Origin: Chitinophaga pinensis
GTDB lineage: Bacteria > Bacteroidota > Bacteroidia > NS11-12g > UBA9320
Assembly (NCBI GenBank): GCA_945889315.1
Contig: CAMDBP010000001.1
Location: forward strand, 1 to 45,004
DNA length: 45,004 nt
Reading direction: 5' to 3'
Below the pieces are notes generated by a model that did not search any database, was not told where the DNA came from, and saw nothing but the letters and a program-made list of their open reading frames with translations. Of the stretch, positions 1 to 45,004 are shown piece by piece. Positions within the stretch are counted from its first letter, which is position 1. Every line of letters begins with the position of its first letter. A program made the position numbers and the translations under genes.

Positions 1-78
1 CCGTTGTATCCTAACATTAGAAACAAGAACAATAAAAATAAAAAGAAACCTTTCAACCCTAAATATAAAAAAAGATAA
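1..78 (+). CDS. C-terminal end of a basic protein (5' partial), possibly DUF4290
   Basis: An open frame runs from the first base to a TAA at 76-78 and encodes 25 residues very rich in Lys, Asn and Arg. The stop directly abuts the murA ATG, so the two genes are probably co-transcribed and translationally coupled. In many Flavobacteriales a DUF4290 protein with a basic, low-complexity tail sits directly upstream of murA. That identity is inferred from position and composition only, because no conserved domain lies inside the window. Confidence 0.5.
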   Translation, partial: PLYPNIRNKNNKNKKKPFNPKYKKR

Positions 79-1383
79 ATGGGAACTTTTACCATAGAAG
101 GTGGCCACAAACTCAAAGGTACACTCACTCCGCAAGGAGCTAAAAATGAAGCATTACAAATACTTGCTGCAGTCTTATTAACTGCCGATGAAGTAGAACT
201 GCACAATGTTCCTGAAATTAGAGATATACTCAGAATGATTGAGCTTCTCCAAGGTTTTGGTGTAAAAGTAGAGCACAAGGCAAAAGGAAATTGGGTATTT
301 AAAGCCGACGAAATAGATTTGGATTATTTTCACACGGAAGAATTCAGAACAAAAGGAGCTGCTATACGAGGTTCCATAATGATCATTGGGCCTTTACTAG
401 CTCGTTTTGGCATCGGTTACATCCCTAGCCCGGGTGGTGATAAAATAGGCAGAAGAAGGCTAGACACTCACTTTATAGGTTTTGAAAGCCTTGGTGCTGA
501 ATTTATATATAACAAAGATACTGGTTTCTATAAAGTTGAAGGTAAAAATCTGCGTGGTAGCTATATGCTACTAGAAGAGGCTTCGGTAACGGGCACCGCC
601 AATATTCTGATGGCCGCTGTAATGGCTAAAGGCACCACCACCATTTATAATGCTGCTTGTGAACCTTACTTACAACAATTATGCAAGATGATAAATTCTA
701 TGGGAGGCAAAATAGCTGGAGTAGGAAGCAACTTGTTGGTGATTGAAGGCGTCAACGAACTCGCAGGATGTACGCATACTATACTCCCAGACATGATCGA
801 GATAGGTTCTTTTATTAGTTTGGCAGCACTAACCCAATCGGAAATAACCATTGAAAAATGCAGAGTGGATCAATTAGGCATAATCCCTAAAGTATTCAAA
901 AAACTTGGCGTTCAATTTATTATCAAAGACGACGATATTATAATACCTGAAAATAAACATTATGAAATAGATAGTTTTATAGATGGGAGCATGATGACTA
1001 TCTCTGATGCAACATGGCCTGGGTTGTCTCCAGATTTACTCAGTGTAATACTTGTAATGTGCACACAAGCCAAAGGGAACGTGCTCATACACCAAAAAAT
1101 GTTTGAGAGTCGCTTATTTTTTGTAGATAATCTAATTGACATGGGAGCGCAAATAATATTATGTGACCCGCATAGAGCAACTGTAATGGGACTAGACAGG
1201 AGGATTCCCTTAAAAGCAACTACAATGTCTTCTCCAGATATTAGAGCTGGAGTTTCCTTACTTATCGCAGCAATGAGCGCAGAAGGTAAAAGTACTATTC
1301 ACAATATTGAGCAAATAGACAGAGGTTATCAAGATATTGAAACCCGTTTAAACGCAATTGGAGCAAGAATTACAAGATCTTAA
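79..1383 (+). CDS. murA: UDP-N-acetylglucosamine 1-carboxyvinyltransferase MurA
   Basis: MurA transfers enolpyruvate from PEP to UDP-GlcNAc, the first committed step of peptidoglycan synthesis in the cytoplasm. The 434-residue product has the usual family length and the two-lobed EPSP-synthase-like fold. Recognisable motifs are the N-terminal GAKNEAL stretch, GPLLARFG near residue 110 and SPDIRAG near residue 395. The active-site loop reads PGGDKIGRR: residue 121 is Asp where E. coli MurA has the fosfomycin-reactive Cys115. Asp is a known functional replacement that makes the enzyme insensitive to fosfomycin. The ATG abuts the upstream stop, and a TlpA-like gene follows after 2 bp, so the gene sits inside an operon. 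Confidence 0.96.
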   Translation: MGTFTIEGGHKLKGTLTPQGAKNEALQILAAVLLTADEVELHNVPEIRDILRMIELLQGFGVKVEHKAKGNWVFKADEIDLDYFHTEEFRTKGAAIRGSIMIIGPLLARFGIGYIPSPGGDKIGRRRLDTHFIGFESLGAEFIYNKDTGFYKVEGKNLRGSYMLLEEASVTGTANILMAAVMAKGTTTIYNAACEPYLQQLCKMINSMGGKIAGVGSNLLVIEGVNELAGCTHTILPDMIEIGSFISLAALTQSEITIEKCRVDQLGIIPKVFKKLGVQFIIKDDDIIIPENKHYEIDSFIDGSMMTISDATWPGLSPDLLSVILVMCTQAKGNVLIHQKMFESRLFFVDNLIDMGAQIILCDPHRATVMGLDRRIPLKATTMSSPDIRAGVSLLIAAMSAEGKSTIHNIEQIDRGYQDIETRLNAIGARITRS

Positions 1384-1385
1384 AA

Positions 1386-1910
1386 ATGAAAAACCTAAAT
1401 GCTTTTGGTATTACTTTACTTTTGGTGATAATCACTGCATTTAAATCAAACGTTACCGTTATTCATCCCGCTATTGGAGAGAAAGCACCAGAGATTGAAC
1501 TTAAAAACGGCGAAGGAAAAATAAGCAAATTAAGCAGCTTGAAGGGCAAATTAGTCCTCATTGATTTTTGGGCAAGTTGGTGCAACCCTTGTCGCATCGA
1601 AAATCAATATATACGTAAGGCTTATGCTCAATATAAAGACGCCAGCTTTAAAATTGGGAACGGATTTGACGTATACAGTGTAAGCCTAGACTCCGACTCT
1701 TCCATTTGGCAAAAGGCCATAAAAAATGATAGAATGAACTGGGATAATCACGTGTCCGATTTCAAAAAATGGGATAGCCCTATAGTTGAACAGTACAACT
1801 TTCGCTTTTTGCCACATAATTTACTAATCGATTCTGCCGGAACCATTATAGCCAAAAATATAATGGGAAACGATCTTGAAAAAACGCTTGCCGCATACTT
1901 GGCAGAATAA
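1386..1910 (+). CDS. TlpA-like thiol-disulfide oxidoreductase
   Basis: The 174-residue product starts with a hydrophobic signal-like segment (about residues 6-19), followed by a thioredoxin-fold AhpC/TSA-TlpA domain. The redox centre is WASWCNPCR with Cys66 and Cys69. The length and the exported position fit periplasmic or membrane-anchored TlpA/ResA-type reductases, which keep cysteines of exported proteins reduced, for example during cytochrome c maturation. The specific partner cannot be told from sequence. The ATG lies 2 bp after the murA stop, so the two are very probably co-transcribed. A separate promoter for grpE begins just after its stop. Confidence 0.85.
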   Translation: MKNLNAFGITLLLVIITAFKSNVTVIHPAIGEKAPEIELKNGEGKISKLSSLKGKLVLIDFWASWCNPCRIENQYIRKAYAQYKDASFKIGNGFDVYSVSLDSDSSIWQKAIKNDRMNWDNHVSDFKKWDSPIVEQYNFRFLPHNLLIDSAGTIIAKNIMGNDLEKTLAAYLAE

Positions 1911-1913
1911 TTG

Positions 1914-1928
1914 GTGTCAATATGACAC
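1914..1928. promoter_or_regulatory. Perfect inverted repeat upstream of grpE-dnaJ, candidate operator
   Basis: GTGTCA-ATA-TGACAC is a perfect 6-bp-arm palindrome with a 3-bp spacer, and the imperfect similarity continues outwards (TTG.../...CAA). Its centre is about 30 bp upstream of the -7 box at 1944-1951, so it occupies the place of the missing -33 TTTG element. That position suits an operator or activator site for the heat-shock operon. It is not a CIRCE element (TTAGCACTC-N9-GAGTGCTAA). The binding protein is unknown. Confidence 0.55.
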
Positions 1929-1943
1929 AATAGGTCGTGGCAA

Positions 1944-1951
1944 TACTTTTG
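1944..1951 (+). promoter_or_regulatory. -7 promoter element (TACTTTTG) of grpE-dnaJ
   Basis: This is an exact match to the Bacteroidota -7 consensus TAnnTTTG, 31 bp before the grpE ATG at 1983. No TTTG lies at the normal -33 distance; the palindrome at 1914-1928 is there instead. Confidence 0.7.
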
Positions 1952-1982
1952 CAAACTCGTATTGCGTATTAGCACATTTACA

Positions 1983-2522
1983 ATGATGTCAGAAGAGAAC
2001 AAAGAGCAAGAAGAGATAGTAGAAAACTCTACTGAAGAAACAACACAAGCGTCTGAAAATGATAGTGTTGAAACCAAAGAGCCAACAGCCGAGGAGAAAA
2101 TTATTGAGCTTAATGATAAATATTTAAGACTTTATTCAGAGTTTGATAATTACCGAAAACGTACATCCAAAGAACGTATTGAATTATTTAAAACTGCTGG
2201 ACAGGATATTATGACAGACCTGGTTCCTATCATGGATGATTTTGAACGTGCCCTACAAAATATGGACAAAAAGGGAGATGTTAAAACGATTCGTCAAGGT
2301 GTCGATTTGGTCTTTAATAAATTTAAAAGTACACTAGAATCTAAGGGACTTAAATCCTTCAAATCGATAGATCAAGATTTTGATCCAGAAATACATGAAG
2401 CCATTACCCGTATACCCGCACCCAATAAAAAACAAATTGGAAAGGTAGTGGATGAAGTTGAAAAAGGCTACATGCTGAATGATAAAGTAATTAGATACGC
2501 TAAAGTAGTAGTGGGACAATAA
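1983..2522 (+). CDS. grpE: Nucleotide exchange factor GrpE
   Basis: GrpE drives ADP release from DnaK. The 179-residue product has an acidic, low-complexity N-terminus (about residues 1-40), a long helical region with [19 protein letters not shown], and the C-terminal beta domain ending in [13 protein letters not shown], which is the family signature. I chose the ATG at 1983; a second ATG follows directly at 1986. An in-frame TTG at 1962 would add seven residues that are not typical of the family and lies close to the promoter. The TAA at 2520-2522 overlaps the dnaJ ATG by one base, indicating translational coupling. The promoter and palindrome upstream suggest stress regulation independent of murA-tlpA. 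Confidence 0.95.
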
Positions 2523-3646
2523 TGGCTAAAAGAGATTTTTACGACATACTAGGAGTAACCAAAAGTGCGAGTGCTGAAGAAATAAAAAAGGCATATCGTA
2601 AAAAAGCCATTCAATTTCACCCAGATAAAAACCCGGGTGATAAAGCGGCCGAAGATAAATTCAAAGAAGCTGCCGAAGCGTATGAAATACTAAGTAACGC
2701 TGACAAAAAACAACGTTACGACCAATATGGACACGCTGGAGTAGACGGTCAAGGTGGCTTTGGCGGAGGAGGCATGAACATGGATGATATTTTTAGTCAT
2801 TTTGGAGATGTTTTTGGTGGTCGTGGCGGCAGTCCATTTGAAAGCTTTTTTGGCGGTGGCGGAGGTGGAAGAAGCGGCGGCAGACAAGCTGTTGGTTCTA
2901 ACATTCGTATAAAGTTAAAACTAAGCCTAGAAGACGTTACCAGTGGCGTAGAAAAGAAAATAAAGTACAAAAAGAAGGTTGTTGCCAACGGTGTGACATT
3001 TGACAATTGCGCTACTTGTGGTGGTCGCGGTCAGGTAACTCGTGTTCAAAACACCTTCTTAGGTCAAATGCAGACCGCAAGCCCCTGCCCTACGTGTAGA
3101 GGAATGGGTAAAAAAATAAAAAATGTCCCTGCCGGCGCTGATGCAATGGGTTTAATAACCGAAGAAGTTACCACATCTATTCAAATTCCTGCAGGAGTGG
3201 CAGACGGCATGCAACTTAATGTGCAAGGTCGTGGTAATGAAATGCCAGGAGGTGTAGCAGGCGACCTCATCGTATTGGTAGAAGAAGCAAAACACGAGAG
3301 TCTTGAGCGAGATGGAAATAATATTATTTATAACCTTCATATTAGCTTCCCGCAAGCGGTTTTAGGTGCCGATGTAGAAGTACCAACCGTAAGTGGTAAA
3401 GCGCGTATTAAAATTGAACCTGGAACGGCAAGTGGAAAAGTACTCAGATTACGTGGCAAAGGAATACCTGACGTCAATGGTTACGCAACAGGCGATCAGC
3501 TTATTTACGTAGATGTTTTCACCCCTAAAAAACTAAGTAATGACGAAAAAGCGATGATGAAACAGCTGCTTGAATCAGAGAATTTTATCCCTGATCCAAG
3601 CAAAGAGCGCGGCTTTTTTGACAAAATGAAGGATATCTTTAATTAG
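2522..3646 (+). CDS. dnaJ: Chaperone protein DnaJ with a two-repeat zinc finger
   Basis: DnaJ delivers substrates to DnaK and stimulates its ATPase. The 374-residue protein has the J domain with HPD at residues 33-35, a Gly/Phe-rich region (about 74-125), a zinc region, and C-terminal beta domains ending near SFxxKxKDxF. Only two CxxCxGxG-type repeats are present (Cys163/166 and Cys189/192). The canonical protein has four. By alignment logic the missing ones are repeats 1 and 4, which together bind zinc site I, while repeats 2 and 3 (zinc site II) remain. There is no frameshift and the frame is intact throughout. The gene overlaps grpE by one base and is followed by a strong terminator. Confidence 0.95.
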
Positions 3647-3670
3647 AGTCTACTTTTAAATGCACCTAAA

Positions 3671-3699
3671 AATCACATTCACCAATGTGATTTTTTTTT
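3671..3699 (+). terminator. Rho-independent terminator after dnaJ
   Basis: A perfect 9-bp stem AATCACATT / AATGTGATT with a CACC loop is followed by a run of T residues. It starts 24 bp after the dnaJ stop and ends the grpE-dnaJ unit. Confidence 0.85.
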
Positions 3700-3713
3700 C
3701 CTGTAATTTAACG

Positions 3714-3721
3714 GAACTTTG
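3714..3721 (+). promoter_or_regulatory. -7-like element (GAACTTTG) just before murQ
   Basis: This matches TAnnTTTG at all but the first position and ends 8 bp before the murQ ATG. If used, the transcript would start almost at the start codon. Confidence 0.45.
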
Positions 3722-3729
3722 CCGTATTC

Positions 3730-4536
3730 ATGCTTACTACAGAATCATCTAGCCGTCACGACGATTTAGATCAAAAATCAACCTTGGAACTTCTTCAAGG
3801 GATGAATCAAGAAGACAAAACAGTTCCCTTAGCTATTGAGCAACAATTGGCTAGCATACAAGCATTGATAGACGCAGCATATGTTAAAATGCTGAATGGC
3901 GGCAGATTATTTTATTTGGGCAGTGGCACAAGCGGCCGGCTAGGTATAGTAGATGCAAGTGAGTGCCCTCCGACGTATGGAGTGCCTCAAGGACTCGTAA
4001 TTGGCATTATTGCCGGAGGCGATCCAGCCATAAGACAAGCAGTAGAAAATGCAGAAGACGATCCGCTCCAAGGCTGGTATGACTTACAAACCCATTCCAT
4101 TAGTAAACGTGATTTTGTAATAGGTATAAGTGCCAGTGGCGGAGCTCCTTACGTTACAGGAGCATTGGAGCAATGTGTAGCTAACAGCGTTTCTTGCGGC
4201 GCTATAGCGTGTAACACAGACAGCAAAATAGGCCAAATCGCCGATTATAAAATAGAAGCAGTTGTAGGCCCTGAATTTGTAACAGGAAGTACACGCATGA
4301 AAAGTGGTACTGCCCAAAAACTAATACTAAACATGATAAGCACAAGCCTAATGATCAAGCTTGGTCACGTACAAGGCAATAGTATGGTCGATATGCAGCT
4401 GAGCAACAAGAAACTTGTACTGAGAGGTACTCGAATGATAATGGAGCAAACTGGATTAGATGATTTCACTGCACAGGAGCTACTCTTAAAACATGGAAGT
4501 GTAAGAAAAGCAGTAGAAGCCGCAGAAAATTGGTAG
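3730..4536 (+). CDS. murQ: N-acetylmuramic acid 6-phosphate etherase MurQ
   Basis: MurQ cleaves the lactyl ether of MurNAc-6-phosphate to give GlcNAc-6-phosphate and D-lactate during cell-wall recycling. The 268-residue product is a SIS-domain protein with GSGTSGRLG (sugar-phosphate loop), the catalytic DASECPPT motif, the second acidic motif NAEDD, ISASGGAPYV, and GSTRMKSGTAQK. The length is a little shorter than the E. coli enzyme (about 298), mainly at the C-terminus. No other muropeptide-recycling gene is adjacent; the gene stands alone between the dnaJ terminator and a pseudogene. A very short or absent 5' leader is likely. Confidence 0.93.
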   Translation: MLTTESSSRHDDLDQKSTLELLQGMNQEDKTVPLAIEQQLASIQALIDAAYVKMLNGGRLFYLGSGTSGRLGIVDASECPPTYGVPQGLVIGIIAGGDPAIRQAVENAEDDPLQGWYDLQTHSISKRDFVIGISASGGAPYVTGALEQCVANSVSCGAIACNTDSKIGQIADYKIEAVVGPEFVTGSTRMKSGTAQKLILNMISTSLMIKLGHVQGNSMVDMQLSNKKLVLRGTRMIMEQTGLDDFTAQELLLKHGSVRKAVEAAENW

Positions 4537-4558
4537 CTTTCTTAGAATTGAGTTTGAT

Positions 4559-5024
4559 ATGAAAATTAATTACATGGACATTACTCGAAAGTATTGTTTT
4601 TTCCTCGTGTTGTGATGATTGTGCGGATTATCCATCTACACCCATTTTGCAATTAGATACCTCGCTGCGAAGCGGATTTAGTTCTTCTGAAATAGGAAAT
4701 TTAGTTTTAGTTACACATTGAACTAATGCTGCAAAAGATACTCAACCGCTCTATATGAATCCAAGCAAGACCTGACTATCGTACGGCGCAATAGATGCTT
4801 GGCTGCTTAACCTTAACGAAAATTCAACTAATTCTTACTACGAAGTAGTATGGGATGATTCTGTCATTACCCTTCTCGAACAGCCCTTGTTCATTAATAC
4901 AACAGGGAAAGGAATATGCTCTTGTGATGAGACCGAACTAAACTCTGTTCACCTTAACGGAGTGCTTAAAAGCAAGGATGAACTTCCCGTATTCATTTAT
5001 AAAAAGCAGGTATTTTACCAATAG
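4559..5024 (+). pseudogene. Decayed small lipoprotein gene (one frameshift, two internal stops)
   Basis: The ATG at 4559 opens a signal-peptide-like frame ending in FLVL and then TGA at 4613. Shifted by one frame, the sequence from 4611 reads CDDCADYPSTPILQL, so FLVL plus C would form a lipobox broken by a frameshift. This second frame then runs to TAG at 5022-5024 and is interrupted only by TGA at 4719 and TGA at 4773. The long remaining stretch (for example YEVVWDDSVITLLEQP and GKGICSCDETELNSVHLNG) looks like normal coding sequence and resembles small Cys-containing Bacteroidota lipoproteins of unknown function. The ferredoxin promoter lies just after its end. Sequencing error is possible but unlikely with three separate lesions. 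Confidence 0.7.
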
Positions 5025-5066
5025 GATGTTAATTTTAAGCTTAAGTAATCGAAACTCAAACTTAAT

Positions 5067-5074
5067 TACTTTTG
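5067..5074 (+). promoter_or_regulatory. -7 promoter element (TACTTTTG) of the ferredoxin-GNAT unit
   Basis: This is an exact TAnnTTTG match ending 14 bp before the ATG at 5089. It lies inside the 37-codon upstream extension of the open frame, which argues that the extension is not translated. Confidence 0.7.
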
Positions 5075-5088
5075 CACCAGTGGAAAAT

Positions 5089-5412
5089 ATGATAACCATA
5101 CACGTCACAGATTTAGACGGGGTAACGCACAGCATCTTGGCTCCAACCGATATGGGATTCAATGTAATGGAGGCTATACGAGCAAATGAATTGCCTATCA
5201 AGGCTACGTGTGGCGGAATGGCCATGTGCGCTACTTGCAATTGCACGGTAAAAAGCGATCACCATTTGCCCGAAATGAGCGAGGATGAAGAAGCTATGTT
5301 AGACGAAGCATTTGTGTTGGATATACCAGGCAGCAGGTTAATGTGTCAAATCTTCGTTTCAGAAGCTATTGACGGACTCGAAATCCAAATGGGTGAATTG
5401 ACAGGAGAATAA
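5089..5412 (+). CDS. 2Fe-2S ferredoxin (adrenodoxin type)
   Basis: This small cytoplasmic electron carrier has 107 residues when started at ATG 5089. The cluster ligands follow the adrenodoxin/ISC-ferredoxin pattern C-x5-C-x2-C...C, here Cys41, Cys47, Cys50 and Cys86 (in RLMCQI). The open frame extends upstream to 4978, but that part overlaps the pseudogene and the promoter and does not resemble ferredoxin, so it was left out. The GNAT gene follows after 4 bp. No iron-sulfur assembly genes (iscS, iscU, hscA) are beside it, so its redox partner is unknown. Confidence 0.88.
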   Translation: MITIHVTDLDGVTHSILAPTDMGFNVMEAIRANELPIKATCGGMAMCATCNCTVKSDHHLPEMSEDEEAMLDEAFVLDIPGSRLMCQIFVSEAIDGLEIQMGELTGE

Positions 5413-5416
5413 TACC

Positions 5417-5911
5417 ATGCAAACGGTTCAAATTAGAGAAGCTTCGGTTGAAGATATTCAGCAAATTCTGGACATTTACAATCATTACATTCAACATACC
5501 GTAATCACTTTTGATGTAGAGGCTTATTCGTATGAGCAAATGTCGAACAAGATATCACTGCTTCAAAAAGATTACCCAGTACTTGTGGCATACCAAGATG
5601 ACCATATCGTAGGATATGCATACGCTTCCGCATGGAAAACGAAAACGGCATATAAGCACAGTGCAGAGACTACTATATATATACACCCCAATTATCACGG
5701 AAAAGGAATTGGCTTGCGACTCTATAATGCATTATTGACATCCTTACCTCTTTTTGAAATTGTGAATGCAATAGCATGTATTACTATACCCAATGACGGC
5801 AGCATCCGATTACACGAAAAACTAGGTTTTTTCAAGATAGGGAAGTTTGACAAAGTAGGATTTAAACATGCGCAATGGATTGACGTTGAATATTGGCAAA
5901 AACAAGTTTAA
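5417..5911 (+). CDS. GNAT N-acetyltransferase, phosphinothricin acetyltransferase-like
   Basis: The 164-residue protein fits the Pat/YncA branch of the GNAT fold. The N-terminal IREASVEDIQQILDIYNHYI is typical of that branch. The acetyl-CoA pyrophosphate loop reads HPNYHGKGIGLRL (about residues 94-106), and the C-terminal NDGSIRLHEKLGF is followed by the VGFKHAQWIDVEYWQK ending. Members acetylate small amines such as phosphinothricin or methionine sulfoximine/sulfone; the natural substrate here is unknown. It is probably translated from the ferredoxin mRNA (4-bp gap). Confidence 0.85.
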   Translation: MQTVQIREASVEDIQQILDIYNHYIQHTVITFDVEAYSYEQMSNKISLLQKDYPVLVAYQDDHIVGYAYASAWKTKTAYKHSAETTIYIHPNYHGKGIGLRLYNALLTSLPLFEIVNAIACITIPNDGSIRLHEKLGFFKIGKFDKVGFKHAQWIDVEYWQKQV

Positions 5912-5930
5912 AATGACCTACCGAATCGAG

Positions 5931-5950
5931 CTTAAAAATGCATTTTTAAG
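5931..5950. repeat. Perfect 20-bp AT-rich palindrome between the GNAT gene and rplM
   Basis: CTTAAAAATGCATTTTTAAG is fully self-complementary. It lies 19 bp after the GNAT stop and 27 bp before the -33 element of rplM. It could act as a weak bidirectional terminator or as a protein-binding site. It has no loop and no clean T-run, so neither role is certain. Confidence 0.5.
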
Positions 5951-5976
5951 AAACTTTCATATTTTCTTTTGAAATA

Positions 5977-6007
5977 TTTGAAAAATAAGTACAAAAAGGT
6001 ACATTTG
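5977..6007 (+). promoter_or_regulatory. Full Bacteroidota promoter (TTTG-N19-TACATTTG) for rplM
   Basis: TTTG at 5977-5980 and TACATTTG at 6000-6007 are separated by 19 bp, matching the consensus for the primary sigma factor of this phylum. It leaves a leader of about 28-30 nt before the GTG start. This is the best promoter in the window. Confidence 0.85.
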
Positions 6008-6041
6008 CAGCCCGAAATTTTCGAGGTAATAACATAATAAA

Positions 6042-6485
6042 GTGGATACATTATCATACAAAACCATCTCAGCAAACGCTAAAACTGTAGACAAACAGTG
6101 GGTTGTAGTTGACGCAGAAGGAAAAACATTAGGTCGTTTTTGTTCTGAAGTAGCAAAAGTACTTAGAGGCAAAAACAAGACTAGTTTCACACCACACGTA
6201 GATTGTGGCGACAATGTAATTGTTCTTAACGCAGAGAAAATTACCATGACTGGTAATAAATTGAACGTTAAAGAATATCAAAACTTCAGTGGATACCCTG
6301 GAGGTCGTCGTGTTGAAATAGCTAAAGATTTATTAGCTAGAAAACCAAAAGACCTTATTGAAAGAGGTGTTCGTGGCATGTTGCCTAAGAACAGACTTGG
6401 AAGAAAATTATTTACGAACATGCACGTGTTTGTAGGTACTGAGCATCCTCATGAGGCTCAAAAACCAACCAAATTAGACATTTAA
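6042..6485 (+). CDS. rplM: 50S ribosomal protein L13
   Basis: The 147-residue product matches L13 over its whole length: LSYKTISAN, WVVVDAEGKTLGR, the SFTPHVDCGDNVIVLNAEKI core, and RGMLPKNRLGRKLF. The start is GTG at 6042. It is supported because MDTLSYKT is the usual N-terminus of Bacteroidota L13 and no other start lies nearby. It is the first gene of the rplM-rpsI-rpsB-tsf run, with rpsI after 4 bp. A full promoter lies just upstream. Confidence 0.96.
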   Translation: MDTLSYKTISANAKTVDKQWVVVDAEGKTLGRFCSEVAKVLRGKNKTSFTPHVDCGDNVIVLNAEKITMTGNKLNVKEYQNFSGYPGGRRVEIAKDLLARKPKDLIERGVRGMLPKNRLGRKLFTNMHVFVGTEHPHEAQKPTKLDI

Positions 6486-6489
6486 TTAT

Positions 6490-6876
6490 ATGGACGTTAT
6501 AAATACAATTGGGAGAAGAAAAGCATCAGTAGCTCGTGTATACATGAGTGAAGGTAAAGGTACTATTACGGTGAATAACAGACCGTTAGAAAAGTACTTT
6601 GCTTCTCCAGAGTCATGGTACTATGTTAATTTACCGTTGCAAACTTGCAACATGGAAGGTAAATATGACATAAAGGTAAACGTAGACGGTGGTGGAACTA
6701 CAGGTCAAGCAGATGCTATCAAACTTGCTATCGCAAGAGCTTTAGTAAAAGCTGATGCCGATTTGAAACCAGCATTAAAAGCAAAAGGTTTAATGACAAG
6801 AGATTCTCGTTCTGTTGAGCGTAAGAAACCGGGTCAACCAAAAGCAAGAAAGAAAACACAATTCAGTAAACGTTAA
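6490..6876 (+). CDS. rpsI: 30S ribosomal protein S9
   Basis: The 128-residue protein carries the S9 hallmarks: IGRRKASVARVYM at the N-terminus, GQADAIKLAIARAL in the middle, and a basic tail ending in FSKR that reaches the P-site tRNA in the ribosome. It lies 4 bp after rplM and 4 bp before the true rpsB start at 6881. The gene order L13-S9-S2-EF-Ts is common in Bacteroidota. Confidence 0.97.
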   Translation: MDVINTIGRRKASVARVYMSEGKGTITVNNRPLEKYFASPESWYYVNLPLQTCNMEGKYDIKVNVDGGGTTGQADAIKLAIARALVKADADLKPALKAKGLMTRDSRSVERKKPGQPKARKKTQFSKR

Positions 6877-6880
6877 GACC

Positions 6881-7648
6881 ATGGCAGTAAGTACAGAAAA
6901 ATTATTAGAAGCAGGTGTACACTTTGGTCACCTTACCAGCAAATGGAATCCAAAAATGGCTCCCTATATTTTTATGGAGCAAAATGGTATTCACATTATT
7001 GATCTTAACAAAACTTCAGCTAAATTAGAAGAAGCTAAACAAGCCATTGCTAATATGGCCAAAACAGGACGAAAAGTAATGTATGTAGCTACTAAAAAAC
7101 AAGCTAAAGAAATATTGGAAGAGAACGCAAAAAGAGTAAACATGCCTTTCGTAAGCCAAAGATGGTTGGGTGGTATGTTAACTAACTTTGCTACCGTGCG
7201 TAAGTCTATCAAGAAAATGCAATCTATCGAAAAAATGAAAAGCGATGGAACTTTCCAAAACATGAATAAGAAAGAGCGTTTGATGAAATCTCGTGACCAA
7301 GAAAAATTGGAACGTGTATTAGGCGGTATCGAAGACTTGAACAGAATTCCTTCTGCACTTTTCATTGTAGATATTAAAAGAGAGCATATTGCAGTTAAAG
7401 AAGCTCAAAAGCTAAATATTCCAATATTTGCTATTGTAGATACCAATTCTGATCCTACTAAAGTGGATTTCCCAATCCCAGGAAACGATGACTCTGCAAA
7501 ATCACTTCACATCCTTATCACTGAAATTACCGATGCTATCGCTTCTGGTTTGGCTGAGAGAAACCAAGCTAAAGAACAGGCTCAAAAAGACGGTGAAGTA
7601 GATGCTGCAGGAATAGAAGCGTCTAAAGCTGAAAAAGAAGAAGCATAG
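6881..7648 (+). CDS. rpsB: 30S ribosomal protein S2
   Basis: The 255-residue product from ATG 6881 starts with MAVSTEKLLEAGVHFGHLTSKWNPKM, the standard S2 beginning. It contains QRWLGGMLTNFATV and the conserved AIVDTNSDP motif near residue 188, and has an acidic Ala/Glu-rich tail. The open frame continues upstream to 6815, but that part overlaps rpsI in another frame and is not S2-like. S2 is essential for S1 binding to the 30S subunit. tsf follows after 46 bp, as in most bacteria. Confidence 0.97.
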   Translation: MAVSTEKLLEAGVHFGHLTSKWNPKMAPYIFMEQNGIHIIDLNKTSAKLEEAKQAIANMAKTGRKVMYVATKKQAKEILEENAKRVNMPFVSQRWLGGMLTNFATVRKSIKKMQSIEKMKSDGTFQNMNKKERLMKSRDQEKLERVLGGIEDLNRIPSALFIVDIKREHIAVKEAQKLNIPIFAIVDTNSDPTKVDFPIPGNDDSAKSLHILITEITDAIASGLAERNQAKEQAQKDGEVDAAGIEASKAEKEEA

Positions 7649-7694
7649 TCCAACAGACTTTTTATTTTAAAACAACACACTCAATAATAGAATA

Positions 7695-8528
7695 ATGACA
7701 ACTATTACAGCGTCTGTAGTTAACAAACTTAGACAAATGACAGGAGCCGGTATGATGGATTGCAAAAAAGCTTTGCAAGAAGCAGAAGGCGACATCGATG
7801 CTGCTATCGATATACTTAGAAAAAGTGGAGCTGCTAAAGCTGCAAAAAGAGCGGATAGAGACGCTGCAGAAGGTCTGTCTATCGCTAAATCTTCTGCTGA
7901 CAACACCTATGGTATTGTTGTAGAGGTAAATTGTGAAACTGACTTCGTTGCTAAAAATGATGATTTCGTAGCATTCGCAAATAAAATTGCTGATATTGCT
8001 TTAGATCAAAAATTTGCAGACAGAGACGCATTACTTGCGACTCCATTTGATGGCAAAACACTTGGTGAAATCTTGGTAGACAAAACAGCGGTAATCGGAG
8101 AAAAAATAGATGTTTCTAATTATGCTCTTGTTTCTTCTGAAGGTGTAGCTGCATACAACCACGGTGCAAATCGTATAGGTGTATTAGTAGCACTTAACTC
8201 AAACCAAGAATCTGCTTTGCAAGCGGGTAGAGACTTAGCTATGCAAATAGCGGCTATGAATCCTATTGCTGTGGATGAAACTTCTGTATCTCAAGAGGTG
8301 AAAGATAAAGAATTAGAAATAGGAAGAGATATCGCACATCAAGAGGGTAAACCAGAAGAAATGCTAGATAAAATCGCGCAAGGTAAACTTCAACGTTTCT
8401 ATAAAGACAGCACACTTATGCACCAAGCATTTGTTAAAGACAGTTCTATGACTGTAGCTGCTTTCTTAAAAACAGTTGATGCTAATCTTACTGTAAAATC
8501 CTTTACACGATTCCAATTAGGAGCGTAA
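7695..8528 (+). CDS. tsf: Elongation factor Ts
   Basis: EF-Ts recycles EF-Tu by GDP release. The 277-residue protein opens with a UBA-like domain (residues 5-45, including LRQMTGAGMMDCKKALQEA) and contains the TDFVAKND motif that inserts next to the nucleotide site of EF-Tu. It ends with the C-terminal dimerisation region common in the family. The gene closes the ribosomal operon, and a strong terminator starts about 25 bp after its stop. Confidence 0.97.
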   Translation: MTTITASVVNKLRQMTGAGMMDCKKALQEAEGDIDAAIDILRKSGAAKAAKRADRDAAEGLSIAKSSADNTYGIVVEVNCETDFVAKNDDFVAFANKIADIALDQKFADRDALLATPFDGKTLGEILVDKTAVIGEKIDVSNYALVSSEGVAAYNHGANRIGVLVALNSNQESALQAGRDLAMQIAAMNPIAVDETSVSQEVKDKELEIGRDIAHQEGKPEEMLDKIAQGKLQRFYKDSTLMHQAFVKDSSMTVAAFLKTVDANLTVKSFTRFQLGA

Positions 8529-8550
8529 GCAACTAATCTTATACTATATA

Positions 8551-8585
8551 AAAAATGCCCTTCACGTTTGTGAAGGGCATTTTTT
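8551..8585 (+). terminator. Rho-independent terminator after tsf
   Basis: A 10-bp perfect stem TGCCCTTCAC / GTGAAGGGCA with a GTTT loop is flanked by an A-run and a T-run, so it could work in both directions. It isolates the ribosomal operon from pyrH. Confidence 0.92.
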
Positions 8586-8610
8586 ATTTCCATACTTTCT
8601 AATTTCAACT

Positions 8611-8618
8611 TACCTTTG
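8611..8618 (+). promoter_or_regulatory. -7 promoter element (TACCTTTG) of pyrH
   Basis: This exact TAnnTTTG match lies directly after the tsf terminator. It is 8 bp before an in-frame ATG at 8627 and 86 bp before the family-typical ATG at 8705. Confidence 0.65.
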
Positions 8619-8704
8619 ATCCTTGAATGAGCGCTTTGCATATACATCCAGAACTTATTGAACAAAAAGGCACCATTCCATTCATCCAAAACACCACACT
8701 ACCC

Positions 8705-9412
8705 ATGAAATATAAACGAATACTACTCAAACTAAGCGGCGAAGCTTTGCTTGGCGATAAAGAATTTGGTATAGACAGCAGCATACTTGCCATGTATGCT
8801 CGTGAAATAAAAGCGGCAGTAGCTCTAGGTATAGAAGTAGCCATCGTAATAGGCGGCGGAAATATCTTCCGAGGAGTAAGCGGTGTAGAAGGCGGAATGA
8901 AAGATCGGGCTAATGCAGACTATATGGGTATGCTAGCTACTATGATAAACGCCATGGCCTTGCAAGGAGCTTTGGAGAACGAAGGTGTTTACACGCGATT
9001 GCTGAGTGCTATTAAAATGGAACAAGTAGCAGAACCTTTTGTACGCAGAAGAGCCATTAGGCACCTGGAAAAAGGGCGTGTGGTAATACTTGGTGCAGGA
9101 ACGGGGAATCCATACTTCACTACAGACACCGCAGCTAGTCTTAGAGCGGTAGAAATTGAAGCAGATGTTATCTTGAAAGGAACCCGTGTAGATGGTATTT
9201 ATACTGCAGATCCTGAAAAAGACGCAACCGCTACTCGTTTTGATAAACTAAGCTTTACCGAGGCAATCAGCCGCAACCTTAAAGTAATGGATATGACGGC
9301 CTTTACCCTTTGTCAAGAAAACAACCTCCCCATTATCGTATTTGATATGAATAAAGCGGGAAATCTTATAGAGGTTGTAAAAGGCGTAGAAGTGGGAACG
9401 TTAGTGAGTTAG
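8705..9412 (+). CDS. pyrH: Uridylate kinase (UMP kinase)
   Basis: PyrH phosphorylates UMP to UDP. From ATG 8705 the product has 235 residues, the standard length, beginning [15 protein letters not shown]. It contains [10 protein letters not shown], the [15 protein letters not shown] helix and the [13 protein letters not shown] motif typical of hexameric bacterial UMP kinases. An in-frame ATG at 8627, only 8 bp after the -7 box, would add 26 residues that do not look like the family. I prefer 8705, with a leader of about 80 nt, but the longer form cannot be excluded. The ribosome recycling factor gene frr, usually next to pyrH, is not here; the next gene is dcd on the other strand. Confidence 0.95.
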
Positions 9413-9504
9413 TTAATGCTCATTAGATAGTTTTTAAATGTAAACAGCCCCTAAACATAACTCCACTTCACCTCTTCTTCGAAACCTAATTACCGTTGAC
9501 TAAG

Positions 9505-10041
9505 TTAAAACTTATTCTTCCACATCATGCTTTCTACTGGCTTAATCGTGCGTTTATTATACTTAGCATTTGCTTTCTTGTTGTACATGGTTTCTACATC
9601 ACCCTCTACTACAAAGTAAATAAGCTGTCCTATTGGCATACCCTTGTAAACCCGAACCGGTTGAGTTACCGATATTTCAAGTGTCCACGTATTACAAAAT
9701 CCTACATCTCCTTTACCTGCAGTCGCATGTATATCTATTCCTAAACGACCTGTACTGCTTTTACCTTCCAAAAAAGGTATGTGCGCATGGGTTTCGGTAT
9801 ACTCTTCCGTTACCCCTAGGTACAAAACTCCAGGTTGTAATTCAAATCCATTGATTGGAATCTCAAAATGCTCAATTTTATTATGCTCACGTGCATCCAA
9901 AACCCTGTCCGTATAACACGCTAAATGTTTCCCCAAGTGCACATCGTAACTATTAGTTCCAAGGTCGCTCCTGTTAAATGGTTCAATTAGAATAGTGCCT
10001 TTCTCTATTTCTTCTAAGATTCGTGTATCGCTAAGTATCAT
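9505..10041 (-). CDS. dcd: dCTP deaminase
   Basis: Dcd deaminates dCTP to dUTP in thymidylate synthesis. The 178-residue product has the trimeric dUTPase-like fold. Visible motifs are LGTNSYDVHLG, EGKSSTGRLG (nucleotide binding), and GFCNTWTLE with the catalytic Glu122. The C-terminal residues are basic and Met-rich. It converges on pyrH, with 92 bp between the stops and no clear terminator. It lies 21 bp downstream of the WD40 gene on the same strand, so both are probably on one mRNA. Confidence 0.94.
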   Translation of the reverse strand: MILSDTRILEEIEKGTILIEPFNRSDLGTNSYDVHLGKHLACYTDRVLDAREHNKIEHFEIPINGFELQPGVLYLGVTEEYTETHAHIPFLEGKSSTGRLGIDIHATAGKGDVGFCNTWTLEISVTQPVRVYKGMPIGQLIYFVVEGDVETMYNKKANAKYNKRTIKPVESMMWKNKF

Positions 10042-10062
10042 TGGTTTTTGATTGCTTCAATT

Positions 10063-10938
10063 TTAAAGCATTATTTCAACTTTCCAAAGGCAAAGCGAAC
10101 GGTCATCACTACAACTTACAAACATATTTTCGTCTATCCACTCCACCTTATTTATACAATTGGTATGACCTTGGTATCTGGCAAAGTCAACTACCTTTAC
10201 TAATTCCAGCTGATCATTCCAGAGTTTTATTGTTTTATCCATACTCGAGCTGATCAAAATATTACCATTAAAGCTTAAGCTTTTCGCCTGATACTCATGT
10301 GCTGCAACTGAAAAAACTTCTTTGCCAATAGTCAAGTCCCAAGCCCTAATTATGGCATCTCGCCCCGTACTTACTAGCGTATTTTCATCTAAAAATGCCA
10401 AAGCAAAAACGGAGTTGGTATGACCACTAAATGTACGCGTGACCTGCATCGTTTCTTTATTTACCTCATAAATAAGATGATCTGAAGCTCCGATGAAATA
10501 ACTAATTTCCGATTGAATTATACATCTTAAACTTTCGTTTGACACTTGCAACGAGCACTGCTCTTTGTCACGTGTGTAGCATAACACCCCGTCTTCACCC
10601 CCACTAGTGGTACCCGTTATAAAAAAAACACCCCCATGGTGCTTTTCTTGTTTACTGACTAAGGTGTTATCAGCGAGATTTACTTTGAATATTTCTCCAT
10701 TGCGAGAACCCAGTAATAAATGAGTTTCATGCTTAGTCATACTGTAAAACGCTTCTCCGCCTTGCAGTACAAGATGACCATTATCTGGATTATCAATATC
10801 CCATTTCACCACATAACCTTCAGCACCTGCGGAGTATATCGTCCGCGTTTTTTTGTCAACCACAAAATCATAAATGGAATCTTTATGGCCTTTCAATTGT
10901 GCTACCTTTGCAATCTTAATTTCTGGTCTACGTGCCAT
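10063..10938 (-). CDS. WD40-repeat beta-propeller protein
   Basis: The 291-residue protein has no signal peptide and consists almost entirely of WD40-type blades. Clear units are LKGHKDSIYDFV...VVKWD, FSGHTNSVFALAFLDENTLVSTGRDAIIRAWD, AAHEYQAKSLSFNGNILISSSMDKTIKLWN, and QGHTNCINKVEWIDENMFVSCSDDRSLCLW. The more degenerate middle blades bring the total to about seven, enough for one closed propeller. It is probably a cytoplasmic scaffold, but the partner is unknown. Its start overlaps the start of the divergent phosphopantetheinyl transferase by 7 bp, and dcd follows after 21 bp. No promoter box for it was found. Confidence 0.85.
   Translation of the reverse strand: MARRPEIKIAKVAQLKGHKDSIYDFVVDKKTRTIYSAGAEGYVVKWDIDNPDNGHLVLQGGEAFYSMTKHETHLLLGSRNGEIFKVNLADNTLVSKQEKHHGGVFFITGTTSGGEDGVLCYTRDKEQCSLQVSNESLRCIIQSEISYFIGASDHLIYEVNKETMQVTRTFSGHTNSVFALAFLDENTLVSTGRDAIIRAWDLTIGKEVFSVAAHEYQAKSLSFNGNILISSSMDKTIKLWNDQLELVKVVDFARYQGHTNCINKVEWIDENMFVSCSDDRSLCLWKVEIML
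10903..10910 (+). promoter_or_regulatory. -7 element (TACCTTTG) for the phosphopantetheinyl transferase, inside the WD40 gene
   Basis: This exact TAnnTTTG match on the plus strand ends 21 bp before the GTG at 10932. It lies within the first codons of the WD40 gene on the opposite strand, as expected when two divergent genes have no intergenic space. Confidence 0.55.
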
Positions 10939-11537
10939 TACATACGAAGAAACATATAAAGAATGGAATAGTTGCGCTTTGGCTCATAGAAGAATCAAAA
11001 GAAGAACTTTGGCAACTGCTACCGTCATCTTGGCTTGCTAATTTGGACTTTGAAAAAGTCAATAGGCATAATCTTGCTGCTCGTGTTCTGGCGCATACCG
11101 TTTGTCCTGATTTTGATTTTTTAGAAAAAGATGAGTACGGCAAACCATACTTTGACAGTGAAGATCACAAAATATCTATAACTCATGCCGGAAAATACGC
11201 TGGATTTATGTTTACCAAAAAACGAGAATGCGGAATTGACATGGAAGAAATAACTGAACGCGTAAGACGTATACAGGGTAAATTCATGCGGCCAGACGAA
11301 GAAGCTTTTTTGGCTGACGACCTAAAAGGACTTTACATGCTGTGGTGTGCAAAAGAAGCTTTATATAAATATTACGGATTTAATGCATTAGATTTTAAAC
11401 AACACCTCAAACTTGATTATGCCCCACTTAAAGAAAGTGGAACACTTACAGGTCATATACATAAGGATGATTACAAGCAGAGCTTAGAACTAGAGTATTC
11501 CTTTTTTGATAATTACTTAATATTGCATACCGCCTAA
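10932..11537 (+). CDS. 4'-phosphopantetheinyl transferase superfamily protein
   Basis: This Sfp-type enzyme would attach the phosphopantetheine arm of CoA to carrier proteins. The 201-residue length fits the single-chain family. The magnesium-binding GIDMEEI (about residues 96-102) and the WCAKEALYKYYG motif (about 137-148) are intact. The start is GTG at 10932; the resulting N-terminus MPL is common in Bacteroidota homologues. Its first seven bases overlap the first bases of the divergent WD40 gene. Its stop TAA overlaps the SDR ATG by one base, so the pair is translationally coupled. No polyketide or fatty-acid cluster is visible nearby, so the carrier-protein substrate is unknown. Confidence 0.87.
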   Translation: MPLHTKKHIKNGIVALWLIEESKEELWQLLPSSWLANLDFEKVNRHNLAARVLAHTVCPDFDFLEKDEYGKPYFDSEDHKISITHAGKYAGFMFTKKRECGIDMEEITERVRRIQGKFMRPDEEAFLADDLKGLYMLWCAKEALYKYYGFNALDFKQHLKLDYAPLKESGTLTGHIHKDDYKQSLELEYSFFDNYLILHTA

Positions 11538-12310
11538 TGAGTAAAATAATTTGGATAACAGGTGCCGGCACGGGTATTGGAAAAGCACTAGCATTGGCTT
11601 ACAATGAGAAAGATAACACCATCATTCTATCTGGCAGAAAAGAAGACCAATTGAATGAAGTAGCCACCTTACTGTCAAATGCTTACGTACTTCCGCTGGA
11701 TGTAGTACATGAAGACGCTATAACACAAGCAGTGGCAGAAGTGACCGCTAAATTTGGGCGTGTAGACGTTCTAATTAATAATGCAGGAGTAAGTCAACGG
11801 GCTCTGGTCACAGAAACCTCTAATGACGTTGGACGTAAATTAATGGAAGTTAATTTCTTTGGTAGCGTTCATTTAACTAAGGCTGTGTTACCTCTCATGC
11901 TTAAAACTGGTACTGGGAACATAGTTGGGATGAGCAGTGCGGCAGGCAAGTTTGGATTCCCATTGCGATCCTATTATTCCGCTAGTAAGCACGCCCTGCA
12001 TGGATTTTATGAAGCCCTAGGTCTAGAACTAAAGGACACCCAAATTTACACCACCGTAGTTTGCCCTGGCAGAATAAAAACGGACATTAGTAAAAATGCA
12101 CTGAAAGGTGACGGAGCTGCCCACGCTCAGATGGACGACGGTCAACTTAATGGCGTAGATGTAGATATTTGTGCAGCTAAAATAAAACAAGGCATACGCA
12201 GAAACAGATCAGAAATTTACATCGGTGGTGGTGAAATACTATTGATCTATCTAAAAAGGTATATCCCTGCTCTTTTTAGATTTATAGCCAAGCGAGTAAA
12301 CACAAAGTAA
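11537..12310 (+). CDS. SDR family NAD(P)-dependent oxidoreductase
   Basis: The 257-residue classical short-chain dehydrogenase has the cofactor loop TGAGTGIGKALA near the N-terminus, NNAG at about residue 81, the catalytic serines in GMSSAAG, and the YYSASKHAL motif (YxxxK). The C-terminal segment with EILLIYLKRYIPALFRFIAK is hydrophobic and basic, as in DHRS7-like members that associate with membranes. The substrate is unknown. It overlaps the phosphopantetheinyl transferase stop by one base. Confidence 0.88.
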   Translation: MSKIIWITGAGTGIGKALALAYNEKDNTIILSGRKEDQLNEVATLLSNAYVLPLDVVHEDAITQAVAEVTAKFGRVDVLINNAGVSQRALVTETSNDVGRKLMEVNFFGSVHLTKAVLPLMLKTGTGNIVGMSSAAGKFGFPLRSYYSASKHALHGFYEALGLELKDTQIYTTVVCPGRIKTDISKNALKGDGAAHAQMDDGQLNGVDVDICAAKIKQGIRRNRSEIYIGGGEILLIYLKRYIPALFRFIAKRVNTK

Positions 12311-12413
12311 ATATTACTTCTATCGGTCCATTGCTGTGTAGGGTATAGCCTCGAGCCCTAAGTAAAGCAGAAAGGGGTTTTCTTTTTCTTCATTTGTACG
12401 ATTACAAATTCGA

Positions 12414-12445
12414 TTTGCCTAGCACGCTCACAAAAAGTATTTTCG
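12414..12445 (+). promoter_or_regulatory. Promoter (TTTG-N20-TATTTTCG) of the VOC gene
   Basis: TTTG at 12414-12417 and TATTTTCG at 12438-12445 (one mismatch to TAnnTTTG) are 20 bp apart. The -7 box ends 6 bp before the TTG start at 12452, which implies almost no 5' leader and supports that start. Confidence 0.55.
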
Positions 12446-12451
12446 CCCATC

Positions 12452-13507
12452 TTGAAAAAAACAATCAGCGGAATACAACAAATGGGCATAGGAATCCCAA
12501 ATGTACACGATGCATGGGCATGGTATCGTAAGAATTTAAGTATGGATGTCCCTGTATTTGAAGAGGCTGCAACTGCTGCTCTAATGTTACCTTACACTGG
12601 AGGGGCACCACACGACAGACATGCAATACTTGCACTTAATATGCAAGGAGGAGGAGGATTTGAGATATGGCAATATACTAGTCGAACTCCTGTAGGCCCA
12701 GAAAAACCAGCGAGACTCGGTGATTATGGCATAAATATTTGTAAAATTAAAAGCCCTAGTGTGAAACTGGCATTTGCAAATTTTGATAAAACGTATCTTG
12801 TTTCTAAACAAATAGAAAAGACCCCAAACGGTCAATTACATTTTTTTATAAAAGACCCATACGGGAACATGTTCCAAATCGTAGAATCCAATGACTGGTT
12901 TAGTCAACGAGGCGATGACACGGGAGGCGTTTACGGAGCAATTATAGGTGTTTCTGACATTGAAAAATCTAAAGAATTTTACAAAACCATACTGGGCTAC
13001 GATACCGTAATTTGGGAAGATGAAGGCTCGTTCAATGATTTGTCAATTTTAAATGGGGGAAGAAACAATTTCAAGCGGGCTATTTTAACGCACAGCGAAA
13101 CACGAAAAGGAAGTTTTAGCCCACTGCTTGGATCTTCACAAATTGAACTCGTTCAAAATATTGATCATCCAGGAGAACAAATCTATAAAGATCGTTTTTG
13201 GGGCGATCTAGGTTTTATTCACCTCTGTTATGATATTATAGGAATGAAAGCTCTGCAAGAAGAATGTGAAGCTGCAGGTCATCCTTTTACCGTAGATAGT
13301 GCAAACTCTTTTGATATGGGTGAAGCTGCTGGACATTTTAGCTACATAGAAGATCCAGACGGAACGCTGATAGAATTTGTAGAAACACATAAAATACCAA
13401 TTCTAAAAAAGATAGGATGGTATTTGGATTTAAGAAAACGTAATGCGCTCAAACCATTACCAAAATGGATGATAAAGAGCATGGCATTAAACAGAAAGAA
13501 AGATTAA
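12452..13507 (+). CDS. VOC-fold (glyoxalase/dioxygenase superfamily) protein, two tandem domains
   Basis: The 351-residue product contains two vicinal-oxygen-chelate modules. The first is about residues 5-145 (IQQMGIGIPNVHDAWAWYRKNL... ending HFFIKDPYGNMFQIVES). The second is about 160-310 (GAIIGVSDIEKSKEFYKTILGYDTVIWE... ending SYIEDPDGTLIEFVE). The DPDG/DPYG plus Glu endings match the usual metal-site region. It could be a dioxygenase, lyase or isomerase; the substrate is unknown. The start is TTG at 12452; the next in-frame ATG (12482) would remove the KKTISGIQQ stretch, which fits the domain. The secreted BNR protein starts 14 bp after its stop. Confidence 0.8.
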   Translation: MKKTISGIQQMGIGIPNVHDAWAWYRKNLSMDVPVFEEAATAALMLPYTGGAPHDRHAILALNMQGGGGFEIWQYTSRTPVGPEKPARLGDYGINICKIKSPSVKLAFANFDKTYLVSKQIEKTPNGQLHFFIKDPYGNMFQIVESNDWFSQRGDDTGGVYGAIIGVSDIEKSKEFYKTILGYDTVIWEDEGSFNDLSILNGGRNNFKRAILTHSETRKGSFSPLLGSSQIELVQNIDHPGEQIYKDRFWGDLGFIHLCYDIIGMKALQEECEAAGHPFTVDSANSFDMGEAAGHFSYIEDPDGTLIEFVETHKIPILKKIGWYLDLRKRNALKPLPKWMIKSMALNRKKD

Positions 13508-13521
13508 TTGTTAAAGAAGAG

Positions 13522-15936
13522 ATGAAATATAAAGTTCTTGGGATTAGCGTTGTGATATTAGTAAGCATTGTGACCTTTGTCTCTACAAAAAAAGACAAAA
13601 ACGCAGATAGCACATTGCAACATCCGGGTTGGATGGACCAATACCTTGAACTAAAAGGTGACGAAAATGGCAAGATACCAGCTGGAATGCATGCCAAATG
13701 GTATGCTGCAGACCAAGCTAACGCTGCACTTTATAAGAAAGCAGAAAATAATTTAGAAAACATTACTGAAGTAGGACCAGACAATGTGGGTGGCCGTAAC
13801 AGAAGTATAATTATAGATCGTTTCAATGCAAACCGATTCTTGTGTGCAGGCGTTTCTGGCGGAATTTGGGTTTCTGAAAACAAAGGTGCTTCATGGGCTA
13901 TTGTAGACAATAATGCTCCTACCCTGTCTGCGACCTGTATTACCCAAAGTCCTTTTGATAAAAATGTGTTTTACTATGGAACAGGTGAGGCTTTTGGTAA
14001 CACGGCAGACTTAGGCGGGCTCGGTCTTTTTAGATCAAGAGACGGTGCAAAAACCTTTGAACACCTTGCTCATACTGCTACCACTGCCTTAAATGGTATT
14101 TGGGATGTAGAGCATTCACTAACGATAGACAGCACCCTTTATGTAGCAACACACACCAGTGGTGTTTGGAGAAGTACCAATGGTGGTGCTACTTTTAGCA
14201 GAGTAAGTCAGATGCCTAGCGGTAGAGTGCATGAAATAAAAGCAACCGACGATGGCTATATTATGGCTGCATTCGATGCCTACGGAATCGTAAAAATGAA
14301 GGAATCTGATTTATCAGTGCAACGACTAAATGGAGCAGGATGGCCAACTTCAGGATACGGCAGAATTAGCTTTAGTTATGCCAAACAATCCCCGCAAGTT
14401 ATGTTCGCGCAACTTGCAGTAGGGTCTGGAGACGCATTGCAAGGAATATATAAAACCTCAAACGGGGGCCTTTCTTGGACACAAATAAGTAGTCCGACAT
14501 TTATTAGTTACACACAAGCATGGTATGATTTTATTCTTACCGTAGCTCCAGCTGATACTAATTTTGTGGTAACTGCGGCAGTAGCACCTGCATACTCTAC
14601 CGATGGAGGTCAGACATGGAGAGAAATGGCTAATTCTCATTCGGATTACCATGAACTTACTTGGGAAAGTAATACAAGTCTTCTTGTTGGAAATGACGGC
14701 GGCGTATATCGAATGGACAAAAACAATATGTCTACCTTTACTACGCTTAACAATGGACTAAATATTACACAATTCTATGCAGGACATTTTTACCCTACGG
14801 GTACTTCTCTCATTGGAGGAACACAAGATAACGGAACCCGATATAGCCAAAGTGGTGCAGCAAATATGCCAAGTATCTGGGGAGGTGACGGATCATTTTG
14901 TGCCGTAAATCAACAAAATTCGGCTGTTAGATATGTCTCGTCTCAATACCTAAACCTGTGGAGAACGGGTACAGGAAACAGCAACATCGGGCGTACAATT
15001 AGAACCGCTGTTGGAGGAGATGATGGCGTTTGGTTTATTAACCCAATAGAAATAAATAATCTAGATGGCAATCAACTTTACGTACCCACACGCAAAGAAA
15101 TATTTCGTTCTGTAGATGCAGGTGCAAGTTGGATAAAGCTTACTACCGACTTGGTAGGCGATAGTTACGCCATAGGCCTTAGTAATGAAATTAATCCAAC
15201 TGCGTACATTGGAGGAACCGCGTCTAGGCTTTATAGAGTAGATAAAGCTGCAACCGCTCCAGAAGCTTCTGAAATAAGCATGTGGACCACTAAGTATCCA
15301 TTATTCTTAGGAAGTACTATCGGTTGTATAGAAGTAGATCCGAATGACGCGAGTGTCATTTATTGCGGGCTTACCAACGTAAACCCTAAAAGTAGGTTAT
15401 GGCGTATAAAAGGTGCCAACACTGCAGAACCTGTTTGGGAGGACATAAGTAGTAATTTGCCAAGTAGCTTACCCGTTAACTGGATAGAAGTAGACCCTGA
15501 AATGAGCGCCCACATTATCATTGCAACTGATTACGGTTTGTATTCTACCCTCAATGGTGGATTGAGCTGGAACAAAGAAATGGGTATTCCAAATGTGCCT
15601 ATTGATCAAATTAGACTGAGACACAGTGACCGTAAGTTGTTTATTTTTACGCACGGAAGAGGAATTTGGACTGCTGATTTAAAAAATAATTTAGTAGCTA
15701 AAACACAAGCAATAACTACACAAGAATTTAATACATATCCTAATCCTTCTAGTGATTACATTAAACTCGTTGGAGCCAACAATAGCAGCGGTAATCTTTA
15801 TAATCTAAAAGGCGATTTGGTTGCTAAAAGTGCTAACAATCAAATAGATGTACGTGAACTATCTGCAGGAACGTACTTCTTAGAAATACAAAGTAACCAA
15901 AAGAGAATAGTGAAGAAGGTTATCGTAACCCATTAA
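13522..15936 (+). CDS. Secreted BNR-repeat (sortilin/VPS10-like) protein with T9SS sorting domain
   Basis: From ATG 13522 the product has 804 residues. The N-terminal hydrophobic segment (about residues 6-20) serves as export signal. The body is a BNR/Asp-box propeller with repeats such as SENKGASW, SRDGAKTF, STNGGATF, KTSNGGLSW, STDGGQTW, SVDAGASW and TLNGGLSW. The last 75 residues (FNTYPNPSSDYIKLVG... to KRIVKKVIVTH) form a type A T9SS sorting domain, so it should be exported through the outer membrane and attached or released at the surface. The ligand or enzymatic activity is unknown. The open frame extends upstream to 13465, but that part overlaps the VOC gene and lacks a signal. It converges with the acyltransferase gene, with 4 bp between stops. 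Confidence 0.85.
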   Translation: MKYKVLGISVVILVSIVTFVSTKKDKNADSTLQHPGWMDQYLELKGDENGKIPAGMHAKWYAADQANAALYKKAENNLENITEVGPDNVGGRNRSIIIDRFNANRFLCAGVSGGIWVSENKGASWAIVDNNAPTLSATCITQSPFDKNVFYYGTGEAFGNTADLGGLGLFRSRDGAKTFEHLAHTATTALNGIWDVEHSLTIDSTLYVATHTSGVWRSTNGGATFSRVSQMPSGRVHEIKATDDGYIMAAFDAYGIVKMKESDLSVQRLNGAGWPTSGYGRISFSYAKQSPQVMFAQLAVGSGDALQGIYKTSNGGLSWTQISSPTFISYTQAWYDFILTVAPADTNFVVTAAVAPAYSTDGGQTWREMANSHSDYHELTWESNTSLLVGNDGGVYRMDKNNMSTFTTLNNGLNITQFYAGHFYPTGTSLIGGTQDNGTRYSQSGAANMPSIWGGDGSFCAVNQQNSAVRYVSSQYLNLWRTGTGNSNIGRTIRTAVGGDDGVWFINPIEINNLDGNQLYVPTRKEIFRSVDAGASWIKLTTDLVGDSYAIGLSNEINPTAYIGGTASRLYRVDKAATAPEASEISMWTTKYPLFLGSTIGCIEVDPNDASVIYCGLTNVNPKSRLWRIKGANTAEPVWEDISSNLPSSLPVNWIEVDPEMSAHIIIATDYGLYSTLNGGLSWNKEMGIPNVPIDQIRLRHSDRKLFIFTHGRGIWTADLKNNLVAKTQAITTQEFNTYPNPSSDYIKLVGANNSSGNLYNLKGDLVAKSANNQIDVRELSAGTYFLEIQSNQKRIVKKVIVTH

Positions 15937-15940
15937 AGAA

Positions 15941-17215
15941 TCAAAGCGAGTTGCTTAGTCCATCAATAATAGCTTCTCGCTTTTTTGTAATTTCTTTTTT
16001 TACGTTATCAGATAGTCCTAGCCATTGGAGTTCGCTCCATAAGTGAGGAAATGCTTCTATCGTTCTAAACCAACACATAGCACCATAAATACCGCTGATG
16101 GTAAACAGCAGCCACCAGTAAGATGGCGTAAGAACCGCAGCTGTAATCGCTACACCGATAACTAAACCAATGCCTTGAAGCATTCCAACTAATGCTTTCA
16201 CGGCATCTCGGAACACAATGTTTTTAAACTTTCTATGTACAAAACGATCATTCAATTTGAAGAGTAATAACCAAATGAAATAAATCGGCAGACTCCAACC
16301 CATGGTTACAATGGCCAGTAATGCAGAAAGGTAATCAAACCCTCTGTTCCCTGCGTTAGAATCAAGCACTTTATGTTTTTTTAAATCTGCCATGTACGTA
16401 TTTACCTTCTCGGCAAAATCGGCATTCATTTGATTTATTTTATGAACCGAAAGCTTCCAACGTTCATTAATTTTAAACGCTGCAGTTTCATAATTTTCAT
16501 TCACGATAACCTCATGCAAAAATTCTTTTTCTGCTGTAAAATCGCCTTTTGTAATAACTACATTTCTGTCAAAATTAACTTGAATTTTACTGTTCAGCAT
16601 CTGGGTAAATCCCTTCTCGTCATTCTTAATCATCTCCACATATTCCAAGATTGGAATAGGCTTCTCATACGTTACATGTACCGTCTTTTGAATGTGCGGC
16701 CAAAAACTAGTATAATTAAGTGCCGTGGGGACTATGTGTAGATCCATCGTAAAATCACTTCGTTTAGCCATTTCGATGGCAATACCTGCTGTTCCATTTT
16801 TAAGAGGTCGTATTGCTTTCTCTGGATATGCCGAACCTTCCGTAAAAATAAGAATTCCATGCTTAAGCTTAAATCGCTCATACAGTTCGTCCATGGTGCG
16901 TGCATTCCCAGACCTTGCCGTTTTAGTATCTGCATCGCGCGCTCTAAAAATGGGAAGTATACGCATACTGCGCAACATATAATTAGGTTTTGGTTTTAAA
17001 AAAGCATCCCCACGCGCTAATGTATAAACCCTTCTTCCAGAGATATGCTCAAAAATAACTCCGTCAAAAAATGAATTCGGATGATTACATGCTAATAGAA
17101 CAGGAACATCTTTAGTGAAATTTTCAATACCGTCAAAATGTATTTTTCTAACCATTACTCCCGTAGGAAGCCTTAAGCAATTCCTAACAAAGTGAAACAT
17201 CCATTCGTTTACCAT
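15941..17215 (-). CDS. 1-acyl-sn-glycerol-3-phosphate acyltransferase family protein with membrane tail
   Basis: The 424-residue protein has an N-terminal PlsC-type domain followed by a C-terminal extension with several hydrophobic helices (about residues 295-320 and 345-390). The acyltransferase motifs are NHPNSFFDG (His and Asp separated by five residues, a spacing seen in this large-subtype branch) and FTEGSAYPEKAIRPLKNGTAGIA. It probably acylates lysophospholipids or a related alcohol at the inner membrane. The gene starts 1 bp after the dnaG stop, so the two are co-transcribed; this is an unexpected partner for a primase. Confidence 0.82.
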   Translation of the reverse strand: MVNEWMFHFVRNCLRLPTGVMVRKIHFDGIENFTKDVPVLLACNHPNSFFDGVIFEHISGRRVYTLARGDAFLKPKPNYMLRSMRILPIFRARDADTKTARSGNARTMDELYERFKLKHGILIFTEGSAYPEKAIRPLKNGTAGIAIEMAKRSDFTMDLHIVPTALNYTSFWPHIQKTVHVTYEKPIPILEYVEMIKNDEKGFTQMLNSKIQVNFDRNVVITKGDFTAEKEFLHEVIVNENYETAAFKINERWKLSVHKINQMNADFAEKVNTYMADLKKHKVLDSNAGNRGFDYLSALLAIVTMGWSLPIYFIWLLLFKLNDRFVHRKFKNIVFRDAVKALVGMLQGIGLVIGVAITAAVLTPSYWWLLFTISGIYGAMCWFRTIEAFPHLWSELQWLGLSDNVKKEITKKREAIIDGLSNSL

Positions 17216-17216
17216 C

Positions 17217-19178
17217 TTATTTTAATATTACTGTACCTAATTGATCTGTTATTTTTTTTCTAGCTTCTTGTAAATTGGCATGTACATTTTGATAAATCGC
17301 TATATCTTCTTCCGTTTCCGCCGTTTTGAGTCCCTCCTGATTTTCCAACATTAAGATATCTATATGCTTTAGCTTGATGTAGTTTAAATTATCTACTACT
17401 AATTGCTTGTAATTGTCCTCATCTGTTTTTATGAACTTTTCATAATTTTCTTCCCAACCTTTACTTAACTGATGTTTAGTTGAAAGCACGTCTGCAGCTA
17501 ACTTACTACTCTTATGGTTGCGGATAAAAAAAAGTTCATTTAATACTTTGTGCTCTTCCAATTGATTTTTAGCATCCATAAACATATCAGCATATTCCTG
17601 AGTTATGGGCCAAATTTCGTCATCATGAAGCTCCTTAAAAATATAGTGCGCCACGCTGACACCTTCTTCAAACTCCTTGTCTGCATGCAAAATTAGCGTC
17701 TTTAACAACTGCAACTCTTGATAGTTGGTACTATCTGTTTGCAACGCTGGAGGAGCGTCAAATTCGTTAAAACTAGTAGCGTATCCAATATCAGGGGGCA
17801 CTAGATTACTGACCGCATTTTCCCTTCTGGTTTCGCGATCCTTTACTTTACGATTGTCTAGCTTAAACCGATTAACCTCATCTACCAATATTCGCTCCGG
17901 TATTTCGAGCATGGACGAAGTCTCATTGATAAAGGCAGCTCTCTTGAGCGGATCAGGAATAGCGGCTATATTCTCCGCTATTGTTCTGGCAGTCTCGGCT
18001 TTTTTTATAGGATCATGCCTTTGCTCTCCGAGTTTTAGCTCTGTAATAAGTTCAATGAAGTTTTTTGAATTATTAATTACGTAATTTCGGAACTCCGAAA
18101 CACCTCTTTTTTGTATAAAGCTATCCGGATCTTCATCCGCAGGGAAAAGCACTACTTTTACATTCAAATCTGCCTCTAGAAGTGTTTTGATGTGTTTCAA
18201 ACTGGCGTTTACTCCTGCAATATCTCCATCAAACAGCATGGTAATATTATGGGTAAATCGTTTGAGTAGCCGCGCTTGTTCTTCTGTAAACGCAGTACCA
18301 CTTGCCGCCACCACATTCTCTACCCCGCTTTGATTTAGGCTAACCACATCCATATAGCCTTCCACTAAGAAAACTTGATCGGCTTTCCTAATCTCATTTT
18401 TACTAATGCTAAGCCCGTAAAGTTCTTTTCGTTTTTCGTAAACTAAGGTTTCTGGACTATTTAAATATTTGGGGGCCTTGGTGTCTGTTTTTATTATTCT
18501 TCCCCCAAAACCCAGCACTTTCCCACTCACATTGTAAATAGGAAAAACAATGCGCTCAATAAACGTATCTCTTAAATTACTTTCCAGCACCCCTTGATCT
18601 TCATTTATTTTTTTGACTAAGCCCGCATCAAATAACTGCAGCGCCGTATAGCCATTCTTTAGGCCCTCTTGCAGTAAATGTGTTTTTTCTGTACCCGATA
18701 GTCCGATGTAAAACGTATCTATTGACTGCTGATTAATTCCCCTTTCTGAAAGATAGGGCTTGTAAATAACCTTACCATCTTGGCTTTCGTTTAAGCGTTC
18801 ATAAAAATGGTTTTTAGCGAATTCTAAACAAGCAAAAACACCCTCTTTTGCGATGGCGTCTTCCTTCATTTCACTCACGTCAAGTTGACTCTCTTCTATT
18901 AGAATATTATACTTGTCTGCTAGAAATTTTATAGCTAAAGGGTACGAAAGGCCTTCGTGTTCCATGATAAACTGAAACACATTACCTCCTTGTTGACAGC
19001 TAAAGCATTTAAAAATACCCTTACTCGGAGAGACGCTCATACTGGGCGACTTATCGTCATGAAAAGGACAAAGTCCTTTGTAATTAGCCCCCGCTCTTTT
19101 GAGTGTTACATATTCGCCCACCACCTCTTCAATAGGTGCTATGTCAAATATTTTATCAATAATGGCAGGGGATATCAT
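17217..19178 (-). CDS. dnaG: DNA primase DnaG
   Basis: DnaG makes RNA primers at the replication fork. The 653-residue product has the CHC2 zinc ribbon (Cys37, His40, Cys58, Cys61), the RNA polymerase core, a TOPRIM domain with VEGYMD (about residue 270) and FDGDIAG (about 312), and a helical C-terminal region for helicase binding. The total length is normal for the family. The ATG at 19178 gives the usual MISPAIIDKI N-terminus. The plus-strand M20 gene is divergent, and the 121 bp between them hold the M20 promoter but no clear box for dnaG. The acyltransferase gene follows after 1 bp. Confidence 0.96.
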   Translation of the reverse strand: MISPAIIDKIFDIAPIEEVVGEYVTLKRAGANYKGLCPFHDDKSPSMSVSPSKGIFKCFSCQQGGNVFQFIMEHEGLSYPLAIKFLADKYNILIEESQLDVSEMKEDAIAKEGVFACLEFAKNHFYERLNESQDGKVIYKPYLSERGINQQSIDTFYIGLSGTEKTHLLQEGLKNGYTALQLFDAGLVKKINEDQGVLESNLRDTFIERIVFPIYNVSGKVLGFGGRIIKTDTKAPKYLNSPETLVYEKRKELYGLSISKNEIRKADQVFLVEGYMDVVSLNQSGVENVVAASGTAFTEEQARLLKRFTHNITMLFDGDIAGVNASLKHIKTLLEADLNVKVVLFPADEDPDSFIQKRGVSEFRNYVINNSKNFIELITELKLGEQRHDPIKKAETARTIAENIAAIPDPLKRAAFINETSSMLEIPERILVDEVNRFKLDNRKVKDRETRRENAVSNLVPPDIGYATSFNEFDAPPALQTDSTNYQELQLLKTLILHADKEFEEGVSVAHYIFKELHDDEIWPITQEYADMFMDAKNQLEEHKVLNELFFIRNHKSSKLAADVLSTKHQLSKGWEENYEKFIKTDEDNYKQLVVDNLNYIKLKHIDILMLENQEGLKTAETEEDIAIYQNVHANLQEARKKITDQLGTVILK

Positions 19179-19286
19179 TAGAAGTCACAAAGAAAAGAAA
19201 TTTCTGTGCATAGACATGCTATTTTACAATTGTAGTTCAATAATACTTATGAAGTTGCGTTGAATACAAAAACAAGTAATTCTCCT

Positions 19287-19294
19287 TACATTTG
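19287..19294 (+). promoter_or_regulatory. -7 promoter element (TACATTTG) of the M20 gene, near-leaderless
   Basis: This exact TAnnTTTG match ends 5 bp before the ATG at 19300. With a normal spacing to the start point, transcription would begin at or within one or two bases of the ATG. Confidence 0.65.
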
Positions 19295-19299
19295 TCCGT

Positions 19300-20490
19300 A
19301 TGAACCTTGTCCTAAGGATAAAACAAATTGCTAACCAGCATTTTGATGCGATGGTTGCTAACAGAAGACACCTGCATCGCAATCCAGAGTTAAGCTTTGA
19401 AGAATTTGAAACCACTAAATTCATCGCTCAAAAGCTACAAGAAATTGGGTATGACTTACAAACAATCACCGAAACAGGGGGGTATGTAGATATACAAGGT
19501 AAGAACCCTGGTTCTAAAGTTATTGCCCTTCGTGGGGATATAGATGCCTTACCCATTTTTGAAAAGAATGAGGTCGAGTATAAATCACAAAATGAAGGTA
19601 AAATGCACGCCTGTGGTCATGATGTGCATACCACCAGTTTACTTGGAGCTGTGCTTATTTTGCATGAATTACGAGAAGAATTTGAAGGTACAATTAGATG
19701 CATCTTTCAGCCAGGAGAAGAGAGATTACCCGGCGGTGCAAGTATCATGATAAGAGAAGGCGTATTAAAAAATCCAAATGTCGAATCAATTCTCGGACAA
19801 CATGTTATGCCGCTAATGGACGTGGGGAAAGTTGGCTTTCGTTCCGGATTATACATGGCTAGTGCCGATGAAATTTATATACGCGTAATTGGTAAAGGTG
19901 GGCACGGTGCCCATCCACATCAAAATATAGATCCTGTGATGATTGCCGCTCAAATCATTACACAGCTACAGACTATTCCTAGCAGAAGAGCCAAACCCAG
20001 TATCCCAACAGTACTAAGTATTGGTAAGGTAATTGCCGAAGGCAGCACCAATATTATCCCAAACGAGGTCTATATGGAGGGAACTTTTCGTACTTATGAT
20101 GAGGAATGGCGAGCAACAGCACACCAACTTATAGTGCAAATGTGTAATGACATTTGCAAAGTACATGGCGCTATATGTGAGGCCGAAGTTAGAAAAGGGT
20201 ATCCCTTTTTAATGAATGACGAAAAGCTCACAGAAAATGCAAAGCAATGGGCCGTTGAATACCTTGGAGCAGAAAATGTTTTGGATCTTGAACTTTGGCC
20301 TGCAGGAGAAGATTTCGCTTATTATTCGCAGGAAATTCCAGCTTGTTTTTACAGACTAGGCACCAAAAATGAAGCGGAAGGAAAAACCAGTATGGTACAC
20401 ACGCCTACTTTTGATGTTGATGAAGAATCTCTTAAAATAGGAAGTGGACTGATGGCATGGCTAGCGATACAAGAGCTGCAAACCAAATGA
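19300..20490 (+). CDS. M20 family amidohydrolase (N-acyl-amino-acid hydrolase type)
   Basis: The 396-residue protein belongs to the M20D aminoacylase/hippurate hydrolase group. It has RRHLHRNPELSFEE at the N-terminus and the metal ligands in HACGHDVH, PGEE, GQHV and the C-terminal MVHTPTFDVDEE. A small dimerisation domain (about residues 185-300, with GKGGHGAHPHQNIDP) sits in the middle. There is no signal peptide, so it is probably cytoplasmic. It would cleave N-acyl groups from amino acids or similar amides; the substrate is not determinable. It reads away from dnaG. Confidence 0.88.
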   Translation: MNLVLRIKQIANQHFDAMVANRRHLHRNPELSFEEFETTKFIAQKLQEIGYDLQTITETGGYVDIQGKNPGSKVIALRGDIDALPIFEKNEVEYKSQNEGKMHACGHDVHTTSLLGAVLILHELREEFEGTIRCIFQPGEERLPGGASIMIREGVLKNPNVESILGQHVMPLMDVGKVGFRSGLYMASADEIYIRVIGKGGHGAHPHQNIDPVMIAAQIITQLQTIPSRRAKPSIPTVLSIGKVIAEGSTNIIPNEVYMEGTFRTYDEEWRATAHQLIVQMCNDICKVHGAICEAEVRKGYPFLMNDEKLTENAKQWAVEYLGAENVLDLELWPAGEDFAYYSQEIPACFYRLGTKNEAEGKTSMVHTPTFDVDEESLKIGSGLMAWLAIQELQTK

Positions 20491-20576
20491 AATAGGGTTT
20501 ACAGCCAACTAAGCATCATGAAGTGTAGGTATGACCATTAATTGTAATGTGAAACCTCTCTTAAATCAACAACATA

Positions 20577-20945
20577 ATGAGCATCTACAAACAGCAACTC
20601 GGAAAGGAAGGCGAAGAAATAGCCGCAGCTCACCTAATAAAGGAAGGCTATAAAATCTTGGTACGTAATTACCGAAGTGGACGGGCAGAGGTAGACATCA
20701 TCGCCATGAAAGATGATATCCTAATTATAATCGAAGTGAAAACCCGCGAGACAGATGCATATGGTAATCCGGAAGAGGCGGTAGGCAGTAATAAAGTGAA
20801 TTTGCTTGCGCAAGGTGCTGAGGATTATTTAGTAGACAACGACTTGCATAATAACGTTCGCTATGATATCATTTCGGTGATCAAAAACCAGTATAAAACA
20901 GAAGTACATCATCTAGAAGATGCCTTTTGGCCCGGGTTATATTAA
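20577..20945 (+). CDS. YraN family (UPF0102) endonuclease-fold protein
   Basis: The 122-residue product matches UPF0102/YraN: GKEGEEIAAAHLIKEGYKILVRNYRSGRAEVDIIA followed by IIEVKTR. The E...EVDII...EVK pattern is the core of a restriction-endonuclease-like (Holliday-junction-resolvase-like) fold. The cellular role of the family is not settled. It is a single gene in the usual size range; I saw no TAnnTTTG box in the 86 bp upstream, so it may be read from the M20 gene. Confidence 0.88.
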   Translation: MSIYKQQLGKEGEEIAAAHLIKEGYKILVRNYRSGRAEVDIIAMKDDILIIIEVKTRETDAYGNPEEAVGSNKVNLLAQGAEDYLVDNDLHNNVRYDIISVIKNQYKTEVHHLEDAFWPGLY

Positions 20946-21028
20946 GTTTAACTCTTTCGTAATTCTATTTTAATGGCTCCACTTTCTATAATAGCTTTTT
21001 AGCCAACACAGGAAATGACCTTCATACT

Positions 21029-21036
21029 TACCTTTG
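21029..21036 (+). promoter_or_regulatory. -7 promoter element (TACCTTTG) before the truncated DUF3078 gene
   Basis: This exact TAnnTTTG match lies 32 bp before the ATG at 21069, so the promoter survives although the gene is truncated. Confidence 0.6.
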
Positions 21037-21068
21037 TTAACTTAACTCGCTTTATATCTGTCTCTTGA

Positions 21069-21509
21069 ATGAAAAAACTTATTTTACTTCTATCCCTTTT
21101 TCTTTTTAACTCTGCCATTTTTGCGCAAGACAACGCCTTAGAAGTTAAATCAAAAGAACTTGCCGAAACGCAAGTAGCACTTGATGTACTGAAAGTAAAA
21201 GTGGATTCACTAAAAACGGAAGTAAACGCACTTACCCCCAGAAAAATATGGAGCAAAGGCGGCTATACAGGTGTCAACTTTAGTTCTTTAGGGCTTACCA
21301 ACTGGGCAGCCGGAGGCGTTTCTTCTAATTCAATTACGGTATTTGGAAATATTTTACGCAACTATAAGCAACGAAAAATAGAATGGGTTAACAACTTGGA
21401 CGTAGCCTATGGTTTCATCCAAAATGACGGTGCTGCTTTACGAAAAAATGACGACAGAATCGACCTCCTGTCTAAAGCGGGTTATGCCATCAGACGCTTT
21501 GCTGAATAA
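21069..21509 (+). pseudogene. Truncated DUF3078 family protein gene
   Basis: The frame encodes 146 residues: a clear signal peptide ending FAQ (about residue 19), a short coiled coil (about 25-55), then the DUF3078 start KIWSKGGYTGVNFSSLGLTNWAAGG and DDRIDLLSKAGYAIRR. Intact DUF3078 proteins are roughly twice as long and form an outer-membrane-barrel-like domain; here the frame stops at 21507. In the same frame after the stop a short stretch (AYWTGVSVQI) may still be homologous, but the rest is missing before the next promoter at 21632. I read it as a gene that has lost its C-terminal half. A functional short form is possible but unlikely. Confidence 0.65.
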
Positions 21510-21631
21510 AGGACCAAAAACCCAATCCCAAAGGCTTATTGGACTGGGGTTTCTGTACAAATTCTAACTAACAATAATTTGCCCTTTGGTCTTTAAAACT
21601 CCATAAGGTGATTCTTTAGAATTTTTTAGTT

Positions 21632-21639
21632 TACCTTTG
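21632..21639 (+). promoter_or_regulatory. -7 promoter element (TACCTTTG) of copper locus 1
   Basis: This exact TAnnTTTG match lies 11 bp before the TTG start at 21651. No further box of this kind was seen up to the terminator at 27353, so it may serve all six genes. Confidence 0.65.
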
Positions 21640-21650
21640 TTACAATAACA

Positions 21651-22028
21651 TTGAAACAATTTCTTTCCATAGCGTTAGTATTCTTTTTCTTGCTCCCTAG
21701 TATTGGACTTCATATTGATATGAGTCAGTGCTGTGGAAGCGTAGAGAACTTGGTTATTTCCCATAGTGCTAAAATAGAAATTAGTTCCTGTTGTGATCCG
21801 CAAAAATCAGCTTCTTGTAAAGAAGAAAAAGAGATTGTTCAATCTCCTGTTTATCAGGATTTAGCGAGTGAAGGTAGCTTTGAGTTACAGAATGTCCCCA
21901 TTTTTGACCTGCCGGTTAAAGTAAACTGCAAAGATCTTTTAGTCTCAGAAATCATTTATCAAACCACCTTTTTCTCGTTTGATAACGTAAGACTAAAACC
22001 CTGTTTTCTGCAGGTGTTTTTGTGTTAG
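21651..22028 (+). CDS. Small secreted Cys-rich protein, HYC_CC_PP-like
   Basis: The 125-residue product has a signal peptide (about residues 1-20) and paired cysteines at SQCCGS and SSCCDPQ, a CKEEKE motif and two further C-terminal Cys. It resembles the small HYC_CC_PP family that Bacteroidota place next to TonB receptors and heavy-metal genes, though the HYC motif itself is degenerate (LHID). It may bind metal in the periplasm; this is inferred from cysteines and context. The start is TTG at 21651, fixed by the promoter and the signal peptide; no ATG lies nearby upstream. The TonB receptor begins 69 bp downstream. Confidence 0.65.
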   Translation: MKQFLSIALVFFFLLPSIGLHIDMSQCCGSVENLVISHSAKIEISSCCDPQKSASCKEEKEIVQSPVYQDLASEGSFELQNVPIFDLPVKVNCKDLLVSEIIYQTTFFSFDNVRLKPCFLQVFLC

Positions 22029-22097
22029 GAGTTAGATTTTTTTTGAACCGTGCGTTTAATTAATTTTCTAATTTCCAATCATACAAAAACACACATA

Positions 22098-24368
22098 ATG
22101 AAAAAAATAATTTTAATGGTCACCATGCTAAGTAGTCTCTGGGTAAAAGGGCAACACGAGCAACATGACATAAGTGGGACCGTTACGTACACCATTGGTG
22201 ACAAGATACGTCCTATAGCGGGAGCCTTTGTGCACTGGCAAGAAAACCCTAGCGGGGTTTATGCCGATAGTACAGGACATTTTAAGATAGAGCATCATCA
22301 TGAAGCGCCTTACCTAATTGCATCATTTGCTTCGTATAAATCTGACACTATCTACGTCAAAGACCTTACAAGACCGGTAGTATTTACCTTAAAAGATCAA
22401 AACGAATTGCAAGGAGCTACCGTCTTTGCAAAAAAACTCAGTTATAGCCTGAGTAAATTAGACCCTAGAACTACTATACTAATGGATGAACGTGAGTTTC
22501 AAAAAGCGGCATGCTGTAATCTATCCGAGAGTTTTGAAAATTCACCCGCTATAGATGCCAGTTTTGCCGACGCCGTAACCGGCACCAAGCAGATAAAAAT
22601 GCTAGGTTTAGATGGCTTTTATACCTTAATAGGGCAGGAATATATGCCTTCTGTGCGAACACTCAACAGTTATTACGGCTTAAGTTACATCCCTTCTGCG
22701 TGGGTAGATGCTATACAAATTACCAAGGGAGCCGGCAGCGTTGTAAATGGGTACGAGAGTATTGCAGGTCAAATTAACGTAGAACTAAAAAAGCCATTTG
22801 GCAAAGAAAAGCTAGTGCTAGACCAGTTTGTGAGCGACGGCGGTCGCTCTGAAACCGATTTTATGTACGTAAAGGATATAAATCAAAAAGTGGCAACTTC
22901 TGTTTTTGGTCGATATGCCTACCGTGGTTCTAATTTCGACAGAAATGACGACGGATTTTTAGATGTTCCACTGTCTAAAGATTATAAACTCATGAACAGA
23001 TGGCAATTTATAAACGACGTAGGGCTTGAAGGAATAGCCACAGCAAGCTACCAACGCAACATCCACGAAGCCGGACAAACCGCGTTTACCAACGGCGATA
23101 AAAATGCTTATGGTATTGGAATAGACGCTGAAGTTTTTGACGTTTCTGCCAAACTGGGCAAGGTTAATAAAAACAAGCCATACAGCAGTTTTGGCTCTCA
23201 GTACAACTTTAATTACTCCAATTTAACCAGTACCTATGGATCTGTAGAAGATAATAAATCCTATGAAGCACGTGCCGATCAAGCATACGTCAACTTGCTT
23301 TATCAAAGTATTATTGGTAACACTTTTCATCAGTTTCAAACTGGCCTTTCTTTTCTATTTGACAATACCAGTGAGCGTTATGATGGCTTTTATTTTAGCA
23401 GACAAGAGGCGGTTCCTGGTGCTTTTTTCGAATATACCTACAAACCAAAAGAGACCTTTAGTTTAGTAGGTGGCATTAGAACGGATTACAATTCTATTTA
23501 CGGACTTTCTATAACGCCTCGTTTTCATGGCAAATACCGATTTAACCAAGAAAAGACCTCACTTCGCATGTCTGCAGGAATGGGCAGAAGAACCAGTAAT
23601 CCCTTAGCTCAAAACCAACAAATTTTTGCCAGTGGGCGTACATTGATAATAGAAATGACTAACCCCAATTTGGCTTACGGACTAGAACAAGAAGTTGCAC
23701 TAAATTCGGGTTTGAGCTTTGAACATGAATTTAGATTACTTTTTATGCCCGCCACCATCGGCTTAGATTATTTTAATACCACATTTCTGCAAGAAGTTGT
23801 AGTGGATAGAGAGACTGAAGGTGTTGCTCGTTTTTATAACATGAAGAATGGCACTCGGGCTCATAGTTTTCAAACCCAATTAGACTTGCAGCCTGCAAGA
23901 AGAACCGACATTAGAATAGCCTATCGTATGTTTGATGTACAAACCAAATACCAAGATTTGGGTACCCTTGCTAAGCCTTTTATCTCGAGGCACAGAGCAT
24001 TTATCAACCTTACACAAAAAACCAGAAAAGACTGGCAATTTAGCTCTACTGCAACATGGAACGGGAGGCAGCGTATTGCAGGCAAATTTTACCATCTCAT
24101 GCCCATTCCGCATAACATCAATCCGATATATAACCCATACGATATAGCTTCTCCTAATTTTATTTTATGGAACGCCCAAATAAGCAAAACCTTCAAGAAA
24201 CAATTTGAAGTGTATATAGGAGCAGAGAATTTATTGAATTACAAACAAGAAAACCCTATACAAGAAGCCGATAAACCATTTAGCAGTAACTTTGATGCAG
24301 GATTGGTATGGGGCCCTATATTTGGTAGAATGATATATGGAGGATTTAGACTAAGACTAAAATCATAA
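22098..24368 (+). CDS. TonB-dependent outer-membrane receptor, probably for copper
   Basis: From ATG 22098 the product has 756 residues. The order is signal peptide (about 1-18), a CarboxypepD-reg-like beta sandwich (about 22-110, with a His-rich HFKIEHHHEAPY stretch), a plug domain (about 125-235, including KAACCNLSESFENSPAIDASF and ITKGAGSVVNGYESIAGQINVELKKP), and a 22-strand-type barrel to the C-terminus. The CC pair in the plug is a known feature of one Bacteroidota TonB group found beside heavy-metal genes. The receptor would bring a ligand across the outer membrane using TonB energy. Copper is inferred from the downstream HMA, MbnP and MbnH genes. The open frame extends to 22050 without a signal peptide, so I chose 22098. 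The TAA overlaps the next ATG by one base. Confidence 0.88.
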   Translation: MKKIILMVTMLSSLWVKGQHEQHDISGTVTYTIGDKIRPIAGAFVHWQENPSGVYADSTGHFKIEHHHEAPYLIASFASYKSDTIYVKDLTRPVVFTLKDQNELQGATVFAKKLSYSLSKLDPRTTILMDEREFQKAACCNLSESFENSPAIDASFADAVTGTKQIKMLGLDGFYTLIGQEYMPSVRTLNSYYGLSYIPSAWVDAIQITKGAGSVVNGYESIAGQINVELKKPFGKEKLVLDQFVSDGGRSETDFMYVKDINQKVATSVFGRYAYRGSNFDRNDDGFLDVPLSKDYKLMNRWQFINDVGLEGIATASYQRNIHEAGQTAFTNGDKNAYGIGIDAEVFDVSAKLGKVNKNKPYSSFGSQYNFNYSNLTSTYGSVEDNKSYEARADQAYVNLLYQSIIGNTFHQFQTGLSFLFDNTSERYDGFYFSRQEAVPGAFFEYTYKPKETFSLVGGIRTDYNSIYGLSITPRFHGKYRFNQEKTSLRMSAGMGRRTSNPLAQNQQIFASGRTLIIEMTNPNLAYGLEQEVALNSGLSFEHEFRLLFMPATIGLDYFNTTFLQEVVVDRETEGVARFYNMKNGTRAHSFQTQLDLQPARRTDIRIAYRMFDVQTKYQDLGTLAKPFISRHRAFINLTQKTRKDWQFSSTATWNGRQRIAGKFYHLMPIPHNINPIYNPYDIASPNFILWNAQISKTFKKQFEVYIGAENLLNYKQENPIQEADKPFSSNFDAGLVWGPIFGRMIYGGFRLRLKS

Positions 24369-25084
24369 TGGAAGAAAAAGAAATAACTATCGCAGGTATT
24401 TCCTGCATGAGTTGCGTGAGCAAAATAGAAAAAGCCTTATATAGCAATGCAGCTATACAAAAGGTAAGTATAGATAAAGAAACAGGGAAAGCATTGCTGA
24501 GTGGCGCTAGCTTACCACATCAAGATATCATTACATCCTTGGTGGAGTCTGCTGGTGACTACAAAATAGATGCAACGTATGTAGCGGCCAAGAAGTCTAA
24601 GACTAGCATGCAGAGTTACAAACCCTTACTAATTATTGTTCTCTACTTGCTTGGGACAACCTTACTTATTGAATACAGTAGTGGCATGTTCTTGGTAGAA
24701 ACATGGATGGCTAATTTTATGGCAGGTTTTTTTATCATTTTTTCGTTCTTTAAGATGCTTGACATTCCTGCGTTTGCTATGGCTTATCGGTCGTACGACC
24801 TCGTGGCGGCAAAAGCAAAATGGTACGGTTATGCTTTCCCATTTATAGAGCTTGGACTGGGTATAGCTTATTTGCTTTATTCTGACCAAAGCATTACACA
24901 TTTAATTACCGCAGTAGTTATGTTTGTAAGTCTTATAGGGGTTATACGTTCGGTAATTAATAAGTCTGAGATACAATGTGCCTGTCTCGGTACGGTTTTT
25001 AATTTACCTATGAGTTATGTTACTATTATAGAAGATGGTATCATGTTAGTAATGGCGCTTTTGATGTATTTAAAATTTTTATAA
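24368..25084 (+). CDS. HMA domain fused to a MauE/DoxX-like membrane protein
   Basis: The 238-residue protein joins an N-terminal heavy-metal-associated domain (about residues 4-70, GISCMSC with Cys13 and Cys16, the classic copper-binding CxxC) to four or so transmembrane helices (about 85-238). The membrane part resembles MauE/DoxX, with GYAFPFIELGLGIAYL and a conserved CACLGTVFNLPMS loop whose two Cys could relay thiols or metal. MauE is known from methylamine dehydrogenase maturation, where it acts beside MauG. Here it sits beside the MauG-like MbnH. It probably handles copper or redox equivalents at the inner membrane. It overlaps the receptor stop by one base and MbnP follows after 2 bp. 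Confidence 0.82.
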   Translation: MEEKEITIAGISCMSCVSKIEKALYSNAAIQKVSIDKETGKALLSGASLPHQDIITSLVESAGDYKIDATYVAAKKSKTSMQSYKPLLIIVLYLLGTTLLIEYSSGMFLVETWMANFMAGFFIIFSFFKMLDIPAFAMAYRSYDLVAAKAKWYGYAFPFIELGLGIAYLLYSDQSITHLITAVVMFVSLIGVIRSVINKSEIQCACLGTVFNLPMSYVTIIEDGIMLVMALLMYLKFL

Positions 25085-25086
25085 AA

Positions 25087-25842
25087 ATGAAAAAAACAGT
25101 AATCATAGCATTCAGTGCACTTTTGATAGGCTTTGCCGGATGTAAACCTGAAGAGGAAGAACCAAAACCAGATTTACCGCAAGAAGTATCAGACATGACT
25201 GTCACTATTAATCATAAACTAGGAGCAGAAGATCTTGATTTTGTATCTACTTTTACGCTACCAAGTCAGGAAACAGTTTCCTTCGGTAGATATGCCTATA
25301 TATTGAGTGAGTTTTACCTAACCACGATGGACGATACCAAGGTTTCTTTAGGAAAACAATACGCTTATATACAAGTAAATGGTGACAAAACCAGTTTCAC
25401 ACTTAAAAATGTACCGATGGGAAATTACAAATCACTGGGATTATCCATTGGCCTAGATTCGGCAACCAATCATGGCAACCCGAATGTGTATATGTCAGAA
25501 CATCCATTGGCACCTATCAACAACTCGCTTTATTGGGGATGGACAGCTGGCTACGTATACACTGCGATAGAGGGAATTACAACCGCCAATAATGAAAGTT
25601 TTATTTTTCATTTATCTGGAGTTCACAACAAAACCGATTTTGACTTACCTATTTACTTTACAAAGAAAGAAGCGGCGCTTAAAGCTATACTTGAGTATGA
25701 TGTAGCAGAAGTATTTCAAAATCCAGAAACCTATACTATCAGCATAGATGGGGCCAGTACACACAGCATCACAGACCCTGTAACTACTAAACTATTTGCC
25801 AATATGGTAGATGTGTTTAGTGTTAAAAGCATAACAGAATAG
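25087..25842 (+). CDS. MbnP family copper-binding lipoprotein (locus 1)
   Basis: The 251-residue product has a lipoprotein signal with the lipobox GFAGC (Cys19) followed by an acidic linker. The body matches the MbnP family: VTINHKLGAEDLDF near the start and the family core LYWGWTAGYVYTAIEG with Trp150 and Trp152. In characterised MbnP a conserved Trp is oxidised to kynurenine by MbnH and helps form a copper site. Which Trp is used here is not known. It is preceded by the HMA-MauE gene (2 bp) and followed by MbnH (4 bp). The lipid anchor places it on the inner or outer membrane facing the periplasm, or on the cell surface. Confidence 0.85.
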   Translation: MKKTVIIAFSALLIGFAGCKPEEEEPKPDLPQEVSDMTVTINHKLGAEDLDFVSTFTLPSQETVSFGRYAYILSEFYLTTMDDTKVSLGKQYAYIQVNGDKTSFTLKNVPMGNYKSLGLSIGLDSATNHGNPNVYMSEHPLAPINNSLYWGWTAGYVYTAIEGITTANNESFIFHLSGVHNKTDFDLPIYFTKKEAALKAILEYDVAEVFQNPETYTISIDGASTHSITDPVTTKLFANMVDVFSVKSITE

Positions 25843-25846
25843 ACCT

Positions 25847-26956
25847 ATGAAAAAACTGGGAGTCATATTGTTTTTAATAGCCAGCATTTATGCATGTAAA
25901 GATGTCATAAATGAAATTCCAGACACCCCTTTTAGCACCACACCGTATGTCTTCACCTATGATAAGGCACTACTTCCACCACCTAGAATACCTGCCGACA
26001 ACCCTATAACAGCAGAAGGCGTTTTTCTAGGTAGAATGCTATTTTACGATCCTATTCTAAGTGCAGATAGCTCTCAAAGTTGCGGTAGCTGTCACAACCA
26101 ATCTAGAGGATTTACGGATAACGGAAAAGAATTTAGCATGGGAATAACGGGGGCTATCGGTAAACGGAACTCAATGCCTATTTTTAATTTAATGTGGCAT
26201 TTGGATGGTTTATTTTGGGACGGTAGATCAGATGTATTGCGCCATCAGGCTATAACGCCTATAACTGATCCTACGGAAATGAATGAAACAGTGGGAAATG
26301 TGTTGGCTAAACTAAATAACAGTCCGTTGTATAAAGAACATTTTAAAAAAGCATTTAATGCGCAAGAACCCAGCGAAGAATTGTTGGGTAAGGCACTAGA
26401 GCAATTTATGATGAGTATTGTTTCTGGCAATTCTAAGTTTGATAGAGTAGCCTTGGGCATTGATAAATTTACAGCCCAAGAGAAGGTTGGTCAACTCATA
26501 TTTAATTCGGAAGCTATAACTATTGACAATGAAATAGACCCGAAAAATCCTCAAAACTTCGGCGCGGATTGTTTCCACTGCCATGGCAATAGTTTATTTA
26601 TGCGTAGAGAATTCCTAAACAACGGATTGCCCAGTAACGGGGATTTGGGACAGGGAGCAATAACTGGCAACCCAAAAAATGATTGTAATTTCAAAACACC
26701 AAGTTTGCGAAACATAGAAAAAACTGGCCCGTATATGCATGATGGTCGATTTAAAACGTTAGAAGAAGTAGTGCAGTTCTACTTAGGACCTATGAAAGAC
26801 AATTGCAATAGTTTAGCCAACAGTCCCAATATGCATGCACTTAAAGATTCTGTATATTTGAGTCCCGCTCACAAAGCAGCTCTAATATCGTTTTTAAAAA
26901 CCTTAACCGACGACGAATTATTAACCAAAGAAGAATATTCAAATCCATTTAAATAA
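25847..26956 (+). CDS. MbnH-like di-haem cytochrome c peroxidase/MauG family lipoprotein (locus 1)
   Basis: The 369-residue protein has a lipobox SIYAC (Cys17) and two CxxCH haem-c sites: CGSCH (Cys79, Cys82, His83) and CFHCH (Cys242, Cys245, His246). The surrounding LGRMLFYDPILSADSSQSC, WDGRSDVLRHQA and GPYMHDGRFKTLEEV stretches are typical of the bacterial di-haem peroxidase/MauG superfamily. Because it follows an MbnP gene by 4 bp, I read it as MbnH, the enzyme that makes kynurenine in MbnP, rather than a plain hydrogen peroxide-reducing peroxidase. Sequence alone does not prove the choice. Confidence 0.83.
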   Translation: MKKLGVILFLIASIYACKDVINEIPDTPFSTTPYVFTYDKALLPPPRIPADNPITAEGVFLGRMLFYDPILSADSSQSCGSCHNQSRGFTDNGKEFSMGITGAIGKRNSMPIFNLMWHLDGLFWDGRSDVLRHQAITPITDPTEMNETVGNVLAKLNNSPLYKEHFKKAFNAQEPSEELLGKALEQFMMSIVSGNSKFDRVALGIDKFTAQEKVGQLIFNSEAITIDNEIDPKNPQNFGADCFHCHGNSLFMRREFLNNGLPSNGDLGQGAITGNPKNDCNFKTPSLRNIEKTGPYMHDGRFKTLEEVVQFYLGPMKDNCNSLANSPNMHALKDSVYLSPAHKAALISFLKTLTDDELLTKEEYSNPFK

Positions 26957-26970
26957 TAACAATTAATAAC

Positions 26971-27333
26971 ATGAAGAACATAATTTTAGCCGTATTAATG
27001 GTCGCTACACTAGGTGTATCCGCCAAAACAATTACCAAACAAATCTTAGTGAAAGGGGAGTGCGGAATGTGCAAAGAGAAAATTGAAAAAGCATTAGACA
27101 TGCCAGGTGTATCATTCGCAGAGTGGAATGCCGAGACTAAAATGCTAACTGTACGTTACAATGATAAAAAAGTAACTGAGGACAAACTACACGAAACCAT
27201 TAGCACTTTGGGTTACGCTACCGACAAAATGGAAGCAAACAAAGATAGCCAAGGTAAACTAGACAAATGTTGCCAACCTAAAAAACCAGCATGCGCTTCT
27301 GAGAAAGCTGGATGTTGCCAAAAGAAATCGTAA
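26971..27333 (+). CDS. Secreted heavy-metal-associated (HMA) protein with Cys-rich tail
   Basis: The 120-residue product starts with a signal peptide (MKNIILAVLMVATLGVSA) and carries an HMA domain (about residues 20-85, GECGMC with Cys31 and Cys34). It ends in a Lys/Cys-rich tail containing CCQ, PAC and GCC. It is the last gene of locus 1, 14 bp after MbnH. It most likely acts as a periplasmic copper chaperone or sponge; copper rather than zinc or mercury is inferred from the MbnP/MbnH context. Confidence 0.85.
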   Translation: MKNIILAVLMVATLGVSAKTITKQILVKGECGMCKEKIEKALDMPGVSFAEWNAETKMLTVRYNDKKVTEDKLHETISTLGYATDKMEANKDSQGKLDKCCQPKKPACASEKAGCCQKKS

Positions 27334-27352
27334 GATAACGCATTCAGAAATT

Positions 27353-27386
27353 AAAAAGGTCATTAGCTATGCTAGTGACCTTTTTT
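27353..27386. terminator. Terminator after copper locus 1
   Basis: GGTCATTAGC and GCTAGTGACC form a 10-bp stem (one G-T pair) around a TAT loop, with A-run and T-run on either side. It can stop transcription from both the HMA gene and the convergent gene. Confidence 0.85.
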
Positions 27387-27442
27387 GTTACTGTTTTCTC
27401 TATCAGAGGTGTTTGCAGACCAGCTTGGGATGAGAACATACT

Positions 27443-29185
27443 CTACTGATTGTTCTGCTCCCTAATCAGTATGCATTTTTTAATCACCTGGAAACCGCTG
27501 TAGTCGCAAATAGCATAATAGGTACCCGGTGGATTTTTACTCAAATCAATAACAATTGGATGCGACGCTGAAATCACGTTACTTTGGTAAACGGTTCTTC
27601 CTAGTACATCACGCACCTCTATCGCTGTCAAATTTTGTAATCCCTTCAAGGTAAATTTACCAGAAGATGGATTTGGGTAAACTACGGTATGAATTTCCAT
27701 AGCAATCGCATTAAACCCAGCACTAGAGGTGTCTTTCACCGTAGTATCTTGTTGTGTGGTATCTTGATGTGTAGTTGTATCTATCCCATTACATGCCGTA
27801 GGCCAAGGGTCTACTTCTAGTGGTAATCCAGGCGTTAGTGTTCTCCCTGTAAATGCACTATAGTCTTTACCATATTTATAGGTTCTAAAGGTCACGTTCA
27901 GCGATGGAGCGTCTCCTTGTTTCGTAAAGTTTGAATTTTTCATTGGATTAGTATACTCCCAAACTACGGAGTCTGCGCTCAAGTCGTATTCTGTATATTT
28001 TCCTTTGGTTGCTTCGGTAAAATAAAGATTACCATTAGGTAAAACCGTAGCAGAAGCCATAATTCCTGAGAAAAACTCTTGCGGCACTTTCTTGGTAAAT
28101 CTAAAATCAGGTGCTGATGGGCTGTATTTACCATTTGAGCCTAACGTATATTTCATGCCATCCCAAGATGGTGTAATAATGTCGATTGCTGAGTAGTTAG
28201 GTCCCGCCATATTATTAAAGGTAATGATGCTATTGGTATAATCACCATATTGTACCCAGTGAGGATCATGCTGACCATTAAACACTTGATCGGTATCACC
28301 CCCTTGATTATACGCCGCTGGATTTCCCCATCTATAAAGTATATCACCACCTTTACCTTGCGCACCACCTATGTGACCTGAACTTTGACTGCTTGTTGTG
28401 CCGTGATCTATTATGTAAATTTCATCAAATGTGTGTCCGCTTAAGGCAATTTGATCTAACTCAGCATTATACGATACAGAATTAAAATGCAGCCAATCCT
28501 TAAAAGTACCGATACCTTCTGGTCTGTAGTTTAAATTTAACAATTCTGGTGAGCTTGCTACGATGCCATAATTAGTCAATTTTTCATCAATATCTTGAAC
28601 GATGTGCTCGGAAGCTTTCCATTGCCAAACAATATTAGCGCCTGTAGCTCCTGTAGGTTGCAATTCCAACACTAAATCGTCCCAGATTTCTCCCAAACCC
28701 ATTTCATTATTGGGGTCTCTACCCATATTACGAACTTGAGGTGCTGGAATTTTTTTCCAAACATTACATAAAATGTTACCGTTAGGCATTATTTCGATAT
28801 CGTGATGCAAGGTCATAGTATCGTTAGATAATTTATACTTCCATTGCAAAGCTCCGCTCCAACTATAGCGTTCTATAAAACCTTGAGAACCTCCACCCAC
28901 AAAAACAGTTGCAGGATCTATTGATGTTTTGATAAGATCTCCATTAGGCTGCAAATAGGCAATTAAGGTATTGCCACTAGTAGTCCATTGATGAATTTTT
29001 TGGCCACAGTTATTAATTAAATAGACTGTCGGACTATTATACGTATAAATCAAGGTATAACTATCAAAAGCAGTTGGTGAATTAACCGTAGTGCCAACGG
29101 TTTGTATTTGTGCAATCGCTGCTGCTGTAAAAAGGATAAGACCTAATAAAAAAGAGCGTTGGAACAATTTAATAAATTTGAACAT
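27443..29185 (-). CDS. Aryl-sulfotransferase-like beta-propeller protein with T9SS sorting domain
   Basis: The 580-residue protein has a signal peptide ending AIAQ (about residue 25) and an arylsulfotransferase (ASST)-like body with LHHDIEIMPNGNILCNVWKK, DWLHFNSVSYNAELDQIALSGHTFDEIYIIDHG, FNGQHDPHWVQYGDYTNSIITFNN and WEYTNPM. A Thr/Asp/Gln-rich linker with repeated QDTT units (about 470-490) follows. The last 75 residues (VYPNPSSGKFTLKG...) are a T9SS type A sorting domain. ASST enzymes move sulfate from aryl sulfates to phenols; the active-site His needed for this may be one of the HD/HH positions above, but activity is not proven. It converges on copper locus 1 across a shared terminator. 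Confidence 0.8.
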   Translation of the reverse strand: MFKFIKLFQRSFLLGLILFTAAAIAQIQTVGTTVNSPTAFDSYTLIYTYNSPTVYLINNCGQKIHQWTTSGNTLIAYLQPNGDLIKTSIDPATVFVGGGSQGFIERYSWSGALQWKYKLSNDTMTLHHDIEIMPNGNILCNVWKKIPAPQVRNMGRDPNNEMGLGEIWDDLVLELQPTGATGANIVWQWKASEHIVQDIDEKLTNYGIVASSPELLNLNYRPEGIGTFKDWLHFNSVSYNAELDQIALSGHTFDEIYIIDHGTTSSQSSGHIGGAQGKGGDILYRWGNPAAYNQGGDTDQVFNGQHDPHWVQYGDYTNSIITFNNMAGPNYSAIDIITPSWDGMKYTLGSNGKYSPSAPDFRFTKKVPQEFFSGIMASATVLPNGNLYFTEATKGKYTEYDLSADSVVWEYTNPMKNSNFTKQGDAPSLNVTFRTYKYGKDYSAFTGRTLTPGLPLEVDPWPTACNGIDTTTHQDTTQQDTTVKDTSSAGFNAIAMEIHTVVYPNPSSGKFTLKGLQNLTAIEVRDVLGRTVYQSNVISASHPIVIDLSKNPPGTYYAICDYSGFQVIKKCILIREQNNQ

Positions 29186-29196
29186 ATTTAAGATAT

Positions 29197-29204
29197 CAAA
29201 TGTA
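29197..29204 (-). promoter_or_regulatory. -7 promoter element (TACATTTG, minus strand) of the ASST-like gene
   Basis: On the minus strand this is an exact TAnnTTTG match ending 11 bp before the ATG at 29185. Confidence 0.6.
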
Positions 29205-29382
29205 GGTAATCTAACAACTCCCGTATGTCATGTTTTTATGATAATAAATAAGCGGACTAGACAGACTAAGAACAAAATATGTTAGGCATTAGTATTACTT
29301 GGAATAGGACCCTATTTTTTTATAATTCCGCAAGAGGAATAGTAGGCTTAACCTATCCATAATACATCTGCAAAAAGTATAT

Positions 29383-29390
29383 TACTTTTG
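29383..29390 (+). promoter_or_regulatory. -7 promoter element (TACTTTTG) of the 1087-residue BNR gene, near-leaderless
   Basis: This exact TAnnTTTG match ends 6 bp before the ATG at 29397. It contains the TTG that would be the alternative upstream start at 29388, so that TTG is promoter, not coding. Confidence 0.65.
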
Positions 29391-29396
29391 ACGCAA

Positions 29397-32300
29397 ATGA
29401 AGTGGAACATAAATTTGCTTAAATGTATTTTGATAACGTTTTGCAGCTCTTTGTTGAGCTCGGCAGAAGCTCAAAGTACTAAAATTACGTGGGACAGTAT
29501 TAATACGAATGCGATAAAAATGCGTAGTGTAGGTCCTGCTTTTATGGCGGGCCGAATAGCCGATATTGCGATAGACCCCAAAGACGAAAGCCACTATTAC
29601 GTAGGTGTAGCCTCCGGCGGCGTATGGGAAACCGTGAATGCAGGAGTTACCTTTTCTCCTGTTTTTGATGGACAAAAAGTATACAGCATAGGTTGTATTA
29701 CGATTGATGCAAATACCGGCAACCTATGGGTAGGGACCGGCGAAAATGTAGGTGGACGACACATAAGCTATGGCGATGGCATTTATCTAAGTAAGGATGG
29801 CGGCAAGTCTTGGCATAATATGGGACTCAAAACCTCTGAACACATTTCTAAAATAGTAGTGCATCCTACTAATCCAGATATTGTATGGGTAGCTAGTCAA
29901 GGGCCTTTATGGACCAAAGGTGGCGAACGCGGCGTATACATGACCACCGATGGCGGTAAGAAATGGAAACGCACCTTGGGCGATAGCGATTGGACAGGCG
30001 CTACCGACATCCTTATTGATCCTAGAAATCCAGAAGTGTTATACGCCGCAACTTGGCAAAGACACAGAACGGTGGCAGCCTACATGGGCGGCGGTCCTGA
30101 GTCTGCTATTTATAAAAGTACCGATGGAGGTAAAGAATGGGAAAAACTAAAAACCGGCCTGCCAAACGGCAATATGGGTAAAATAGGAATGGCTATATCA
30201 CCACAAAATCCAGATGTTATATACGCTGCCATAGAGCTGGATTTGAAGAAAGGTGGTTTTTACCGAAGCAGTAACAAAGGTGCAAGCTGGCAAAAAATGA
30301 GTGATATGGTAGCCGGTGGTACAGGACCACATTATTACCAAGAAATATATGCTAGTCCGCACGAGTTTGATAAGGTATATTTTGCCAACAACTATCTTAT
30401 GGTAACCGCAGATGGTGGCAAAACCTTTCAAAACGTAAACGAATCGTCAAAACACGTAGATAATCACACGGTAGTATTTAGACAAAGCGATCCCGATTAC
30501 CTCATGGTAGGTACCGATGGTGGGGTGTATGAAAGTTTTGATATGGCCAACTCATGGCGACACTTGGGTAATATGCCCATTACCCAATATTACAAAATAG
30601 CATTAGATGATGCCAAGCCGTTTTACAGTATATACGGCGGCACGCAAGATAACAATACCCAAGGTGGACCCAGTAGAACCAATACTAACAGTGGCATGAC
30701 GAATGCAGACTGGAAAGTGGTGCTGGGTGGTGACGGTCATCAACCCGCTACCGAACCTGGCAATCCTAATATAATATATGCACAAAGCCAAGAAGGATAT
30801 TTTACACGAATAGACATTGCCAGCGGCGATAAAGTAGCCATACGACCCCAACCAGCATACGGCGAATCGTATGAGCGATATAACTGGGATGCCCCTATTT
30901 TGGTAAGTGCTCACAGTCCTAGCAGAATTTATGTAGCATCCCACCGTCTTTGGAAATCGGATGACCGAGGAGATACATGGAATGCTATTTCCGGGGATTT
31001 AACCCGAAACGAAGAGCGGTTTAATTTACCAATTATGGGTCGCAAACAAGGACTTACCAACGCCTGGGATGTATATGCGATGAGTAATTACAATACCATT
31101 AGTAGTATAGCAGAAAGCCCCAAAAACGAACAATTAATGTATATTGGTACAGACGACGGATTCATACAAATAACAGAAAACGGTGGCAAAACGTGGGATG
31201 CTACTGAGGTCAAAAAGTTGCCCGGAGCTCCAGATCGGGGGTATATAAATGACATAAAAGCAGATTTATTTGATGAAAATACCGCATACCTCGCCTTAGA
31301 CAATCATAAAAATGGAGACTATAAACCATACTTGTATATGACTACAAACAAAGGCAAGTCGTGGAAGTGTATCTCTAGCAATATCCCCGAAAATAATTAC
31401 GTATGGCGTATCGTTCAAGACCATATAAATCCGAATTTGCTTTTTGTAGGCACAGAGTTTGGCTTGTACTTTACCGTAGACGGTGGCGAGCATTGGAAAC
31501 AAATAAAAAGCGGAGTTCCTACTATTTCGTTTCGGGATTTAGCGATACAACGCAGAGAGAACGACTTGGTGGCTGCCAGTTTTGGTCGAAGTATTTACAT
31601 TCTGGATGATTATTCTTTTTTGCGTGACCTCACACCTGAGCTAGTAGAAAAAGATGCTGCTATGTTAGCAATGCGAAATGCTTACCTATACACCCCCGTA
31701 AATGACGGCAGAGGTAAAGACGGTTACTTGGGTAGTCAAGAATATGTGGCTGAAAACCCAGAATATGGCGCAGTATTCACTTACTACCTAAAAGGAGAAC
31801 AAACGCTAAAAACCGCAGAGCGAACTAAAAAGGAGAAAGAGCTGAATAAGGCAGGAACAGATATTGATTTTGCAGGTTGGGATGTATTACTTGCCGAAAA
31901 GAATGAAACCAAAGAACAACATTGGGTAGTAATAACCGATGATAAGAATAAAGTAGTGCGTAAAATGCAAGTTCCATCTGGCAAAGGATTACATCGCTTT
32001 ACGTGGGATTTTAGTGCTGAAAATGCCATGCCCATAAACACAGGCGAAAAGTTAAACGAAAATAAAAATGGTGGATTTAGAGTGGGTCCAGGGACGTACC
32101 GTATTACGCTTTATTACGTATACCAAGGCAAAGCAATTCCAGTAACTACCCCAAAAAGTTTTGACGTTATTCCATTATATCCAGGAACGTTACCCTCCAA
32201 AAACGATGGCGTTAAAAACACCTTTATCGCACAATATGTGGCCGTTTCTTCTCGCAAAAGCCTTTTGGAATATGATTTTAACCAAGCCAAAAAACAAGCA

Positions 32301-32660
32301 TCTGCTATGGAATTGGCCTTAAAAAGATCTCCCAATTCTCTTGGCGCCTTAGAGTCTGAATTAGTCGACCTAAATAATGAACTAAGAAATCTAGATCTTC
32401 TCTTAGAAGGCAATCCACTCAAAGATGAAGTGGGTGAAAAAAATATTCCAACTATAAACGAGCGAATATGGGCAGCCAGTAGTGCTTTGTGGGGCGGAAA
32501 CGGTTACGGCCCAACTACTACAGCACAGCAAAGTTTGGATATAGCAGAACGTATGTTAGCTGACTTTGATGCTAAGCTCGCGGTTATAAAACTGAAGGCT
32601 GCTACTATTTACGAAGAATTGAAAAAATCTGGTGCTCCTTTAATACGAGGCATGGAGTAA
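29397..32660 (+). CDS. Large secreted BNR/VPS10-type propeller protein
   Basis: The 1087-residue product has a signal peptide ending SSAEAQ (about residue 26). Many Asp-box repeats follow (for example SKDGGKSW, TTDGGKKW, STDGGKEW, SSNKGASW, TADGGKTF, TENGGKTW, TTNKGKSW, TVDGGEHW), which form one or two sortilin-like ten-blade or seven-blade propellers over about residues 30-740. The C-terminal 330 residues hold a beta domain (about 770-920) and a helical end (about 935-1087) but no T9SS sorting domain. It belongs to a family usually annotated as glycosyl hydrolase or VPS10 protein; no hydrolase active site could be identified. It is divergent from the ASST-like gene and lies between the two copper loci without an obvious link. 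Confidence 0.83.
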   Translation: MKWNINLLKCILITFCSSLLSSAEAQSTKITWDSINTNAIKMRSVGPAFMAGRIADIAIDPKDESHYYVGVASGGVWETVNAGVTFSPVFDGQKVYSIGCITIDANTGNLWVGTGENVGGRHISYGDGIYLSKDGGKSWHNMGLKTSEHISKIVVHPTNPDIVWVASQGPLWTKGGERGVYMTTDGGKKWKRTLGDSDWTGATDILIDPRNPEVLYAATWQRHRTVAAYMGGGPESAIYKSTDGGKEWEKLKTGLPNGNMGKIGMAISPQNPDVIYAAIELDLKKGGFYRSSNKGASWQKMSDMVAGGTGPHYYQEIYASPHEFDKVYFANNYLMVTADGGKTFQNVNESSKHVDNHTVVFRQSDPDYLMVGTDGGVYESFDMANSWRHLGNMPITQYYKIALDDAKPFYSIYGGTQDNNTQGGPSRTNTNSGMTNADWKVVLGGDGHQPATEPGNPNIIYAQSQEGYFTRIDIASGDKVAIRPQPAYGESYERYNWDAPILVSAHSPSRIYVASHRLWKSDDRGDTWNAISGDLTRNEERFNLPIMGRKQGLTNAWDVYAMSNYNTISSIAESPKNEQLMYIGTDDGFIQITENGGKTWDATEVKKLPGAPDRGYINDIKADLFDENTAYLALDNHKNGDYKPYLYMTTNKGKSWKCISSNIPENNYVWRIVQDHINPNLLFVGTEFGLYFTVDGGEHWKQIKSGVPTISFRDLAIQRRENDLVAASFGRSIYILDDYSFLRDLTPELVEKDAAMLAMRNAYLYTPVNDGRGKDGYLGSQEYVAENPEYGAVFTYYLKGEQTLKTAERTKKEKELNKAGTDIDFAGWDVLLAEKNETKEQHWVVITDDKNKVVRKMQVPSGKGLHRFTWDFSAENAMPINTGEKLNENKNGGFRVGPGTYRITLYYVYQGKAIPVTTPKSFDVIPLYPGTLPSKNDGVKNTFIAQYVAVSSRKSLLEYDFNQAKKQASAMELALKRSPNSLGALESELVDLNNELRNLDLLLEGNPLKDEVGEKNIPTINERIWAASSALWGGNGYGPTTTAQQSLDIAERMLADFDAKLAVIKLKAATIYEELKKSGAPLIRGME

Positions 32661-32682
32661 TCATGTGAAAAGGTAGCAAAAG

Positions 32683-32711
32683 AAAAGGAAAGCCATTGGC
32701 TTCCCTTTTTT
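32683..32711. terminator. Bidirectional terminator between the BNR gene and the YHYH gene
   Basis: A 12-position stem (11 pairs, one A-C mismatch) with an ATT loop is flanked by A and T runs. It serves both convergent units. Confidence 0.7.
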
Positions 32712-32729
32712 AATAGTATAATTTACCAC

Positions 32730-34097
32730 TTACCTTGTAATCACAACGGCTTTTGAAGTACTAGACTTCCCGTTTGATATTTTTACAAAATAGGCTCCTT
32801 CATATACCGTTTGCACATCAAAATACGCTATCGTTTGTCCTTTATTTATGTGGGTACTGCTTATTAATTTTCCCGTTACATCTAGGAGTTCTATGGTCAT
32901 GTCTTCCGTCACTAAGTTTCCTATTTGTATAGCAATTAAATCCGTTGCTGGATTAGGAAATACATTAATGTCTAGACGATTAACATCATTTACATTTCCT
33001 GTACTAGTAGTGTAAACCGTAGTAGTCTCGCCTACAGATGTCACCTTTGCATTGGTTCTTGTCCCATAAAATGTTGGCCCAACTGCATAAGGATACGTAG
33101 AGTTCCAATTTTCATCTACCGTACAGAAATAAGCATACGTTCCATTAGGATACTCAGGAGTAACACAGAATCTACCATTGTGCTCATCTAGGTAAGTCTC
33201 GTCAGCGTTAGTTGCGAATACATAATCTTCTCTAAAATAACCCAAAAAATAAGTGCCACTAATTGCAGGCCCTGTTGCTGAAGCACTGCCATCTGGCTTG
33301 GTAGTTCGTGTAGTTATATTTCTAAGGCTATAGCCCGATTTCATTCGGCTTATGCCTCCTGTTCCGTCTTTTTTGGTATAGCCATACGCTCCGTAAATCG
33401 GAAATCCATCATAGGCAAAACCTATCAATGGGGCGTGTTTGGTATCGTCTATTACATACAATCCATCAGCATCGTACAGATTACAAATGTCTGATATTAC
33501 CGTTTTGTCCAGTTTGAAAGCAGATGGATTTTGGTGGTGGTGATAATTACCCATGGCCGGATGGCCTTTAGCGCAATCAAATCCGGCTTTTTCGGCAGGT
33601 ATGGCATCTCTGTTCCAGTCTTGAGTTGCATTGGGTCCTCCAGGGCAAGGCGAGTTACCCGGACCACCACAAAGTGATTGCGTATTGGGGTTCCATGCTA
33701 CGCCGTCTCGGTAATCAAATAGTGCAACACCATTTATAAAAAGACCGATATTCCCTCCCGTGGTGACCATAGGTGCTCCGCTATTGGCCGCTGGATTTAA
33801 TGGGAACTTGTAAATCCCATTTTGGTTAGTTGCATTGCTTGGATTGCCATCGTTAAACGGCCCTGTTGGATAAGAAGGAATTCCCGTTGCGGTGACATAC
33901 ACAAAATCAGCAGAGTACTCTACTTTTTGGCAGTTATACAAAATATTGTTTTGGGTTAAGGTTGGATTTCCTTTAGGATAATAGGTGCCTGTTCCTTTGG
34001 TATTTTGCATCCACGAGCCAATGGCTGGACTTAGTTGAGCTAAAGCAGACGAAGCCAAAAGCAAAAAGCAGAATTGTGATAAAATTATTTTTTTCAT
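32730..34097 (-). CDS. YHYH-domain secreted protein with T9SS sorting domain (copper locus 2)
   Basis: The 455-residue protein has a signal peptide ending ALAQ (about residue 21), a YHYH domain and a T9SS type A sorting domain (about 375-455, INVFPNPATDLIAIQIG to KAVVITR). The name-giving motif reads NYHHHQNP (residues 184-191), so the second Tyr is His. Other features are GFDCAKGHPAMG, LIGFAYDGFPIYGAYGY and CVTPEYPNGTYAYF. The function of YHYH domains is not established; the clustered His suggests metal binding. It is the last gene of the locus 2 operon, 36 bp after MbnH, which suggests its substrate or ligand is metal-related too. Confidence 0.83.
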   Translation of the reverse strand: MKKIILSQFCFLLLASSALAQLSPAIGSWMQNTKGTGTYYPKGNPTLTQNNILYNCQKVEYSADFVYVTATGIPSYPTGPFNDGNPSNATNQNGIYKFPLNPAANSGAPMVTTGGNIGLFINGVALFDYRDGVAWNPNTQSLCGGPGNSPCPGGPNATQDWNRDAIPAEKAGFDCAKGHPAMGNYHHHQNPSAFKLDKTVISDICNLYDADGLYVIDDTKHAPLIGFAYDGFPIYGAYGYTKKDGTGGISRMKSGYSLRNITTRTTKPDGSASATGPAISGTYFLGYFREDYVFATNADETYLDEHNGRFCVTPEYPNGTYAYFCTVDENWNSTYPYAVGPTFYGTRTNAKVTSVGETTTVYTTSTGNVNDVNRLDINVFPNPATDLIAIQIGNLVTEDMTIELLDVTGKLISSTHINKGQTIAYFDVQTVYEGAYFVKISNGKSSTSKAVVITR

Positions 34098-34133
34098 TTA
34101 GTTAAGGTTTTTAATATAGACGTATTTAAAATG

Positions 34134-35156
34134 TTATTCCTTCTTGGATTGCCCTATTCCTAGAGGATATTTAGTATCAGGGTTAAAAATAAATTCTTGG
34201 TCATTGAGCGTAAGCAGAAAAGCAATGATATCCGCTTTTTCGTTGGAACTAAGTTTTATTCCTTGCTGCAATTCTGGTGCAAGGGTTTCACTTCTTATTA
34301 TCCCTGCGGCATAGTGGGCTAAAACATCATTCAACTTTTTGAATCTACCATCGTGCATATACGGAAAGGTATAAGACAAATTACGGAGCGAAGGAACTTT
34401 AAAAAGCAAGCTGTCTTGTGGTCTTTGCGTAACCTTCCATCTCCCATAATCACGCAATGTTGCATCAATAGCTAAACCGTTATTTGCAAAGGAATGATTA
34501 GTAAATAAAGGCTCGGAATGGCAGGTATTACAATGTGTTTTAAATAAACTATACCCTGAAAATTCTTGCGCAGTAAATTGTTCTTCGCCTTTTTGCACAC
34601 GATCGTACTTTGCATTTGCGGAAATAAGGGTAAGCTGAAAAGCAGTTAAGGCCTTTAGTATACGCTTACTCGTAATCTCATTATCGCCATATGCGTTTGA
34701 AAATAACTTGGCGTACCCATACTTTAAATGAAGCTTTTCGATAATATTTCCGATGCTTTCATTCATTTCTCCAGGATGCGTGATAGGTGCTAAGGCTTGC
34801 ACATCCAAATGATTACTTGCGCCGTCCCACATTAAGTTTTTTTGCCAAGCTAAGTTGAAAAGTGCTGGGGCATTTCGTGTACCTATTTCGTCATTTATAC
34901 CATGACTTAAATCGTGGTCTGTATGCGCAAAGGCATTATACGGCGAGTGGCAAGAAGCGCACGAAATAGTATTATCATAGGATAACATAGGATCATAAAA
35001 CAGCGCTCGTCCCAGTAAAATTTGATCGTCTGAAGCAGAATCGAGAGCATATACAGGTTTTGGAAAGTAACTCGGGAACTTTTGTGTAACCAGAAGGTTT
35101 CCTGCAAAACAGAAAAAGGAAAGTATTAGCATTATCAGCGTCTTACTTCTACTCAT
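34134..35156 (-). CDS. MbnH-like di-haem cytochrome c peroxidase/MauG family protein (locus 2)
   Basis: The 340-residue protein starts with a signal or anchor segment (about residues 6-23) without a clear lipobox. It has two CxxCH sites: CASCH (Cys66, Cys69, His70) and CNTCH (Cys209, Cys212, His213), plus LGRALFYDPMLSYDN, MWDGASNHLDVQALAPI and FPYMHDGRFKKLNDVLAHY as in the locus 1 protein. It overlaps the MbnP gene by 4 bp (ATGA type). It is probably the enzyme that oxidises a Trp of its neighbour MbnP; a plain peroxidase role remains the alternative. Confidence 0.83.
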   Translation of the reverse strand: MSRSKTLIMLILSFFCFAGNLLVTQKFPSYFPKPVYALDSASDDQILLGRALFYDPMLSYDNTISCASCHSPYNAFAHTDHDLSHGINDEIGTRNAPALFNLAWQKNLMWDGASNHLDVQALAPITHPGEMNESIGNIIEKLHLKYGYAKLFSNAYGDNEITSKRILKALTAFQLTLISANAKYDRVQKGEEQFTAQEFSGYSLFKTHCNTCHSEPLFTNHSFANNGLAIDATLRDYGRWKVTQRPQDSLLFKVPSLRNLSYTFPYMHDGRFKKLNDVLAHYAAGIIRSETLAPELQQGIKLSSNEKADIIAFLLTLNDQEFIFNPDTKYPLGIGQSKKE

Positions 35157-35845
35157 TGGATACTAAAAAAAGAAGCGAGTAATTTTGACAGTTCAACCGC
35201 ATTTGCACTCGGGCTCATCGTATGGTTATTATTGTGAATATCTACCTTATCGAAAAACGGTGCGATATCCCATAAGAGGACAATATCTGCCTTGTTAGTG
35301 AGATTCAACTTGACTTTTTGCAAGGCATTATAAGGTGACAAATAACCTCCTAAGTGAAATTGGAACTGATTGTTTCGAGCGGTGCTGGCCGTACTAATTC
35401 CTTCTAATTTTGCATTAATGTAACCGCTTTGCCACGTCCAATACATGCCCAAGCTGGGATCTAGCGCACCATCCAGCGCACCACTATTATTCGTGACACT
35501 ATCTATACCCAAGTTAAACGATAACTCAGTATATAAAGTTGCTGTATCAACTTTACCTAAAAGCCAGGTTCGGGGTTCGAAAACGTCAATCAACAAATAA
35601 TCTTCAAGATGCGTTCCCTTCCTACTCAAAGATTCCTTTAGCATTGCATTAGAGATATACAATTTACAGGTTTCTATTCTAATTGTATCTCCTTTGGAAT
35701 TGGTATAGACAGAGTCTAGACTTAAAATATTGGAATGATAAACAGGAAGAATAGATAGTGTGCGTTGTGCCACCCCACACAAGGGAAGCATCACCCAAAA
35801 GGCAAGTATAACAGTAAATATTCTTCCCTGCATAAGGTTAATCAC
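35153..35845 (-). CDS. MbnP family protein (locus 2)
   Basis: The 230-residue product has a signal peptide (hydrophobic about residues 9-25, ending GVAQ) and no lipobox, unlike the locus 1 copy. The family core reads LGMYWTWQSGYINAKLEG with Trp136 and Trp138, closer to the usual family pattern than the YWGW of locus 1. Other shared features are LYISNAML and LSFNLGIDS. Met5 is an alternative start, but the Met1 codon overlaps the sensor gene stop by 4 bp, which fits the operon style. The protein probably holds copper in the periplasm after oxidation by the MbnH partner. Confidence 0.82.
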   Translation of the reverse strand: MINLMQGRIFTVILAFWVMLPLCGVAQRTLSILPVYHSNILSLDSVYTNSKGDTIRIETCKLYISNAMLKESLSRKGTHLEDYLLIDVFEPRTWLLGKVDTATLYTELSFNLGIDSVTNNSGALDGALDPSLGMYWTWQSGYINAKLEGISTASTARNNQFQFHLGGYLSPYNALQKVKLNLTNKADIVLLWDIAPFFDKVDIHNNNHTMSPSANAVELSKLLASFFSIQ

Positions 35846-36294
35846 TTTCTTGGCGGCCCCTGTTTCTCTGGTTTAAATATCTGTGCCAACTCTTGAGCTA
35901 ACGTATTAAAATTATCCATTTGATCAGGACGACACAACGCTCTAATATCACTAAAATGATCATAATTTATCATCTCCACTTCTTTTTGTAGCATTGAAAT
36001 GGCCGTCAATAAAGAATCTGTTTGTTGGTCCTGCATTGGTTTACTCAACTGAGTATACAACTCATTTTTCAAGCCAAACAGGGCATCTCTCTTTGCGCGC
36101 ATCGAAGCTTGATGGGCTGTAATCAGTTCTTCATAATCCTTTCGTTGATTGACATCCAAGTCCAAAATTTCAATGACCTTTTCTTTAGGCTCGTGTCCTC
36201 GTTTTCCTTTACGACTCAGTATAAAACTAATTAAGACAATATTAGAAAGCAGCAACACGACGATTGCACCTATGTAAAATTTACTTCTATTCAT
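35842..36294 (-). CDS. Membrane-anchored CnrX/Spy-like metal-sensor protein
   Basis: The 150-residue protein has one N-terminal transmembrane helix (about residues 7-26) followed by a Lys/Arg stretch. A long helical periplasmic domain (about 40-140) with DLDVNQRKDYEELITAHQ and HFSDIRALCRPDQMDNFNTL, in the style of the LTxxQ/CpxP-CnrX family, ends GPPRK. CnrX-type proteins sense periplasmic metal and release an anti-sigma factor. The order sigma, anti-sigma, sensor here supports the same logic. The metal ligands cannot be assigned with certainty; His, Cys and Met are present in the second half. It overlaps the anti-sigma gene by 8 bp. Confidence 0.75.
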   Translation of the reverse strand: MNRSKFYIGAIVVLLLSNIVLISFILSRKGKRGHEPKEKVIEILDLDVNQRKDYEELITAHQASMRAKRDALFGLKNELYTQLSKPMQDQQTDSLLTAISMLQKEVEMINYDHFSDIRALCRPDQMDNFNTLAQELAQIFKPEKQGPPRK

Positions 36295-36571
36295 AATACA
36301 ATTGATAATTTTCTAGTTCTATAAGACCTATAGTCGTTGATTCAGCAACTGTATTATCCTTCATGCTAATGACTGTGGCATCAACAGCCAACAGCAAAAG
36401 AACTGCCGCCGCCATAGTCTTAACCCAAAGCATGGGAACCGTTTGAGTGTTTACCTCCTCTATTTTATGAATTACGTTTGCGTACAGTGACGCTGGAGCC
36501 TCAACCGGTTTTATTTTACTGAGTATGTTTAACACAGAAGGCACTAGCTTTATAGACTCTTTCTCGTTCAT
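36287..36571 (-). CDS. Short one-helix anti-sigma-like protein
   Basis: The 94-residue product has a soluble N-terminal half (about residues 1-45), one transmembrane helix (about 47-65, KTMAAAVLLLLAVDATVI) and a short periplasmic tail. It resembles CnrY-like short anti-sigma factors in size and layout but shows no zinc-binding ASD motif. The assignment rests on its place between the ECF sigma gene (4-bp overlap) and the sensor gene (8-bp overlap). Confidence 0.6.
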   Translation of the reverse strand: MNEKESIKLVPSVLNILSKIKPVEAPASLYANVIHKIEEVNTQTVPMLWVKTMAAAVLLLLAVDATVISMKDNTVAESTTIGLIELENYQLYYE

Positions 36572-37089
36572 TTTCCTTCGTTCATTTTTAAAATTATTCC
36601 TAAATTACTTTTTGCTCGTTGATAAAGAGATTCAATCGCTTTAACACTTGTGTTCATTATTACAGCTGTTTCAACTTGGGTTTTTTGTTCTATTTTAAGA
36701 AGAATTATAACTGTTTTCTGTTTGTCTGATAATTTATTGATTCCCCGAAATATGGCTGCCATCCCTTCTTTGTCCTCTAACAACACCCCTGGATGATTAA
36801 AGTCGGGTACGGTTACATTATTCCATAAATCACCTATTCTGATCGCTTCAAAAAAGAAACTTCGTTTGGCTCTTTTTTTAGACCTTAAAAAATCTAACGA
36901 TTGATTAACAGTAATACGATAAATCCAGGTTTTAAGCTCTGAGCGTTCCCCGAAGGTATGTATTTTTTGATGTACCTTCACAAATACATCTTGAGTTATC
37001 TCCTCTGCATCAGCTGTATTTTGCGTGTATTGCAAGGCAAGATTATAAACCAAATTTTTGTGCTCGTTATATACGGATGAGAAAGACAA
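36568..37089 (-). CDS. ECF-family RNA polymerase sigma factor
   Basis: The 173-residue product has sigma region 2 (about residues 5-75, with NTADAEEITQDVFVKVHQKI and WIYRITVNQSLDFLRSKKR) and region 4 (about 115-168, LSDKQKTVIILLKIEQKTQVETAVIMNTSVKAIESLYQRAKSNL). It heads the locus 2 operon. The plus-strand lhgO gene is divergent. Its likely targets include its own operon, because all six genes run in the same direction with overlaps. Confidence 0.92.
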   Translation of the reverse strand: MSFSSVYNEHKNLVYNLALQYTQNTADAEEITQDVFVKVHQKIHTFGERSELKTWIYRITVNQSLDFLRSKKRAKRSFFFEAIRIGDLWNNVTVPDFNHPGVLLEDKEGMAAIFRGINKLSDKQKTVIILLKIEQKTQVETAVIMNTSVKAIESLYQRAKSNLGIILKMNEGK

Positions 37090-37100
37090 TTTTGATTGCT

Positions 37101-37108
37101 CAAAGTTA
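37101..37108 (-). promoter_or_regulatory. -7 promoter element (TAACTTTG, minus strand) of copper locus 2
   Basis: On the minus strand this is an exact TAnnTTTG match ending 11 bp before the sigma factor ATG at 37089. It would give basal housekeeping transcription; an ECF-type promoter was not identified. Confidence 0.55.
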
Positions 37109-37180
37109 GACGCTTTTAGGTATTGTATCCTTCGGTATTAGGTTGTTTTCCACTTACCTCGAAATAGTTCATCTAGACCA

Positions 37181-37210
37181 TTTGACCTATTTTCGATTTT
37201 CTTACTTTCG
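37181..37210 (+). promoter_or_regulatory. Promoter (TTTG-N18-TACTTTCG) of lhgO
   Basis: TTTG at 37181-37184 and TACTTTCG at 37203-37210 (one mismatch to TAnnTTTG) lie 18 bp apart. The -7 box ends 9 bp before the ATG at 37220. Confidence 0.55.
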
Positions 37211-37219
37211 CACTAGAAA

Positions 37220-38413
37220 ATGAACGCAGACATAGTTATAGTTGGAGGAGGAATAGTAGGGCTTGCAACCGCCTATCATCTTACCGAAAAATACCCTTAT
37301 AAAAAGATACTTGTTTTAGAAAAAGAAGATGAAGTTGCGCATCATCAGACAGGTAATAATAGCGGTGTGATTCACTCCGGTTTATACTACAAACCAGGAA
37401 GTTTGAAAGCTAAAAATTGTATTGATGGATACCACATGATGATTCAGTTTTGTGATGAACACCAGATACCCTATGAATTGTGTGGTAAAGTAGTCGTAGC
37501 TACGGATAAGTCTGAATTGGGAAGGCTTCGCGATTTATTTGACAGAGGCAGAGAAAATGGTTTAGAAGGACTTGAGATGTTAGATCAAGCTCGTCTGAAA
37601 GAAATAGAGCCTCATTTAGCCGGAATACAAGGCATACGTGTACCGCAAACAGGTATTGTAAACTATAAGCAAGTATGTCAAAAATTAGCCGAGATTATTA
37701 CACAACGCGGTGGGGAAATTCACCTCAACACACTCGTTCAATCTATAAAAGAAACTGCTGATAACGTACAAATTACCACCAGTACTATTTCGGTAGAATG
37801 CCAATTGATAATAAACTGTGCAGGTTTATACTCTGACGAAGTAGCTACAATGCATTTAGGCAAATTAGACACTCGAATCATTCCTTTCAGAGGAGAATAT
37901 TTTGAACTAACTGTAGAAGCAGAACATTTAGTAAAGCACCTTATATATCCAGTTCCGGATCCAAATTTTCCATTTTTAGGAGTTCACTTTACACGCATGA
38001 TAGGTGGAGGAATAGAAGCAGGACCTAATGCTGTTTTTGCCTTTAAAAAAGAAGGATATCTCCGTACTGATTTTAATTTCAAAGAATTTTTCGGTAGCCT
38101 ATTGTGGCCTGGATTTCAAAAAGTGATGTTCAAGTACTGGAAAACTGGCTTAGGCGAAATGTACCGTTCATTCAGTAAAAAAGCATTTACCAAAGCGTTA
38201 CAACGCTTGATTCCTGAAGTTCAAGAAGAGCACTTGGTACCCGCACCAGCCGGTGTACGCGCACAAGCTTGTGATAGAACGGGCGGATTGTTAGATGACT
38301 TTAAAATCGTTCACGAAAAACGAGCTATCCATGTTATTAATGCCCCTAGCCCAGCGGCTACATCCAGTTTGAGCATCGGAAAAACGATTTCTGATATGGT
38401 AGAATTGGGATAA
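37220..38413 (+). CDS. lhgO: L-2-hydroxyglutarate oxidase LhgO
   Basis: LhgO is an FAD-dependent enzyme that oxidises L-2-hydroxyglutarate to 2-oxoglutarate and passes electrons to the respiratory chain. The 397-residue length matches. The FAD site DIVIVGGGIVGLATAYHL lies at the N-terminus, followed by HQTGNNSGVIHSGLYYKPGSLKA, IPFRGEYFEL, and the C-terminal VPAPAGVRAQACDRTGGLLDDFKI and INAPSPAATSSLSIG, which are hallmark stretches of this family. It is transcribed away from the ECF operon. The enzyme is usually a metabolite-repair function and no partner gene is next to it. Confidence 0.92.
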   Translation: MNADIVIVGGGIVGLATAYHLTEKYPYKKILVLEKEDEVAHHQTGNNSGVIHSGLYYKPGSLKAKNCIDGYHMMIQFCDEHQIPYELCGKVVVATDKSELGRLRDLFDRGRENGLEGLEMLDQARLKEIEPHLAGIQGIRVPQTGIVNYKQVCQKLAEIITQRGGEIHLNTLVQSIKETADNVQITTSTISVECQLIINCAGLYSDEVATMHLGKLDTRIIPFRGEYFELTVEAEHLVKHLIYPVPDPNFPFLGVHFTRMIGGGIEAGPNAVFAFKKEGYLRTDFNFKEFFGSLLWPGFQKVMFKYWKTGLGEMYRSFSKKAFTKALQRLIPEVQEEHLVPAPAGVRAQACDRTGGLLDDFKIVHEKRAIHVINAPSPAATSSLSIGKTISDMVELG

Positions 38414-38564
38414 CATCGTAAAAAGTACGAAATTATGTCTTAAAAAGATGGTTTCTAATAGTCCATTCTTTGAGTATACACGAAACAGTGAATGCTCTCT
38501 TTACCTAACTAGAAATGCAAAACGGCAAACGCTGTAAATAGCTGATGCCAATACTAATTATAGC

Positions 38565-38909
38565 TTAACTAAAGTGTGGGAAGAAGAAGGTAGAAACGAA
38601 GTAAATCGTTAGAATTAGAATAAAAATAACCTGAAATATAGAGCTAGCCAGCATCTTTGTTTGGCTATTTGCACTATCCCCCTCGGTAGCAAGTTTTCGC
38701 TCTGCTAAGAAGGTCATAACACCTACAACTACTAAAATTAACGGAATACTAAAAAATATACTCGCCATATTATCAAACGCATGCTTGTTAAATAGTGCTA
38801 CAAACAAAGCACCTAAAGATAAGATAGCTCCAGGTAGTTTAGGTAACTGAGTACCTCCCATTGCTGAACCTATAATAAGAATGCCGATAACGATAAGTAT
38901 ATTTTCCAT
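38565..38909 (-). CDS. Small integral membrane protein, unknown function
   Basis: I do not recognise the family. Started at ATG 38909 the product has 114 residues with about four hydrophobic helices (residues 3-20, 26-43, 47-66 and 88-110) and a charged cytosolic-type loop (AERKLATEGDSANSQTK, about 68-84). An upstream in-frame start would add the polar MQHLIKQQKQH stretch and looks less natural. The flanks, 38414-38564 and 38943-39118, hold no other gene I can support. Confidence 0.65.
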   Translation of the reverse strand: MENILIVIGILIIGSAMGGTQLPKLPGAILSLGALFVALFNKHAFDNMASIFFSIPLILVVVGVMTFLAERKLATEGDSANSQTKMLASSIFQVIFILILTIYFVSTFFFPHFS

Positions 38910-39118
38910 GTGTTGCTTCTGTTGTTTTATTAAGTGCTGCAAAAATCAAACATTCGGTGAATTTGGCAAGTAGCATTTGAACTATTTTTAGATTTGTTTG
39001 GGTTAATCCGATCCATTACACCTCAATAAACACTCTATCGCTTTGTTAATCAATTAATTATACACACTTCTATACGTAATCTAAATTAACTTATCGTACT
39101 TTGAACCTCAACTAAACC

Positions 39119-39601
39119 ATGATAAAACTAATGTTTGTATGTCTCGGTAACATTTGCCGATCGCCCCTTGCTGAAGCCGTGCTCAAAAACAAAGTACTTA
39201 AAGCCAATTTAGAAGACTACATTTATATAGAAAGTAGCGGAACATCCGCCTATCACATAGGTGAAAATCCCGATCCTCGGACCACCAGCGTCGCACTAAA
39301 ACATCATGTACCCATTTCACACAAAGCACAACAACTCAACACCCGTCACTTTACCACCTTTGATTATTGTATAGTAATGGACGACAGTAATAGAGAAAAC
39401 GTCGCCAAAATAAAACCCTCCAACTCAACCACAGCCTTCTTTAAGTTGCGTGATTTTGACTCACTTCACAAAGGATCCGACCTTACCGATCCCTGGTTTG
39501 GAAATGAAGAAGGATTTGAAGAGTGCTACCAAACCATAGATAGATGCACCGATGAACTTCTCCTATTCCTTATAAATAAGCACCTTTTAACCAAAGGATA
39601 A
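39119..39601 (+). CDS. Low-molecular-weight protein tyrosine phosphatase
   Basis: The 160-residue cytoplasmic enzyme has the phosphate loop VCLGNICRSPLAEAV with nucleophile Cys8 and Arg14 (C-x5-R-S). The general-acid Asp lies in DLTDPWFGNEEGFEECYQ, and the total length is standard. It dephosphorylates tyrosyl phosphate in proteins or related phosphoesters. No tyrosine kinase or exopolysaccharide gene is adjacent. Upstream, TACTTTG at 39097-39103 resembles the -7 box but lacks one base. Confidence 0.93.
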   Translation: MIKLMFVCLGNICRSPLAEAVLKNKVLKANLEDYIYIESSGTSAYHIGENPDPRTTSVALKHHVPISHKAQQLNTRHFTTFDYCIVMDDSNRENVAKIKPSNSTTAFFKLRDFDSLHKGSDLTDPWFGNEEGFEECYQTIDRCTDELLLFLINKHLLTKG

Positions 39602-39612
39602 AAGTATAAAAC

Positions 39613-39620
39613 TACCTTTG
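39613..39620 (+). promoter_or_regulatory. -7 promoter element (TACCTTTG) of the T9SS endonuclease/phosphatase gene, near-leaderless
   Basis: This exact TAnnTTTG match ends 7 bp before the ATG at 39628. Confidence 0.6.
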
Positions 39621-39627
39621 GACCTTT

Positions 39628-40911
39628 ATGCGAAAAACACTCATTCTCTCGATGCTAATAACGATTTCGGCTACTGCTCAAACCTTGACAGACACCTTGA
39701 CGTTTATGCATTACAATGTCCTAAATTACCGCAACTATTCTACCTACTGTACGACATCTAATAATAACCACGCTACCAAAGAAAGCCACATGAACACCAT
39801 CGTAGGTTATCTTTTACCGGATATTATTACCGTAAACGAAATGGCAGGAGACGGCATATCCCCCACTCGATTATTGGATAACGGGATAAATCAAGGTGGT
39901 AGAAAATTCTATAAGCAATGTGCTTATTCTGCTAACTCTAACCTTTGCAACATGCTGTATTACAATGAGAATAAACTGTCTCTGCACAATCAAGATAAAA
40001 TAGACCGTGCAAGCAATGGCACTTTTCTGGTACGGCAAATAGATATTTATACGCTTTACTATCGAGATCAATCCCAGTTAGAACAAGGAGACACTACATT
40101 TTTAACCGTTTATGTAGCTCACTTAAAAGCAGGAAATACAGCTGCCGATGCCACCGAAAGAGCTACGATGACAAACGCATTAATGGCATATCATAACGAG
40201 CACTACAACGTAAATCACACCTATCTCATGAGTGGAGATTTCAATGTATACACGAGCAATGAACAAGCTTTTGTTAAGTTATTAGGAGATGCAAATACAG
40301 CTACTCGCTTCAAAGACCCTATTAATAAACCCGGAGCATGGAATAATACAGGAACATATGCTTCTATACATACGCAAAGCACACGTGTTACGGGCAGTTG
40401 CCACAGTGGCGGTGGGTTAGATGACCGATTTGACTTTATACTCTGTGGGCAAGAATTATTGAATAATGCCCGTGGATTAGGTTATGTAAATGGAAGTTAC
40501 AAAGCAGTAGGCAACGATGGAAATCACTTTAATGCGGACATTAATGCAGGATCAAATGTATCTGTTCCGAGCAGTGTATTAGCCGCGCTTTATGGTATGA
40601 GTGATCACCTTCCAGTAACCTTAAAAATGGAAATTACACGTACCACACTAGCAGTGGCAGAAAAGCACATAGACAATTACCTTGTCCTAAATAATCCTGT
40701 AACCAATCAGCTTTTTTGGAAAATGCAAGTACCCCAATCTGGCACACTTAAGATCACAGACATACAAGGCAAAGAAGTACTCGTTTACATACTTACCGCT
40801 GGAACAGATTGGATTACGCACGATGTTTCTGATTGGGAATCAGGGAGCTATTACGCTTATTTTCTAGGACAAAATGGAGACGTCCTGCGTCGTAAACTAA
40901 TAAAAATATAA
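39628..40911 (+). CDS. Secreted endonuclease/exonuclease/phosphatase-fold protein with T9SS sorting domain
   Basis: The 427-residue protein has a signal peptide ending SATAQ (about residue 18) and an EEP domain (about 22-335). EEP motifs are MHYNVLNYRN, ITVNEMAG (metal Glu), AHLKAG, LMSGDFNVY (GDFN) and GMSDHLPV (SDH). The last 80 residues (LVLNNPVTNQLFWKMQ to RRKLIKI) are a T9SS-type sorting domain. It should be an extracellular nuclease or phosphodiesterase; DNA, RNA or phospholipid are all possible substrates. Extracellular nucleases of this layout may help scavenging of phosphate or nucleotides. Confidence 0.87.
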   Translation: MRKTLILSMLITISATAQTLTDTLTFMHYNVLNYRNYSTYCTTSNNNHATKESHMNTIVGYLLPDIITVNEMAGDGISPTRLLDNGINQGGRKFYKQCAYSANSNLCNMLYYNENKLSLHNQDKIDRASNGTFLVRQIDIYTLYYRDQSQLEQGDTTFLTVYVAHLKAGNTAADATERATMTNALMAYHNEHYNVNHTYLMSGDFNVYTSNEQAFVKLLGDANTATRFKDPINKPGAWNNTGTYASIHTQSTRVTGSCHSGGGLDDRFDFILCGQELLNNARGLGYVNGSYKAVGNDGNHFNADINAGSNVSVPSSVLAALYGMSDHLPVTLKMEITRTTLAVAEKHIDNYLVLNNPVTNQLFWKMQVPQSGTLKITDIQGKEVLVYILTAGTDWITHDVSDWESGSYYAYFLGQNGDVLRRKLIKI

Positions 40912-40948
40912 TCTCGTAAAACGTAAGAAGCCTATTAAAAAGACCTCG

Positions 40949-41443
40949 TTACACAAATGATAAAAGTAGTTGGTTCTTCTCTACTTTGTCTTGATTTACA
41001 ACTAAAACTTGGTCTATAATACCCGCCTGTGGACTTTTAATGGCGTTTTCCATTTTCATGGCTTCTAACACAATAAGCTCTTGTCCTTCGGCAACTTCAT
41101 CGCCTGATTTTACAAGCACATTGAGCACAAGTCCTGGCATTGGAGCTTTGAGTTCTTTTAATTTCTTTTTACCACTTTCCATCCCCATCGACTTCAATAA
41201 TTCGGCTAATTTATTATGCAACCTGGTGCTCATAGTCCTTCCATTTATGGTAAAATGAAGCTCCCCTTTACTCGAATTTTTATCTGTTAATGCAATGGTA
41301 TACGATTTACCATCTAGTATTAAATGATACTCGTTGTTGGTTAATTTTAGTAAGTTATACGCAGCTATTTCACCATTTAGAAGTACATTTTGCTCATCCT
41401 TGTGAACGTCAAACGTGGTATTATTAATTTCTATTTTGGCCAT
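40949..41443 (-). CDS. Biotin carboxyl carrier protein of an acyl-CoA carboxylase
   Basis: The 164-residue product has an N-terminal beta region (about 1-75), a short basic linker (about 85-97), and a biotinyl domain (about 98-164) with APMPGLV and the biotin attachment motif EAMKME (Lys130). This layout is typical of the small BCCP subunits of propionyl- or acetyl-CoA carboxylases in Bacteroidota. The carboxylase partner subunits are not within the window. The gene faces the T9SS nuclease gene (37 bp between stops). Confidence 0.88.
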
Positions 41444-41462
41444 AAATCGAAGTGCAATATTA

Positions 41463-42082
41463 CTAATACTTGAGCATTACCTCTTCAATTGGTTTTCTTT
41501 CTATATCCGGAACCTTAGCATCATCAGCGTAACCTATTGGAATAAGTACAAATGCTTTCTCGTTGGATGGGTGAGGCTTACTAAACCCAATTGGTGAATT
41601 GCACTTAGTAAAAAACCACAAGCTATCCCAACACTCTCATTCACATAGTAATTTTTCCCCTTACTCCCATCTGCTTCGATATCATAGGTCTTTTTGAATA
41701 CTACAACAACGTAAGGAGCTCTTGTTATGAATGTTTTATGCCAATCAGTACCAAACTTTTTCAAGTCTTGCAGCCATTCGTCACTCATTCTGCCGTGGTA
41801 GTTCGCAAATTCTTCCTTTTCCGCAGCTTCTCTAATTTTTACTTTAATCTCATCGTTAGAAATTACACAGAATGTCCAAGGCTGTTTATGCGCACCGCTG
41901 GGTACAGAAGCCGCTATGCTGACTAAATTATGAATTACTTCTGCAGGAATTGGTTTATCTGAAAACGTTTACACACTTCTGCGTCCTTGCATGAGTAAGG
42001 ATAATTCACTGCTGGCCGCCACTAAATCTTCATTGTTGTCTAGATTCATAGGATGCACAAATGGTATAAATTGCTCTTGCAC
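41463..42082 (-). pseudogene. Nitroreductase family pseudogene (internal stop and deletion/frameshift)
   Basis: Read on the minus strand from a GTG at 42082, the frame encodes a nitroreductase N-terminus (QEQFIPFVHPMNLDNNED, then MQGRRSV). A TAA at 41971-41969 falls at codon 38, where the family has an Arg in RRSVR. The frame continues with TFSDKPIPAEVIHNLVSIAASVPSGAHKQPWTF and EFANYHGRMSDEWLQDL to LVSLTH at about 41557. Then it shifts: [33 protein letters not shown] and a TAG at 41465-41463 lie in another frame. The family segment between (about 15-20 residues after LTHTPSP) is missing, so a small deletion caused the shift. This gene was an FMN-dependent nitroreductase and is now dead. Confidence 0.85.
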
Positions 42083-42113
42083 ACTGCGAAATTACGCGCA
42101 TTTCAGGTTCAAG

Positions 42114-43241
42114 CTAAACACCTCCTTCCCCGTTTGTAATTTCCGCATCATTTTCTAGCGCATCTTCATTATTATCGACATCCATTTGCTCTATAAAGTC
42201 TCTAAATTTGAGGTGTGAATCACGAATGGCATAAATAGAAACACCTATTAATACCGCCAAGCTTAGAAGCCAAGCTATAAAAAATCCTTTTAGATGTGTA
42301 CTAGTTGTCCAATTAAAAACAAATTTCAACAATGTATAAATGGCAATTCCTAACGGTATAAGACATAAACTGATAAGCGATACACAATATAACCAATTCA
42401 GCACAGGTGGATCCAAAAAAAGAGAAGCACTAAACCCGCTGCCATTTATATAACCACTCATAGTGCCAGAAACATTAGACAGAATAACCAAAGGAAAATA
42501 AATACTGAGCATCACTAGCAAAATGATTAAAAAAACGGCGAATAACTTGGCCACAACGGTTATTATTTCAGCTACACCAGAGGTCAAGGTTTGTGTTCCA
42601 CGTTTCAAACTACCATTGTTTTTTAGATTCTCGGACCACTTAGATGCTTCGTTTCGCAAGTTGCTAGAAACGGAGGCTGCCTCCTCTCGAATGTTATTGG
42701 CTATATCGGATATGGTGCTTGCATTCCCGTGCATACGATACCTGTCTTGGGGCGTAATTGCAGCTGGAATTATTGCCCAGAGTATGATGTAGGCCACAAT
42801 AGGCGCGCCGGCAAGCATTACAAGTAAAATGAAAATAATCCTCACCGCGATAGTGTCAAGTCCGTAATAAGCTCCAATGCCAGAACAAACACCTCCAAAA
42901 ATAGCATCATCTTTATCCCTAAATAACTTTTTGCGTTTGGGGTCCTTATACCCTTGTGAATCTTGACTTTCATCATGATCCTCTGCTCCCATATCTTGAG
43001 CAGTGCCCATCAGGGTAATTGCTTCTTGAACATGTAATTCGCTTATAAAGTCATTAACTCTCAATTTTGCAAAAAATAATTCGGCAATTCGCGCCTCTAT
43101 ATCATCGAGAATTTCCTTCCCACTTTCCGTATTAACAAAATGTTTTTCCAAGCTTCTCATATAGTGGCTTAAACTATCATAAGCCTGTTCATCTATAGAA
43201 ACAGCTTGACCTGCTAAGTTTATTTTTATTATTTTATTCAT
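42114..43241 (-). CDS. PspC domain-containing membrane protein
   Basis: The 375-residue protein starts with a cytosolic domain (about 1-95, INLAGQAVSIDEQAYDSLSHYMRSL, common in Bacteroidota PspC proteins). A PspC domain (about 105-160, RDKDDAIFGGVCSGIGAYYGLDTIAVRIIFILLVMLAG) follows, then a linker and three to four more transmembrane helices (about 230-345). PspC proteins respond to envelope stress in other bacteria; here the sensor input is unknown. The PadR regulator gene overlaps its start by 4 bp, so both form one unit under PadR control. Confidence 0.88.
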   Translation of the reverse strand: MNKIIKINLAGQAVSIDEQAYDSLSHYMRSLEKHFVNTESGKEILDDIEARIAELFFAKLRVNDFISELHVQEAITLMGTAQDMGAEDHDESQDSQGYKDPKRKKLFRDKDDAIFGGVCSGIGAYYGLDTIAVRIIFILLVMLAGAPIVAYIILWAIIPAAITPQDRYRMHGNASTISDIANNIREEAASVSSNLRNEASKWSENLKNNGSLKRGTQTLTSGVAEIITVVAKLFAVFLIILLVMLSIYFPLVILSNVSGTMSGYINGSGFSASLFLDPPVLNWLYCVSLISLCLIPLGIAIYTLLKFVFNWTTSTHLKGFFIAWLLSLAVLIGVSIYAIRDSHLKFRDFIEQMDVDNNEDALENDAEITNGEGGV

Positions 43242-43567
43242 ATTTTTTTGGTTAGACGGTTTACAGATTGATTTAATTCAGACCATGTTTCAGCAAGTTG
43301 ATTGTTAAAAAGCACACCCTCTTCGGTAAGAGAATAATACTTACGAGGCGGTCCTTGATCGCTTTCTTTCCATTCGTATTTGAGTAAACCTGCATTTTTT
43401 AAGCGCGTTAGCAAAGGATACAAAGTGCCTTCAACCACTATTAGTTTAGCATCCTTTAAGTTAGCGATTATGTCTGAGGCATAAACCTCTCCTTCGCTCG
43501 CAAGCGTTAAAATGCAATACTCTAGCACGCCCTTGCGCATTTGCGATTGCGTATTTTCTATATTCAT
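43238..43567 (-). CDS. PadR family transcriptional regulator
   Basis: The 109-residue product from ATG 43567 is a winged-helix PadR repressor: QMRKGVLEYCILTLASEGEVYASDI, VVEGTLYPLLTRLKNAGLLKYEW, and GPPRKYYSLTEEG. It lacks the long C-terminal dimerisation helix of larger PadR proteins, as is usual for the PspC-linked subgroup. An upstream TTG at 43579 would overlap the -7 box and is not needed. It overlaps PspC by 4 bp and very likely represses its own operon. Confidence 0.9.
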   Translation of the reverse strand: MNIENTQSQMRKGVLEYCILTLASEGEVYASDIIANLKDAKLIVVEGTLYPLLTRLKNAGLLKYEWKESDQGPPRKYYSLTEEGVLFNNQLAETWSELNQSVNRLTKKI

Positions 43568-43576
43568 TTGAGAATG

Positions 43577-43584
43577 CAAACCTA
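43577..43584 (-). promoter_or_regulatory. -7 promoter element (TAGGTTTG, minus strand) of padR-pspC
   Basis: On the minus strand this is an exact TAnnTTTG match ending 9 bp before the PadR ATG at 43567. Confidence 0.6.
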
Positions 43585-43595
43585 TCTTATTTAAA

Positions 43596-43620
43596 TAGTA
43601 CTATGCAATACAAAGTACTA
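43596..43620. promoter_or_regulatory. Inverted repeat at the -33 region of padR-pspC, candidate PadR operator
   Basis: TAGTACT (43596-43602) and AGTACTA (43614-43620) are perfect 7-bp inverted arms around an 11-bp spacer. They begin 11 bp beyond the -7 box, so a bound dimer would block the promoter. That position fits autorepression by PadR. Confidence 0.6.
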
Positions 43621-43726
43621 GGCTTTCTACTAGATGATTTGTTTGTACGATGAACAGCCGATGTTCCGCTATTGAGCCTTCAGCATAATCCCTACCTTTT
43701 ACGCTTTTAGATGTTACTAAAAAAAG

Positions 43727-43734
43727 TACTTTTG
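43727..43734 (+). promoter_or_regulatory. -7 promoter element (TACTTTTG) of sucD
   Basis: This exact TAnnTTTG match ends 18 bp before the ATG at 43753. It lies inside the 14-codon upstream extension of the open frame, which supports 43753 as the start. Confidence 0.65.
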
Positions 43735-43752
43735 CAGCACTCAAAAAAAACA

Positions 43753-44619
43753 ATGTCAGTATTAGTAAATAAGGATTCTAAAATTATTGTTCAAGGCTTT
43801 ACAGGTAGCGAAGGAACTTTTCATGCAGGCCAAATGATAGAGTATGGTACGCAAGTGGTAGGAGGCGTTACACCCGGTAAAGGTGGACAATCTCATCTTG
43901 ACAAACCTGTTTTCAATACTGTAGCAGATGCTGTAACCACCACTGGCGCTGACACAAGCATAATATTTGTACCACCTCCATTTGCGGCAGACGCTATTAT
44001 GGAAGCAGCTGCTGCAGGCATACACGTTATTGTGTGTATCACCGAAGGTATTCCTGTCGCAGACATGGTGAAGGTTAAAGCATATTTATCTGACAAAACT
44101 TGTCGATTAATTGGCCCTAATTGTCCTGGTATTATTACTGCAGATGAAGCCAAAGTTGGAATTATGCCAGGCTTTATCTTTAAAAAAGGTAAAATTGGTA
44201 TAGTGTCTAAATCTGGGACATTAACTTATGAAGCAGTAGACCAAGTAGTAAAAGCGGGTATGGGTTGTACTACCGCTATTGGAATAGGTGGCGATCCTAT
44301 CATTGGTACTTCTATGAAGCAGGCAGTTGAATTACTAATGAACGATCCTGAAACCGAAGGCATCGTTATGATAGGTGAAATAGGCGGTGGCATGGAAGCT
44401 GAAGCTGCACGTTACATAAAAGAATTTGGCACTAAGCCGGTAGTAGGATTTATCGCAGGTGAAACTGCACCAGCAGGCCGTACAATGGGTCACGCAGGCG
44501 CTATCGTTGGAGGTGATGATGATACAGCTTCTGCTAAAAAAGCCATCATGAGAGAATGTGGAATACACGTTGTAGATTCTCCAGCAGGCATCGGCGCTAA
44601 AATGGCGGAACTTGTTTAA
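43753..44619 (+). CDS. sucD: Succinate-CoA ligase, alpha subunit
   Basis: SucD forms succinate and ATP or GTP from succinyl-CoA in the TCA cycle, together with SucC. From ATG 43753 the product has 288 residues, the standard length, starting [25 protein letters not shown]. It has the CoA-binding fold with [10 protein letters not shown] and [22 protein letters not shown], and the phospho-His loop [17 protein letters not shown]. The sucC gene is not adjacent, which is common in this phylum. The upstream ATG at 43711 precedes the -7 box and is rejected as a start. A strong terminator follows. Confidence 0.96.
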
Positions 44620-44638
44620 TCAAGAAAAGATATAATAA

Positions 44639-44669
44639 AAAAGGCCTTCCGAATGGAAGGCCTTTTTTT
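44639..44669. terminator. Rho-independent terminator after sucD
   Basis: A perfect 8-bp GC-rich stem GGCCTTCC / GGAAGGCC with a GAAT loop is followed by seven T. The A-run on the other side lets it also serve the convergent minus-strand gene. Confidence 0.92.
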
Positions 44670-44692
44670 GTTACGACTCACTTACCCGTTAT

Positions 44693-45004
44693 TTACTGGC
44701 CCTGATAATTAAGTTTTGCTAAACCTCCATACACAACTGCAGGACGCGTAGTTTTTGCCTTTTCAATATCGTCTACGAAAATCTGTAGAGTGACAGCTGT
44801 CAAAGCCTTAGCAGAATCCATAAACATCGGCTCTACAATGTAAGCTAGTTTGTATGGATGCTCTGTTACTGGGTTAATTTCCGAATACGTATAGGTTGCA
44901 TTATCTTCCCCAGAAGCACTGATCTGACTTACTATCTTGTCGTCTTTGTAAACGTTAAAGGATTGGACATTAGCTCCAGAGCCTACCGTGATATCCATTC
45001 TTAC
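44693..45004 (-). CDS. C-terminal part of an unrecognised protein (5' partial)
   Basis: A minus-strand frame enters from the right edge and ends at TAA 44695-44693, giving the last 103 residues. The sequence (SFNVYKDDKIVSQISASGEDNATYTYSEINPVTEHPYKLAYIVEPMFMDSAKALTAVTLQIFVDDIEKAK) looks like a normal, well-folded beta-rich protein, but I do not recognise a family. An internal ATG at 44998 is probably not the start, since the frame stays open to the edge. It converges with sucD across a shared terminator. Confidence 0.65.
   Translation of the reverse strand, partial: VRMDITVGSGANVQSFNVYKDDKIVSQISASGEDNATYTYSEINPVTEHPYKLAYIVEPMFMDSAKALTAVTLQIFVDDIEKAKTTRPAVVYGGLAKLNYQGQ

Follow-up and report, generated by a model that had tools for sequence, protein, structure and literature searches.

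The six minus-strand genes found at positions 32730-37089 of the window (that is, the whole stretch of 45,004 nucleotides of Chitinophaga pinensis DNA under analysis) constitute, on sequence evidence, a real and conserved set that goes beyond chance, because it recurs in many Bacteroidota. The set, which encodes an ECF sigma factor, a short anti-sigma candidate, a CnrX-like sensor, an MbnP-family protein, an MbnH/MauG-type di-haem enzyme and a YHYH protein with a T9SS sorting tail (Table 1), is probably copper-related. As regards its function, somewhat better than an even chance is given here to a self-contained envelope response unit, in which a copper-linked switch of the ECF/CnrX type would control an MbnP/MbnH pair that serves T9SS-exported proteins.

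The six genes and their products

The genes overlap by 4, 8, 4 and 4 bp and are then separated by a gap of 36 bp; coordinates, strand and spacing all agree with the single tight operon put forward in the original prediction. The possible terminator at its 3' end comes from a scan that, as a whole, did not rise above shuffled sequences (3 terminator-like stem-loops versus a mean of 4.1). In a dN/dS check against the nearest relative, based on few changes, silent change per site exceeds replacement change in MbnP, MbnH and YHYH; the check is uninformative for the sigma factor, the anti-sigma candidate and the sensor, in which 3, 1 and 0 sites differ, respectively. Among promoter words and word pairs upstream of 40 sigma genes, nothing clearly exceeded one shuffle, and autoregulation is left without support because no shared promoter word was found there. 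About 5 kb from the end of the six-gene operon there is a second run, with a TonB receptor, MauE/HMA, MbnP, MbnH and HMA; therefore, copper handling would be shared with this run and not the operon's alone.

Table 1. Features of the six-gene operon (positions in the window)
Feature	Position	Strand	Description
ECF sigma-70 factor	36568..37089	-	173 aa, TTG start as listed; first gene; Sigma70_r2 71.3 bits, Sigma70_r4_2 37.8 bits (Pfam)
Anti-sigma candidate	36287..36571	-	94 aa; 4-bp overlap with sigma gene; based on small size, one hydrophobic segment and location flanked by sigma and sensor genes
CnrX-like membrane-anchored periplasmic sensor (predicted)	35842..36294	-	150 aa; 8-bp overlap with anti-sigma candidate; AF2 model and Foldseek
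MbnP-family protein, operon subtype	35153..35845	-	230 aa, GTG start; 4-bp overlap with sensor; PF20243 131.6 bits
MbnH/MauG-type di-haem enzyme	34134..35156	-	340 aa; 4-bp overlap with MbnP; CCP_MauG 182.2 bits (Pfam)
YHYH protein with T9SS type A sorting tail	32730..34097	-	455 aa; 36-bp gap after MbnH; PF14240 188 bits
Possible operon terminator	32683..32709	-	12-pair stem, T-rich tail, just 3' of YHYH stop; consensus match only

The anti-sigma candidate has its hydrophobic segment at about residues 44-72 and zero matches in Pfam or NCBIfam; with a profile of its orthologues, a small gene is detected at the same position in most of the loci that bear the sigma gene. According to the available part of one survey, just 6% of the ECF factors in Bacteroidetes have class I anti-sigma domains beside them (PMC7406223), a gap on which both the short candidate and the CnrX-fold sensor may bear. 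CnrX-like sensors of the operon type are present in 105 of 296 genomes of the phylum (the window's own included), and the sigma gene and small gene beside such sensors were inspected at 20 of the sensor places only.

The third protein of the operon is predicted to adopt a CnrX fold with an N-terminal membrane anchor. Its AF2 model (pLDDT 87) has a helix at residues 3-28 followed by a helical hairpin. When this model was compared with PDB using Foldseek, ranks 1-15 all corresponded to CnrX/NccX (probability 1.00; E 0.004-0.045, with zero matches at E <= 0.001), with a TM by target of 0.70-0.78 in 14 of the 15 matches and of 0.56 for NccX; ZraP and CpxP also appeared, at lower ranks. Against Pfam Metal_resist, the protein scores 19.4 bits, under the cut-off of 29.2. 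The metal ligands of CnrX (H42, H46, E63, H119 and M123) map to K37, I41, I58, H113 and I117 of the sensor (1/5 kept, 4/5 replaced); the HMM alignment to NccX behind this mapping is weak (E = 0.17). Among 35 rows of the sensor, H61 (34/35), H113 (32/35) and C121 (32/35) are conserved, as is E107. Since most of the CnrX ligands are replaced, homology alone does not imply metal sensing. A plain Ni/Co CnrX was ruled out, only 1/5 of the ligands being kept. The CnrYXH-type module that had been proposed stands as to layout and fold, but not as to metal ligands.

The MbnP-family protein passes the gathering cut-off of PF20243 (27 bits) and scores 32.1 bits against the NCBIfam model MbnP_like_WxW (TIGR04052), below its cut-off of 140; therefore, it is regarded here as a divergent subtype and not filed as an MbnP_like_WxW equivalog. 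Residues W136 and W138 (the WxW motif), H164, M134 and M210 are present in 81/81 rows, an invariance that is partly forced for M134, W136 and W138, which sit inside a locus-search pattern; the same residues are also invariant in 13 rows from separate Pfam-search loci. Single-sequence and profile searches against PDB gave zero relatives of MbnP at E up to 1.

MbnH has a CCP_MauG domain and two CXXCH motifs (C66xxC69H70 and C209xxC212H213) which, together with Y282, are kept in 77/77. This Tyr is a putative axial ligand, by likeness to MauG, where a Tyr presumably takes the place of the Met haem ligand of peroxidases. In sequence, MbnH is related to PDB entries for di-haem peroxidases, for a 'Di-heme enzyme' (6e1c) and for MauG, and its NCBIfam scores are both below the cut-offs: 204.9 versus 362.85 for TIGR04039 (MbnH) and 209.5 versus 443.85 for TIGR03791 (MauG). 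The earlier assignment of an MbnP-MbnH pair holds for the type (WxW, His, CXXCH twice), but neither protein reaches the cut-offs of the NCBIfam models so named.

Regarding the last protein, the YHYH domain (cut-off of 25) covers residues 96-332, and residues 379-453 match Por_Secre_tail (54.8 bits, Pfam); TIGR04183 gives 43.2 bits (NCBIfam). Given this tail and the presence in the window's genome of SprA (2449 bits), the T9SS part that was looked for, the proposed export by T9SS is plausible. The protein is not His-rich, as had been claimed: it contains 7 His in 455 residues (1.5%). Its AF2 model (pLDDT 45.7) was too poor for use.

Distribution in Bacteroidota and beyond

The conservation of the gene set was followed in 80 MbnP loci, taken from 532 for being the most similar to the window's MbnP and not at random. 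Among these best 80 of 532 loci, (i) MbnH lies next to MbnP in 79/80; (ii) YHYH is within 6 kb downstream in 57 of the 66 with enough sequence; and (iii) sigma and sensor genes are immediately upstream in 30/69, the module being non-adjacent in 39/69 (36/69 when a sigma gene up to 6 kb away is accepted). The same gene order is found in other genera, in other families and outside the class, with members in Ignavibacteria and Kapaibacteria too (a cultured carrier being Flavobacterium sedimenticola, locus L173), which rules out an arrangement peculiar to this genome: the neighbourhood check found the ECF module in other genomes. The linkage of a sensor module to MbnP/MbnH/YHYH, as originally predicted, does recur in relatives, but the module is optional.

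A tree of 72 MbnH rows gives 17 changes for the sensor module, at least 7 of them forced, with 26 of the 69 inner branches open and with three loci in which the sigma gene lies one gene further upstream (L155, L166 and L185) scored as absent. Judging from this tree, the sensor module is gained or lost repeatedly. Such repeated changes rule it out as a fixed part of the unit.

In relatives, the other MbnP frames with at least 1.8 kb available upstream have a sigma or sensor gene there in 0/61, an independent count. Operon-type frames have the sigma gene in 10/11 and YHYH in 15/15, both counts being circular, as the 15 frames were recognised by a profile from context-picked loci. Only one 'other' frame is followed by YHYH, and this one (L051) is an operon-type copy truncated at the end of a contig. 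In 295 other genomes of the phylum, 4/110 sensor places and 9/47 YHYH places have an operon-type MbnP no more than 6 kb away, and 6/47 YHYH places lie near a sensor; chance would give about 0.05-0.1 in each case, assuming 3.5-Mb genomes and random placement. Every row from outside the window's genome entered these counts; a subset of sensor rows gave identical pairs. In sensor regions without an operon-type MbnP, the YHYH profile matches no neighbour in 14/17, and several modules are isolated. Since this type of sensor is common and several of its modules are isolated, its signal need not be copper.

Other partners are found in some relatives. A multicopper oxidase is present in 12/80 loci (best 80 of 532), and both of the two scanned bear T9SS tails; one further locus (L195) has sigma factor, small gene, sensor and multicopper oxidase without MbnP. 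SCO1, a known copper chaperone family, accompanies YHYH (i) beside a module of sigma, anti-sigma candidate and CnrX-like sensor (L193, L219 and L223); (ii) beside a sigma gene with a weak sensor match (L194); and (iii) without the sensor module (L201, L202 and L210). Copper delivery is suggested because, in neighbourhoods of the first kind in other Bacteroidota, SCO1 replaces MbnP/MbnH next to both YHYH and a sigma/sensor module like the present one. Among other cargo, a sulfatase occurs in 7/80 loci (best 80 of 532), and related clusters contain one sulfatase and one CotH protein with T9SS tails, as well as two calcineurin-like phosphatase proteins, one of them with a T9SS tail above cut-off.

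Possible function of the operon

In the resting state, the short one-helix protein would tether the sigma factor to the membrane. A signal in the periplasm, copper being the likeliest, would act on the CnrX-like sensor via its rewired site (H61, E107, H113 and C121); the sigma factor would then be freed and the operon turned on. In the WxW motif of MbnP, MbnH would convert the first Trp into kynurenine by oxidation, giving rise to a putative Cu(I) site, and MbnP would hold copper and pass it to the T9SS-exported YHYH protein and, in some relatives, also to the multicopper oxidase.

The sulfatase, CotH and phosphatase-like cargo of some clusters also fits a general secreted-enzyme programme, which counts against the copper-switch reading. 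Control by envelope stress or nutrients of metallo-hydrolases exported through T9SS (YHYH, sulfatase, phosphatase, CotH kinase), with MbnP/MbnH merely supplying or protecting one metal centre and a signal other than copper, is nonetheless considered unlikely: MbnH and YHYH, rather than sulfatase or oxidase, are the steadiest partners, and SCO1 and multicopper oxidase recur next to such modules. In its favour are the sulfatases, CotH and phosphatases just described, the 14/17 sensor regions with no YHYH neighbour, and the prediction, in the available part of PMC7824862, that YHYH of phages is a Zn-binding hydrolase.

Less probable still is a role in copper detoxification, in which excess copper would induce the unit as a resistance operon, MbnP and YHYH would be sinks and the multicopper oxidase of 12/80 loci (best 80 of 532) a Cu(I) oxidase. 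Certainly, CnrX-type sensors serve resistance operons in Cupriavidus, but P-type ATPase and RND pump are absent among the six genes (as searched with Pfam in these six only), and the second copper run lies nearby. The lowest probability, a small one, corresponds to a CnrX-like protein that senses oxidation via C121, or envelope damage like CpxP/Spy, with the di-haem enzyme as a peroxidase. The conservation of C121, the missing full set of CnrX ligands, the ZraP and CpxP matches of the fold search and the kinship of MbnH to di-haem peroxidases are consistent with such a sensor; nevertheless, CnrX/NccX outrank CpxP and ZraP, H61 and H113 resemble metal ligands, and an MbnH adjoins the operon-type MbnP in nearly all of the best 80 of 532 loci (79/80).

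Relation to other systems and meaning

The module resembles CnrYXH (and NccX) of Cupriavidus metallidurans in having an ECF sigma factor, a short anti-sigma candidate and a membrane-anchored CnrX-fold sensor. By contrast, its gene order is sigma-anti-sensor, 4/5 CnrX ligands are replaced while H61, E107 and C121 are conserved instead, and it adjoins MbnP/MbnH/YHYH and not an RND pump, which is the context of CnrYXH in C. metallidurans. On the other side of the operon, a 2021 study of MbnP/MbnH reportedly described a kynurenine copper site in MbnP of Methylosinus trichosporium OB3b. As in OB3b, MbnP is found here beside a MauG-like di-haem enzyme and has the WxW motif, the invariant His and the Met; but, unlike in OB3b, both proteins score under the NCBIfam cut-offs of the two named models, the window genes scanned show no methanobactin gene (in a scan not aimed at one), and the genes are associated with an ECF/CnrX-like module and T9SS cargo.

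According to the available part of PMC3621798, methanobactin operons, which may include MbnP/MbnH, carry the ECF sigma factor MbnI together with MbnR and MbnT, of the FecIR type. An ECF sigma factor with an anti-sigma/sensor, in operons perhaps also with MbnP/MbnH, is thus common to both cases, but the FecR-like sensor is proposed there to work with a TonB receptor (PMC3621798), whereas a CnrX-fold sensor is predicted here; the marks of FecIR-type control, a FecR domain and a TonB receptor, were not found among the six operon genes. In methanotrophs, CorA/CorB comprise a secreted or surface copper protein whose gene lies beside a di-haem peroxidase gene (PMC3621798), and the copper site of MopE contains kynurenine (PMC3423442, available part). 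Marked sequence similarity to MbnP is denied for these proteins in PMC3621798, and an ECF/CnrX module is not named for CorA/CorB or MopE in the available parts of these papers.

A stronger version of the copper-switch reading is advanced only tentatively: a Bacteroidota-wide surface copper-delivery circuit, in which a variant of CnrX would sense copper through a new His/Glu/His/Cys site and free its own sigma factor, an MbnP/MbnH chaperone with a post-translational copper site would load YHYH, and MbnP/MbnH and SCO1 would be interchangeable parts. If true, this circuit would make the T9SS-exported YHYH proteins a new family of copper proteins at the cell surface. MbnP/MbnH pairs are widespread, but their purpose is poorly understood. 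In the present arrangement, they are joined by a steady partner, YHYH (itself of unknown function), by a route for export and, in nearly half of the loci (30/69; best 80 of 532), by a regulator of their own, a context of partner and regulator that makes the question of their role a small genetic test.

Architecture of the operon and of its proteins

The operon, predicted as six minus-strand genes separated by four short overlaps and one gap, was recovered with the same layout (see the table). Four of the six genes are named by Pfam above cut-off: (i) ECF sigma factor; (ii) MbnP (131.6 bits); (iii) the di-haem CCP_MauG family (182.2 bits), here MbnH; and (iv) YHYH (188 bits). The sensor matches Metal_resist weakly (19.4 bits, under the cut-off of 29.2), and the 94-aa gene following the sigma gene, the anti-sigma candidate, has no Pfam match. 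The YHYH protein also carries a T9SS tail (54.8 bits) and, since the genome contains SprA, its predicted export by the T9SS is plausible. Its description as His-rich has to be discarded, as merely 7 of its 455 residues are His.

The predicted MbnP-MbnH pair stands at the level of Pfam families and of the retained WxW, His and CXXCH residues, but both proteins score well below the NCBIfam cut-offs of the named models (MbnP, 32.1 bits vs 140; MbnH, 204.9 bits vs 362.85) and, hence, are best regarded as a divergent subtype. In the 81 operon-subtype MbnP proteins compared (the window's and those of 80 loci), W136, W138, H164, M134 and M210 are invariant (81/81), the invariance of M134, W136 and W138 being partly forced because one of the two peptide patterns by which the loci were collected includes them. 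All five are also invariant in 13 rows whose loci came from a Pfam search. The 21 MbnP proteins that resemble the window's second MbnP closely retain WxW and the His, with Leu at the position of M134 in all 21 and never Met at position 210 (Thr 11, Ser 4, Glu 3, Asp 3); position 34 is Pro in 59 of the 81 operon-type proteins and His in 19 of these 21. Both CXXCH motifs and Y282 are kept in 77 of 77 MbnH proteins. According to a PNAS study of 2021, MbnH reportedly acts as an oxidase on the first WxW Trp, which becomes kynurenine; copper is said to lie near a His, a Met and the kynurenine of MbnP; the conserved MbnP residues would fit such a copper site.

The AF2 model of the sensor, built on 35 sequences (window and loci from the best-80 MbnP set described below), has a mean pLDDT of 87 and predicts a membrane helix (3-28) followed by a helical hairpin. 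In a Foldseek search against PDB, CnrX or NccX occupy ranks 1-15 with probability 1.00 (E-values from 0.004 to 0.045, none at or below 0.001), above ZraP and CpxP. The sensor-family profile aligns weakly with NccX across most of its length (E = 0.17). In this weak alignment, the CnrX metal ligands, which we take to be H42, H46, E63, H119 and M123 (E63 and M123 are also named in PDB titles among the Foldseek matches), correspond to K37, I41, I58, H113 and I117, one of the five being kept. The residues conserved in the sensor are H61 (34/35), E107 (28/35), H113 (32/35), C121 (32/35) and Q125 (35/35). The CnrX-like assignment thus holds for the predicted fold, but not for four of the five presumed ligands: the modelled sensor appears to be built like CnrX, with mostly different residues at the ligand positions.

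Recurrence, core and optional parts

Of 58 genomes examined, namely 57 relatives and the window's own, 55 carry MbnP genes; these occupy 115 places, including two within the window. The 80 regions fetched, which cover part of the 113 places outside it, contain 85 MbnP frames (15 of the operon subtype and 70 others). Where at least 1.8 kb lies upstream, sigma and sensor genes precede 10 of 11 operon-subtype frames, a count with some circularity, since context-chosen loci were the source of the subtype profile, and 0 of 61 other frames.

A context-independent search of genome contigs returned 532 relatives of the operon's MbnP. The best 80, which were kept, include Chitinophagaceae, Saprospiraceae, Flavobacteriaceae (L173 is Flavobacterium sedimenticola), Ignavibacteria and Candidatus Kapaibacterium records. 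Among these best 80 of 532, MbnH comes next after MbnP in 79; of the 66 loci with 1.5 kb or more downstream, 57 have YHYH within 6 kb on that side (as the next gene in 47); and sigma and sensor genes adjoin MbnP upstream in 30 of the 69 loci with at least 1.8 kb on that side (a sigma gene within 6 kb in 33). These counts bear out the predicted association of MbnP/MbnH with sigma, sensor and YHYH genes, and rule out that the ECF module is adjacent in the window's genome alone. The 58 genomes give 25 long YHYH matches (175 bits or more), 21 of which have a same-contig MbnP within ~6 kb; the remaining four comprise one behind MbnH at a contig start (L206), one at the beginning of its contig (L207) and two isolated copies of a shorter form (L198, L199).

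In a separate draw of 296 genomes of the phylum (including the window's; rows outside that genome were compared), operon-profile MbnP lies within 6 kb of 4 of 110 sensor places and 9 of 47 YHYH places, and a sensor within 6 kb of 6 of 47 YHYH places (chance ~0.05-0.1 in each case). Operon-type MbnP is uncommon there: four genomes besides the window's reach 190 bits, three having the sensor, and three YHYH, within 6 kb.

The steady core is MbnP-MbnH-YHYH, with the regulator variably gained or absent. Mapped onto a 72-protein MbnH tree, in which 35 proteins have sensor or sigma, the presence of the regulator requires 17 changes, of which 7 or more are forced. Three loci were scored as lacking a regulator: L155 and L166, where sigma, small gene and sensor lie one gene farther upstream, beyond a CotH-like protein, and L185, where YHYH sits between sensor and MbnP. 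A multicopper oxidase is added in 12 and a sulfatase in 7 of the best 80 of 532 loci, and all scanned cargo (two multicopper oxidases, one sulfatase and one CotH protein) carries T9SS tails.

Features of the window and of loci fetched from other genomes (L numbers)
Feature	Location	Strand	Remarks
Six-gene operon	32730-37089	-	overlaps of 4, 8, 4 and 4 bp, then a single 36-bp gap
Second MbnP/MbnH run, other subtype	22050-27333	+	TonB receptor, MauE/HMA protein, MbnP, MbnH, HMA protein; similar runs in many relatives
Arylsulfotransferase-like protein with T9SS tail	27443-29185	-	separates the two MbnP clusters; in L036 two genes of this kind (by likeness only) stand side by side at the matching place
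Sortilin/Vps10 and BNR repeat protein, 1090 aa	29388-32660	+	convergent with operon; such a gene also adjoins YHYH in L036 and L051
CotH-kinase-like protein	L155 7540-9813; L166 7597-9876; L177 4235-6505		directly upstream of MbnP; T9SS tail in L155 (of the three, Pfam run on L155 alone)
Further di-haem peroxidase-like gene	L173 13104-14288; L176 13134-14309		after YHYH, two Flavobacterium loci (Pfam for L173 alone)
Second sigma/small gene/sensor run	L192 3152-13742; L209 803-9809		just downstream of MbnP operon

Other contexts of the sensor module

Within the 58 genomes, 14 of 18 strong sensor matches (at least 100 bits) lie directly upstream of MbnP. The other four correspond to: (i) two genomes (G030 and G034) in which the sensor heads a second run near the MbnP operon, these runs (L192, L209) encoding an additional YHYH protein plus other long proteins, with two calcineurin-like phosphatase proteins (Pfam) in L192, from G030; (ii) L193, with YHYH, an EF-hand protein, a MORN protein and SCO1 beside the sensor; and (iii) L195, where the sensor precedes a multicopper oxidase, without MbnP. 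A weaker match, L194, shows sigma, small gene, sensor, Spy-like protein, YHYH, one gene and SCO1.

Of 20 sensor regions fetched from the phylum draw, almost all of them top-ranked matches, three contain operon-type MbnP (L224, L226, L231). A sigma gene is named in 16 of the other 17 (all except L213; in L227 the sensor frame was not called). The sensor is followed by YHYH in L213, L219 and L223, the last two also having SCO1; in the remaining 14, where the partner search used the YHYH profile, it matches none of the genes around the sensor. Neighbourhoods of YHYH and SCO1, with at least one gene between and not tied to MbnP, occur with the sensor module (L193, L219, L223) and without it (L201, L202, L210), the intervening gene being a MORN protein in the two scanned (L193, L219). 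Since these 14 sensor regions show no YHYH neighbour and several modules stand alone (e.g., L217, L218, L225, L228, L230), the module is a device of general use in Bacteroidota, with a link to copper genes that is repeated, not universal.

Known systems and proposed function

Four Methylosinus methanobactin operons have been described that carry the ECF sigma factor MbnI together with MbnR, a sensor of the FecR-like kind, and a TonB receptor, which in that group often neighbours MbnP/MbnH (PMC3621798); for phage YHYH, a metal-dependent hydrolase function was predicted (PMC7824862). Among the matches listed by full-text searches of a library with few subscription journals, no paper joins a CnrX-type module, MbnP/MbnH and YHYH. 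The operon context is therefore not claimed as new to print; the abstract of the 2021 MbnP paper is said to report a neighbourhood analysis.

From the anatomy, predicted fold and recurrence of the operon, we infer the following scheme. A periplasmic signal, most likely copper, would act on the CnrX-like sensor; the short membrane protein would then release the sigma factor, and the freed sigma factor would lead to transcription of the operon. MbnH would make the kynurenine copper site in MbnP, and MbnP may pass copper to the T9SS-exported YHYH protein, a step suggested because SCO1 takes the place of MbnP/MbnH beside YHYH. The operon is a real, conserved and coherent unit with a putative copper role, bigger than the first reading could show.
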